A model generated the notes under the pieces. It saw nothing but the letters and a program-made list of their open reading frames with translations, ran no database searches and was not told where the DNA came from. A stretch of 64,000 bases of DNA from Mytilus galloprovincialis (taxonomy: Eukaryota; Mollusca; Bivalvia; Mytilida; Mytilidae). The stretch covers positions 84,044,916 through 84,108,915 of the forward strand of contig NC_134840.1 in the NCBI RefSeq assembly GCF_965363235.1, written 5' to 3'. Position numbers and translations under genes: made by a program. Shown here in pieces: positions 1 to 64,000 of the stretch (position 1 is the first letter of the stretch; every line of letters starts with the position of its first letter).

Positions 1-446
1 TATGGTCTTCAACACGGAAGCTATACAGGGCCCCAAAAATTACAGGTGTAAAACCATTCAACAGGAAAACCAATGATTTAACCTATATATTTTAAAATTT
101 AAAATCGTGAAATTTAATAGCCGCTAAATGAGCTGGTAAAGGAAATAAAGTATCTCCCCCAAAAAAATTGGTTTGCAGTATTTGGCGGTCAAATGTTTAG
201 AAATTGTTTGTTTGACTCATAATTTCACCAACCAATAGACATTTAGTTTTCACAAATGCAACAAATAGTTTTACATTTTTTTTAATCAGTTTCTATTTTT
301 GAGATATCTTGATTTTTTATTCGAATGTTTCCAAATTATTTGCTGTAGTCAATTTTTTTTTGTTATAGCAATAATTTGTTTAACCCTGCAATACTTGTTA
401 AATACTCTTGATGTATAACTTTTAAACTGTTACTTTTTAATTGTAG
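1..446. other. snx6 intron with dispersed-repeat fragment
   Basis: Intron sequence. Bases 1-85 are a fragment of the mussel-type dispersed repeat that contains GGGCCCCAAA and AACCATTCAA (fuller copies at 3701-3930 and 49286-49568). The rest is AT-rich with nothing recognisable. Confidence 0.5.
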
Positions 447-552
447 GATGTTGATGAGTTTTTCGAACAACAAAAAGTATTTTTAATAGAATACCATACA
501 AAAATTAAGGATGGAACTGGCAAATCGGACAAAATGACTAGATGCCATAAAA
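447..552 (+). CDS. snx6: snx6 exon a (BAR domain start)
   Basis: Acceptor TTGTAG before 447 and donor GTAAGT after 552. It encodes DVDEFFEQQKVFLIEYH and KSDKMTRCHK and ends in phase 1. The exon before it is outside the window. Confidence 0.9.
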
Positions 553-3500
553 GTAAGTTTTCAGAGAAGATTGCATCACAATCTTTCCAATGACATCACT
601 ATAGTGATCAGGAATTATTATTCTGCATTTATCTTCTTAAAATTTATTTTATCAGTCATTATTAACATCAAATTAGTCATATTTTAGCAGAAAAACTTTG
701 GTAATTGTAAACCATTGTTTTAAATATGAATGCTGGAAGAAGATGAAAGGGAGGTAATAAACTTATCAATGGTTTTTTATATTCATTTACAACTGAAATG
801 ATACATGTTTTAATAATTTTTCTTTTCTTTCTGGCATTCAAATTTTGTTGATAGCTGTTTAAAAAAATCCTAGATGTTGCTATGATGGAATTCTTAGATG
901 AAGACAGAAAATATGAAAGGTGCAATAAAAAAAAAATGCAAGACAAAATGCAAAAAATACAATGGTAAAATAAGAAAAAAGACAGCAAGACAAATAACAT
1001 TTTTCAAAATACTACATAGAAAACTTAAGGCTGAGCAACATGAACACCAACAAAAACTGGGGTAATCGCAGGTGCTCTGGAAGGGTAAGCAGATCCTTTT
1101 CCACACGAGTGTTGCTCGTGGCCGAACAAAACAACAAGAGGAAAAAAGAGACAGTTGTTACATAAACTGTAATTATTTTTGTTTTGTAGATGTAGCGGAC
1201 AGTTATATACAAATATCGACAGGGTTTGTGCAACTTGCAACAATAGAAAATACAGAATTAGATAAGTAAGTTTCATACAGTATTTAAATGTTAAAGCTTA
1301 TCTATAACATTCTTCAATTAGGTATCAATTGAAATCATGTCTGATTTGGTTAAATTAATATTTTAATTGCTTAATGTAAAGTTAAAAGTTTGTGAAAATC
1401 CTTTAGTTTGGAAACAAGAATTGGCTATATTAAAAATTAAGCACAATATTGTATCATTTTGTTATTTTTATCATAAAGTATGCATACAAGATAATCTTCA
1501 TACTTGCATTTATAAATCGATTCTGTCTATTCTTTTTCAGGGTGTTTACAAAATTGGCCGAAGCATTAGAAAAAGCCAGAGTAAGTTGAAGAAATAAAAT
1601 TAGTACAGCAGGATGAAAAAAGACCATAGTTATTATTTTTTTTTAAATTAATGAGACCTTTGTTAAAAATACAGAGGCAATCATACCATAGGAAAATAAT
1701 AACTCATAAGTGAAAAAGACAAAAAACCATGGCAAAAAAAGCGAGATTTTTTTCTCTCCAAAACTATTTAAAAATCTAAAGAATGAGCAACACAAACCTT
1801 AACTATAAACAGGAGTAGAACTCTGTTGCTGTAGAAGGGAAATCAGACCCTGCTCCACATGTTTCACCAGTTGTGTTGCTCATGCATGTAGGCATACATA
1901 AAACCTCATATTACATTAAATAATATAACAAAGAACTAAATTAATTAAATCAGAACTTTATGAATTTGAAGTGTAAATAAAAAATGTTTTTTTTTGTTTA
2001 TTTGTATATTGAATAAAAGTTCTTTGAGAAAAAAACACACAAAACTTAACAATTAAGATAATAAAGATTTTCAATTTACGTTCATCACATTATGGGTATT
2101 GTCTTATTGATAGCTACATCTAGCCATATTTCTTACAAATGCTCTTATAAATTCCAATTAATTTTTTTCCTTAGAAATTAGAAGGTAGAGTAGCCTCCGA
2201 TGAAGATTTAAAATTAAGTGACACTCTGAGATATTACATGAGAGATTCATCAGCTGGCAAGGATTTATTATACAGACGAACAAGATCATTGGTCGATTAT
2301 GAAAACGCCAATAAAGCCTTAGAAAAAGCTCGAACCAAAAATAAAGAGGTGGCACAGGTAAATTTCAAATTTCAAAATGATCGAGATAATCAAATTATAA
2401 TATTATAAGTTCATGGACAATGTCTGGATTTAGTAAGATTTATGAATATTGTTTTCCATCTATGAAGAACATATAAATATACTGTGAGTTTATATTTTAA
2501 AAATAATAATTTGGAAAAAAATAAAAAACAGACAGAAATTTGGAAAGAATTGAGATTTTATTCTCAACTAACTAAATAAAAGATATATGCTCCAACAAAA
2601 AAAAGTTTATTAAAAGGATTTGCTTTGTTTTTGTTATTTTCTTTTACATATGCAAAGACCTGATGACATAAAATACATTCTATAATTATTGACACATTTT
2701 AAGCAGAATGTAAACAAATGTCAAAAACTGCAGCAAGAGATCAGTATTTATCAAAGTGTTGGTGTTTGTTTTTATCAGCTGTTTATCACAAAATAAGTAA
2801 TAACTTGCACATGCTGAAGCACTTTCTACTGGTATAATAAAACCCATGCCAAGACTGTAATGATAAGTGCATCTTCAATATTCTTTTTGAAATTTTCAGG
2901 CTGAAAAGAACCAACAAACCTGTTGTGAGAAATATGAAAAAATATCAGAAGTTGCTAAAAAAGGTAAGAACATGAATTAAACGAGTTTAGCTTTTATGAC
3001 ATATTTTTCATTATTTTGTTTTACTTAAACTCGAAGAATACGTTTTACACTACAATCACAATATCTTTGTAGGTACTTTTTTCTTTACATTTTTAAGAAA
3101 TAATTTTATATCTTGTCTGTAACTTATTTTTAGATAAAGTGTCAATTTATTTTACTTATCTGCCATGCAGTTACTTCCTATTTTGAGAACAGAATCCATC
3201 AGTTGCAATACAACAATTAACATGTTTGATTTGTGTTATAAACCCATTTGTTTTCAAAGTTTTTATCATCAGTTTGAATGTTCATCATATATTTTCAGAA
3301 TTGACAGAATTTAAGAGTCGAAGAATATCTTATTTCAAGAAACATTTAGTTGACCTGGCTGAATTAGAACTTAAACATTCCAAGGTAATATATGAAGTTG
3401 ATGCTTTAGACATGAAGTGAAAAAATAATGTTATAAATTATTCCAAAACAAATTTGTTTTATTTTAACTCTTGATTTGTTTGACATGCAAATTTGGGCTT

Positions 3501-4046
3501 ACATTATATATCTGTGTTATTGTGAAAAGAACTACTTTTTCATTCAAGAAAAAAATACTTTTTTACATTTCTTGAAACTTGTTTTCATTTAAAAAGTATA
3601 GATGTTATTAGTTCTAAAATTCTTTCAAGTTCATCTCTCAGCAAATTACTATGAAATCACATCTGTGTTCATGTGATCATATTGCACATATGTAATTTCA
3701 TATAGATATAAGAAATGTGGTATAAATGCCAATGAGACAACTCTCCATCCCAGTAACAATTTGTAAAGGAAAACCATTATATGTCAAAGTTCAGTCTTCA
3801 ACATAGAGCCTTGACTCACATCGAACAGCACGCTATGAAGGGCCCCAAAGCTAGTGTAAACCATTCAAACTGGAAAATCAACTGTCTAATCTATATAAAA
3901 AACGAGAAACGATAAACACTTATGAACGTTTTAATGGTACCAAACCTTCACCCTTATCTGTAACAATAGTAAATCTTCTTTTCTATTTTCAGGCCCAGGT
4001 TCAGTTGTTACGGAACTGCATAAACGCATTAAAGGAAGAAGTGTAG
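447..4046 (+). CDS. snx6: Sorting nexin, SNX5/SNX6/SNX32 group, 3' part of gene (7 exons)
   Basis: C-terminal ~200 residues of a sorting nexin that enters from the left edge. The seven exons (447-552, 1190-1265, 1541-1580, 2175-2357, 2900-2963, 3299-3384, 3993-4046) join with GT-AG introns and one continuous frame that ends in TAG. The peptide has DVDEFFEQQKVFLIEYH, KSDKMTR, RVASDEDLKLSD, YRRTRSLVDYENANKALEKA and HLVDLAELELKHSK, the signature of the BAR domain of SNX5/SNX6 as I remember it. Known of the family: these proteins pair with SNX1/SNX2, bend and tubulate endosomal membrane and carry cargo in retromer-linked (ESCPE-1) recycling. The N-terminal PX domain must lie left of the window. 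Invertebrates usually have one gene for this group, so 5 versus 6 cannot be separated here. The gene runs tail to tail with the coiled-coil gene ending at 7536. Confidence 0.93.
1018..1130 (-). repeat. Fragment of the repeat tail shared with the Penelope-like copy
   Basis: Contains GAGCAACATGAACACC, AAAACTGGGGTAATCGCAGG, TGCTCTGGAAGGGTAAGCAG and TCCTTTTCCACACGAGTGTT. The same segment lies directly 3' of the reverse transcriptase copy (43180-43310) and recurs at 1783-1886 and, in the opposite orientation, at 31930-32155. It is probably the 3' non-coding end of that retroelement. It sits in an snx6 intron just before exon b. Confidence 0.6.
1190..1265 (+). CDS. snx6: snx6 exon b
   Basis: Encodes VADSYIQISTGFVQLATIEN. 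Its first two bases complete the split codon from the previous exon (A|AT). The donor is GTAAG after 1265. Confidence 0.9.
1541..1580 (+). CDS. snx6: snx6 exon c
   Basis: A short exon with acceptor TTTTTCAG and donor GTAAGT. It encodes VFTKLAEALEKAR and matches the family's stretch before the acidic SDEDLKLSD segment. Confidence 0.88.
1783..1886 (-). repeat. Second fragment of the same retroelement tail
   Basis: GAGCAACACAAACC ... AGAAGGGAAATCAGACCCTG, then CTCCACATG and GTTGTGTTGCTCATG. It is more diverged than the copy at 1018-1130. Confidence 0.5.
2175..2357 (+). CDS. snx6: snx6 exon d
   Basis: 61 codons, phase 0 at both ends: KLEGRVASDEDLKLSDTL, KDLLYRRTRSLVDYENANKA and so on. This is the most conserved BAR segment in the gene. 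Confidence 0.93.
2900..2963 (+). CDS. snx6: snx6 exon e
   Basis: Encodes AEKNQQTCCEKYEKISEVAK, with acceptor TTTTCAG and donor GTAAGA, ending in phase 1. Confidence 0.9.
3299..3384 (+). CDS. snx6: snx6 exon f
   Basis: Encodes ELTEFKSRRISYFKKHLVDL and AELELKHSK, the last long BAR helix. Acceptor ATTTTCAG, donor GTAATA. Confidence 0.92.
3701..3930 (+). repeat. Mussel-type short dispersed repeat (family A)
   Basis: Contains GCCAATGAGACAACTCTCCA, GGGCCCCAAAGCTAGTGTAA and GATAAACACTTATGAACG. Copies or fragments lie at 1-85, 10640-10692, 13430-13470, 23810-23910, 33706-33877 (minus), 49286-49568, 49831-49945 (minus), 55909-56210, 56463-56575 (minus) and 62734-62870 (minus). No tRNA-like head or coding capacity was seen. 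It lies in the last snx6 intron. Confidence 0.7.
3993..4046 (+). CDS. snx6: snx6 terminal exon
   Basis: Encodes AQVQLLRNCINALKEEV followed by TAG. The family ends in a similar short LLQNCLAVL-type tail, so the protein looks complete at its C-terminus. Confidence 0.92.
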   Translation, partial: AQVQLLRNCINALKEEV

Positions 4047-4626
4047 TAGAAGTGGTTGTCTTATTTTTTATCGTGTATGAATGTTGGACTGTGAATGAGA
4101 GACATTATCAACCATATAATTCTATATTTGACAATTGTACAGACAAGTAGAGATGATTGGGTCATAAAACAATAATATTAAAGATTATTACACACTTCAT
4201 CAGTCACATGGTAACTTCCCAGGATATTCTGCACCAATCAAATTACACGACTGCCTCATGTGGTTAATTGTAATTTTATTATTTATTTCCTATAACTTTA
4301 TAAAAAGCGAGTCTTTTAACTGTGTGAATATATGATATCAGATCCCTTATGATTAAATTCATCAAATTGTCACCTGTGTTTATGTTATATTTAGAACATG
4401 ATAAAAGTATTTTATTTATAGCTTGGTTGCTTGAAATGCAAATTGACTTTTAATAAGCCCATTAGGCATACAGTTTTAAGACAGTATCTTCTTTGTTTAA
4501 TCAGCTCCACCTTATAATTTCAACTCTGAGCTTTGAAACTGCTCAATCTGATTGAAAAAACGATTCTGTGCCCAAGATTTGCTTACTAGGATCTGACAAT
4601 ACTCAGTGATGTTGATGTCCAGTGAG
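4047..4626. other. snx6 3' UTR and convergent intergenic start
   Basis: Follows the TAG. An ATTAAA at about 4177 is a possible polyadenylation signal, but there are several AT-rich alternatives and the true end cannot be fixed. No other gene is seen. Confidence 0.4.
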
Positions 4627-4765
4627 TGATCCAGGGGAGGGTTTCGGTGGTTGGAACCCTCCTTTTTTAGATGTTAATGCATTTGAATTGGGACATATGG
4701 TTGGAATATCTCCTTTCTTCTGGGTTTGTAAACCCCCTTTAAAAGGGCTGATTCCGCCCTTGACA
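4627..4765. repeat. Short dispersed repeat, family E (first copy)
   Basis: Starts GATCCAGGGGAGGGTTTC and goes on GGTTGGAACCCTCC and ATGCATTTGAATTGGGACAT. The second copy is at 63782-63918. Both have CAGGGG-type starts, which suggests a small terminal-inverted-repeat element, but no target duplication is evident. Confidence 0.55.
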
Positions 4766-4950
4766 TCCCGCCCATCTATTGATTGCAGATGTCAATCTTA
4801 ATTACAATGCTTAGGCAAATATTTATACAAACAAAGCAAGCAAACCAACCAAATTTTTAACTTGGTAGCATTAGGATAACAGCTTTAAGTGTTGACAACG
4901 CATTTCTTGTATGGCCTTCATAAGTTCAATTCAGATACCAGTAAACAGAA

Positions 4951-5710
4951 CTAGAGGCTCTCAAGAGCCTGTGTCGCTCACCTTGGTTTATGTGCATATT
5001 AAACAATGAACACAGATGAATTCATGACAAAATTGTGCTTTGGTGATGGTGATGTGTTTGTAGATCTTACTTCACTGATCATTCTTGTTGCTACAATTAT
5101 CTGTATCTTTAGAGAACTTTGCCCAGTAATTACAGTGAAAAATATTTTCTAAAACTTTACAAAAATTGTTAAAAATTGACTATAAAGGGCAATAACTCCT
5201 TAAGGCGTCAATTGACAATTTTGGTCATGTTGACTTATTTGTAGATTTTATTATGCTGAACATTATTGCTGTTTACAGTTTATCTCTATCTAAAATAATA
5301 TTCAAGATAATAAGCAAAAACTGCAAAATTTCTTTAAAATTACTAATTTGGGGGCAGCAACCCAACAACGGGTTGTCTGATATGTCTGAAAATTTCAGGG
5401 CAGATAGATCTTGATCTAATAAACAATTTTACCCCATGTCAGATTTGCTCTAAATGCTTTGGTTTCAGAGTTATAAGCCAAAATGTACATTTTACCCCTA
5501 TGTTCTATTTTTAGCCATGGTGGCCATCTTGGTTGGTTGGCTGGATCACGCCACACAATTTTTAAAACTAGATACCCCAATGATGATTGTGGCCAAGTTT
5601 GGTTAAATTTGGCCCAGTAGTTTCAGAGGAGAAGATTTTTGTAAAAGTTTACAGACGACAGACGCCAAGTGATAAGAAAAGCTCACTTGACCTTTCAGGT
5701 CAGGTGAGCT
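4951..5710. mobile_element. Non-autonomous element, family C (760 bp), with its empty site known
   Basis: Starts CTAGAGGCTCTCAAGAGCCT, then GTGTCGCTCACC, and ends TTTCAGGTCAGGTGAGCT. The tandem copy lacks it (near 6815: ACAGAAAAAACATC). Comparison fixes both ends and shows only a 2-bp AA target duplication. Related copies are at 17360-18070 and 23331-23560, sharing the GCCATGG(T/C)GGCCAT block. No coding capacity. CGCTCACC near the start and GGTGAGC at the end form a short sub-terminal inverted pair. Confidence 0.75.
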
Positions 5711-6095
5711 AAAAAACATCTTACTTCCAATACAGCTAATGTAGGAGTTACAAAGATGAAACCGCAATACAAACAAGCATTCTGTTAGTATTGCCTGGCA
5801 ATACATAGTCACCTAAAATTCATTGTTCTGGAACAAAATGCTAATCACATAGAAAAAATTGTGTAAAACTGATTTGCTGGATTGATGGATTAACAGACAG
5901 CCAGAGTGCAAGCCTTAAGTCCCCTTCAACTTTGTCGGTAATGGAATTACAATCAATAGACATCTTGTGGTAACCTTTGCTCAAGAAAGTTGCAACCATT
6001 TAGTACAATAACATACAGTAAATTCAGAAATTACTGTGAGGTTATTATTTATGTGAATAATCAACTGGGTAACTGTCCCAATAATTAGAACTAGC

Positions 6096-6306
6096 ATTCT
6101 GATATCTGTTTCATATATCTGTGTTGATATCTGTTTCATATATCGGTGTTGATATCTGTTTCATATATCGGTGTTGATAACTGTTTCATATATCTGTGTT
6201 GATATCTGTTTCATATATCTGTGTTGATATCTGTTTCATATATCTGTGTTGATATCTGTTTCATATATCTGTGTTGATATCTGTTTCATATATCTGTGTT
6301 GATATC
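6096..6306. repeat. 25-bp minisatellite, about 8 units
   Basis: Unit GATATCTGTTTCATATATCT plus GTGTT. The parallel position in the other duplicate (about 7262-7292) holds a single unit, so the expansion happened in this copy after the duplication. It is downstream of the CCDC175 stop and non-coding. Confidence 0.9.
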
Positions 6307-6788
6307 TCAAAAATCAATCTCACATTTTTGTCCATTCATTAATACTTGCAATAATAAATACACTATAATTTCTGAATTTACAGTAACTTTTAACACTAGA
6401 TACCAGGAAAATACTATTGCTCACAAATAATGCAACATTATATGACCCTCATAATGGATTTCTGAATAGGTTGAATGATATGAAATTAACTAAAAATATA
6501 AACAAATTTATTTCATATAAATAACAAACAATATACAAAAGAAAATATCACTTTGTTGCTTCATTGTCTTTTACATCTGATATTGTCACAACTTTCCCTG
6601 AAGCCACAGTAGGCGGCCGAGAATATTTGTCCTGAACATTAGGTGTAACCATTAAATACGCTCTTCTTGATCTGCAAAAGCTTCTAATGCACTAAATCAT
6701 CCTTCACTCGTCCAACCAAATTTTTAACTTGGTAGCATTAGCGATAACAGCTTTAAGTGTTGACAATGCATTTCTTGTATGGCCTTCA

Positions 6789-6915
6789 TAAGTTCAATTC
6801 AGATAACAGTAAACAGAAAAAACATCTTACTTCCAATTCAGTCAATGTAGGAGTTCAATTCAGATAACAGTAAACAGAAAAAACATCTTACTTCCAATAC
6901 AGTCAATGTAGGAGT
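6789..6915. repeat. Small direct duplication inside the second unit
   Basis: About 58 bp, from GTTCAATTCAGATAACAGTA through ACATCTTACTTCCAAT to AATGTAGGA, occurs twice in a row. It is single in the first unit. Confidence 0.75.
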
Positions 6916-7535
6916 TACAAAGATGAAACAGCAATACAAACAAGCATTCTGTTAGTATTGCCTGGCAATACATAGTCACCTAAAATTCATTGTTCTGGAA
7001 CAAAATGCTAATCACAAAGAAAAAATTGTGGAAAACTGATTTGCTGGATTGATGGATTAACAGACAGCCAGAGTGCAAGCCTTAAGTCCCCTTCAACTTT
7101 GTCGGTAATGGAATTACAATCAATAGACATCTTGTGGTAACCTTTGCTCAAGAAAGTTGCAACCATTTAGTACAATAACATACAGTAAATTCAGAAATTA
7201 CTGTGAGGTTATTATTTATGTGAATAATCAACTGGGTCCCAATAATTAGAACTAGCATTCTGAAATCTGTTTCATATATCTGTGTTGATATCTCAAAAAG
7301 CAATCTCACATTTTTGTCCATTCATTAATACTTGCAATAATAAATACAATATAATTTCTGAATTTACAGTAACTTTTAACACTAGATACCAGGAAAATAC
7401 TTCTGCTCACAAATAATGCAACATTTTATGACCCTCTGATAATGGATTTCTGAATAGGTTGAATGATATGAAATTAACTAAAAATATAAACAAATTTATT
7501 TCATATAAATAACAAACAATATAAATAAGAAAATA

Positions 7536-7801
7536 TCACTTTGTAGCTTCATTATCTTTTACATCTGATATTGTCACAACTTTCCCTGAAGCCACAGTAG
7601 GCGGCCGAGAATATTTGTCCTGAACATTAGGTGTAACCATTAAATCACGTTCTTCTTGATCTGCACGAGCTTCTAATGCACTAAATCGTCCTTCACTCGT
7701 CTCTGGTCGCTTACTTAGATGATCTAGTGGGTCACGGCGACTTGTTCTACTAACTGACCTTGACCCTGTGTTATGTGGATGTCTGCTTCCTACAGGAGTA
7801 T
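7536..7801 (-). CDS. ccdc175: ccdc175 exon 26 (terminal)
   Basis: 87 residues plus TGA: TPVGSRHPHNTGSRSVSRTS, RRDPLDHLSKRPETSEGRFS and a tail ending KVVTISDVKDNEATK. Low-complexity and basic, so likely disordered. The 3' part of this exon is the source of the dead copy at 6549-6712. Confidence 0.9.
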
Positions 7802-10800
7802 CTGAAAAAGTTTAAGAATAATTTGTGAATTTTATATATGCAGTTTCACTATTGAAAATAAATAATGTAATTTTTCAATCAAATTTAACTTTTAAAAAAT
7901 CCTGAAAGAAAAAACACAACACTATCATATTTGCTGAAATCACAAATTTCACCTGATTTGTCATAGTTGTACTGAAAAAAGACTTCATATACAAACTTCT
8001 AAAATGCATTTCCATCAATAGAAAAGAAACTATGAAAGTTCAAACTACCTGAACATGGAATAATCCGAATAAGAACTAGCAATTTAATAAACAATTCCAT
8101 TCTTCAAAATTATGTATGGTTTTCATTTGCCAAAATTTTGGGACATTTGCAATTTGTAGCTTTTTTGTTGATGATTATAAAATTAAGTCAGTCTGTTTCT
8201 TTTATGCTTACATGTTCAAATTAAAGATCAATATATAACTAATTATGTATTTTTAGACTAAATTTCCAACATGCGAAAAAATCTGTTCCCCAAAATCAAC
8301 TGATCAACCCATCAGTATCATTACCATAACAATATAATATCATCAAAATGACAAAGATATAAATATAAAACTATATATTGGCAACTCTCTGTTAACGTCA
8401 GAAACTATATTTAATCAGTTGATAAAAAAAATGTTCACATATATCAAACATTTACTATGTAATAGTTCCTGTTATAACCATAAGCTATAATCATGATTCA
8501 TCTTAAAATCATAACATCTGGCAACTTCAAACATGACATTATATGGAGGTAATGAAAAGATGAAAAATTATCAAATCAGCAAACGTTCTAGCTATATAAA
8601 ATGAAATCATTTCAACACAAACATTCTTTTAAGGCCTTCTTACTTTATGCATACTCTTGAAATAATATATTTTGCAAAAATCAATCTGTTAATGTTAATA
8701 ATTCGGGTGAATACTTAAAGTGATAATCACTAATATTACTACAGTCCAGGTGAGCTGGAAGTGAAATTACTAAGATCTTTAGTCCAGGTAAGCTGAAAAT
8801 AATTTTCCCCAAATAAATGTATTATAAAAGTTATGAACAACCAACATATTTTTGGAAGAGGGCTATTCATATTACAACATTAACAATTTTTATATGTTTT
8901 AACAACAATTAACAATAATAAGAGTGGTTGGATATATGTTTTCAACCTAAACAGCAAATGAAACAGCATTAGACAACGTTCTGCGTGATCTGTAGTGACC
9001 CTGTTGCAAGGCAAAATTTTCCACCTTCCAAGTACCCTTATGTTCCAGTGGCAGACAAAATTTCCTGCCATTCATTAAGGTCAACCTACATTGTAGAACA
9101 TTCCTATTGCAGTTATTGCTTATTCGTTCTGAATATGCATGAAATATTTGCCACTGGACATGAAGCAAAAATAATCAATCTTGGACATTCTAACTTGCTT
9201 TACAGTAGGTTGAAGAAAAATACGAATAAATCCTACATTCAATTCAGATAAAAATACTAGGTAAGTGATAGACCTTACTAAAACAAAGATTTAATAGACA
9301 CAGGAAAATATTTGAAAAAGGGTAGGTAAGAAATCATTCTTTAGGTAATAAAAGATGGTTGAAAGGGAAAGGCAAGTTTTACACATGGTATATAATAAGA
9401 TTGCCTGATGTTGAATACAGATGTAGTTGTTGAAAAAAAATTAAAGCAAAAACCATTCTAGTGTTAACATTTTTCTTACACATTAAATTTCATTAAGAGC
9501 TTTTCAAAGAAGGGGGTTAGAACAGTATTTCTCTGGCAAAACAGGAGACTACCTGAATTCCTCATCAGAAACTTGGGTTTCAACACAGGAATTTTTCTTA
9601 AAAATATCTCTTGAAGTTTTAACATCAAAGAAAATAAGTTAACACATACATGGTTTTTGATGTAAAAGGAATACCAATGGGAGAATATCAGTAATAGGTT
9701 TCAATACCTGTTCATGCTATAAACGTGGAGATTTCTATATTTTGTGAAATATAAGTCTATGTTGTGATTGCCTATTTGTGAAGTTTGGTTCATTCAATGG
9801 GGCACTTTTAATGATGCAACTGTATAAAGCAATTGACATGGCAACTACAACAGAACTGGAAAAAACCATGATGTTCGAAAATTATAAATCAAATTCAATT
9901 CAATTCAAAGTTTTTGGAGATTGAGATAAACAAGAATGTGTCCACAGTACACGGATGCCCCACTCGCACTATCATTTTCTATGTTTAGTGGACCGTGAAA
10001 TTGGAATAAATTCTCTAATTTGGCATTAAAATTAGAATAATCTTATCAAAGGGAACATGTATACTAAGTGTCAAGTTGATTGGACTTCTACTTTATCAAA
10101 AACTACCTTGACCAAAAACTTTAACCTGAAATTTGCACTATCATTTTCTATGTTCAGTGAACCGTAAAATTGGGGTCAAAACTCTAATTTGGCATTTAAA
10201 TTAGAAAGATCATATCATAGGGCACATGTATACTAAGTTTCAAGTTGATTGGACTTCAACTTCATCAAAAACTACCTTGACCAAAAACTTTAACCTGAAG
10301 CGGGACAGACGGACGAACGAACGAACGGACGAACAGACGAACAGACGGACGAACGGACGCACAGACCAGAAAACATAATGCCCCTCTACTATCGTAGGTG
10401 GGGCATAAAAATATTTTTTAAAGCACTTCTATTTGCTAAACTGTTTGCCGTTTGTTCAAAGCTTTTCAATAAAAGTTTGTTTTTCTTAACGAAAAATTGA
10501 AACTATCGTGAAGTAAAACATCCTCAATAAAATCATTAAGAACAGTATGATTGAAACAGAATTTAATTGTAAATTTGTCACTATATTCTTCTTTGAAATG
10601 TTTTACTATTGTTACATAAATAGTTCTTAAAGTCATAACAATAAGGAGATAATATGGCCAATGAGACAGCGATCCACCAGATACCAAATGAAGGGGAAGT
10701 GGGCAAGTGTTAGCATTCTTATTTTTAAATTTTTTTCTTTTACAGAAAAATTCCCAAACATCATGGCTTTTACTTCTGAACAATATCAACACAGTGAAAT

Positions 10801-13800
10801 CGTAACCAATACCTTTTAAAGTAACTTTTTTCTTTCCTAAAAAAATGAAAATCTATAAAATTACTACGGGTGTCTAGTACTTACTATACAATGATGCTGA
10901 AATAAAGTCACATGCAAATAAACCAAACAGAATATTAAACTGTAATGTCTCCATACTCCATAAAATCAGCTTTGATTCATTTAATTTTGAAAGGAAAAGA
11001 GGTTTATTTGGGTCAAAACTAGGAAAAACAGGTTTTCAGCTCTTTAATGATTAAAAAAACCCTGAAAAAATGAAATTCAGAGTCGGGAGGGGTGTTGTGA
11101 CACTCACCATCTTATGTTAGAGATTGAAGTTTGTAGTGAAATATCATTTATCTATCATAAAAAAAATCTAAAAATGGGACTTTTAATGATTTTCTTTTTT
11201 TTTTCATCTGAAAAATAGGTCATAGTGACCAAACCTTTACTGAAATTATTGTGCAAGCAAAGCAACACTAACATAGATTCTTGAGACATAAAACCCAATA
11301 AAAATTTTATAAAAGTCTTTTCTGAAATATAGGTCAAAGTGAACCAAAAGTTATTGATCAAAATAATACAGAACTGTATAAAAGAATTATACTGATTGAA
11401 AAACAATAATTTTCTGAAAAATTCACTTTTACACAAAACATAACCAAATCCTGAGGTATATAGAGTACTGTCATTAAATTGATAGATAAAATAAAACATG
11501 AACAGAAGATATATTTTCAAAGCATTAACTATACAATTAAAATAAACACGGTTGTGAAATAACACCACTGCAAACAGTTTTTGAAGTACAACATTCAAAT
11601 GAAACTGGTTGTGCAAATGTAGGATCATAATAAAATGAGTGCTAAATTCACCTATTAAATTTTTAAGGCAGTAAAATTTGAAATTAATGTTTCTTTTTTT
11701 CATGTGTAGTATTCTCTTTATATAAAAATTACAATATTTTCCACTTAATTAACTTAATACACATGTTTCTTTGAACTTTTCAGTATTTCATATCTTCTAA
11801 CATTTATCTCTTGTCTTATGTCAAAACCTGTTAAGATAATTTAAATCAATATAAAGTAAAAACAATATATATATAAACTCTTGATATATTTAATCTTAAT
11901 ATCAAATATTAGAATGCAATGAAGTGTTAAAAACATCTATAAAAAAAATCACTTCTGACAACTAGTGGCCTACAAATATAGTCCGTTTGACTTCTATAAA
12001 TCTTCAGAAAATTTATACCATACCTTTTGGTCTACGAGTTGACAAGTTGTCAAGGAAGCCACCTAACATAAGCAGTTCATCTTCTAGTCTGGAACTTATC
12101 TCTGTGATTTTGTCCCTTCTCTCATCTGTCCTTCCAAGAATTTCACCAAACAGTGCCAAAACTTCCTGATCCTTTTCTGCAAAATTCTGAATTTAAAAAT
12201 AATACAATGTACCATTTAAAATTCTTGAAGCCATGATGAAGATCGTTCTAGCATTTGTGCATTTTCATGCTGAAATCAACACTTAGTGTTCCAGTAAGGG
12301 CTATCTCATTCAGATCTCATTATAATGAATGTAAGAGAGTGGGATTCAGGTTGTTTTATTTTTGGATATGGATTATAGTTAATTTGTAGTTGTATAAAAT
12401 TGAGAAAAGAAATGGGGGAATGTGTCAAAGCGACAACAACCCGATCATAGAGCAGACAACAGCCGAAAAGAAATAGATGTATGTTCATTTGATGTATGCA
12501 AAATACTCATAGAGGGCTGTGGGCAGTTTGGTGAGGTCCCTTCCAACAATGCCACATCCTATTAAATTGAATATCCTATATACATGTATAAACTTTTATA
12601 ACCGACCATGCATAGTAACACTACTGTTGACATGTGGCTGCTTAATATTCTATTACTTTTCTATTTTTATAGCATGACAGTTAGCCATTTCTTTTAAGAT
12701 GTTTCACATACATTTTGAGTGTCTTAAAAGCATGCCATAATGTGCTATGCTCATTGTCAGTGTGTCTTTAGATTTTCGCCTTCTTTCATACTGATCTTTG
12801 GTAGATTACTGCTTCGTTAAAAACTACAACTTAGCTTGTTATTTTTTACTTGTTTTACCCCAATTCTAATATGTAAATACCAAATTTTTAGCTTAGCATA
12901 AGCCGAAATTTCACTCAAACTACAACTTCTCAGCTCACCTCTTGAATCTGATTATCCACATCCCAGCTCTCCACTAGATGACCTAAAAATGGAAATATTT
13001 TGTTAGTTTTTTTTAGATGCTTGTCACTTCAACATCAAAAGAACAGTCAGTATTATCTATCAAAAAACATAACTGACCTATAACTATATTAACATATTTC
13101 ATATGGTCCCTTCAGGTTCCCTATTTTGCATCAATAGATTTTACAAAAGAAGCTTCAAAATCTATATATGATATATATGTCTAAAAATATCATAAGTACA
13201 AGTAAATAAGCAAGTAAACGAAAGTAATCAGAATCATATTAAATCACAAGGTGGTGAAGGAATCCCCTATTAAATGGTTTAAAAGTCTCCATAATTCAGA
13301 TAATTTGGTTGCTTCATTTGAATTGTATCACATTTTGTCATGTCAGGGTCCTTCTCAGTATGAGTTGTGAATTTCATTGAAGGCAGTACACTGAATTGTT
13401 AGTGAATACATCCATGTACTTTTGGTAAATAGTTGTCTCATTGGCAATCATACCACATCTCTTTACATCTAAATTATCTCAGCAAGGGGTCAAAGCCAAG
13501 ATAAGGAAAAAAATTGATAAACATGCAAACTGGCTGATAGAGGAAATATGGTATTTATCTATGACAAGGAAGTGAAAAAGAATAAGAAATGAATTTCCCT
13601 CAAATCTTTTTCTCTAAAACTTGAAAATTGTTATCAAATACCTTTAGATTCTTGTAACTGTAATCCCAACATATTCTTGATCTTTTCATTGTCAATCATC
13701 TGTTGGTGAATATCTGTTATCTCCTTTCTCAAATAATCACATCCCTATGTATTGAAAAGAATAACATGCAAGTATATTAAAAAAATTAGCATCCAACAGT

Positions 13801-16800
13801 TAACTGGGAATTCCTTATTAATCATGGAATACCAGTTTTCATGTGTACAGTCAAACTGTCAAACCAAGAATTATAAAAGAAACGAGTTCCAATTTACCAT
13901 GCATTCACATATTTTATCTATCCAAGGGCAATAACTAAAACAAAATCCCTTTTTTCATTCTTTTTAACTTTTTATAAATATCTTTAGAGAATTAAATGAA
14001 TGATTGAGGGCAAATACAATGCAATTTCCAATAAAATTAATATTTCAAGTGGCATCTTTTTAAAATATTTGATCGGCACTGATTTTCGAACTTGTCTGAG
14101 ATATTGCTTATATAAACCTCTGATATGTTTCATAAAAATCTGGCAAGAAATGTACACACTTTTACAAGATTGCTTATAATGCAATTTTCACAAGTAAATA
14201 ATATTTTCAAGGCATAACCAGCAATTTAAACATGTCTTCCCTTGGTACCTTAAAAGTTTTAAAAGAACACCTCTTACAATAGATCAATTTGGTATGCCCT
14301 TATTACCTCTTCAAATTTATGATTCTCTTCCAAGACAGATCTCAATTTACAACCAGCAATGTAAATATCTTTTTCAAGTTTCTGTCGATCTTCACCATGT
14401 CTTTTAAGCTGAAATATGGCTTCATCTCTTTTCTTTTTTAAATCTTTTTTAAGTTTCTCCTGGAAATAAATAAATCACTAGTCCAGTTTTAGGAAAATAT
14501 GATTAGGATAAATGGTACAATTTATGTATTGACCAATTTTCTTGGTTATTTCTATTAAAATTTATGGCTGTTTAAATTCCAGTGGCAGCTATTACATGCA
14601 TATTCAGGATGAGAGCATGTTGACTGGATATTATTATGAAGCCTTCTTTGGACTTGATTGACACATTGAGCAGGATTTTTAACATGCCTACCAGTCTTGG
14701 CAGATAAGCAGCAAATACTAATTTTGAAGACTTTGGATTGACCTCGCAGGGTAAAACCAATGACCACCTACACTAGTGGCAAATATTCTAACATTAAATT
14801 AATTTGTAACAACAGCCTTTTCTGAAAATTGTTAGCTATCAAGATTTTAATGAGTCTGAATCACTCACCTTTTATCTATGCATAATACTAATTCAAAATC
14901 TGAATATAAGTAAAATAAAACTTAGAAAATATAAAAGCATTATGTTAATTAATTATTATAGACAAATATGCATCTTAAATTTTGTAAATCTACTCTAGGG
15001 ATAAGAAAAAATGCATCCAATTTAGGAGCAAGAGTTGAATTAGGAAGATTGCCTATAGAATGTTTTATTAAAACACAAACCCTTTTATATTTAGCTAGAC
15101 TATATAATAATAATATTAATCCATTGTTAAAGGAAGCTTTTTCTCTAGCACAGTCTCTAGATTTGACAGGAACTTACTCATGGTATACATATGCTAAAAA
15201 TATTGTTAAAGAGACTAACGTCGACCTTAATATTCTTTCTACTTGTAAGGACATAAAAGATGTAAATAAAATAAAAAACGATATAAAGTTAAAAATGAAA
15301 AATAGATATGAAGATTTAATTCAAAATAAATTTCAAAACATCGATGATAAAAGTAAATTTTTTCTCTATAAAAAACTTAAAAAAGATTACAAACTAGAAT
15401 ATTATTCAAATACATCTAATTTTCAGATAAGGAGATTAATCACTAAATTTAGAATAAGTGATCACTCCCTCTTGATTGAAAAGGGGAGATATTTTAAAAT
15501 CCCAAGAGAGGAACGTCTTTGCAATAAATGTAAAATACTAGAGGATGAGAAACATTTTTTACTATATTGTGAGTATAATAAAACTCTAAGAAATGACTTT
15601 TTTCATCACATATGTACAGAAAATAATAACTTTAATAATTTCAATGAAGAAGAAAAAATTCATTATTTACTAAATCCATCATCGCCTTTACAAACAAATA
15701 AGTTAGGATCCTTCTTGAAAAAGTCATTAGAACTGAGGGCAGGGGACTCTTAACAACTTGTTTGTTGTTATAAATTTTAATGCTGTTGATATTTTGTATG
15801 TTTAATATGTATGTATATATGTTTCTTGTGTTTATTGTATTAATATATGTTGGTCACAAACTGTAAAGTTTATATGACAATAAAATATTTGATTTTGATT
15901 TGATTTGTTAAAATAACCAATATCAAAATAATGTCATCAGTTTTTTCATTCAATCAACCCTACAGGTATGTTTTAATTTCTGCTTTTAAACATTTACCCA
16001 GAATTCATTGGATTCTGAAACTTTGAAGTGACCTTACCCTTGGTTCTGTCATTTGTTGTTTTTTCATTGTATCTTTGTGGATGCTGTCTTCTAACTGAGA
16101 TTTTTTCTGTCTCATCTCTGTAATAATCATTTACATGCATACAAAAAATTCCAATTTTATAAAAAGTATATAAATATTCAATTTGTTTATTGTTAATACT
16201 CCCTAGTTAAATTATATCACTTAACATAATACAAATGAATGTATGTATCATTTTTCTAGCAATTAGTGTTTTCCTGTCTTTGACAAGTTAGTGATTACAT
16301 ATAAAAATGAGAACACCTCAGTTTACTTTTAAGTACATGCCACATGAAGGCAAATTTTGAATCTTGAGGTGTTTTTTTAAATGTTAAAATTTCTGGGGTA
16401 AATCTCACATAGTTAGCATGGTTAACATGCAAAGTAATTGTTAAAATTGTTGATTACAACAAAAACCATTAATATATATACATTTTTCAATGAGTTCTTT
16501 TAAGAGTTTAGATTTTTATTTTATCATATTCTATAGATAGTTTTCCAATCATGCTGTAATATCTGTTATTCCCATGGTAACAGTTTCAACTTTTGTAAAA
16601 CCAGAAAATCTAGCAAGGACAGACTATAAACTATTCAACGTTGGTTATAAATCTGCAAAGTAATAATTTTTCATGACCTTCACCAATAACTAACTAACTA
16701 GGTTCCTTGTATTTATAAAATCTTGAACTAAAACATCATGTTTGTCTATAAAAAACAGTCATAAAAGAGATAATGTCTTATATCCTCGAATTATGTTTAT

Positions 16801-19800
16801 CCCTGAATAACTTGGCTATGTGACTTATTTGAAGTGAAATTCAATGAAGAAATCAGCCTATTATTGTACATGTAATACATGTAATATATTTTGTACTTTT
16901 CTTTTTTTTCTCTTTCTACAAGTTGTTTTAGAATTTCAATATTGCAGCAATCATAATGACCACATTTAACAGACAATATATTACCCCATATCCAAAAATG
17001 CCAACATTTATCAGACAATTTGTAACGCCCAACCCAAAAATGACAACATTTATTAGACAATTTGTTACGCCCAACCAAAAAAAAGCCAACATTTATTAGA
17101 CAATCTGTTATGCCCAACCCAAAAATGCCAACATTTGTCAGACAATTTGATAAGCTCAACCCAAAATGTAAACATTTACCAGAAAATTTAAGCCCAACCA
17201 AGAATGGCAACATTTATCAAAATATTATTGCATCCAAACCCACAATGACAACATTAATCAAACAATTGCCTTATCCCACCCCACATTTATCAAACAAATA
17301 GTTGTACCCAATCCAGCAAAAACAAACTTTAACAATCATTTTAGATAAGACAAACCAAACTGGAGGCTCTCAAGAGCCTGTCGCTCACCTTTATTTACTG
17401 TTGTTTTGGAGGAAAAAAAATCACAATTAACAGTATTAGATACCTTAATAATAATTGAGGCCAAGTTTGGTTTAATATGTCCTAGTAGTTAAATCAAAAG
17501 CAGGTCATCCCATTGTAGTCTTTCAGTAGTTATAATTATTTTTGACCATTTAAAATTGTTTAATTTTCCCTTAGACTTCTATATTGAACCCCTATGTTCT
17601 ATTTTAAGACATGGCGGCCATGTTGGTTGGATGACAAGATCATTGGATACAATATTTCCGATTAAAAATTTGAAGTATGGAAGTTCCAAACCTTGTAGTA
17701 CAATTTCATTGAGATCCATTCCATACCCTTAAACACAAGTTACTGACTGCATAAAATGCTTGTTTTTGACCCCTTTTTTACTCTTTTTTCTGAACATTTT
17801 TAGCAACTACCCCCAAACTCAATCCCAGACCTTCTTTGTAATCTGGAAACTTGTGATACACTTTCAAACAAGTTGTTGTCTGGAAACTACAAAAATGCTG
17901 GTTTTTGTCCCCTAATTCCTGAACTGTCGGTACCATTACCCCAAAATCAATCCTAACCTTCCTTTTGTTGTATTGAACCTTCTGACAAAAATTCATGGAG
18001 ATCCATTCACTTAAACTAAAGGTTTTGTCTAGAAACTTTTAAAATATGTCTTCGGATGACGATGACGAAATGTCAGCATTATACAAACATAATTTTTTTG
18101 CAGTGGCATAAGAATAAATGTTGCATCCAATCCTTGAGTGACAACATTTTACAAGCATGTTGCTGCATCCAACCCTATAGTGACAACATTTCACATACAA
18201 ATTCCTGCATCCAACCCTTTAGTGACAACATTTTACAAACATGTTGCTGCATCCAACCCTTTAGTGACAACATTTTACAAACATGTTGCTGCATCCAACC
18301 CTATAGTGACAACATTTTACAAACATGTTGCTGCATCCAACCCTTTAGTGACAACATTTTACAAACATGTTGCTGCATCCAACCCTTTAGTGACAACATT
18401 TTACAAACATGTTGCTGCATCCAACCCTTTAGTGACAACATTTTACAAAACATGTTGCTGCATCCAACCCTTTAGTGACAACATTTTACAAAACATGTTG
18501 CTGCATCCAACCCTTTAGTGACAACATTTTACAAAACATGTTGCTGCATCCAACCCTTTAGTGACAACATTTTACAAACATGTTGCTGCATCCAGCCCTT
18601 TAGTGACAACATTTTACAAACATGTTGCTGCATCCAACCCTTTAGTGACAACATTTTACAAACATGTTGCTGCATCCAACCCTTTAGTGACAACATTTTA
18701 CAAACATGTTGCTGCATCCAACCTTATAGTGACAACATTTTACAAACATGTTGCTGCATCCAACCCTTTAGTGACAACATTTTACAAAACATGTTGCTAC
18801 ATCCAACCCTATAGTGACAACATTTCACATACAAATTCCTGCATCAATCCCCTATAGTAACAACATTTATCAGAAAAATAGTGGAATACAACCCCATAAT
18901 GACAATATTTCCCCAACAATTTTTGGGGCCCAATAATACAGTGACAACATTTTCCACACACATTGCAAAGTTAGCAGAATGTTTAATACATAGCTGGTAT
19001 GTGATACTATAACTATTCCACAGCTGTCGTCTGGGACTTTATCACTGTGGCTCAAATGATACTATAAATAAATCACACACACACACACAACACACTCTAC
19101 CATCTGAACCTATGTGACGTTTCTATAGAAACAGAGACAGTATCAACATACTAGCTATGCTACGTTTTAGCACATCGTATTCATTAGTGCGATTCTCAAA
19201 AAACTTCTCTAGATCTTCGTATGCTGGAGTCTTCTCCTCAATATCATTCTTCCTATCAATAATAGCTCGCTCCATTTCTGCAATTTCTTGCTGAAATATA
19301 AAATATATTTTGGAAATGAATAGTAATACCAGATCACAAATTTTAAAAATCTTATCATAAGACTTGAAGAACACTAAATTTACAGATACCCTCCCGTAAA
19401 AAGTGTCAGCATTTTCCTCATCCTTAGATATTATTCATTCATTTATTGTCTTGTCATTAAAATTCTTTCAATATGAATTTGAAACTTCACATTTATACCA
19501 TTCCTCAGGTAATGATCCAACCCAGAATTCTTTAGTTTTTAGGGTTTCTAACATTTTCAAGCGTTTTCAAAATGTGATTGTTGTTGAAAATTGTGTGATG
19601 TTGTTATTCATATTTCTAGAATTTTTACAGGATAGGTTTTGCAGATGCATTTTTTTATAGCATTTATTGTGAAAAACATTTCTTGGAATAAAATAAATAT
19701 GATTTATAATTTCACATTTTTGTCCATAGCTTAACAATCACAATAATAAATGCACACACATTTTTATGATTCTAAAATACATAGAAATCATAGTACCTGT

Positions 19801-22800
19801 TTTTAAGAAAGACAACTCTTACAAAAAACAAAGAGAGAAGTAACTTTAAAAGAAAATTGAGAATATACTAACTAACCTCATATCTAGCAACTTTATATTT
19901 CATAGCATCAAACATGTTTTGGTAGTCATCCTGAGCTTTTGTCAAGTTGCCCTCCAAATCTGTTATTTCTTTTTCATCTTCCTTTAGTTCTTTTTGTAAT
20001 GATGTTCCCTAAAAATATAGTTTCATAAATAAAATGTCCATTTTATAAAAAATAAAATCTAAGATAAGATTTCATCCATGGCCTTTTAAAATAAACAAAT
20101 AAATTATGACCATGCTTAAATTTTTTTCGATTAGTCTTAGTCTTACCACTTTTACACAATACCAGTAGGTTTATTTTTTTTTGCAATCTTTTGTAGAACT
20201 GTCTCATTTTAGGAGTTTGCACACACTTATGGTAAACATAACAAAAGTTGCTAAATATTTATAATTCATCAAAAAAAAGTACATTAGTACTAGCATTCTA
20301 GCAATACAATTTTCAGTAGATTGTCTAATAAAAAGGGGTAGACTAAGGTTGATAATAAGTAACTCAGAATATTTAAAATAAAATTTGATTACAAAAACTG
20401 ATGATAAAGAATACACAAGAGTGCACACGCTGAAATGTCTCGCCTTCTTTATACTAATCATTGATATTATGTTGATAGTCCTAAGTATAAAGCTAAGCTT
20501 TATTACAACTGTCACATAAACTTAACATTAACCAAGATAACTAAACAAAGACCAATGAACCTTGAAAATGAGGTCAAGGTCAGATGAACCATGCCAGGCA
20601 GACATGTACAGCTAACAATGCTTCTATACAACATATATAGTTGACCCATTACTTATAGTTTAAGAAAAATAGCCCAAAACACAAAAACTTAACACTGTGC
20701 AATGAACCGTGAAAATGAGGTCAAGGTCAAATAAAACCTGGGCGACTGACATAAAGATCATAAAATATTTCCATACACCAAATATAGTTGACCTATGGCA
20801 TATAGTATTAGATAAAAAGACTAAAACTCAAAAACTAAACTTTGACCACTGAACCATGAAAATGAGGTCAAGGTCACATGACATCTGCCCGCTAGACATG
20901 TACACCTTACAATCATTCCATACAATAAATATAGTAGACCTATTGCATATAGTATGAGAAAAACAGACCAAAACACAAAAATTTAACTATAACCACTGAA
21001 CCACGAAAATGAGGTCAAGGTCAGATGACACATGCCAGTTGGACATGTACACCTTACAGTCCTTCCATACACCGAATATACTAGCCCTATTGCTTATAGT
21101 ATCTGAGATATGGACTTGACCACCAAAACTTAACCTTGTTCACTGATCCATGAAATGAGGTCGAGGTCAAGTGAAAACTGTCTGACAGACATAAGGACCT
21201 TGCAAGGTACGCACATATCCAATATAGTTATCCTATTACTTATAATAAGAGAGAATTCAACATTACAAAAAATTTGAACTTTTTTTCCAAGTGGTCACTG
21301 AACCATGAAAATGAGGTCAAGGACATTGGACATGTGACTGACGGAAACTTCGTAACATGAAGCATCTATATACAAAGTATGAAGCATCCAGGTCTTCCAC
21401 CTTCTAAAATATAAAGCTTTTAAGAAGTGAGCTAACACCGCCGCCGCCGCCGCCGCCGGATCACTATCCCTATGTCGAGCTTTCTGCAACAAAAGTTGCA
21501 GGCTCGACAAAAAACTGATGATGAAGAATACAAAAACTGATGATGAAGAAACTTTTTGTTGACAACAACCATAGTTTGGTATAATGCTTTCCATTGATTG
21601 CAAGCATGTCACATCCTAACTCAATTATATTTTGACCATTTCCTTAACTTTACAGATGATCTGTAATGGTTTTCTAGGAATTCTTATTATTTAAACGGTA
21701 GTTAATTATGAAACATAGAACTTGTTTTAGCATCTCCTTAGATTGAAATCACCATAATTTCCAAGCCAAACGATGGAAGATTTTAACAACCTTGACTGGC
21801 TATACATCCCTTGCACTGTCGGTACCATTCCCAAAAAGAGGTGGGTGGCAAGGTGGCAACTTTCCCATCAACATTCTAAAGATTGAAAGAGTGTTGACCT
21901 CTGACATGAGTAAGTTCTAGATGTTAAACGTACCTCATTAGTAAGTTCTAAATGTTGAACTTTTCCATCTTGTATCTGAGTATTCATCTGTGTTAGGAAT
22001 GTATGGTTATCCATCTTCATTTCTTCTATGTCTTTAGATACATTGTTTTTCTGGTTCTGTACATTCATTCTATGAGAAAAATAAAATTCATGGTATTATA
22101 ACCATGTCATAAACAATGGGGGCACAATGAAACAAATCATGTATAAAATCCACATTCATTAATATCTAAAAGAACATACTGCAACAATTTTATTTTATAT
22201 CATTCATTTATATCATTCATATTTTGATTTGAATTCAAAAATTTCATTCAGATACATGCCGAATTTACTGATTCTATGATTGCAGGTACATTTACTATCA
22301 TTACACAAATGTATATGCACTAATATCTTGAAAAACTTTTTAATACTGTACTTTATATTATAGTCAACACAAACAATAAAAGAACGCTATCCCTGAAAAA
22401 ATTGTTTTAATGATAGATATACATTGTATCTGAACTTATAGGTAACTATTAAACAATAAAAGAAAACTTGATATGCCATTAATAAAAGTTATACAGATGA
22501 ATAAATATTTTTTTATACATGCAACTGTCGGAAAGGGTAACATCACAAAACTTAAACTGCACTAATAAGAGTTAACTGAAAGATAAAACAAATACTACTG
22601 AAAATAAAAAGTATTTTTATTTTTCTTTAAAATATTAATAGCTCAATAAAAACACCATTACATAACTCATCAGTTATTTTCTCTCACACACAAATTAATC
22701 CGTTACTGGCATTTTCATCATTATTTTTCAGGGTCTATGTTTTATTTTATGTAACCCTCGATTCAAATAAAACAATGCTGATATAAGAAAAAAATCCACA

Positions 22801-25800
22801 GGAAGAACTCAAGAAATGTAAGAAAAAGTTTCTAGAATCAAGTATTTTTAACATCTCACCTTTTTGACAGGTTGAAAATTGGTTAGTTCATTGTATATAC
22901 AAATGTCAATGATTTCTGTTAAAAACCAAACACTACATTTTATTATAGTCCATGTTCATGCAATAATCTACCTTAAAAGGCACTGAAAGTCATTCTGTTA
23001 CATCAAAAATGTTACATCATATCCATAATCTAATCTTGAAAATTTATCTAAGACCATTCCCTTCTCTTCACAAAATTATTCAGAGTGGTGCATATTCATT
23101 TCAGTATTAAAAAACTTTCTTGTGGAGTATCTTTTTTAAGACCATTTATTTAAAACTCATAGGGACCAATGTTTAAATTCTACCATAACAAACCAACTAC
23201 CTTATGTGAAAAAAATTGAAATATTTTAATAAATTACCATAAATTTTATTGAAATTAAAATACACCTTAAAGGATTGGTAGCAGAGGGTGACACCCCAAG
23301 CATCCTTAATTCCAGTCCCAATAAGTGTAACTAGAGGCTCCAAGGAGCCTGTGTCGCTCACATGATATTTTCATTTACAATTGATGCATGAAATAATACA
23401 ACCGTTATACTTTTGCTCTAGTTTCAGAGAAAAAAGTCAAAAACTGCATTTTTCCACTATGTTCTATTTTTAGCCATGTCAGCCATGTTGGTTTGCAGGC
23501 AGGGCACATTTTTAAAAACTTAATACCCTTATGCTTAGGGTAAATTTGTTTTGACTGACAGGGATGGAAACACTAACAAACATTAAACATTATATAAAAA
23601 CAAATGCATAACTTATAAATTTAAAGTCATTACAATGAGTACTTGCATCAATCAAATTAAACTCTTCCAAAATAGACCAAGGAAAGGGAGGTAACTTTCA
23701 ATGTGAATGAAAAAGGTGAATGTAAAATATTTAATTCTGAAGTCTTTTATTAATGAATTGAAAGCCATTATCTGCTATGACTCAACATCTTAATCTTAGG
23801 TCACTAGGTAACACTATTGCCATTGAGACACCTCTTCACAAGATACCAAATGACACAGAAATTAACCCTATAGGTCTCTTTACGACCTTCAACAGTGACT
23901 AAAGCACAATAAAGTCTATTTTTAAATATCTGTCTATGATGATGGATAAAAATTGAAAATTGTAATTAAGAGAAATAAAGAAATATAAGATTAGCACATC
24001 TCACACTATTGTAATAGTATTTCAGCATTCAAAACTACAAATCACAAAATAAAAGTTATATATTCTATTCATGCAACAAAATTGCAATTGACAAAAACAC
24101 TCACATTCTTTATTCATGCAATAAAATATTAAGTAACAATGTTCATTCTCTTTGTTAATGAGCAGTATTTTCGATTATATGCAATGAAAATTCTTATTAT
24201 TTTTCATCACAACAGCATTTGTTATCCTTGCATGAGCATCATGCTACCTTACCCAAGAGAGTCATATTTCTTCTTCTGTCGATCTTTTTCCTCTGTTCTT
24301 TTTTCTAATGCTTGTCTTATTTAATAATAAAATACAAATGAGAATATATACCTTAATTCTTTATTCTGTGTGGTCAAAAACAAACCCCTTTTCAACATGG
24401 AAAAATGTCAGCCATTAATCTATTCATTCAAATTAGGACAATTTTCATTTTATGTGAAAAATGTCATATAGCACTTAATATTTAAGAATATAAATTGCAA
24501 GTATTAAAAAATTGCATCAAATACTTTGTTTTTATATTTTCACTCCAAATCAGGCTTGCAAATTGCCAATAGTTAGAAGACTGAAGAATACTTTACTCTT
24601 TCTTCTATTAAAACTGCACTTTATACACTAGTTAGTTTTCATTTAATATGAGGAAAAAATCATACATTTACATCAGAATGCTTACACTGCACCTAAAAAA
24701 TCAAGTTTACAAAACACACTCACACTTAATGCACACCGATAATGACAGCTTCAAACCTAGTTCATATTATTTGAGCAAGAGCTATGACATCTTGTTTATC
24801 TAAAAGGAAATGTTTGAACCAAAAATACCCAGTTCATAAGATAATGCAAAATCATGAACATACAATGTCTCAGAAATTTTAAATACATGTACTGATCCAT
24901 AATTTTTTTTTAAAATATTTTCCAGATGGAAGTTGCAGACCAACGATCTAAATAGTGGTGTATTAAATCAAAGTTCCATTGCACAAAATTTAACATCACC
25001 GTCAAACACTTGGCAGCTAAAAAAAACACATGTTAGTTTAACACACTTAAAAATTAGCAATTAATCCTGGATTATTTATCACAAATTCCTGACTAGTACA
25101 CACTATGTAATAAATTATATTAAAATACAAAAGTTATACAGCTAATATTAGGATTTTCAAACATACAATAATTGGAAAACTAGAAAAATATAGATTACCT
25201 ACAAGCATATATAGATTTATATAGATTTATATATGCATTACTAGTGAACTGGGTATAATATTCAGGCTTTTTCACACATCAGGGGCGTAGCTAGGTAGTC
25301 AGTCAACTGTAGGCACCAATCGGCAAGGGGTCTGGGGGCTTATGCCCCCCCCCCCCATCCCCCCCCCCCCCCCCCCCGACGGAAAACGGTTTTTAGCGTT
25401 TTAGCAGCAAAGTTTTATGTACAAAAATATTAAATTTACTGGTTATTTTAATCATGATAATTATAATATACATGATGAAAAGTTCAAAGAATTATGAATA
25501 ATTTACCATGAATTTACTGGTGAATTAAATAAGGCAGTACAATCGGAAATATATATATAAAAAAAAATATTTACAATATGCATTGCCCAGCGTAGATCAG
25601 CGTATACCTTTAATTGAGCAGTACACTCTGTTTGGTATTTTTGTATCTATTCTGTTCCGACTGATATACACGTTTAACTTAATAGTACATATTGACAATC
25701 CTTCATTAAAAAAAATTAGGCACGTAAACACTGATATTACTATATAATAAAACTATCTTTTTGGCTAGACATCAACCATCAATCTTTCGATTCTTAAACC

Positions 25801-28800
25801 TTCACCCAAGCCACAAACACATACACACATAGTCGATGCCTAATGCAAAAGTTATATTCTGTTCATACTATCGTAACAAAATTCAAAAAATGCATATGTC
25901 TTTATATCCTCTACTGTAAAATCCCTACCTGCTTAGAAATTTGAATAATTGTGCTCATTGCACGCATATATGAGAGTACTCAAAATTACTGGAAGCTAGT
26001 TGATTGATTGATTTTTAAACATCCAGTGTCAAATATTTAGGCAAGTTCAGGACAAAAACACAATTTTACAATAATTTAGATACAACAGGGAGCTAGGCCC
26101 TGTAATAGGTGTCATTCAGGACGAAGGTCTGGAAATTTGAAAATGCCACGCATTGGAAAATGATGGATTATTGGATATATAGCAGCAGAAATTTTGCCTT
26201 TCAGTAGATCAACTACGAACTCCTCAGAGTGGCATTCTCTCTATAACTAGGCATCGGATTTAATGTCCCCATTCTGACCAGACGTGACTGCGCATTTATA
26301 CATCCTGCACAACCAAACGGACGACCAACCTTGGCAAGGGTTTTATTGAAGGTCGGGTGACGACAAAGTGGAAAGCTAGTTGAAAACTAACAACAACTAA
26401 TTAAAAAAAATCATGTGTCTAAGTTAAGGTTCATTCAAGTATTTGTTGATAGAAGTGAAATGATCTGAACCAAAGTTCTAGCTTATAGTTTCTATATAAG
26501 GTAAAATCATATAATAATATTCAATTCTATCCAACATTCCATTCACTAAGGACGAGAGATTAGTGTACACATGACATTCGATAATTAAAGAGTTTTGACA
26601 ACTTCATTGGCGTTTATCTACAGATAACCATGATAACGTTGTTTATTATTTTTTTTCAATAAAAAAAAATATTTGTTAAAATTTATGTGTAGGCACGTGC
26701 CTAAAGTGCCTAACGGCAGCTACGTCCCTGCACATTATTAGTCTAATGTTATATCCAGGTCCCCTATAGTCTTATATATAATTGTTACATATACATATGA
26801 AATTGGGAATATTCACACATATAAGTTCCTTTCTACAGAGCACACACATAATGCCATAATCATCTGTTATGTGTTTAAAAAGCTTGTTCATTTAAAAAAA
26901 AATTGTCACCTAGAGCATTATGAAACTGTTATAAGGGTTGGCTCAAGATATAACTGTTATATGTTATAAGCAAATGTCACTGGGGCTTTTTCACAATGTT
27001 AGACCAATAAGATATAGCTCTGTCACCGACCTTACCGTGGAGGAGAAGGTGTGGGTGTAAGGGATGGCTCAGAATATAACCTAACAAACTCTTGCTCTTT
27101 GTTCTTCTTCTTCTCTGCTATTTGCTTCTCAATAAGTTTTTCAAATGTCTCTCTATGTTATTAGAAAATATGACACACTAACGTGGTTACAAAAATATTA
27201 CTCCCTTACTGTATAGCAGGTTATTTTTGTGGGTGTAAAATTTGGCAATTTTCATTGAATAAAGTATATGAAATATTTTTGCAGTTATCATTTTGGCAGA
27301 TTCAAAACTTTTTTAAATACCTTTTCATGTGCACTTTTAAATTGGCCGATTTTTTTTAGTGATTTTGTTTTATCCATGAAAATAAGCGAAAAATTTACAC
27401 CCTGCGAAAATAACCCAATTTATGGTATTACATTTTCATTCTTGAAATTTTCTGTTATTTTTGTAATTTCTTTTCTGTAGCAAGTCTTGAAGCCAAAGAT
27501 AATAAGTAAAATGTGCATAGTGAAAAGTGAAGTGCATGCATTTGTAGTAATATAGTAATAGTTATTTATGAAGTGCAAATCTACATGCAGTGCGATTAAT
27601 AATAAAAAACTTCTAATAATTAAAAAAAGTTTTGCTCTATTACATGCAATGAGATAAAAAAAAACAAAAAAAACACTCAAATTCTTTTTTTTTTTTTTAC
27701 TGTAAAAACTGCATATATAAGTGCATGCAATTACATGAATCTCAATCTTTCCCTTATATTACCTTTCTTTTCTTTCTTTATTTAGCTGCTCTCTGAATTC
27801 TTCTATCTGTTGATTAAGTTGTGCAAGAACTGCCCTAAAAGTAGTGAGTTACAAATGTATAAACACAATGAATGAGTATCACAAATATAAAGAATATGAG
27901 TAAAGAGGCACATCTTTCTCTTCATCCTGGTTCTTTAATATAATTAACTATAATGTATTTTAAGAATCAAAACAGGAAATCTTAAAACAGTATCATTGTG
28001 TGATACACTAGCTTTACTTACAGTTCTGGATTCTTCAACAATTCATAAAATTGAAAACAGTAAGTAAATTTATTTCAAAATAAGACAACAGGCCTCTTCT
28101 AGACAACAGGCCTCTTCTGTGAAGGATTGTAATTTAAAGGAAATAGGTTAATACTGTTGGTTAATTATCATTCATTGGATAGCAATTTTCCCTGTATTTT
28201 ATGGGTACAGCTGAACCACAAATCAAATGGTCCAAGGAATTACAAATTTTGTACAGGCTTGTTTTTAAAGGCCTTGGCAAAACGAAGACATTTAATATCC
28301 ATGGAAATGTAGGTTTTATAAATGAATTCACAGTAGATGAAGGAATTCAGCTGCAGAACCACAATTTATGATAATAATGGATAAGTGAATGGTTTGGTCA
28401 TGCAGAGGGAGGTGTAACATAATTTGGTAAACATTTTCCTTCACACTGCTATGTCTCAGTGAAAACCTGTAAGACAACACATGTCATAACACACAATAAG
28501 TGAGACAGAATTCATGCCACAATATTTCAGTGAAGAAAACAAAATCAAGTTACTGTAAGATATTCAAACACTGGACCATGCATTATATAAAGACTGCACA
28601 GTTGGAATAAAAAAAAATTAAAGTCATTAAGGGATAAACAATTTTCACATTTTTAATAGTTGATTAACAAAAAGACTACACTGATTTTTATAAACTTATA
28701 AACTTATTTTTTTTAGATGTTAAATTATCTCCCTTTGGTATATCTTTTTTTTTCCTTTCAACCTTATGCATGTATTACATCTATGCAATGCTTGATAATT

Positions 28801-31800
28801 TATTAAACATATTTTCAATTTACTTTTCTTTCTTAAATTTCCATTTATACATACCGGTATCTAAACTTTGAAAAGACAAATTTTAAAAAAGAAAGTGATA
28901 GCAAACATTTGCGTTTGATAAAGATTACACTCTTCATTTTTTCTAAATACCCAGCATGCCTCAGTAAATTCACAGTGTAGGGGTATGACAACATCATGCT
29001 CTGGGACTTACTCATCCTCTTCTACTCCCTTCCTAATAATATTCAGTGTATTGCTTGTAATGAAAACTCATAAAATAAACATTTAAGAAATAAATAAATA
29101 CTCTTTTTAACAACACTTCAACTTAATCTGGAAGACCTTCCTGTTTTCATGTGCGCAAATATATTCACTTCATAAATTAAATGATCAACATCTGCCATTT
29201 CACTCACATCTAAAAATAAATGTCATCATAGAAATTAATTTTATAGCAAGTCTGACAGTGTTCTCCCCTTAGCCTTTTAGAACCATGGTGATGTGTCAGA
29301 TGCTATATTGCTAGAACATGAGCTATCTATAATTAATTTCTTATAGAAAGTGTTGAGGATGTGACACTATAGTTTTAATAAATGATATTCCATAATTCCC
29401 TGTTTACTAGAATGATATAAGAAAGTTCTAAGGAGAACACTGAGAACCTTTTCTAATCAATACAAGGGAGGTAACTACTAATTTCAAAGGGAAGTAACTT
29501 ACTTGTGAGATTCAGCTAGACTTTCCATTGTGTCAGCCATTTCTACATTTTCTGCCTGCATTTTACCAACTAGTTCAGCTTTGATACCAAGTTCTCTTTT
29601 CTGATCTTGCAAACTATATGAAAAAGAAATTTATTATTTTGTTTGCACTCTAATAATGGCTGGAATTAAAATTTGTTTATGTCTATATTTCTGACAATCA
29701 ACTGTCTGGGCCTGGAAAGGAGGAGTCTACTGATGAAACAGACATTTTAATCTTTTTGCATTCTAATGATGGTCAGATGATTGATTTGCTTTTGTTGTGG
29801 TGTGTTTCTCTGAAAAAAGGAAGACAGTGTGGGTTTCTTAAACCACAGTTATACTACTGAAAAGGGCACATGCTGTGAGTTTGTCAATCCAAGGTCATAC
29901 TCTGGAAAAAGGCAGATGGGGTGAGTTTGTCAATCCAAGGTCACACTTTGGAAAAGAACAGATGGGGAGAGTTTGTCAATCCAAGGTCATATTCTTGAAA
30001 CGGGCAGATGGGGGTGAGTTTGTCAATCCACGGTCATACACTGGCAAAGGGCTAATGTTGTGTGTGTGTCAATCCACTATCACATTCTAGAAAAAGGCAG
30101 ATTATAAAGCTCTTGTACCGCATAGGCCAAGTCAGGTGTCCCAATCAAATCCAGGAATCAAGACATTTCTGTCTTTGTTGAAACTGGTTTTTTTTTTTTT
30201 AATGTTTTGCAATCTTGGAATCAGATAGATTTTAATCTTGATTCTTTGTTTACTTATTCTATTGCACTAAGATTGAAGAGATAATCTTGTGCTCTTATTT
30301 TTAGGTTGTGATTTTCAGTCATTCATTGTAGATCCTTAAGTGAGCTTGGATTGACTGTGCTCTTTTACATTATGAATTGACAATATTGTCTCATTGTCAT
30401 GAATCATAATCGAAGAATCTTGTGAAATTTGTCCTTAACATCACTGCAATTAGAATGAATTCAAATAACTTAAAATACTTACGCCCCATCTAAAGCTTTG
30501 ACTTCCTCATAATCTTCCTGTCTTTGTAACATTTTTTCCTCAAGATCTAAAAACAGTGACAAAATTCAAAACACTGATGTTTCTACTTAACTATCAATTC
30601 AGAAATTTTTGCAATGCTTATGTCCTTTGAGTCATCTGATGCTGCAAAAGTTTTTTTTTGTGGGGATTAAATTTCTTGATTTCTAAAAATAAACCTGTCT
30701 GTGAGGTTTTACTTTTCACATTATTTCTGTTTCTGAATTTAATCTTCATTAAACATCAAATTTATGCAATGAGATATTTTCAAAATTTGAACTCCATCTT
30801 AATGCAAATATGGTTTAGTTTATATAAGCCTAGCAGAAATGAACTAGGTACGACTATGTGTATATAGGTCTGCTGTTTACAAGGTTTTTTTTGTATTTTG
30901 TATTATAATACAAAGTACTCATTGTGAAAGCTTTATTTATATATCAATTTCTGTCAATAATAATTTTTTTTTTTATAAAACTTGCCACTATGCAATTCAA
31001 GCTTTTGTCCTTCAAGTTCATAATTTCTATCATCCTCTTTTTGTGTTTCTGTTTCAAGCTAAAATGACAAAGTCATATTTAAATACATGAAAGAGAATGC
31101 AATCATCAAACAATATTTCATCTGTTGGTTTAATATAAGTTCTATGACTTACTACTAATTAAGGAGGTAGACCTAGGTTAAGGGAAATAACTCTTAAAAT
31201 CATCAGTACGTTTGTGTCAACCATTTTCATAAATATATTCTAAGCTTCTAGGTTACATAGATTATTTTTAATCTGTTTCAGGTAAATGCTTAAAATACAT
31301 TGATGAACTTGACTTTTACAAACGCTTAACTGATTTAAAGAGTTATCTCCCTGAATGTGTACAAAATTGAACAAATTGTCAAACAAATAAAAAAAAGTCT
31401 GGTATAAAAACTTATCACCAAATTATAAACTTGGCCGGTTTTTTTTTTTACAATTTAGGGACTGAAGATTATTCTGCAATTTAAAAAAAAAAATGGGATT
31501 AATTTTATTTGACATTTTGGAACAGTTAATAATTATGGAAAAATGGGTTCTGGATTAAACCATGATTCTAGTGCTTTCAAAACTAGACTTGAACTTTCCT
31601 GAGAACATATCTTTTTATGTTGTTTTTTTATATTTCAACTTCAAGGAAAACATATTTAAAACATGATTTTTTAAAGCAAGCACAAACCTCTTACTTTTGG
31701 TTTTCAAATATTGTCCACATAAAAACTGAAGCCAAAAAAGGTGATTTAGGCTTTGGTCTTCAGACTTAAAGTGCACAAGAGTGAGACTTTAGAAACAGAT

Positions 31801-34800
31801 AGAACATAACTAAATAACAGGAGCAAATATTACATAGGTGTCATTTATGATCCAAATGTCCGAACTATCTTCCTGTTCCCTTTTCAGGAATGTGACCTCC
31901 GATTTACACTATTAAGCAGGTTTGTAATAACATGAGCAACACAAAGGGTGCCACATGTGGAGCAGGATTTGCTTACCCTTCGGGCGCACCTGAGATCAGC
32001 CCTAGTTTTTGGTGTTGCTAAGTTTTATTTTCCTATGTTATGTTTTGTGTACGTCTATTGTTTGTCTTTTTCTTTTGTTGCCATGGCGCTGTCAGTTTAT
32101 TTTTTATCTTTGAGTTTGAATGTCCGTCTGGTATCTTTCCCCCCTCTTTTTTAAATACAATATTATTTAATACCTTTTTGAACTTTTTCAGTAAAAGTCT
32201 TTCTGTGTCTTCATATTGTTTTTGTAACTTCATATCTTCATTAATTATTGCAACACTGAAAAATAAAACATCAATATAATTATATAATAGTAAAAACAAG
32301 ATGTAGAATAAGTATCAGTAGGACATCATGGCCAAATTGTTTGTTTGTTTGTTTGTTAACTCTATAAATATAAATTTATAAATGTAACCTGTATCCTAAA
32401 TTATTACAGGAAAAGTTCTAGCACTTTTATAATTATAAAACTTTACTCAATATTGGGAGTACAAAATGTGTACTCAAAATACCAAATCCAGTATATTGAT
32501 TGGTTGACTTCTGATTCTGGGCTTATCTTACTTTATTTTGGCCTTTTTAACTTTTTTGGATTCCAGCGTCACTGATGAGTCTTATGTAGACGAAACGCGT
32601 GTCTGGCGTATATACAAAATTTAGTCCTGGTATCTATGATGAGTTTACTTATATGTTTTGAGGGTGTGATAAATGTGTTTTGAGTGTAAATACAGAAGTA
32701 TTTTTATTATAAGTTAATACTTTACCCCTTTTTTCTCAATGCTTCATTTTGTCTGAGTTTATTTGCTAACTGGTCACTTAATTGTCTTTCTTCTGCTTCT
32801 AACTTTGCCTTTGAATCCTCATATGTTTGTAAGCTCTGTGTCAAAAAATAATAGCAATATAGGGTGCTATAAACAGTTTCGTATAAAAAACTAGGGGTAA
32901 TTCCCCAACTAAAAATAGACATGAAGGGAAGTCCCTTTTTATCAACATAATTGGTGAAAAAGTATCATGTTTTTTGTATTTGGTTGTAAAGATATGTTAA
33001 TTAACTTCAATTAAAGCAGGTTGAATGATTAAAATAATTTAAAAAATTAGATTAAATATACATGTTTTGAGGGGAGACAACACTGTAAACAGTCTGTTTT
33101 TTTGGCAGTGAAAATTGAAAACTTATTTGCAGCCACTGTAGCTATTTTCGGAGCAGGCGAACGTATCCTGAAGCATGAATTTTTTGAAAGACCAGGTAAA
33201 AATCTATGAAATTCATACAACTTTGATTATGAAAAATGTGCAGGTATCATGTCTTCAGGGGTGTGCACATGACCTGATTTCAGGTTTTTTAAGCTTAAAT
33301 TAGGCAATGTTTTTCCCAGTTTCTCTGGATAAAACTTTTTTATACTATTAAAAGTACACTTTTTTTTTATTTCATTATAAATTAGAGAACATTCTGATTC
33401 CAGTGATATCTAGTTTTATACAAGTATCTTTATTAATCAGTCCACCACTAAGGGTCACTTATACATGGTCCCTCAAAATATGACGTCATAGAAAAAAACT
33501 GTTGATTGCACCCATAATAATAGCATTAGAGATTAAATGTATGTATTATCTCCCTTTTAATCTTCCGGTAAGGAGTAACCTAAATTGTAAAAATCTAACA
33601 GAGCTTGATTAAAAAAAAATATCACTGTATCACATACCTTGAAAGGCTTGTCAGTGGTTGACGTTTGTTTATGTGGTTCATATGTGTTTTCCATTCCAAT
33701 ATAAATTAGACCGTTGGTTTTCCTGTTTAAATGGTTTTACACTTGTCATTTTTGGGGCCCTATGTAGATTGTTGTTCAGTGTGAGCCAAGGCTCTGTGTC
33801 GAAGGCAGTACTTTGACCTACAACCATTTGCTTTGATGGAGAGTTGTCGCCATTGGTACTTATACCACATCTTCTTTGTCAAAGCAAAGTTGAATTATAG
33901 TCTTTTACATTATACAAATTTTCTTTCTATCATTTCCTTTTTATTATTTGTAGGGAATTGATGGAGCTATATAGAAAACACCTTACCTTTCTCACAGCAT
34001 CTAATTGGCCTTCATTGTCTACCAACTTTTCATGAATAAGATCTAATTCCCTAGAAATAAAAATATGAATATTGCAATTGTTAAATAATTTCAACAATTA
34101 AATTTCAGCTGCCTGACATGTTAAAAATTCCTTTAATTCTGATGGTTCAAAAAACACATTTTTGTATTTCAAAATTTAGAGGTACCTTACTTTAATCATT
34201 ACTTTAGTGACAAAGAACAAATTGAAATGTTGGAAGGGAGCTTTCTTCTCTCAATTCAAATATTACTGGTACATATCTTTTTCGAAGGATTATATTTTTT
34301 ATAGCATGAATTCCTTTTTTATAGTATGAATTTTCATGTCAATTGTTAAGTTACCAAGTACTATACAACAACTTACTTTTTCATAACAACATTCTCTTCT
34401 TTCTGCATTTTTGTTTTTGAGTTTGTGTCTGACTGAAATAAGAAAAAAAAAAGATTATGTACTAGAATTGACAAATCAACAAAAAAATGGCCATGAAACT
34501 AACTGGCTTAACTGTGAGTGCTCTTAGATCAATACCTCGTGTTGTTTGTCTATTTTTGGAGTAATTTTTGGACCCTGTAATAATAGTGTCTATCTGATGA
34601 GTCAAACCTTTGACAAATGATTGATTGATTAATTGGTGTCTAACAACACTTTCAACAATATTGTGCTATTTCATGGCAGTCAGTTTTATTGGTGGAGGAA
34701 GTTGGAGTGCCAGGAGAGAATCACCAACCCCTTTGACAATTGATTTTTATAGTTTATTCTTATGTTGTACTACAAAACTTTTATCTTAGGTTAGAGAAGG

Positions 34801-37800
34801 GTTGACAGCTCACAAACATTCCAACTCGCATCATTCATTATGTGCCTATCCTAATTCAGGAGCCTTTTATTCAGTGATTGTGGTCGGTTGTTGTCTGTCT
34901 TATTTGTATTTTGTTTGCTGATTTCCACATAAATCAGGCTGTTGGTTTTCTCTGTAGCATTGTTTAACATTTTGTCATGCTTGGGCTTCTTAAGTCTTAC
35001 TTTACCAGTTTCCCTCATATCTAAAGACCATACAACTACAGATGTTCATATCCTCCTTTTACGGTGAAAATTTGTCTTATTTTCATATACTTATTGTATA
35101 GCAAATAGCAGTATTGGTAACTATTTGACATGGACACTTACAACCAGTTGTTTAAGTTTCTATTTGACATGGACACTTACAACCAGTTGTTTAAGTTTCT
35201 ATTTGACATTGACACTTACAACCAGTTGTTTAAGTTATTTGACATGGACACTTACAACCAGTTGTTTAAGTTTCTATTTGACATGGACACTTACAACCAG
35301 TTGTTTAAGTTTCTATTTGACATGTACACTTACAACCAGTTGTTTAAGTTATTTGACATGGACACTTACAACCAGTTGTTTAAGTTATTTGACATGGACA
35401 CTTACAACAAGTTGTTTAAGTTTCTTTTTCTCATGTCTAGCTTCTGTTCTTTCATGAATCAAATCTTCTTTCAATTGTAAAATACCATCTTCTAAATCTA
35501 CAATCTGAAGACAAAGAAAAACTACAATTAAACACAAATCCTACAAACTTCTCAGAATCTCTATGATGATTGTAAGCACAAAAGCAATATTTATACATGA
35601 TGGTGTAGTAAGTTTTTTCAACGACCATAACTTTCAATGAGGTTCTTGTAGGGTTGGGAAGTATTTTTAATGTAATATTCTATGGTTTTGAATTAGAATA
35701 TATAGATGTGCTAAATGGCATTTTTACTTCTTTGAATGCCAGTGTTGAGGTTAATTATTATATAATGAAGAAGTTCATGATTAAGGTCAACACTTTTAGT
35801 GAAAGAGTAATACCTCATGGTCATGAAGGTTTGTTTGTCTATAAATATACTTATGTGTTTAGAAATATATATCAAAACCTTCATGTTTATATCCAAGTAG
35901 TTAGTACAAATATATGTCTTATACCTAATACATGGTCTTCTAATTTAACTTGTAAAGTCTCATTATTTTAACAGCTTTCAATATAAATTCTCTTCTTAGT
36001 TGAGTATGAAAGATTAAAAAAAAAGGACTGGAAAACTTGTGTTATAGCAAAAAGAAATAAATAAAAAAATAATTTAAGCATGAAACTTACGTTCTGGTTT
36101 GTCTGTCTCACTTGGTCTCTTGTTTCATTAAGAACAATCTGAAGTCTAAAATAAGATCATGACATGATATTATTCTATTTAAAAGGGTTTAAAAAAAAAC
36201 AAGAATGTGTCCATAGTACACGGATGCCCCACTCGCACTATCATTTTCTATGTTCAGTGGACTGTGAAAATTGGGGTTAAACCTTTAATTTGGAATTAAA
36301 ATTAGAAAAATCATATCATAGGGAAAATGTGTACTAAGTTTCAAGTTGATGTAACTTTAACTTCATCAAAAACTACCTTGACCAAAAACTTTAACCTGAA
36401 CTTCACACTATCATTTTCTATGTTCAGTGGACCACGAAATTGGGGTCAAAACTATAATTTGGCATTAAAATTAGAAAGATCATATCATGGGGAACATGTG
36501 TACTAAGTTTCAAGTTGATTGGACTTCAACTTCTTCAAAAACTACCTTGACCAAAAACTTTAACCTGAAGCGAACGGACGCAGACGGACGAACGAACGGA
36601 GGCACAGACCAGAAAACATAATGCCCCTCTACTATCATAGGTGGGGCATAAAAATCGCAGTCAAAGTTTTTCAACCCTTTAAAATTACTAAAATAAGCAT
36701 TCAATACTTATAATTACATTTGTTTGATAGGATCACGAAAACATGATTTTTATCAAGTTTTTCTTTTTACCTGTGAACTTTATTGTTGAAGCTCATGTCA
36801 GCATGAATGTTACATTTCATTTTGAAATGAAGGTCAATTTCAGAATGACATGAGATTGCTGTTAGCCAATCAAAATAGCGTATTATTACAAAACATACAT
36901 GAAATGTAATTATAATTAAACTTACCCAGCTTTCTCTGCCATTTTCTCATTAAGTTCTTGAATGATATCTTCATGTTCCTTTGATGCTGAAATTCTTTCT
37001 GGCCTGAAAGAAATACATTTATTTCTTTATAATTTCTATACACAATCTTACATCTTAAAAAAGACATTTCAGGCATTTTCTCAATGGCAGTAAAATGGAC
37101 CTGTACCAAGCATTTTTAATGGTAAATCAACTTTGGCTGTTTTGGCCAACTGGTGATTTGAAATAATGATGGATAGCTGCTTAGCTCAGCGGCAAATTAC
37201 ATGCATATTGAGGACAAAAATAAGTAAATGTAATATGAATATTAACCCTGCTTGTTATTTGACTGACATGCTAGTTCACAAGGTAACATTATGCAGGAAG
37301 AAATGCACCCAATCCACATTATTCTGACTCCAAGCTGACCAGTAATTGCTCATACTCCTTAATGCTGTGTGCTTAGCAGAAAAGCATCAAATATCAATTT
37401 TAAAACCCTTTGGTTCTGTCACCTCCCATACTAGAGGCATGCTGCAAAAAAATAATTTTATCAAAATTTAAAATGCTACATTTGTTTTTGTGACAACTGT
37501 CTTGATGTATAAATTTAAAAACATCACAAAAAATTCAGAATTTAAAGTATCTCTAATGAAATTAAATGCAGCTGATCAGTTGCAATAAAAGCCAGTAAAC
37601 ATGAATGGTTTATGTTTTAAGTCTTGTAAGGTCTAGAAAGTCAAACTTACAGTAAAGTACTATAATCACCCTCCAGGTCATGTTGTCTCTCCTCTAGATA
37701 TTTTATATTGTTATTTATAGATTCTAACTTCTTCTTTAAATTGTCTAAAGCTTCAGCATTGTCTTGTCTGGCTGAATATACAGCTTCTACAATCATAAAA

Positions 37801-40800
37801 AAAAAATCTTACTGATTAGTGCTTTCATATTTTTGGTAATTTGATACATGCAATAAGATATAATACAGTCAACTCTCGTTATTTCGAAGTCAGCCGGACC
37901 GGATAAATATTTCGAGATACACATAGTTCGACTCAAACAAAAACCTGAAGTTGACAGAACAAGGGACACAACTCTTGCTTAGCATGGTAAAGCTAAAATA
38001 AATCCGGGTGAATATGGGAAGGGGATCGATATTCTGGTATCAGATTCATGTATTTGCATGTCATGGTCTTTCATTATTATAATAACATTGTTTTTACTTA
38101 TTCAATTGTTTCAGTTACAATTGTTTCCTATGGCTTTTATTCGAGAGAGTAATTTCCAATCGATAGTTTCGTTATTCAGGTCGTTTAAAGTTGACAAAAT
38201 TGTTTATTCTCGGATACAAAAGACTTAAAAAAATTTAGATTCCTCTTCATTTTTATTTATCTCACTCTTTCTTTTAATAAAAGAAAACACAACAAGATTA
38301 AAGAAGCCGATTGAGTAGTTTGTAGGTGATCATCAACGGAAGTCATAATCCTTACTTTATACACACCCAAGCTCATTAGTGTAAACCACAATTAATTGTT
38401 TTGTAAACATTTTAAATACTTTTTCATGAACATTAATAATGTATCATTAATTATTTATAAAAATTCTATTAAAGATAATCTTAGGTAAACACTCTTGGAA
38501 ATAGCATGTCATAAATCAATACAGTGGTCAGTGATTGGAAATGTAATTACACGTGTATTGTCAGATTAACTCTTCAATCCATTTAAATGCCGGAGGTCAT
38601 GTTTTGACATATGTGTATTAGTTCGAAATAAATATTGAATTTTGAATGCTTTTGTTAACCTTGTGATCATAAATTTAGTTCGACTCAACTGAAATTTCAA
38701 CACATCCAATTTCAACTCATAAGTAGTCGAATTACACACATTTAAATGGAACAAAGTTTGGGACCACGTGAAAACTTCGACTCATCCGAAATTTCGAGTC
38801 AACCCAGTTCGAGACAACGAGAGTTAACTGTACTTTTAAAATAGTCATGAAATTGTTAAAAATTTTGGTCTTACTTGTAGAACATGAATTCTTCTTATTT
38901 TTATTGTTTCTGCAATAAATTGAAACTTTAAAAAAATATTCTTTACATTTAAAAAGCAAAAATTTGAACTTAATTAATATTCTTAGTATATTACAGTATA
39001 TTTGGACATGAAAATGATGAAATTCATCTTCAATGTCTATTTTACCTTTTATCTCAGATTTAATTGATGGTGGTAGGAACTGTAATTTATGCCTGAGAAT
39101 ACTGGCATGTATTGTTTCTGTTTCTAGTAAATCATGAGCCCCTCTTCTTTCCTTTTCCTGAAAATATAATAATAATATGGTGAATGAAATAGTTGATAAA
39201 ACAATATTCTACTTAATATATCATGTTAATGTTGGTTTTCACAAATATTATTTCACCTTTATAATATTTATGAAATAATTATATCATGCTCTATGCTCAT
39301 TTTACTAGTAACATGGTTAGGTATTATATTTGTCTATACTGAGTCAGATATGTTTTCATAAAAATGAGGCCCCTCATGGGGGGGTCCTAGTAATCACATA
39401 ATCACCATTTTTTTGCCAATATAATCACATAATCATTAAATATTTGCTTATCTTTAGTAATCAAATAATCATAAACTAAAAATACAGTCCTAGGTAATCA
39501 AATAATCATGAAATATTTGGCTTAATAATCAAATAATCATTAAAAAAACGGCCAAGTAATCACATAATCAAAAACCCCATGAGGGCCCTCAAAAATAGAG
39601 GATGGTATGATAGAACTATTTCGATTCTAATAGGATAATTTAAAACTTTTGCATCCAAAACCATATTAAAAATCAACTGTTTCAAGATAAAAAAAAAAAA
39701 AAGGGAAGTTAACAGATACATATTAAATTACTTTTAAAATGGTTTAAACTAATTTCCTAGCAATACACACAAACACAAATTTAATGTCTATTTTGCTCTT
39801 CAGTGGTGTACCAAAGTAAAACCTGAGGTTGCAATTTCAATTGGGAATCAATTGCAGCCCATGTTCTATTGCAATTAGACAGTCTGCACGGTTAGCTACT
39901 AGTCCGATGCCCCAGACTAGTAAAATTTCATTGGGACTAGTAAGTTTTGGCAAAACCTTATTTGGACCAATAAGAAAAATGTAAGTATATTGGTCTTCAG
40001 ACTAGTAGTTAATAAAAGTTTTTGGTGCAGACTGTTAGAACATGGGTTTGATTCTATGGGAAAAAAAGAATATCATATGAGAAATACATGTACATGTACA
40101 TACCAGTTCATGCATGGAATCAATGACTTTGTCTATATTGACAACATCTTTATCCAGAAATCCAAATTCTTCATACTTCATGCGATCAGCTGAAAAATCA
40201 TATAACATTGTTTTTATATTTCCAATCAAGTGTTGTTTAAACAAAATAATTTTATCATCCGTGTTTACATCAAGGATTTGTATAGTTCATAAATCCTTAC
40301 TTACAAAAAATGTTATCTACAGAAAACTAAAACCACTGAAGACAAAGCTACATTTGTATGACCAAATGAACAATCATTGGCTATTAAAGTTTTCAAAATT
40401 ATTAATAAATATTGTCCTGTACATGTCCGTGATCTAATACACTTAAAGGAAAACACTTACTCTTTCAGATACCAGAATACAGCCGACCTACCACATGTAA
40501 GAACAACTACATACGGCCTACAATCTTCAATGTATACAGGTGGTGCTAAGCTTTGGAATGAGCTGCCAGATGAGCTACGTAAGCAATCATCTTTAAATCA
40601 ATTCAAGAACTTGATAAATTCTTGGTCTGGCAGCTCATGCCAATGTTTTGCCTGCTAAAGCAGTTAATTTCTGTTCATTTTTTTGGTTTAATGCTTTATT
40701 TTCAGCATGGCAAAATTATTTTGTTATTTTTATTATAGTCCTTCTGCTGCTTTGTGCTAATATTAGTAACTAACTAATCTATATGTGCTTTTAATGTGCA

Positions 40801-42218
40801 AACCATTTTATTTTTGCTTTTTGTGTTTTTTATACCATAATTGTATGTTTTTATGTGTGTTTAACTTGTACAGTATGCTTAAAAAACATTTGTGCTGCAT
40901 GTTTATATACTGATATGAACCTTGCTTTATATGTTTAATTTATGTGTGCATGACTTGACATGTATGTTTTGTTTTACTTGTCGGTTTAAAAGCCCTTCAA
41001 AGCTTATGTTTGTACTTGTAATGCTTATACAGACTTTAAATAAAGCTTTATGTCTTAAATCTTAAATATTATCCTTAAAGACAGTTTTACGTATTTAAAA
41101 CCTTGCTTATAAAAATCCAAACCATAAATACCTTTACATATTTTTTGGAAAAAGATTGATTTTATATGAAATACATTTGAATATACAAAAATATGCAGCT
41201 GACAAATACTTTTGGCCTAGTCCGAGATTACATGTACTCTGACGTCCAACAGCTGTTTTGCCAAACAAGCTGGGGTGGTGGGATGTCAGAGCTCGTCTCA
41301 TATAAAAAAAAAGTGGATATTTGTCGTCCAAAACAAATGCGCTGCTATGTCGCTTCTGGTGCCGACTAACTGCCTTGGAATTATAAAAATCAGGTATCAA
41401 TTTGTTCATTTTTCATTTACCTCTTCATTTATGTAAGTTTTATCTACAGTTAGTCGACATTAGAAGTGACAAGCATGCACAGGCAAATTTCCACTTTTTG
41501 AGATGGGACGAGCTTTGACATCCCACATCCCCAGCTTGACTCGTAAAACATCTGTTGGACGTCAGAGTTATTTCAGACTCCTTTTGCCAGTTTTGGCCAT
41601 GATCTTTATAATAATCTTTTTTTCTAAGAAAGGTGGTTGCACTGATTAATGTAGTCCAAGATTACTCTGACGTCTGACGGCTGTTTAGCCAGACAAGCTG
41701 GGGCCGTGGGACGTCAGAGCTTGTCCCATATCAAAAAGTGGATATTTGCCCACCCAAAATAGATGCGCTACTTCCTCGCTTCTGGAGCCGACTGAGGGCC
41801 TTGGAATTATATAAATCGGGCATCAATCTCTTCAGTTTTCATTTATCTCTTCATTTATGTAAGTTTCACCTACCTGCCAAACCTTTAATTTTGTATATTT
41901 TAACATTTTTCAGAGACCCATTGTCTCATTTACATGCTAAACAGCCGTCCGACGTCAGAGTAATCTCGGACTATGATAAATGGTATGCTTTTAAAGAAGA
42001 ATACAAAAGGAATAATTTTTTCAACAGAATATGTAGTGTGCATCAATAGGAGATTTCTGAACTTGACTATCATTTCGATAATTTTTTTATAATTTTGAAA
42101 ATCTCTAATATTTTTTGCACTGTTTAGCACGTTCATAAACTGACAAACGGACTTTACCTAGCTCCAGAAGTCTCTCTACGGCAGCATTGACTTCTGGCAT
42201 CAAATGCTTTGCAGACAT
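7536..42218 (-). CDS. ccdc175: Coiled-coil protein, CCDC175 orthologue (26 exons, 884 aa)
   Basis: I joined 26 exons on the minus strand, from ATG at 42218 to TGA at 7538-7536. All phases agree and the total is 2655 nt. The protein is almost wholly heptad-rich coiled coil with a serine/arginine-rich, disordered tail of about 90 residues; no signal peptide, membrane segment or enzyme motif. The CCDC175 call rests on remembered human sequence: AHDLLETETIHASILRHKL, FLPPSIKSEIKEAVYSARQ, the INET-like VLNETRDQ, and a C-terminal LFGEILGRTDERRDKI / EDELLMLGGFLDNL segment that parallels the human C-terminus. Human CCDC175 is about 790 residues; the extra length is mostly the tail. Function is poorly known; a sperm or ciliary role is inference. 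The first intron alone is about 2 kb and introns are full of repeats. A likely poly(A) signal (AATAAA on the minus strand) is near 7500. Another long coiled-coil protein is the main alternative identity. Confidence 0.85.
9025..9170. repeat. Dispersed repeat family F fragment
   Basis: Contains TTCCAGTGGCAGACA and ATATGCATGAAATATTTGCC plus ACTGG. Related fragments at 14578-14800 and 37165-37445 share the AGTGGCA...CATGCATATTCAGGA block. Confidence 0.5.
9930..10408 (+). repeat. Family D element with internal dimer and terminal hairpin
   Basis: Starts ACAAGAATGTGTCCAC, has two ~200-bp tandem subunits (TCATTTTCTATGTT.AGTG...CTTTAACCTGAA), then a GACGGACGAACG microsatellite, and ends in a hairpin ATGCCCCTCTAC/GTAGGTGGGGCAT. 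Other copies: 36199-36650, 46131-46620, 52122-52592. No coding. Confidence 0.75.
12024..12186 (-). CDS. ccdc175: ccdc175 exon 25
   Basis: NFAEKDQEVLALFGEILGRT, DERRDKITEISSRLEDELLM, LGGFLDNLSTRRPK; this resembles the C-terminal helix pair of vertebrate CCDC175. Confidence 0.92.
12405..12492. repeat. Fragment of another mussel-type dispersed repeat
   Basis: GGGGGAATGTGTCAAAGCGA, CAACAACCCGATCATAGAGC. I recognise this type from mussel non-coding sequence; single fragment, in intron 24. Confidence 0.4.
12939..12982 (-). CDS. ccdc175: ccdc175 exon 24
   Basis: 44-nt exon, HLVESWDVDNQIQE; acceptor ATTTTTAG, donor GTGAGC. Confidence 0.87.
13642..13744 (-). CDS. ccdc175: ccdc175 exon 23
   Basis: GCDYLRKEITDIHQQMIDNE, KIKNMLGLQLQESK; phase 1. 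Confidence 0.9.
14307..14459 (-). CDS. ccdc175: ccdc175 exon 22
   Basis: 51 codons: EKLKKDLKKKRDEAIFQLKR, HGEDRQKLEKDIYIAGCKLR, SVLEENHKFEE. Confidence 0.9.
14578..14800. repeat. Dispersed repeat family F fragment
   Basis: CCAGTGGCAGCTATTACATG, CATATTCAGGATGAGAGCAT ... ACTAGTGGCAAATATTC. In intron 21. Confidence 0.5.
14950..15907 (+). mobile_element. 5'-truncated LINE, 3' end with 261-aa open frame
   Basis: The frame 14968-15753 encodes the C-terminal end of a LINE polyprotein: GRLPIECFIKTQTLLYLARL, then a terminal zinc-knuckle-like CNKCKILEDEKHFLLYCEY (C-x2-C-x8-H-x4-C). The reverse transcriptase core is missing, so the copy is 5'-truncated. It still has an undamaged frame here, so it is probably young. 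A polyadenylation-like AATAAA at about 15883 is followed by a short TTGATTTTGATTTGATTTG tail, the simple-repeat end usual for such elements. It lies in ccdc175 intron 21, antisense to the gene. Clade is not certain. Confidence 0.8.
16038..16117 (-). CDS. ccdc175: ccdc175 exon 21
   Basis: MRQKKSQLEDSIHKDTMKKQ, QMTEPR; donor GTAAGG, phase 0. Confidence 0.88.
16990..17335. repeat. Degenerate ~38-bp minisatellite, left part
   Basis: About eight diverged units built on CCCAACCCAAAAATG.CAAC and ATTTAT.AGACAATTTGT. Related to the cleaner 42-bp array at 18110-18870 through TGACAACATTT...CATCCAACCC. Confidence 0.75.
17360..18070. mobile_element. Family C element inside the minisatellite region
   Basis: Begins CTGGAGGCTCTCAAGAGCCT plus GTCGCTCACC and contains ACATGGCGGCCATGTTGGTT. 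It is diverged from the 4951-5710 copy; its right end (about 18070) is uncertain. Confidence 0.6.
18110..18870. repeat. 42-bp minisatellite, about 17 units
   Basis: Unit ACAAACATGTTGCTGCATCC + AACCCTTTAGTGACAACATT + TT, with 43-bp variants. Because 42 is a multiple of three, the array gives long open frames on both strands, which are not genes. It continues in degenerate form to about 18960. In ccdc175 intron 20. Confidence 0.92.
19152..19290 (-). CDS. ccdc175: ccdc175 exon 20
   Basis: QEIAEMERAIIDRKNDIEEK, TPAYEDLEKFFENRTNEYDV, LKRSIA; phase 1. Confidence 0.9.
19877..20008 (-). CDS. ccdc175: ccdc175 exon 19
   Basis: 44 codons: GTSLQKELKEDEKEITDLEG, NLTKAQDDYQNMFDAMKYKV, ARYE. Confidence 0.9.
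20405..21515. mobile_element. Pearl/helitron-like element with tandem core repeats
   Basis: Left end GTGCACACGCTGAAATGTCT. Core of about six ~150-bp diverged tandem units, each with TGAACCATGAAAATGAGGTC + AAGGTCA and CATGTACACCTTACA. Then a (CCG)n tract at about 21437-21459 and an end hairpin GTCGAGC..CTGCAAC / GTTGCAG..GCTCGAC. This layout matches the bivalve pearl family, thought to be helitron-related (recollection). About 22 bp of flanking sequence (AAAAACTGATGAT.AAGAAT) occurs on both sides. No protein coding. Confidence 0.7.
21934..22069 (-). CDS. ccdc175: ccdc175 exon 18
   Basis: MNVQNQKNNVSKDIEEMKMD, NHTFLTQMNTQIQDGKVQHL, ELTNE; phase 0 end before GTACG. Confidence 0.9.
22070..23330. 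other. ccdc175 intron 17, left part
   Basis: AT-rich, nothing recognised. Confidence 0.5.
23331..23560. mobile_element. Family C element, short copy
   Basis: CTAGAGGCTCCAAGGAGCCT, GTGTCGCTCAC and TTTTTAGCCATGTCAGCCAT; truncated compared with 4951-5710. Confidence 0.6.
23810..23910 (+). repeat. Family A fragment
   Basis: GCCATTGAGACACCTCTTCA, CAAGATACCAAATGACACAG, TTTACGACCTTCAACAGTGA. In intron 17. Confidence 0.6.
24253..24315 (-). CDS. ccdc175: ccdc175 exon 17
   Basis: QALEKRTEEKDRQKKKYDSL; acceptor AATAAG, donor GTAAGG. Confidence 0.87.
24316..25279. other. ccdc175 intron 16, left part
   Basis: AT-rich, no gene or clear repeat seen. Confidence 0.5.
25280..26730. mobile_element. hAT-like non-autonomous DNA element (1451 bp)
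   Basis: Ends CAGGGGCGTAGCT...AGCTACGTCCCTG form terminal inverted repeats, flanked on both sides by CACAT (25275-25279 and 26731-26735). CAGGG-type ends are typical of hAT elements, but 5 bp is shorter than the usual 8-bp duplication. It contains a C-rich tract at 25346-25378. At 26201-26345 on the minus strand there is an open stretch with TLAKVGRPFGCAGCINAQSR, possibly a captured or passenger fragment. No transposase recognised. Confidence 0.6.
27036..27152 (-). CDS. ccdc175: ccdc175 exon 16 (long form)
   Basis: ETFEKLIEKQIAEKKKNKEQ, EFVR, then LYSEPSLTPTPSPPR before a strong GTAAGG donor. A weaker upstream donor (GTTATA, exon end 27081) would drop the 15-residue proline/serine segment in frame, so alternative splicing is possible. 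Confidence 0.82.
27153..27762. other. ccdc175 intron 15
   Basis: AT-rich, nothing recognised. Confidence 0.5.
27763..27834 (-). CDS. ccdc175: ccdc175 exon 15
   Basis: Residues 396-419: AVLAQLNQQIEEFREQLNKE, RKER. Confidence 0.9.
27835..29011. other. ccdc175 intron 14
   Basis: Mostly unique AT-rich sequence. A 19-bp direct repeat (AGACAACAGGCCTCTTCT) is at 28082-28118. The candidate micro-exon follows at 29012. Confidence 0.45.
29012..29032 (-). CDS. Possible 21-nt micro-exon of ccdc175
   Basis: ATTATTAG|G..GA|GTAAGT encloses 21 nt that would insert KGVEEDE between exons 14 and 15 without a frame change. Splice signals and phase fit, but the exon is so short that chance is possible. It is not counted in the 884-residue model. 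Confidence 0.35.
   Translation of the reverse strand, partial: EGSRRG
29503..29613 (-). CDS. ccdc175: ccdc175 exon 14
   Basis: Residues 359-395: LQDQKRELGIKAELVGKMQA, ENVEMADTMESLAESHK. Phase 2 end. Confidence 0.9.
29870..30105. repeat. ~46-bp minisatellite, five diverged units
   Basis: Unit GTGAGTTTGTCAATCCAAGG + TCATACTCTGGAAAAAGGCA + GATGGG. Non-coding, in intron 13. The open frame through it is an artefact. Confidence 0.85.
30483..30546 (-). CDS. ccdc175: ccdc175 exon 13
   Basis: Residues 338-358: DLEEKMLQRQEDYEEVKALD, G. Acceptor TTTTTAG, donor GTAAGT. Confidence 0.88.
30986..31058 (-). CDS. ccdc175: ccdc175 exon 12 with a GC donor
   Basis: Residues 314-337: LETETQKEDDRNYELEGQKL, ELHS. 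The only donor that keeps the frame with exon 13 is AGTG|GCAAGT, a GC-AG intron with an otherwise consensus site. Confidence 0.85.
31930..32155 (+). repeat. Solo 3'-end fragment of the Penelope-like element
   Basis: ATGAGCAACACAAAGGGTGC, CACATGTGGAGCAGGATTTG, CTTACCCTTCGGGCGCACCT, then GTTGCCATGGCGCTGTCAGT and TCTTTCCCCCCTCTTTT. It matches, in reverse, 43061-43310, which lies downstream of the reverse transcriptase copy, so it is likely a 5'-truncated remnant. Confidence 0.65.
32174..32255 (-). CDS. ccdc175: ccdc175 exon 11
   Basis: Residues 286-313: VAIINEDMKLQKQYEDTERL, LLKKFKK. The donor GTATTA is weak. Confidence 0.85.
32561..32612 (+). ncRNA. Hammerhead ribozyme motif (type I, minimal stem III)
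   Basis: The conserved cores are all present in order: CTGATGA (32572-32578), stem II GTC/GAC closing a 7-nt loop (79-81 with 89-91), GAAA (32592-32595), a 2-bp stem III with GCGT loop, and the cleavage triplet GTC (32601-32603). Stem I pairs AGCGTCA-side bases 32566-32571 with TGGCGT 32604-32609 (six pairs, two of them G-U). Predicted cut is after C32603. Known: hammerheads with very short stem III occur in Penelope-like elements and in small retrozyme-type repeats of animals, bivalves included. It lies in ccdc175 intron 10 on the strand opposite to the gene. Activity is not shown by sequence alone. Confidence 0.85.
32726..32835 (-). CDS. ccdc175: ccdc175 exon 10
   Basis: Residues 250-285: SLQTYEDSKAKLEAEERQLS, DQLANKLRQNEALRKK. 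The phase-2 end (GG) is needed for exon 11 to stay open. Confidence 0.88.
32836..33705. other. ccdc175 intron 9, left part
   Basis: AT-rich; nothing recognised before the family A copy. Confidence 0.45.
33706..33877 (-). repeat. Family A copy (minus orientation)
   Basis: TTTTTGGGGCCCTATG, CAAGGCTCTGTGTCGAAGGC, GATGGAGAGTTGTCGCCATT and TACCACATCTTCTTT. In intron 9 of ccdc175. Confidence 0.7.
33987..34050 (-). CDS. ccdc175: ccdc175 exon 9
   Basis: Residues 228-249: ELDLIHEKLVDNEGQLDAVR. Acceptor TTTCTAG, donor GTAAGG. Confidence 0.88.
34377..34432 (-). CDS. ccdc175: ccdc175 exon 8
   Basis: Residues 210-227: SDTNSKTKMQKEENVVMK. Acceptor ATTTCAG, donor GTAAGT. Confidence 0.88.
34618..34740. 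repeat. Dispersed repeat with GATTGATT start
   Basis: TGATTGATTGATTAATTGGT + GTCTAACAACACTTTCAAC ... GAGTGCCAGGAGAGAATCAC. I recognise it as a bivalve-type repeat; one copy here. Confidence 0.4.
35124..35421 (-). repeat. Minisatellite of eight copied splice-donor segments
   Basis: Units of 39 or 36 bp. On the minus strand each reads ACTTAAACAACTGGTT|GTAA + GTGTCCATGTCAAAT. The last unit by coordinate (35385-35421) overlaps the true end of exon 7, so the array arose by tandem copying of an exon-intron boundary. All eight keep GTAAGT. Confidence 0.92.
35406..35504 (-). CDS. ccdc175: ccdc175 exon 7, bordering a splice-donor minisatellite
   Basis: 33 codons: IVDLEDGILQLKEDLIHERT, EARHEKKKLKQLV. 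Its 5' splice site (GTT|GTAAGTGTCC) is the first of eight near-identical copies in the minisatellite at 35124-35421. Only the first donor keeps the frame: reading past it gives VVSVHVK and then TAA. Confidence 0.9.
36091..36145 (-). CDS. ccdc175: ccdc175 exon 6
   Basis: Residues 158-176: LQIVLNETRDQVRQTNQN; ends in phase 0 before GTAAGT. Confidence 0.88.
36199..36650 (+). repeat. Family D element
   Basis: Same layout as 9930-10408: ACAAGAATGTGTCCATAGTA, two tandem subunits, GACGGACGAACGAACG, and the terminal hairpin ATGCCCCTCTAC/ATAGGTGGGGCAT. In ccdc175 intron 5-6 space. Confidence 0.75.
36926..37003 (-). CDS. ccdc175: ccdc175 exon 5
   Basis: Residues 132-157: PERISASKEHEDIIQELNEK, MAEKAG. 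Acceptor TTCTTTCAG, donor GTAAGT. Confidence 0.9.
37165..37445. repeat. Dispersed repeat family F fragment
   Basis: AGCTCAGCGGCAAATTACAT + GCATATTGAGGACAAAAAT ... ACCTCCCATACTAGAGGCAT; diverged from 14578-14800. In intron 4. Confidence 0.4.
37651..37786 (-). CDS. ccdc175: ccdc175 exon 4
   Basis: Residues 87-131: EAVYSARQDNAEALDNLKKK, ESINNNIKYLEERQHDLEG. Donor GTAAGT, phase 2. Confidence 0.92.
37866..38830. mobile_element. Pogo/Tc1-mariner-like MITE (965 bp)
   Basis: Ends CAGTCAACTCTCGTTATTTC... and ...GAGACAACGAGAGTTAACTG are inverted repeats. TA lies on both sides (37864-37865, 38831-38832), the standard target of the Tc1/mariner/pogo group. The repeated TTCGAA/TTCGACTC motifs are seen at both ends. 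No transposase frame. In ccdc175 intron 3. Confidence 0.75.
39046..39157 (-). CDS. ccdc175: ccdc175 exon 3
   Basis: Residues 50-86. Contains HDLLETETIHASILRHKLQF and LPPSIKSEIK, the stretch that most clearly recalls human CCDC175 (DLLEIES..., LPNSIKREL). Confidence 0.92.
39366..39590. mobile_element. 225-bp MITE filled with TAATCANATAATCA repeats
   Basis: Ends GAGGCCCCTCATGGGG / CCCCATGAGGGCCCTC are 16-bp inverted repeats (one mismatch), flanked by AAAAAT on each side (39360-39365, 39591-39596). The interior is about six diverged copies of TAATCA(C/A)ATAATCA. In ccdc175 intron 2. Confidence 0.75.
40104..40189 (-). CDS. ccdc175: ccdc175 exon 2
   Basis: Residues 21-49, ADRMKYEEFGFLDKDVVNID and KVIDSMHEL. 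Acceptor TTTTCAG, donor GTATGT. Confidence 0.88.
40300..41068 (+). mobile_element. LINE 3' end (5'-truncated)
   Basis: The open stretch 40377-40658 encodes the extreme C-terminus of a LINE reverse transcriptase of the Jockey/CR1-like type: YGLQSSMYTGGAKLWNELPD, ELRKQSSLNQFKNLINSWSG, then cysteines. An upstream frame (to 40437) overlaps it, so at least one frame change separates them. It ends with AAATAAAGC and a TCTTAAA repeat tail at 41040-41068. In ccdc175 intron 1, antisense to the gene. Confidence 0.75.
41218..41579. mobile_element. Palindromic MITE, copy 1
   Basis: Left end TAGTCCGAGATTAC...TCTGACGTCCAACAGCTGTT and right end, reversed, AGTCTGAAATAACTCTGACG. The arms are about 100 bp long and imperfect (ACAAGCTGGGG.TG.GGGATGTCAGAGCT recurs inverted). 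No coding. Confidence 0.75.
41652..41973. mobile_element. Palindromic MITE, copy 2 of the same family
   Basis: Left TAGTCCAAGATTACTCTGAC + GTCTGACGGCTGTTTAGC, right end ...GCTAAACAGCCGTCCGACGT + CAGAGTAATCTCGGACTA: inverted repeats of about 38 bp. Two copies in 760 bp of one intron. Confidence 0.8.
42158..42218 (-). CDS. ccdc175: ccdc175 exon 1
   Basis: Start codon exon, MSAKHLMPEVNAAVERLLEL, donor GTAAAG, phase 1. No in-frame coding is seen upstream. The first ATG is taken because the next exons continue it in frame. Confidence 0.85.
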
Positions 42219-42407
42219 GTTGATAATTTAAATGCAATTAATGACTAGCTAGTGATTTGAACTATTCAAAATAATTTTTAATATTACGACTCCATTTTTC
42301 AACAAATCTGTTGTCAATGAAATCACCTCCTAAATTGAAGAATTTTAAGGGGAGATAACTATCGAGCACCTGCAATTACCGTAAATGTTCATAAATGTCA
42401 ACACACC

Positions 42408-42977
42408 GCACTTGTTTCTGTCAATGTGGGGTTTACTATCCACACCCGTACAAAAAATCTTTCGTACGTGTGTGGATAGTAAACGCCAAATGTAGGACAG
42501 AAAGTCACAGGATAAAAAAGTCACAATTCATTTTTTCTGACTATTTTCTTTGAATAAAAAACGCTTTTTTCTACAAAAATAATTTTGTATTAAAATCTAA
42601 CTTTGTAAACAAAATTTATCAAAAAAATATCAAAGTAAATCAAATAATTGTTAAAAAAACTAAATATCAAAGTGGCTTGGCACTTAAATGGCTTCATGGT
42701 GCCAAGAAGTCTTTCTTTTGCATGATTAAAATTAAATAAATCTTCATTTTTCAAGTATAATGACACATTTCCTAAACGTTAATGTGAATATATGTATTAA
42801 AAAGTAAATATTTCAAGATATTTCTCTTATATATTCAAACAATTGTCAACATATTATTTGTGACTTTTTGTCCTTTGACTTTTTGTCCTACCACATTTGT
42901 GACTTTATGGCCTTTGACTTTTTGCCCTGTGACTTTCTGTCATTTTACCTAAACCCCACATTGACAGAAACAAGTGC
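42408..42977. mobile_element. 570-bp MITE just upstream of ccdc175
   Basis: Perfect 28-bp inverted ends, GCACTTGTTTCTGTCAATGT + GGGGTTTA at 42408-42435 and its reverse at 42950-42977. A second inner hairpin lies at about 42430-42475 (TTTACTATCCACAC / GTGTGGATAGTAAA). Near the right end are about five copies of TGACTTTTTGTCC-like units (42860-42941), with the opposite strand of the motif near the left end (GGACAGAAAGTCAC). No clear target duplication. It begins about 190 bp before the ccdc175 start codon. Confidence 0.85.
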
Positions 42978-43060
42978 ATGTGGAAAAAAGGTCATAATTT
43001 GGTTCGTAAATGGGTCTATTTCAAAAGCCTTAATGCTAAATACGTCGGCAGTTCTTTTCA

Positions 43061-44580
43061 TTAAAAGAGGGACGAAAGATACTGGCGAAGGGACAGTCAA
43101 ACTCATAAATCGAAAATAAACTGACAACGCCAAGGCTAAAAATGAAAAAGACAATCAGACAAACAATAGTACACACAACATAGAAAACTAAAGAATAAGC
43201 ATCAATAACCCCATTCAGTAAAAACTGGGGGTGATCTCGGGTGCTCCGGAAGGGAAAACACTGAGATACTGCTCCACATGTGGCATCCGTCGTGTTGCTT
43301 ATGTTATAACAAATTATCCGGAAAATAGTCTTATTCGGTAGGTCACATTCATGAAAGGGAAGGCCGGGATTGTAGTTACGACGTAAGGAACATATCCGAT
43401 ATCATTTATGAAACGGTTATTCCATAACGGTCAACCACCTCGTGATGGCGTCCGTAAAATTTACGAAGATTCACCAATTAGATCTCTTGGTTTAATAGCT
43501 TCCTTGTGAGCAGCAACCCTCTATCAAGAAAATCATGATAGGAAACGCAAGCACGGGAATATCGTATCAATTTGGCGATATATACCCCGTATGTAGGTGC
43601 TGATGGAATGTTGCAACTTAGAAATGGAAAGTTCCCAATTGGAAAGCTGAAATCATCTTTTTTATCGTAAAGTTTTGTTTTCAACCGACCGTCAATTTCT
43701 AGATGTAATTCAAGATATGAGGCCGACTTAACTGTATCTGTTGTATCCTTTATCTCTAGTTCGATTGGATAGATGCGATCAACATAGTCACCAAATTTTG
43801 AATTATTCAGTGAAAGAACATCATCTATATTGCGGAAAGAAGATTTAGAGGATAATGCTAACTTCTTATCTTTCTTCCTAAGAAGTTCCCGTGTGAAGTT
43901 AGCCTCATAATAATAAAGAAACAAGTCGGCAAGAAGAGTGGCGCAATTGGTTCCCATTGGAATGCCGAGAGTCTGTTGAAAAACACGTCCTCCGAACGTG
44001 ACAAATATGTTGTCAATCAAGAAATCAAGCATTTTGATAATGTCAGTTTCAGAGAATGTTTTGTTTGAATCAGAGTGATCCTTTACAAAGTAGGATTTAT
44101 CCCTCCCTAAGACAAGAAACTTGTATCTACGTTGGCCATTCTTTTTTATGAAACAAAGCAATGTCAACTCTTTCAATTTGTCTTTTAGTTTGGAATGTGG
44201 AATACTTGTGTAAAGTGTAGAAAAGCCATAAATGTTTTAATACTATTGCAAGATGAAAGAGAGTTAGATTGTATGTACTATAAAATATCTTCGGATTTTT
44301 GAAGTATCTTCATCTGATTCACTCCATCTCTAAATAGGCAGTTTCACAATAACTTTGAAGCCCGTCTTCGATTGCTGATAAAATATATGTTAATAATTTA
44401 GAAAGAGGTTCCGTGGAGCATTTGAAAGACCCAGCAATATACCGTTGTTTGTAAGGACACTTATGTAGTTTAGGTATACAATATTCTCCAAAGTAGGCCC
44501 ATTTTAGACTTTTTGTCAAAATATGTCGATTTTGTGCAATTTTCAGACCTAAAAGCTTTAAGAAAACTTTGGCCGCCATC
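43061..44580 (-). mobile_element. Decayed Penelope-like reverse transcriptase copy
   Basis: The minus strand encodes reverse transcriptase pieces: CIPKLHKCPYKQRYIAGSFK upstream (near 44319-44579) and, in a 232-residue stretch at 43478-44176, LGIPMGTNCATLLADLFLYY, the IDDVLSLNNSKFGDYVDRIY catalytic region, and NIPSAPTYGVYIAKLIRYSR. The PKLHK block before the palm motifs points to the Penelope-like class. The copy is 5'-truncated and broken in a few places, so it is a fossil. Non-coding 3' sequence runs on to about 43061 and matches the solo fragments at 1018-1130, 1783-1886 and 31930-32155. Confidence 0.7.
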
Positions 44581-45151
44581 TACGATCCAAAATGTTTTGT
44601 AACCAAAAAATTCCAATTTTGATATAGAATTCATCAATATAAAAACTGTTTGAATAGTGGATGGCGGCCAAGGTTAAATATGCCAAAAACACACGAAGAT
44701 TATGAAATTTTTTGACCTAAATTGACTGAAAATACAAATAGTGTTTATTTAAGCGGTCATTATTAATTTTTAGGGGAGGTTCCAAAAAAATATATTATTA
44801 TCACAAGTATTTCTGAATGAAATGTCTTGTCCAAACATGTTTCCTTTTTAAGAAGTAATTGAACTTTTAAAAAAGCAAATATTTGATTCTGGAATAATTT
44901 CAAACTATGTTAAACCGAAAAGAAATGTATGATGCAAACTAACCAACTTTAGGGGTTTAGCCCTTCTTGCACGACTTAGATTCAAATTACGTTTGCTTTT
45001 ATTTCTGTATAAACTAACTACCCCCTCATCCTTAGTGTCTCATTTTTTCATCACACATTTCTTATCAATTTTCCAGAATTCAAAATTATTCCAGATTCAG
45101 GTAATGTTTTGTTTCTATAATTTAAATCATGCAGTTCTTCATCTGCCTTGA
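44581..45151. other. No gene seen between the retroelement and the duplication
   Basis: AT-rich. A 12-bp inverted pair TTGGCCGCCATC (44569-44580) / GATGGCGGCCAA (44661-44672) spans the left boundary and may be an old element end. Confidence 0.35.
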
Positions 45152-45194
45152 GGGGTTACATGTATTGTCATTAAAAAAGTTTAACTAAGTTATA

Positions 45195-45235
45195 CCAAGG
45201 ATTTGTATAGTTAGACTAACTATACAAATCCTTGG
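45195..45235. mobile_element. 41-bp perfect palindrome with TTATA target duplication
   Basis: Arms CCAAGGATTTGTATAGTTA and its exact reverse, with a 3-nt loop GAC. TTATA flanks it on both sides (45190-45194, 45236-45240), while copy B has a single TTATA at the same place (about 51200). It is thus an insertion consisting of little beyond two ends. A diverged relative, AAGGATTTGTATAGTTCATA + AATCCTT, is at 40269-40296. Confidence 0.85.
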
Positions 45236-46130
45236 TTATACTAAAACTTATTCAAAATTGATATTTTTTTAAGATGTTTAATAAATTAAAAAAATATGTA
45301 AGTTGTTTTAATTGAATGTAAAAAACAATATTTATCATATTTGTGTGATTACGCATTGGAGATTCTTTAAAAAATGTTGAGTGTTTTAAGTAAGTATGAA
45401 AAAAACACGCATTTAAATAAAAAAAAATATATTAGTGTATCAAATTTATATTCATACAAAGACATTTAACTGTTGGGATAAGAATTTCTATTTGAATCAA
45501 TAATACTAGTATACGGAAGTGTCCCAGATATTGGACATTTTACTTCCCTGTTCAAATTCCTTTCCGTCAACATGTTCATGGTAAGAATGTTAAAATAATT
45601 CAATTGCACATTTATTTAAATAACTAAAATCAAAATTTCATTTAACTCTGGCAATAGTATATCAATACATAACACAAGAAATCATTGATTGTTTAAAACA
45701 GAAAGTAAAAACATAATAAATGTCCAACACAAGAAAGGGAAAATTTACTTTATTTGATATATTATTCTGACACAGTACAAAAATTTAACTCTTTTTTTTT
45801 CTATATATTTTAATTTCTCAGTGTCACTCCGAGAATGAACTTCAGGTTAGAAATTATGAGTCTCTGAACTTGATCATTCGGTGCAACTTCATAAATACCT
45901 GGGTGGACTCTCCAAGATTATATATAGAGTAGATGTTTGACTGATTATTTTTAAGTTTGTTGTTTATGGTCACTCTGCTTTTGATTTTCAAAAATGGATA
46001 AAATATCATTTAAGTTAACTATCAATTTCAGATATGACTTATTTGTAGATCTAGTAAAGCTGATAATTTTTGCTGTTTGAAGTTTTCTTATGCAAACATA
46101 CCTTTCGTTCCCAAAACAAAACTAAAAAGG

Positions 46131-46620
46131 AACAAGAATGTGTCCATGGTACATAGATGACCCGCTCCCATTACCATTCTCTATGTTCAGTGGACCGTGA
46201 AATTAAGGTCAAAACTCTAAATTGGCGTTTAAATTGGGAAGATCATATCATAGGGACCATATGTACAAAGTTTCAAGTTGATTGGATTTCAATTATTATC
46301 AAAAACTGAAAAACTACCCTGACCAAAAACTTTAAAATACACTTTAACCTCCACTAGCACTGTCATTTGCTATGTTTAGTGGACTGTGAAACTGGGATCA
46401 AACTCTAATTTAACATAAGCATAAGACAGGTTATAGCATATGCAATGTGTGAAATAAGTTTCAAATCAATTGGACTTAAACTAAATACATCAAAAACTAA
46501 CTTGCCCAAAACCTTGAATCTGTTGTGGGACAGACAGACAGCCAGACGAAAGAATGACTGAACAAACGACGGACACACAGATCGAAAAAAATAATACCCC
46601 CTAGATGGGGATGGGACATG
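46131..46620 (+). repeat. Family D element in copy A
   Basis: ACAAGAATGTGTCCATGGTA, two subunits, a GACAGACAGACAGCCAGACG-like tract and an end CCCCCTAGATGGGGATGGGA. The same element is at the matching place in copy B, so it predates the duplication. Confidence 0.75.
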
Positions 46621-47132
46621 AAAATTCATCTTAAAAGACAATAACTCATATGAGAAGTTGACATACCTCTTCAATCAAATAGAGTTTGTGTTTCGGTCAA
46701 TTTAAAGTTCTTAATAATTCTTACAGGGAGCGGACTAACAATTTCTTCTATTTGGCCTTTTGTAGATATGTAGTACTTATTGATCAATTTTTCATTCCAT
46801 AAATCTATCTTTTCAATATAGTTTTTAATATAGTACGTGAAAACAAAACAAAAATGAAAAAAAGTCGTCATTTAAGTTCCTTCAAGAAGTCAACTGATAA
46901 TTTTGGATAGCTGCACTTTTGAAGATCTTGTCTTGCTGATCCCTTTTTTTTCTTTTTTTTCTTTTTACAGTTTCCATATAATATATAGCTATAGCATATG
47001 TTTTGGGACATGAAGAATCTATTCATAATACTGATTACTTAATACAGTAATAATTTTCGGCAAACTATTTGTTATATAACCCATTCACTCCCAGCATATT
47101 CATATTAGAGAGCTTTTATCCATATATTTCAG

Positions 47133-47138
47133 ATGTAA
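47133..47138 (+). promoter_or_regulatory. ATGTAA start-stop in the leader of copy A
   Basis: If the acceptor at 47130-47132 is used, the exon begins ATGTAA, a start codon directly followed by a stop, 12 nt before the real ATG. It is conserved at 53115-53120 in copy B. Confidence 0.45.
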
Positions 47139-47150
47139 AGAGAAAAAGTA

Positions 47151-48854
47151 ATGGCCTCATCAGTCAAACAACTTTGTACAATTTGCAATGACGATGGAAT
47201 CTCCAATTCAGCAGTCATCTGGTGCACAGAATGCGAGGTTTTATTTTGTGCAGACTGTGAAAAACCTCACAGCAAGTCACATCTGTCTAAAAACCATAAA
47301 ACCATGTCAGCTGATGATTACCAAAAGTTACCTAAATTCATGCAAGAAATAAGTAGCCAGTGTCAAGACCACAAGAAGAAGTTTGAACTTTACTGTTCTT
47401 TCCATGCCTGTCCATGCTGTGTTCAGTGTGTCACTGATAAACACAATAGTTGTCAAGAAATGAAACCTTTGTCAGATATCCTTCAGCAAGTCAAATCATC
47501 TGCCTCAGTGCAACTTTTTGAAAAAGATTTAAAGATTGTGAAGGAAAACATAGATGCAGCCATAAAGTATCTGCAAACCAGGATCACTACCTCCGATACC
47601 CAGAACACCATAGCAATTGAGAAAATACGGTATACGAGGAAGTCGATTGATGATTACTTAAACAAATTAGAACAAGACTTACTTAATGACCTAGAGTCTA
47701 AACATTCACAGCTTAAATCAACCATGGCCAGTATCATACAACAAATGGAACAGCGGGCCAGTCAGATAAACCAAATGCAGAGTCAGTTTTCCGAAACGAC
47801 ACAATATACTACAGAGCTACAAATGTTTATTGCTCTAAGAGAGATTGAGAAAATTACATCACAAACGACAAAATACATAGAAGATTTAGAAAGTGGAGAT
47901 CACTTCATCGAAAAAAATCTAGAGGTCAACCTTTCATCTGCTCTACAATCTATTTTACATGATGTCAATTCATTTGGAAATATTAATATCAATACTACCA
48001 CTTCTACTCTAAAATTAAAGGCGGGAAGAAAAGATCAAGCCCAGCACATGATTCCAAAAGTTCCTGGAGTGGAACAAATAAAACCATCCTTGTTGACAAG
48101 ACTGACAATTCCAAAAGATATAAAGTCTTTAAATATATTTGCCTGTCTTATATTACCTGATGGTAAATTTATAATACTTGATAACAACAAAACCCAACTA
48201 TTGTTGTTCAGTAATGATGGCATTTTTATCAGAAAAGTAGTAACATTCACAGAATGTCCATTTGATGATTGCCTTGTCATGAATAATACTGTGGCTGTCG
48301 CATTAGGACGAGTGACAGTCCTGGTGGATGTAAATAGAAGTAAAATTATTCAATCAATTCAACTTGATCATGGCTGTTATGGAGTAGCAAGTGATGGTAA
48401 AACTTTGGTAATCAGTGATAGTAACAGCCAGTGTACTACAGTGAATCTGAGTGACATGTCTCATACAATCATAGAAGGAATGAGAGGAGTATATTGTATT
48501 TCATTATTCCAAGGAAATATCTATGGTACCAATAACAGTGCAAATAAAGTTTGCTGTTACAAAGTTACAGGAGAACTTCTGTGGACATTTCAGCATCAAG
48601 ACATTGGCGAACCACGAGGACTTGCATTAGACAAAAATAGTTTTGTTTATATAGCTTCTTCTGTAAACAACAGTATCGTGGTAGTATCACCAGATGGTAA
48701 AACCAGTAAGACAATACTATCAGATGCTGATGGAATCAAACAACCTTATGCTATAGACATCAACAGAGAAACTGGATTGATGATAGTGTCAAGTCATATA
48801 AGTGGTGAGAAAAATGAAAAATCATATCAGACATGTTTTGTTTATAAAGTTTGA
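47151..48854 (+). CDS. B-box / coiled-coil / NHL-propeller protein, copy A (567 aa)
   Basis: Intact intronless frame. Residues 9-49 form a first B-box (C9, C12, C25, C28, C33, C36, H40, H49); 71-101 a second (C71, H74, C82, H85, C90, C93, H98). About 120-275 is coiled coil. The last ~250 residues look like an NHL-type beta-propeller (GYGVASDGKTLVISD-like blades, PRGLALDKNSFVYIAS, NNSIVVVSPDGK). There is no RING domain, so ubiquitin-ligase activity cannot be assumed; it may act as a scaffold, as for RING-less TRIM relatives. Bivalves have many such genes, often discussed with immunity (family knowledge). The start follows an acceptor CAG at 47130-47132, so a 5' UTR exon lies upstream. AATAAA follows at about 48880. 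Paralogue of 53133-54842, about 88% identical by my count. Confidence 0.9.
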   Translation: MASSVKQLCTICNDDGISNSAVIWCTECEVLFCADCEKPHSKSHLSKNHKTMSADDYQKLPKFMQEISSQCQDHKKKFELYCSFHACPCCVQCVTDKHNSCQEMKPLSDILQQVKSSASVQLFEKDLKIVKENIDAAIKYLQTRITTSDTQNTIAIEKIRYTRKSIDDYLNKLEQDLLNDLESKHSQLKSTMASIIQQMEQRASQINQMQSQFSETTQYTTELQMFIALREIEKITSQTTKYIEDLESGDHFIEKNLEVNLSSALQSILHDVNSFGNININTTTSTLKLKAGRKDQAQHMIPKVPGVEQIKPSLLTRLTIPKDIKSLNIFACLILPDGKFIILDNNKTQLLLFSNDGIFIRKVVTFTECPFDDCLVMNNTVAVALGRVTVLVDVNRSKIIQSIQLDHGCYGVASDGKTLVISDSNSQCTTVNLSDMSHTIIEGMRGVYCISLFQGNIYGTNNSANKVCCYKVTGELLWTFQHQDIGEPRGLALDKNSFVYIASSVNNSIVVVSPDGKTSKTILSDADGIKQPYAIDINRETGLMIVSSHISGEKNEKSYQTCFVYKV

Positions 48855-49224
48855 AATGCTCTTTTATTTTATTATTTTGAATAAAATTGTATCTAGACCT
48901 AGTCCTAGTTTTAAAATCATTTCAACGACATTTCATTTTCCTTATTAAGGCATATAAATCCTTAATTATTAAAATACATATTTGTTCACTTTTTCATATA
49001 TATTTAATATTTATAAACATTTTTATCCTATTTTTCCGAACACAAAACATATTATTCAAAAAAGGATAAACAGTAATAGTATGCATCAGAAAGACTTTCA
49101 GTTTTTACCTTCATGCAAATCAAATAATTTAAATGTCTGAGACTATGTTCGTATTAAGCTAAACTGGTTGTGGTGTAAATATTCTCGATACTGAAACTAA
49201 ACTTTACTATGTTAACCTTCCTGT
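48855..49224. other. 3' UTR and flank of copy A gene
   Basis: AATAAA at about 48880, then AT-rich sequence. Nothing else seen. Confidence 0.5.
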
Positions 49225-50025
49225 CAAGACAGTGTACACTCTGAAATGTCTCGCCTAATTTACTTATGCCTGAATTTATGTTGAAATAGATATAAGTAGA
49301 AGTGGTATGCCAATTAGGCAACTCTCCATCCAAGTCACAATGTATGAAAAGTAAACAATTATAGGTCAAAGTACAATAGTCAAAGTACAGCCTCGACACA
49401 GAGCATTGGCTAACACCATAGATGTAATACCCTAACACTGAACAGCAAGCTATAAAGGGCCCCAGAATGACTAGTGTTGAACAATTCAAACAGAAAAACC
49501 AAAACTAATCCATACACAAAAAAAACAAGAAAGGATAAACACTTGTGAACCACAACAAACGACAACCCCTACACAACAGGTGCAAACAAATGCAGATGAA
49601 AGTCTTTAATGTGAAGGTTTATACATAAACTTAACATTATCAAGGTCAGAGCCGAGTGAGTAAAATAAACCAAGCTAGACAGACATGTACACCCTATAAT
49701 CATTATATTCACCAAATATAGTGGTCCTGTTGCTAGCAGTGCCTGACATCCAACCACAAAATCAACATTGAGCAATAAGCCATGAAATTGAGGCCAATGT
49801 AATATAAACACAGCCAGGCAGACATGGCTCATTGTTGAAGGCCGTACGGTTACCTAAAGTTGTTAATTTCTGTGTCATTTTGGTCTCTTGTAGACAGTTG
49901 TCTCCGGTATTGACAATCATACCACATCTTCTTTTTATATGTACAACTTTGTTTGTTCCATACACTAAATATAATAATTGACCTATTGTTTATAACATCT
50001 GAGAACTAGATCAAACCATAATAGA
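49225..50025. mobile_element. Pearl-like element broken by two family A insertions (copy A)
   Basis: Left end GTACACTCTGAAATGTCTCG (compare 20421). Then a family A copy (49286-49568), then core-type sequence CCATGAAATTGAGGCCAATG, then a minus-oriented family A fragment (49831-49945), then TTCCATACACTAAATATA. The same nest is in copy B. Confidence 0.65.
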
Positions 50026-51163
50026 GTACAAGTTATCATTTTGAACAAATTATAATTTGTACAAAAAAATTGTACAAATTGTAATTGGTATTTTGACTTT
50101 GTACAATATGTACTCAAGGCCGTAGCTAGGCATCTTATTTTAGTGAGGCAAACTATTTTTTTTTTGGAGGGTATGAAATGAATGGTGCAAAACCTTGCAT
50201 TCTAGGCATTTTTAGAGAGTTTGATAATGTTTTGAATTTGGACACTTTTTATATATTTTTTTTTATATTTTAAGTCTTTTACTAACACCAAATTTTTAAC
50301 AACTTTATTTAAATTTATATGTAAGATAATCATCCAAATATCACTGATTTGAGTCTGCTGTCAGAACATAGAACAAACATCGATTCAGTAGAGTTTGTTA
50401 AATTTTTCTATGGCCGGTTCAGTCAAATCGTTTCAGAATCATAATTTGGTCTGCTGATATCCTTATCGCGATGAACATGGAGCATGGCAAGACCGCACAA
50501 TCTCTCGCCACTCATGCATGCTCTTTTCCAAGTTTTCAGTCGTTTCAGGGCAGTCTATGTTTCTAAAGGTAGCACATTATCAACAACACAATTATCAATG
50601 TCTTCTTCCAATTCCTTCTCCATCAGCAATTCGTTAGCAGCATCCGTAGTAACAGTTTTGTTTGCTAAAAAGAATTAAGCTTTCTTGTAAGCACCATCAT
50701 ACAGTCGCAGTTACAATATATTAAACTCGCTTTTATCCTGACAAAGAGTAGACAAACTACGGATAGAATGAGATAAGATACAGGTATATGATTCTATCTA
50801 TAGAGTAAGTATATCTGATATGGGTACAGGGGAAATTGGAATGGAGTTTTTGACGTTTACATGTAGGTCCGTAATTTCCAATTATTTCTGGAAATAGTTG
50901 GTGGTATTTTAGTTCCAGAATCTATAAATTTAGGGGTTAGGGTTTGGGGTGTCCGATTCCGAAACCCTGAATATAAAGAAACGAAATTCCGTAGTCCCGA
51001 ATAAGTAAAGACGAAATCCTGTGTTAAAGGTTCTACCATTCCTCAATAATATCAAATTGGAATATGGGATATTCTTTCAATTTTTAAGGTTAAAGAAACA
51101 TGGATAAAAACTAATCCATGCATGTTTCATATTATTTATATTTTATTTATCTGTAAAGAGAAA
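50026..51163. other. Spacer between the two duplication copies
   Basis: Holds a foldback (50029-50106, GTACAA ends) and a start of a GTAGCTAGG-type hAT-like element at 50116 without a matching right end. 50864-51040 is GC-richer with repeated CCGTA/CCGAAA-like words. No gene seen. Confidence 0.45.
50029..50106. repeat. GTACAA foldback
   Basis: AATTATAATTTGTACAA AAAAA TTGTACAAATTGTAATT centre with outer GTACAA / TTGTAC ends. The left half recurs at 62556-62606 inside another pearl-like copy. Confidence 0.55.
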
Positions 51164-52121
51164 GGGTTACATGTACTGTCATTAAAAAAGTTTAACTTAG
51201 TTATACTAGAACTTATTCAAAATTGATATTTTTTTAAGATGTTTAATAAATTAAAAAAAAATATGAAAGTTGTTTTAATTGAATGTAAATAAACAATATT
51301 TATCAGATTTGTGTGATTACACACATTGGAGCCTGATTCTTTAAAAATTGTTGAGGGTTTTTAAGTAAGTATGGAAAAGAAACACGCATTTAAATAAAAA
51401 AAAATTATTAGTGTATCAAATTTATATTCATACAAAGACATTTAATTGTTGGGATAAGAATTTATATTTGAATCAATAATATATGTAAGTGTCCCAGATA
51501 TTGGACATTTTACTTCCCTGTTCAAATTCCTTTCCGTCAAAATGTTCATGGTAAGAATGTTCAAATAATTCAATTGCACATTTATTTAATTAACTAAAAT
51601 CAAAATTTCATTAAACTCTGGCAATAGTATATCAATACATAAAACAAGAAATCCTTGATTGTTTAAAACAGAAAGTAAAAACATAATATAAAATGTCCAA
51701 CACAAGAAAGGGAAAATTTACTTTATTTGATATTTTATTCTGACACAGTCCAAAAATTTCAAGGAGATAGTACATTCTTTTTTTTCTTCTAGATATCTTA
51801 ATTTCTCAGTGTCACTCCGAGAATGAACTCCAGGTTAGAAATTAAGAGTCTTATAATGTCTCTCAACTTGATCATTCGGTGCAACTTCATAAATATCTGG
51901 ATGGACTCGCCAAGATCATATATAGAGTAGATGTTTGACTGATTATTTTTTGTTGTTTATGGTCTCTCTGCTTTTGATCTTCAAAAATTGATAAAATATC
52001 ATTTAAGTTAACTATCAATTTCAGATATGACTTATTTGTAGATCTAGTAAAGCTAATAATTTTTGCTGTTTGAAGTTTTCTTATGCAAACATACCTTTGA
52101 TTCCCAAAACAAAACTAAAAA

Positions 52122-52592
52122 GGAACAAGAATGTGTTCATAGTACATAGATGACCCACTCCCATTACCATTCTCTATAGTCAGTGGACCGTGAAATTGAG
52201 GTCAAAACTCTAAATTGGCGTTCAAATTAAGAAGATCATATCATAGGGACCATATGTACTAAGTTTCAAGTTGATTGGATTTCAATTTTATCAAAAACTG
52301 AAAAAACTACCCTGACCAAAAACTCTAATTTAACACTAGCACTTTCATTTGCTATGTTTAAAGGATCAAAACTCTAATTTAACATAAGCATAAGAAAGGT
52401 TATAGCATATGCAATGTGTGAACTAAGTTTCAAATTAATTGGACTTAAACTAAGTGCATTAAAAACTAATATAACCAAAACCTTAAATCTGTAGTGGGAC
52501 AGACAGACAGACAGCCAGACGAAAGAACGACTGAACAAACGAACGGACACACAGACCGACAAAAATAATGCCCCCTAGATGGGGATGGGACA
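52122..52592 (+). repeat. Family D element in copy B
   Basis: Counterpart of 46131-46620, with a small internal deletion in the second subunit. Confidence 0.75.
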
Positions 52593-53114
52593 TATAAATC
52601 CATCTTAAACATGTTAAAGGACAATAACTCATATGAGAAGAAGTTGACATACCTCTTCAGTCAAATAGATTTTGTCTTTCGGTCAATCTAAAGTTCTCAA
52701 TAATCTTTTAAAGGAAGAGGACTAACAATTTCTTCTATTTTTAGATATGTAGTACTTATTGATCAATTTTGCAATTTAGAAATCAATCTTTTCATTATAG
52801 TTTTTAAGATAGTACGTGAAAACAAAACAAAAATAATAAAAGTCGTCATTGAAGTTCCTTCAAGGAGTCAACTGATAATTTTGGATAGCTGCACTTTTGA
52901 AGATCTTGTCTTGCTGATCCCTTTTTTTTTCTTTTTTTCTTTTTACAGTTTCCTTATGTATATATAGCTATAGCATATGGTTTGTCATGAGACATCGGGA
53001 CTTGTATAATCTATTCATAATACTGATTACTTACTACAGTAATATTTTTCGGCAAATTATTTGTTATATAACTCATTCATATTTATAGCTCTAGCTTTCC
53101 CCCATATATTTCAG

Positions 53115-53120
53115 ATGTAA
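53115..53120 (+). promoter_or_regulatory. ATGTAA start-stop in the leader of copy B
   Basis: Directly after the TTTCAG acceptor, 12 nt before the ATG of the 569-residue gene; same as in copy A. Confidence 0.45.
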
Positions 53121-53132
53121 AGAGAAAAACTA

Positions 53133-54842
53133 ATGGCCTCATCAGTCAAACAACTTTGTACAATTTGCAATGACGATGGAATCTCCAATTCAGCAGTCAT
53201 CTGGTGCACAGAATGTGAGGTTTTATTTTGTGGAGACTGTGAAAAACCTCACAGCAAGTCGAGACTGTCTAAGAACCATAAAACCATGACAGCTGATGAT
53301 TACCAAAAGTTACCTACATTCATGCAAGAAATAAGTAGCCAGTGCCAACACCACAAGAAGAAGTTTGAACTTTACTGTTCTTTCCATGCCTGTCCATGCT
53401 GTGTTCAGTGTGTCACTGATAAACACAAGATGTGTCAAGAAATGAAACCTTTGTCAGATATCCTTCAGCAAGTCGAATCATCTGCCTCAGTACAACTTTT
53501 TGAAAAAGATTTAAAGGATGTGAAGGAAAACATAGATACAGCCATACTGTATCTAAAAACCAGGATCACTACCACCGATACGCAGAACACCAAAGCCATT
53601 GAGAAAATACGGTATATGAGGAAGTCGATTGATGATTACTTAAACAAATTAGAGCAAGACTTACTTAATGATTTAGAATCTAAATATTCAAAGCTAAAAT
53701 CAAATATGGCCAGTATCATGCAACAAATGGAACAGCGGGCCAGTCAGATAAACCAAATGCAGAGTCAGTTTTCCAAAACGACACGATATACTACAGAGCT
53801 ACAAATGTTTATTGCTCTAAGAGAGATCGAGAAAATTACATCACAAACGACAAAATATATAGAAGATTTAGAAAGAGGAGACCACTTCATTGAAAAAAAT
53901 CTAGAGGTTAACCTTTCATCTGCTCTACAATCAATTTTAAAAGATGTCAAATCATTTGGAAATATCAATATCAATACCACCACTTCTACTCTCAAAATAA
54001 AGACAGGAAGAAAAGATCAAGCCCAGCATTTGCTTCCAAAAGTTCCTGGAGTGGACCAAATAAAACCATCCTTGTTGACAAGACTGACAATTTCAAAAGA
54101 TATAAAGTCTTTAGATATAACTGCCTGTCTTATATTACCTGATGGTAAATTTATAATACTTGATATCAACAAAAACAAACTACTGTTGTTCAAAAATGAT
54201 GGCATTTTTATCAGAAAAGTAGTAACATTCACAGAGCGTCCATGTGATGATTGCCTAGTCATGAATAATACAGTGGCTGTCGCATTAGGACGAGGAAACC
54301 AGACAGTCCTGGTGGATGTAAATAGAAGTAAAATTATTCAATCAATTAAACTTTCTCACAACTGTTTTGGAGTAGCAAGTGATGGTAAAAATTTGGTCAT
54401 CAGTGATAGTCGCAGCCAGTGTACTACAGTGAATCTGAGTGATATGTCTCATACAATCGTAGAAGGAATGAGAGGAGTGTTTCGTATTTCATTATTCCAA
54501 GGAAAAATCTATGGTACCAATAACGTTGCAAATAAAGTTTGCTGCTACAAAGCTACTGGTGAACCTCTCTGGACATTTCAGCAACAAGACATTGCCAGAC
54601 CACGAGGACTTACATTAGACAAAAATGGGTTTGTTTATGTAGCTTCTGCTGGAAACAACAGTATCGTGGTAGTATCACCAGATGGTAAGGTCTGTAAGAC
54701 AATACTATCAGATGCTGATGAAATCAAAGATCCTTATGCTATAGACATCAACAGAGAAACTGGATTGATGATAGTGTCAAGTGATATAAGTGGTGAGAAA
54801 AATGAGAAATCATATCAGACATGTTTTGTTTATAAAGTTTGA
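53133..54842 (+). CDS. B-box / coiled-coil / NHL-propeller protein, copy B (569 aa)
   Basis: Same plan as copy A, intact, all zinc ligands of both B-boxes kept. It differs at about 66 residues and has a two-residue insertion (GRGNQTV versus GRVTV). Changes are spread over the coiled coil and propeller, many of them charge changes (for example K/L, I/K, E/R). In the first ~190 codons I count about 20 replacement against about 12 silent changes, so protein change is fast for such a recent pair. The poly(A) signal of copy A is AATAGA here (about 54876). Likely functional, since a decaying gene of this divergence would be expected to have stops. Confidence 0.9.
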   Translation: MASSVKQLCTICNDDGISNSAVIWCTECEVLFCGDCEKPHSKSRLSKNHKTMTADDYQKLPTFMQEISSQCQHHKKKFELYCSFHACPCCVQCVTDKHKMCQEMKPLSDILQQVESSASVQLFEKDLKDVKENIDTAILYLKTRITTTDTQNTKAIEKIRYMRKSIDDYLNKLEQDLLNDLESKYSKLKSNMASIMQQMEQRASQINQMQSQFSKTTRYTTELQMFIALREIEKITSQTTKYIEDLERGDHFIEKNLEVNLSSALQSILKDVKSFGNININTTTSTLKIKTGRKDQAQHLLPKVPGVDQIKPSLLTRLTISKDIKSLDITACLILPDGKFIILDINKNKLLLFKNDGIFIRKVVTFTERPCDDCLVMNNTVAVALGRGNQTVLVDVNRSKIIQSIKLSHNCFGVASDGKNLVISDSRSQCTTVNLSDMSHTIVEGMRGVFRISLFQGKIYGTNNVANKVCCYKATGEPLWTFQQQDIARPRGLTLDKNGFVYVASAGNNSIVVVSPDGKVCKTILSDADEIKDPYAIDINRETGLMIVSSDISGEKNEKSYQTCFVYKV

Positions 54843-55092
54843 AATGCTCTTCTATTTTATTATTTTGAATAGAATTGTATCTAGTCATAGTGTTTAATCA
54901 TTTCAAGGACATGTCATTTTCCTTATTAAGGCATATTAATTATTAAAATACATATTTGTTCACTTTTTCATATATATTTAATATTTATAAACATTTTTAT
55001 CCTATTTTTCCGAACACACAACATATTATTCAAAAAAGGAAAACAGTAATAGTATGCATCAGAAAGACTTTCAGTTTTTACATTCATGCAAA
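54843..55092. other. 3' flank of copy B gene
   Basis: Matches 48855-49110 of copy A; no canonical AATAAA within the first 60 nt. Confidence 0.45.
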
Positions 55093-55738
55093 AAACATGC
55101 GAAAAACATGTCGATAATTGGAATGCTGTTTTACATTCTGACAAATCTATATCGGGCAGAGGTGGCAATAAGCTACGAACTTACAGACTGTTTAAGGAAA
55201 ATTTTGAACCGGAGGAATACTGCAAAATAGCTTTACCCTTCAGTCACAGAAGTGCTTTCGACAAATTTAGATGTGGTGTTGCTCCCCTAAGAATTGAAAC
55301 AGGGAGATATGAAAATATTTTTTTAGAAAATAGAGTGTGCCATATATGTGACGTTTTTATTGAAGATGAAGCGCATTTTTATTAAGATGTCCTCTATATG
55401 ACGATATTTGAAACCATTTATATCATGTTGCTGAAACTTTTAATGATAATTTTAATACTTTAGATGATAATCAAAAGTTAGTGTTTTTATTCTCAGATGT
55501 AAATATGATAGGTATGTGTGCCAAAACCTGTCAATTGATTTGAAAAAGACGTAGAAATTTTATATATTGTAAATAGTATTTTATTTCAATTTGTGTATTA
55601 TATCTATGCATTTTAATAGTCTCTTATAATTCTGTATATAATGGCTCTCATTTTATCTAGTGTTATTTTACAATGTATAAAGATTGATTGTACTTGTTGA
55701 GAGATGAGACTTTAATAAAACATTGAATGAATGAAATA
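55093..55738 (+). mobile_element. 5'-truncated LINE inserted only in copy B (646 bp)
   Basis: The frame encodes GRGGNKLRTYRLFKENFEPE, FRCGVAPLRIETGRYENIF and a cysteine knuckle CHICDVFIEDEAHF, the C-terminal region of a LINE polyprotein. The frame breaks just after the histidine (stop at 55383) and resumes shifted by one base (CPLYDDI-like). It ends AATAAAACATTGAATGAATG, a TGAA tail. Copy A has the uninterrupted site CATGCAAATCAAATAA, and CAAA is repeated on both sides, so the insertion is later than the duplication. Confidence 0.85.
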
Positions 55739-55856
55739 CAAATCAAATAATTTAAATGTCTGAGACTATGTTCGTATTAAGCTAAACTGGTTGTGGTGTA
55801 AATATTCTCGATACTGAAACTAAACTTTACTATGTTAACCTTCCTGTCAAGACAGT

Positions 55857-56664
55857 GTACACTCTGAAATGTCTCGCCTAATTTACTTATGCCTGAATTT
55901 ATGTTGAAATAGATATAAGTAGAAGTGGTATGCCAATTAGGCAACTCTCCACCCAAGTCACAATGTATGAAAAGTAAACAATTATAGGTCAAAGTACAAT
56001 AGTACAGTCTCGACACAGAGCATTGGCTAACACCATAGATGTAATACCCTAACACTGAACAGCAAGCTATAAAGGGCCCCAGAATGACTAGTGTAAAACA
56101 ATTCAAACAGAAAAATCAAGACTAATTAATCCATACACAAAAAAAAAAAAAAACCAAGAAAGGATAAACACTTGTGAACCACAACAAACGACAACCCCTG
56201 AACAACAGGTGCAAACAAATGCAGATGAACGTGTTTAATGTGAAGGTTTTAATTTAATACATAAACTGAACATTACCAAGGTCAGAGCCGAGTGAGTAAA
56301 ATAAACCAAGCCAGACAAACATGTACACCCTATAATCATTATATTCACCAAATATAGTGGTCCTGTTCCTAGCAGTGCCTGACATTCAACCACAAAATCA
56401 ACATTGAGCAATGAGCCATGAAATTGAGGTCAATGTAATATAAACACAGCCAGACAGACATGGCTCATTGTTGAAGGCCATACGGTGATCTAAAGTTGTT
56501 AATTTCTGTGTCATTTTGATCTCTTGTAGACAGTTGTCTCCGGTATTGGCAATCATACCACATCTTCTTTTTTATATATGTACAACTTTGATTGTTCCAT
56601 ACACTAAATATAATAATTGACCTATTGTTTATAATATCCGAGAACAAGATCAAACCATAATAAA
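55857..56664. mobile_element. Pearl-like element broken by family A insertions (copy B)
   Basis: Counterpart of 49225-50025, with family A at 55909-56210 and 56463-56575 (minus). Confidence 0.65.
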
Positions 56665-57061
56665 AAGTGCATGATAGGTTCTTCTTTTTTTCAAAGAATA
56701 GACACGATAGATATGGGATCGGTACAATCCTGAAATCCCGGGTCTAATTTTGCCAAATCTTTATTTCCCGGGCCTTATTTGACAGTATGCTTTTTTGGCA
56801 AAATATGTTAATTTAAAATGATTGTGTACTGTTAAAATCATCCAGTCAGTCAGTCTGTTGTGTATATTCTCTGATTTATTACTACAAATGTATAATCTAG
56901 TAATTTCAAACTATTATATATATATATATCATAAACCCTAAAAGACACATACCATACGTTGGCTAGTTTGAGCTCAATAGAAGGACAGACATTTTTCGTC
57001 AGTTACTTGGAGTATAATATAGTTTTATTATACTTCACGTTAAAATTCCACATATTTGATT
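56665..57061. other. Non-coding flank right of the duplication
   Basis: Contains the words TCCCGGGTCTAATTTTGCC and TTTCCCGGGCCTTATTTG and a (TA)n run at 56915-56928. No gene seen. Confidence 0.4.
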
Positions 57062-57069
57062 GGCTTATA

Positions 57070-58356
57070 GTGGCGTAGCTGGGTCATTTTTACGTGTACG
57101 CCCGAACCTTGGCGAGGGATATGAGGGGTGCCAACCTCTCAATGCCAAAGCACCTGTTGGTAGTGGGTTCGAAAGGGACGATCCGACGCCCCCGAAAGCT
57201 ATCGAGAATGAGATACCATAATGATTCCTGTCAGTAAAAAATCTTTGATAACAACATACTTTTGAATCTAAATGGTTTATTTTTTTTGGTTAAATTTTGT
57301 AATATGTTAACTTATTCATCGTGTTAAACTGGAAGCTAGCCTAATGGTCATTGGTTTTAGAGAAAACGTCCAAACCAATATTACTTTTAAATAAGTTTAA
57401 AGGGTGCCGTGAGTGAGCATTCAATCAACAAAAGCACCTTTTAATGAACACGAAAAAAAAATATTTCTAAGAGGTGCAATATCAAAAAATTCTGGAACAC
57501 CTAGGATTTCTTCCCACAAAAAGTGAATCAATTTATCATTCCTTTGAAGGGATTTAAAAAAAATCTAAAATTTTCTTTTGATATTTTTTTCTTGATCTGG
57601 AATATTTCACGACAATCTATGAAGGTTGATAAATTGAGCCTGTAAAACAATTACTTGCGTAAAGAAGAGTCCGGCTATCTGTCTATCAGAAAAGAACCGA
57701 AAAATGAACGAAAACAAATGCTTTCAAAATTTTAGCTTTAGACATTAGTCTTCGGCATTTTCATAAATTTCGATGAAGGTTCGACAAGTAGTTAATGTAA
57801 TTGAGAAATAACAAAATGTAAACCCAAACTGCGACCACTTATTAATTGCAGAAAGAAATACATTTTGTCCTTAAAATGCGGGAAAATTAAAGATATAATT
57901 GCATTATTATATTGCTCTGAATACTCTTTTGATCATAAACAGTTTCTGTACAACTTTCGTAAAATTTCACGGAGAGTCATTCAAAAGACTTTATCCACAT
58001 TCGGAACCTAAATATTGACGCCGCTTTGTCTCGCTTTTGGGACATAAATCACAGGCTCGACAAAAATACAAACAGCATATCGAATCTGAGCAGATAGTGA
58101 ATTGCTTTAAATATAAGAAAAGTACGTAGAATTCATAGTGGATTCAGACTTTTACAAAAGATTCGAACAAATATATTAAATGATCTATTTGAGTAAATTT
58201 AGTCCGTTTTTATTCAAAATTACAATCCATTAAAAAAAGAAGCACAAGGCTGATGTGCTTTTGACCAGTTTTTCTTATTCTATGTCGATTATTTGTTTTA
58301 TTTTCAAAATTCAAGTGTACGCCCGGGCGTTTTGACGTAAACGTAGCTACGCGCAT
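57070..58356. mobile_element. hAT-like non-autonomous element (1287 bp) with 8-bp target duplication
   Basis: GGCTTATA flanks both sides (57062-57069, 58357-58364). Ends GTGGCGTAGCTGGG and, reversed, ATGCGCGTAGCTACG share GCGTAGCT. GTGTACGCCCG occurs near both ends. Eight-base duplications and GCGTAGC ends fit the hAT group. No transposase recognised. Related to 25280-26730 (GGCGTAGCT, CTTGGCGAGGG-type block). Confidence 0.75.
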
Positions 58357-58423
58357 GGCTTATACAGTGCAAGGTAGACCAATTACTGTACACAATGCAT
58401 ATAACTGAGCAGGAGACATTTTT

Positions 58424-58452
58424 TACGACCGCAAAAAAAAATTGCGGTCGTA
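58424..58452. repeat. Perfect hairpin TACGACCGCAA
   Basis: 11-bp arms TACGACCGCAA / TTGCGGTCGTA with a 7-A loop. The TACGACCGCA word also occurs at 61814. Purpose unknown. Confidence 0.6.
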
Positions 58453-58497
58453 ATATGACCCGACAATTGTTCGTTCAAAGTTCACATTTAGGATTTT

Positions 58498-59694
58498 CGG
58501 CGTTTTACGTTTCCGCAAATTGGCATTACTTTTCCGGAAAAAAAAGATGACGTTTGCGGAAAAAAAAGTTTACGTTTCCGCAAATAAATATCTTACTTTT
58601 CCGGAAAAAAAGTAACTATTCCGGAAAAAATAAATTATTGCTTTTCCGCAAATAATTGAGGAATACCTGTTGATCGAAAGCAAAGCCATAATATAAAATA
58701 AATATTAAGTAAGTCAAAGGTCATCATAACATGCAAGTAAAATTCATCATTTAAATCTATGAAAACGTATGTTCAAAAGTTAGCACTAATCAGAAATATC
58801 TTGATATGAGTTCATAAGTCAGTTCTGGCAGAATATGTGTAGCCAACACGCCGTACAAAGTCCACAGTAGTACATTCACCGTTTACAAGTTTTGTATTTT
58901 GTTCAAGAAGGAAGTCCATCTTCTCCTTTTCACATTCCCAAACGGGTGCTTTTACAGTTCGAGTTCTCATCTTTATGTAAGATGTCGTTTGCAATTTCAA
59001 TAACACATTGATAAAAACAAAAATGTTAGGATGGCTAGCGTAAAACTGCAGGGCATGAAAAGACTCGGCACTATTCGTGTTTTCGTAACAGCAGTATGCA
59101 TTAGACATTCAAAGTCATTATGAACTACCTCGGGCTGGAGAGTTATTCTTCGGGTAGTGCACACATCAATAAGCCGATCCAACAGTTTCGTGTAACATTC
59201 CTCGGATTTAAGTGGAAGTAACGCAAATACAAGACGAATGTAGTTACCATTTTTACATCCATGTATCGAATAAACTGAGTTGGTAGAAGAATTTCGGACA
59301 GGATTTAAATGTGCCATCTATGAAAATATCAGTCATTTCATTACATAGACATACCAAGTTGGTGAAACATGAAAGTATAACGATTCCCGAATCAAAATCA
59401 TTGACTAATTAAAAGTGAAAATAAGTTTCAGTTTTGTTAGTGTTCAAATCTATTTGTCTTTTAAAATGTCTCGTGAATTTCTAATCTACATTTAGGTAAT
59501 TTTGGAAACTGTTTTCGCCTGTCTCTGTATAAGGACATAGCAACATTTTCCAAGTCAATATATATTCAAATATTTATAATTTACCAGGTAAAATTCCGGA
59601 AAAGTAATAAATACAAATTGCGGAAACGTATACTTTAAATTTGCGGAAACGTAGCATTGGGACTTTGAAAAATTAGCGGAAATGCAATACGCCC
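58498..59694. mobile_element. Decayed MULE (Mutator-like) DNA transposon with 8-bp target duplication
   Basis: AGGATTTT lies on both sides (58490-58497, 59695-59702). Ends CGGCGTTTTACGTTTCCGCA and, reversed, GGGCGTATTGCATTTCCGC are inverted repeats. Both subterminal zones carry several TTTCCGCAAAT / TTTTCCGGAA words. The minus strand between them encodes transposase remnants: SIHGCKNGNYIRLVFALLPL and LQPEVVHNDFECLMHTA (like the MULE catalytic region) at 58997-59317, and LQFYASHPNIFVFINVLLKL at 58812-59108 in another frame. The middle of the transposase, including the zinc-type and last acidic part, is missing, so it cannot move itself. Confidence 0.8.
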
Positions 59695-59702
59695 AGGATT
59701 TT

Positions 59703-60170
59703 GTATATTTTTTATCATATTTGCTTTTGATTAATTAATCATAAAATTTTAATACCCAAGCTCACCTATTGTTTGTTAAAAAGAATGGAAGTAGTGATTA
59801 ACACCTGTAATAACATTAATGGATGTGTCAATTATGTCCCAACAGACAATAAAACTTTATACTGCACTCGTTCTATTTGAGCAGTCAAAATGCGTTGACT
59901 GTATATTTCTATGCCATATACAGTCACTTACCCGATATTACTTTTCCTAATGAATATTTAAATAGAAGTTGCAGAAATAACATTTAATAATTCATACGAC
60001 CTCTTCAATCTGTTCTTGTTTCCAATGCATACAACGATGCGTGGAACGACTCAACCTTGTTTCTTTTGCAATAATTGGAAAAACATATTTCATTTATTAA
60101 TATTTTTTGTTTGCAACCTATAAATCATTAATTTGTTATGCTTATGGTTGATATTTTAGTCCATTTAAAG
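59703..60170. other. No gene seen
   Basis: AT-rich. A small hairpin TGACTGTATAT / ATATACAGTCA is at 59897-59926. Confidence 0.4.
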
Positions 60171-60319
60171 AATGGCTATTATTTATTTTGAATTTATTGA
60201 ACCATAAAATTAATTTTTGACTCTTCACATTGAATAATCCGCGAAGCGGATAATGTAAAATGTGAAGAGTCAAACATTAATTTTATGGGTCAATCAATTC
60301 AAAATAAATTATTGCCATT
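60171..60319. repeat. 149-bp imperfect palindrome
   Basis: Arms of about 72 bp centred on CCGC-GAA-GCGG (60244). Blocks TTTTGAATT, CATAAAATTAAT and TGACTCTTCACATT recur inverted. It may be a foldback element; no target duplication found. Confidence 0.75.
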
Positions 60320-61351
60320 CATTATAAATAAATTTCTATCAAAAATAAGGCTCAAAGAACTTTTTATATCATTTATATTAACAATAACAACGTACACACA
60401 TGTTGGCGTATGAATACACAACGTCAGAGTGGGCGTGTCGCCATAAAAATTGTGAACATTGAAAATAAAACTAATACTTTTAACCAATCAGAAAACAGTT
60501 AATACTCCAAATTTATTTATACTCAAATGATTTCGTTCACCATCGAGTGTGGGTTTCAACAGGTAAATGTACATTTCATTGTGTTGAAAATTTCTCCGTG
60601 AGCATGATATGAGGCCTTAAGTTTTAAAGGGGATTTCCCCAAATATTTAAATCAAATAAATAACCTTAACGCATTAAAAAGTAAAATCACAAAAATAATG
60701 AATCAGAGGAAAATCAATTCGGAAAGTTCTTAATCACATGGCAAAATCAAATAACAAAACGCATCAAAAACAAATGGACAAGAACTGTCATACTAGTACT
60801 CCTGACTTGATACAGGCATTTTCAAATGTAGAAAATGGTGGATTGAACCTGGTTTTATAGCTAGCTAAAACTTGTATGACAGTCGCATCAAATTCCATTA
60901 TATTGTCACCGATGCGTGAACAAAACAAACAGACACAATAGGTAAAAATGTAAAAAAAATAGGGGTACAATAATAATTATAAAAACAACAAATGTAATGA
61001 AGAAACGCAAAAAGGCATACATCAAATTTAACATCCTCATTTTGTTTATATTATACGATTTAATTTATCTATGTAAAATGCACACATAAAGGATGGAGGG
61101 TATTAAGTACTGGTGTAAAATTGCGTGTTTGAAATTCGCACAGGTAGACATGAAACAATTTTGTCGTTCAAAGTATGACGGGATACATAAATACAGTCAT
61201 GTAAAATAGATATAACAAAAAACATGTTACATGAATGGTTACACTATTCTTGTCTACAAATTCTTTTAAATAAGATGAAAAAATAAGGCTTTTAAAAAAA
61301 TCACCAAAATTAGCTTTTTTTGTGAGGATAAAAAGCTATAAAAAAACTTTT
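60320..61351. other. No gene seen
   Basis: AT-rich, short frames only. Nothing recognised. Confidence 0.4.
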
Positions 61352-61526
61352 ATATTGCAATATACAATGTAATCATAAGTAATCTAAAGTAATCATGATT
61401 ACTTTAAAGAAAAGTAATCTAATGTAATCGATTACATATGAAATAGGGTGTAATTGTAATGTAATCGATTACATTTTATTAGCAAAGTAGTTGTAATTTA
61501 ATCGATTACATTTTAAAATAATCGAC
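61352..61526. repeat. Cluster of (G)TAATCGATTA(C) motifs
   Basis: About ten GTAATC or GATTAC words in 175 bp, including three exact or near-exact TAATCGATTACAT palindromes and CATGATTACTTTAAAG. It resembles a decayed tandem array. Confidence 0.65.
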
Positions 61527-61940
61527 CCCATTCCTGGTAAACAGACATATGTATCAATTCACAGTCTGATTTAATTTTACCTAGGAACTAAAATGTAAAA
61601 ATAGAAAAAACAAATGTTTTCTTATTTTAAAAGATTTTTTCTTACTGATCATTTTTCTCAATATTCTATTACGGAACAACTATTTAACCTCAAAAGGGAG
61701 GGGCAGGGGGTATTTTCCCCCTAAACAATTGATCCCAAATTAGATGAGAGAAAAATATTGTGTTCAGATAGAAGACAACCAGATTCTCCGCAGGGCGCAG
61801 CTTTATACGACCGCAGAGGTCAAACCCTGAAAAGTTGGTGCAAGTTTGGACACAAAATTTAAGCTTGATACAGCTCTGAATTTAGATTGTGATTAAGGAT
61901 TGTGTACCCTTTTGCTGATTCAATGCTCAACATATGGAAA
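61527..61940. other. Non-coding; fragment with CGCAGCTTTATACGACCGCA
   Basis: 61785-61870 has TCCGCAGGGCGCAGCTTTAT + ACGACCGCAGAGGTCAAACC, a sequence type I have met in bivalve repeats but cannot assign. No gene. Confidence 0.35.
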
Positions 61941-62284
61941 TTTTATAGAAAATCCACAGCCTTTATCCTTGTACTATCATATTTGGCAATTTGATGACTG
62001 ATAGACATAGGATTATTGCATGCAGTACTAGCATTGATTTCCTTAAAACAAGTTTATTAATGTAGTAATTGGTTAAATCAAATAAAAATATGGACCAAAT
62101 CAAGTACACCATATAGAGTGCGCTCGACTTTGGTGACTCTGCACGAGGTATTTTGGAATTTACAGGTTGGTTAGACTTTGCGTAAAAAATATACACTAGC
62201 ACATCATAGAAAAGCAAGTGAGTAATCTGTTTCAAATTTTATAACAAAAATCTTTGTATTAAAGGCTGCGGATTTTCTATAAAA
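61941..62284. mobile_element. 344-bp MITE
   Basis: TTTTATAGAAAATCCACAGC + CTTTA at the left and its reverse with one mismatch (TAAAGGCTGCGGATTTTC + TATAAAA) at the right: 25-bp ends. No target duplication seen. The open frame inside is not a gene. Confidence 0.7.
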
Positions 62285-62459
62285 ATCGTGGTTTATTTGC
62301 CACAAAGTACTCTTTTTCTATTAAATGCAGGACGATAAGAGTGAAAAATAAACAGGCAGGACAGCAATTATAACCAATACCAAAAAAAAGGCAGGACTAG
62401 ATTTTTCATCCCGACACCAATACAACTCAAATGGTAGCTCTCTTAATAAAAAACCCGAC

Positions 62460-63150
62460 TAAACATTGACCAGTGAACTATGAAAATGAGGTCAAGGTCA
62501 GATGAACCATGCCAGACACACATGTACACCTTACAATCAATCTATGTGTTGTGTACAAGTTACCATTTTGATCAAATTATAATTTGTACAAAAAAATTGT
62601 ATAAAAGTGAATATAGATAAATCCTGATGAACTTAGTAATGCCCCATTTGATGCAATCCTGTACGTTGTATATCTATGTTCCTGTCCCACTCGTAAATAA
62701 AATCAATACCTATGAAAACCTTAGATTAACATGCTTTTCTCATTTGAATGGTTTTACACTTAGTCATTTTGGGGCCATTTTATAGCTTGCTGTTCTGTGT
62801 AAGCCAAGCTTCGTATTGAAGACCGTACTTTGACCTATAATGGTTTTTCTTTTACAAATAGTTGTGACTTGATTAAACCTTCCAGTTGGAAATGTACACC
62901 TTACAATCCTTCCATACACTAAATATACTAAATCATAATAAGAGAGAAAATAACATTACAAAAGATCTCGACTTTTTTCTAGTAGCCAATGAACTATGAA
63001 AATAAGGTCAAGGACAATGGACATGTGACAGATGGAAACTTTGTAACATAAGGCATCGATATACAAAGTATGAAGCATCCATTTCTTCCACCTTCTAAGG
63101 TATAAAGCTTTTAAGAAGTTAGTTAACACCGCCAACGACACCGCAGAATC
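62460..63150. mobile_element. Pearl-like element, broken copy
   Basis: TGAACTATGAAAATGAGGTC + AAGGTCAGATGAACCATGCC as in 20518-21330, then a break holding a GTACAA foldback half (62556-62606) and a minus-oriented family A copy (62734-62870), then the pearl-like end (GAAGCATCCATTTCTTCCAC, TAAAGCTTTTAAGAAGTTAG, AACACCGCC). Confidence 0.65.
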
Positions 63151-63781
63151 AGTATCATATGTATATACATGTATAATGTTTTGTTCTTTTGTTGGTTTTT
63201 CCTGTATGATGTATTGTAAAATTATTATGTTGATTTATGTATGCCTTCAACCCATATGGGTAAAAATGTGCATTTATATATTCAATAAAGTATCCCTTTT
63301 ATATTTTTGGAGCAGGAATTTCAGATGTTGAGAAATGTACACTGAATGCTGATAAAACAAACCAAAGATTTTCGTTACCGTGTCAGTTCAAAATCAATAA
63401 TGCCCGCTTGGTTAGTACATATATCCACTGTACGATGATACAGAGTGATTATTAGTTTTTACAAATGTAGATACATTGACCTACACCTAATATCTTTACA
63501 AATTTTTAGAATAAATTTTCTAAATAAATTTCTAACATAAATAAAATTAAAACAATAATCACTATTTTTTTCTAAATATTTTATTAAAAAAATTAGTCAA
63601 CATACATTTTTTACATGTGTTAAAACATCATAATACCTTTAAACAAAAATTTCTGATGATAACTGTATCTGTTCAAAATAAAAATAAAAATGTGACAGCT
63701 TGATAGCTTTTCTTTATTCTTATCATAGACATACAGTTTTAATTTTTAATTACTATTTTTTTTCCAAGCATTTCATTGGCA
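63151..63781. other. Non-coding, possible retroelement or transcript 3' end
   Basis: CCTTCAACCCATATGGGTAA and ATATTCAATAAAGTATCCC at about 63245-63297 look like a 3' end with a poly(A) signal, but no coding sequence leads into it. The rest is AT-rich. Confidence 0.35.
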
Positions 63782-63918
63782 GATCCAGGGGGGTTCCGGG
63801 GGTTGGAACCCTCCCTTTTTTTTTGGCCGCTCAATGCATTTGAATGGGGACATATAGTTGGAACCCCCTTTGTCCTGGGTTGGGAACCCCTTTTTAAAAT
63901 GGCTGGAAACACCCCTGC
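63782..63918. repeat. Family E repeat, second copy
   Basis: GATCCAGGGGGGTTCCGGGG, GTTGGAACCCTCCC ... ACACCCCTGCATTT. Ends CAGGGG / CCCCTG. Confidence 0.55.
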
Positions 63919-64000
63919 ATTTTGAATTTGATACTTTTACACAAATACATTTTTTTTTTTAAATGCTAATGTTAAGCTTTGTAAAAACAATTCAGTGTTC

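Follow-up and report, generated by a model that had tools for sequence, protein, structure and literature searches.

A short hammerhead-bearing repeat in the genome of Mytilus galloprovincialis is, with a probability of about 0.78, a dead-end insertion of 126 bp of a non-LTR retrozyme, copied by the reverse transcriptase (RT) of a Penelope-like element (PLE) that would have started beside a hairpin shared by both elements. The repeat is located in the window, the whole stretch of 64,000 nucleotides that was analysed, where it comprises the following features:

32526-32651, + strand: 5'-truncated single-unit retrozyme fragment of family A, 125 nt of a 364-nt unit, with the fixed 3' end of the family (genome matches; anchored extension on a genomic unit)
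32566-32609, + strand: type I hammerhead with minimal helix III (Rfam RF00163, 29.4 bits for a gathering score of 34, E 0.0035 over the window)
32572-32603, + strand: catalytic core (CTGATGA, stem II, GAAA, minimal helix III, GTC) with the predicted cut between 32603 and 32604 (sequence; 700 genome matches, control 0)
32604-32651, + strand: the 48 nt from the cut site to the fixed 3' end, including a tail (TGGTATCT...TTTA) that resembles the PLE tail

A search of the 1.385-Gb genome with a 241-bp query around the hammerhead gave at least 41 matches (40 scored of 2192 candidates), which, the window itself apart, all fell inside 32525-32661; anchored extension against a real genomic unit delimited the fragment to its 126 bp. 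Thirty loci aligned from this query, those on the other strand being left unturned, had a common 3' end and variable 5' ends, and some of them were tandem. The unit of this family A measured 364-366 bp in the tandem loci L034, L036, L044, and L073 (L045 repeats L044) and 351 bp in L082, and its exact 27-nt 3' end occurred 3655 times in the genome (1880 + 1775; control 0). A second family, B, displayed the same hammerhead core at a spacing of 354-358 bp in L101. Near 345-480 in L102 and L103, a third group was encountered, with the core CTGATGAGTTTTTCGTAGACGAAAC in a longer, related sequence without the hairpin, which runs past GTTTATTT into CCGGTATGTATT and represents another element with a related hammerhead. 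Metazoan non-LTR retrozymes are defined by a type I hammerhead in tandem non-coding repeats of about 150-450 bp, an organization that was found for the family, the window copy being a lone fragment of it; target-site duplications of more than 4 bp are included 'when present' in the literature, as far as its accessible text goes, and are thus not strictly defining. By its sequence, the window element would hence be of the same kind as the non-LTR retrozymes reported from Mytilus.

The way in which these elements are copied can be read from the anatomy of their insertions. The sample consisted of 52 of the 100 listed matches to the 3' end, in 50 loci (L039-L088) from the first part of one contig. 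At 35 of these 52 distinct sites the element stopped at the 3' end, and at the other 17 it continued into the next unit. Together with the window copy, the former gave 36 insertions spanning 27-709 nt, or 0.07-1.95 turns measured against the real unit, nine of which exceeded one turn. The fixed 3' end was situated 48 nt past the cut site. The latter was crossed by 32 of the 36 insertions (by 1 nt only in L063), and at most two 5' ends came within 1 nt of the cut itself, namely those of L063 (at 49) and L071 (at 47, only 41 by BLAST). Because the search pattern itself fixed the 3' end, this end was checked on loci chosen by similarity, of which 28 out of 30, the window's included, could be placed; 26 ended between -4 and +8 nt of the same point (12 of them exactly) and two continued. 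So retrozyme copying would start at one internal point, pass the hammerhead junction, and stop at scattered points. As the 5' ends almost never coincide with the cut, the copied RNA would have been ligated or uncut there, and as a cut linear RNA could give only 48 nt, the template would have been closed at the cut site, being either a circle or an uncut multimer. Unit identity within insertions was not in clear excess over that between insertions (seven of the nine multi-turn insertions compared, L051 and L067 being below the length limit; L047 aligned poorly), so that this comparison does not distinguish a circle from an uncut multimer.

Two PLE copies lie close to the retrozyme fragment:

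43062-44483, - strand: 5'-truncated PLE copy with an RT-domain open frame (43478-44176), ending at PLE position 422 (blastn to the genomic locus L089; RVT_1 match on a relative)
31846-32150, + strand: PLE 3'-end fragment, 78.5% identical to positions 102-421 of L089 (blastn, E 6e-70), which stops just before the shared hairpin, itself absent

The first of these is the copy at about 10 kb that the preliminary description had pointed out, its RT match being obtained on a genomic relative; the nearer fragment, 375 bp upstream of the retrozyme, had been missed. The PLE family had at least 150 scored matches among 48162 candidates, the window copy included, the others being 88-90% identical to it. 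The element measures about 3.4 kb, several pairs of RT matches lying 3345-3371 bp apart. The RVT_1 match on the genomic relative (residues 297-367, E 2.7e-6) reached 27.7 bits, 1.9 bits under the Pfam cut-off of 29.6, and N-terminal to it a weak GIY-YIG match was found (residues 135-172, E 0.026, 15.3 bits for a cut-off of 22.6). In addition, YIDD and GIPMG, which we take to be RT motifs, are visible in the open reading frame (ORF). The name PLE is therefore partly based on these motifs and on the tandem layout, both Pfam matches being under their curated cut-offs. The window RT fragment alone had no match in Pfam, the longer genomic piece being the one that gave RVT_1; its AlphaFold model was unusable (mean pLDDT 33.7), and PDB sequence searches returned nothing meaningful. 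The copies displayed 5' truncation and an internal start, as well as tandem or partial-tandem units with junctions in six of seven loci (L090-L093, L095, and L097; not L099). Insertions ended at PLE positions 420-426 in 23 of 24 loci (L105 had no match), the hairpin beginning at 425, and the two window copies ended at 421 and 422 by blastn to L089. Elsewhere in the window, two pieces resembling the non-coding part of the PLE (976-1105 and 1769-1884, - strand; 78.6% and 75.0% identical) do not reach its 3' end.

The sequence just beyond this common insertion end links both elements. A 66-nt segment of the PLE (ACCACTGGGTCGATG...CCCAGTAG) matched the beginning of the retrozyme unit at 83-84% identity (family A, E 2e-15), and the same hairpin was found in family B. 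It directly follows the insertion end, as TTTA-NN-ACCACTGGG in the PLE and family A and as TTTA-N-ACCACTGGG in family B, and was present in six of the seven PLE tandem junction loci, L099 being without it on the 5' side and L092 having lost part of it. When PLE and retrozymes were compared, the hairpin scored above all 300 shuffles. For family A, the 26-nt tail did so as well; its similarity to family B was marginal, the score being reached by 13 of 300 shuffles. The stretches flanking tail and hairpin had no clear similarity (scores reached by 22 to 276 of 300 shuffles). Genome-wide, with 0 matches for the control, 11812 copies of the 15-mer hairpin start, 2148 TTTANN junctions, 5092 family-B junctions, and 72 PLE junctions were counted. 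On contig C1 (433605-448319), 43 exact hairpin starts at 350-bp spacing constitute a long regular array whose hairpin-bearing unit is absent among the family-B and TTTANN junction matches listed for the same stretch.

The PLE and retrozyme hairpins fold alike (z -3.46 and -3.22), and in a set of 26 distinct copies (about 20 family-A-like, four of family B, and two of the PLE) 97.0% of cells were paired, against 40-48% for slid structures. Both-side, compensatory changes were found in 15 cells against 3.1 after shuffling, and the covariation score was 0.142 against 0.080, neither value being reached by any of 500 shuffles. The pairs with such changes numbered four (reached by 22 of 500 shuffles), and further pair types were not above shuffles (17 against 16.2; 209 of 500). 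As the collecting pattern fixes the outer ends, the outer helix is partly conserved by selection of the copies itself; the both-side changes sit in the inner helices, which this pattern leaves unfixed. Furthermore, a 174-bp unit corresponding to PLE positions 344-518 (tail, hairpin, and leader) is repeated about 5.5 times in L126 (C5:43627900-43629200), ending at PLE position 423, and constitutes a minimal PLE-derived repeat without hammerhead core. This array fits with tail and hairpin being sufficient for copying, or could alternatively result from an internal deletion followed by unequal exchange. No published account of a hairpin shared by a retrozyme and a PLE was found in the open-access literature searched.

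Tandem retrozyme genes are known to be transcribed into RNA that is cleaved to monomers by its hammerheads, the closure of these monomers into circles being most likely the work of a ligase. In the proposed mechanism, the PLE reverse transcriptase would dock on the 66-nt hairpin common to PLE and retrozyme, and copying, primed on nicked target DNA, would begin internally in the RNA, at the TTTA that immediately precedes the hairpin. From there, the enzyme would proceed backwards across the hammerhead site, either ligated or uncut, and halt at a random point, which would produce fixed 3' ends, ragged 5' ends, and tandem copies whenever it went round more than once. For the window copy, it would have stopped after 126 nt, whereby the ribozyme was kept and the hairpin lost. 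In the best reading, the template would be the circular retrozyme RNA; the start is only 48 nt from the 5' end of a cut linear RNA, so long copies would need a circle or a multimer. The neighbouring PLE family is the probable source of the reverse transcriptase.

Alternatively, the retrozyme may be copied by other machinery (a LINE, or satellite-type recombination with DNA circles), the shared hairpin then having another role, such as that of a promoter, or being a relic of common ancestry. This is unlikely, as a constant 3' end together with random 5' truncation characterizes target-primed reverse transcription and as 23 of 24 PLE loci have their insertion end at that very position with respect to the hairpin, although long regular arrays such as that of the 43 hairpin starts on contig C1 do exist and target-site duplications were not seen: in 36 pairs of flanks, the longest shared word averaged 5.39, against 5.26 after shuffling (the highest of 200 shuffles being 5.69). 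A promoter role would agree with the part of the hairpin that reads GGGTCGATGCC (columns 15-25 of A1), which resembles what we take to be the consensus of a Pol III B box and may act as such.

The ribozyme itself probably does not stem from the neighbouring PLE family. L089, with 2671 bp between two tandem PLE copies, contained neither a CTGANGR core nor a hammerhead match at E values up to 5, and the window fragment aligns over its whole length to the 364-bp retrozyme unit. A hammerhead belonging to the PLE itself, in a pLTR fragment, is thus very improbable here, despite the PLE fragment 375 bp away and the minimal type I hammerheads that PLEs of other animals carry (PMC7761336, in its accessible part). 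From the two origins that the preliminary description had considered, the retrozyme-type element was retained and the PLE was discarded, the ribozyme belonging to this element rather than to the host gene.

As far as the window copy itself is concerned, two probable exons define its surroundings:

32174-32255, - strand: probable host-gene exon, coiled-coil-like, flanked by AG/GT (reading of the sequence)
32726-32835, - strand: probable host-gene exon that, with the former, bounds the intron holding the fragment (reading of the sequence)

The splice-like signals and coiled-coil-like exons indicate that the fragment resides in an intron of a minus-strand gene, in antisense orientation, in agreement with what had been described before. 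Hence, any RNA cut by its ribozyme would have to be a + strand transcript of this intron, antisense to the host gene. It kept the hammerhead but not the 66-nt hairpin; a scan of the window with the hairpin model R1 found no hairpin, as would be expected of retrozyme and PLE pieces that all stop short of it. Being a 5'-truncated 126-bp monomer, the copy cannot form a circle alone. This rules out the circular RNA spanning repeat units that had been envisaged for this locus, and the copy is not expected to make a circle or to move again. There is no sign of a host function either. A working ribozyme that is retained to control an antisense RNA of the host gene, as its intact core and intronic position might indicate, is a most doubtful proposition, since an intact core was found by pattern in 10 of the 25 sampled copies that were long enough, the window copy included; intactness is therefore nothing special and no sign of selection, and the fragment is an ordinary dispersed repeat. 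A search of a phage collection with the fragment gave no match. Elsewhere in the window, dimers built of a similar 169-bp unit were noted at two places separated by 26 kb (9966-10299 and 36236-36569), along with two similar, apparently duplicated intronless reading frames (47151-48854 and 53133-54842), the first of which was scanned and gave a B-box match (TRIM-like). At 42423-42492, microRNA precursor models matched weakly on both strands, far below gathering, probably because of an inverted repeat.

As a sequence motif, the hammerhead at 32566-32609 is real. Its core reads CTGATGA-GTCT/TATGT/AGAC-GAAA-CGCGTG-TC on inspection, with a 4-bp stem II and a minimal helix III in which A-U and C-G close a GCGU loop; alternatively, helix III could be formed by pairing of this near-palindrome with a second molecule. 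All elements (CUGANGA, GAAA, and NUH) occur in type I order and RF00163 aligned over its full length, which bears out the core and minimal stem III proposed earlier. Similarly, the claimed pairing of stem I across the cut can be read as GCGTCA with TGGCGT. Self-cleavage of the window copy is predicted after C32603. The covariance-model match that had been anticipated was present, but its score was not high, as its 29.4 bits remained below the gathering score. This explains why the default scan of the whole window at that score did not list the hammerhead, and what is claimed here is therefore a motif within its element rather than an assignment by Rfam's curated threshold. The E value was 2.2e-5 in a 401-nt search, and in the search of the whole window the match was the best of six listed. 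Energy folding did not single out the motif (z = -0.32 and +0.34), the minimum free energy structure differing from the hammerhead fold. A chance match to a short motif, for which the Rfam score under gathering might plead, is practically out of the question and already refuted, given that CTGATGAN13GAAACGCGTGTC had 700 exact matches in the genome (364 + 336), against 0 + 0 for the reversed control, and that the 24-nt core with up to three mismatches occurred once in the window and in none of 100 window shuffles.

The window copy is ordinary, and its family bears on the questions of which enzyme moves animal retrozymes and why these have ribozymes and circles. PLEs have been considered a strong candidate only, because both kinds of element have type I hammerheads and tandem copies and because they co-exist (PMC7229834, in the text available). 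A shared hairpin at a shared insertion end, with compensatory changes, provides direct sequence evidence. Rather likely, mussel retrozymes and the PLE share one cis-acting RNA start signal, consisting of TTTA and the downstream 66-nt hairpin, with a circular or multimeric template, and PLEs spread animal retrozymes. As the signal lies beyond the start, the template would have to be circular or multimeric both to carry the signal and to be fully copied. If true, this would account for the retention of circles produced through hammerheads, a cut linear monomer yielding only 48 nt of cDNA, and the circle made by ribozyme and ligase would gain a purpose. Furthermore, the hairpin offers a short RNA on which binding and copying could be assayed.

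Compared with known systems, the minimal hammerheads of PLEs and Terminons are reportedly of type I with a minimal helix III and possibly dimeric; the motif described here has the same topology and minimal helix III, whereas it is situated in a non-coding retrozyme unit. Naiad-type PLEs are said to possess an N-terminal GIY-YIG domain, and the mussel ORF likewise has its weak GIY-YIG match before the RT, a likeness that does not establish membership. The non-LTR retrozymes reported from M. galloprovincialis comprise about 5000 type I hammerheads in two related families of non-coding repeats of 350-390 bp, a repeat of which self-cleaves at about 0.1 per min, and their circular RNA is abundant in the gonad (Cervera and de la Pena 2020, PMC7229834, as far as accessible). 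Likened by this description, the present families A (364-366 bp, one of 351 bp) and B (354-358 bp) share the type I hammerhead and the division into two families, whereas the window copy differs in being a 126-bp truncated monomer. New here, as deduced from genomic copies, would be the constant position of the 3' end, 48 nt beyond the cut, the ragged 5' ends, and the hairpin shared with the PLE, which the accessible part of that article does not describe. Lastly, the RT of an Anolis PLE starts inside its RNA, truncations revealed that RNA beyond the start is required, genomic insertions end at the start sites, and hammerhead cleavage is not needed in vitro (Frangieh et al. 2024, PMC11167929, in its available portion). 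Within that portion, the Anolis and mussel elements have tandem units, an internal start, the involvement of downstream RNA, and ends at the start in common, the mussel element being known through its sequence. In Anolis, however, a hammerhead is part of the PLE and the start is located within the ORF, 111-118 nt from its beginning, whereas in the mussel the start is immediately ahead of the 66-nt hairpin, which precedes the ORF, and no hammerhead was found in the PLE piece scanned (L089). The mussel data thus appear to fit the Anolis scheme, with the hairpin just downstream of the start.
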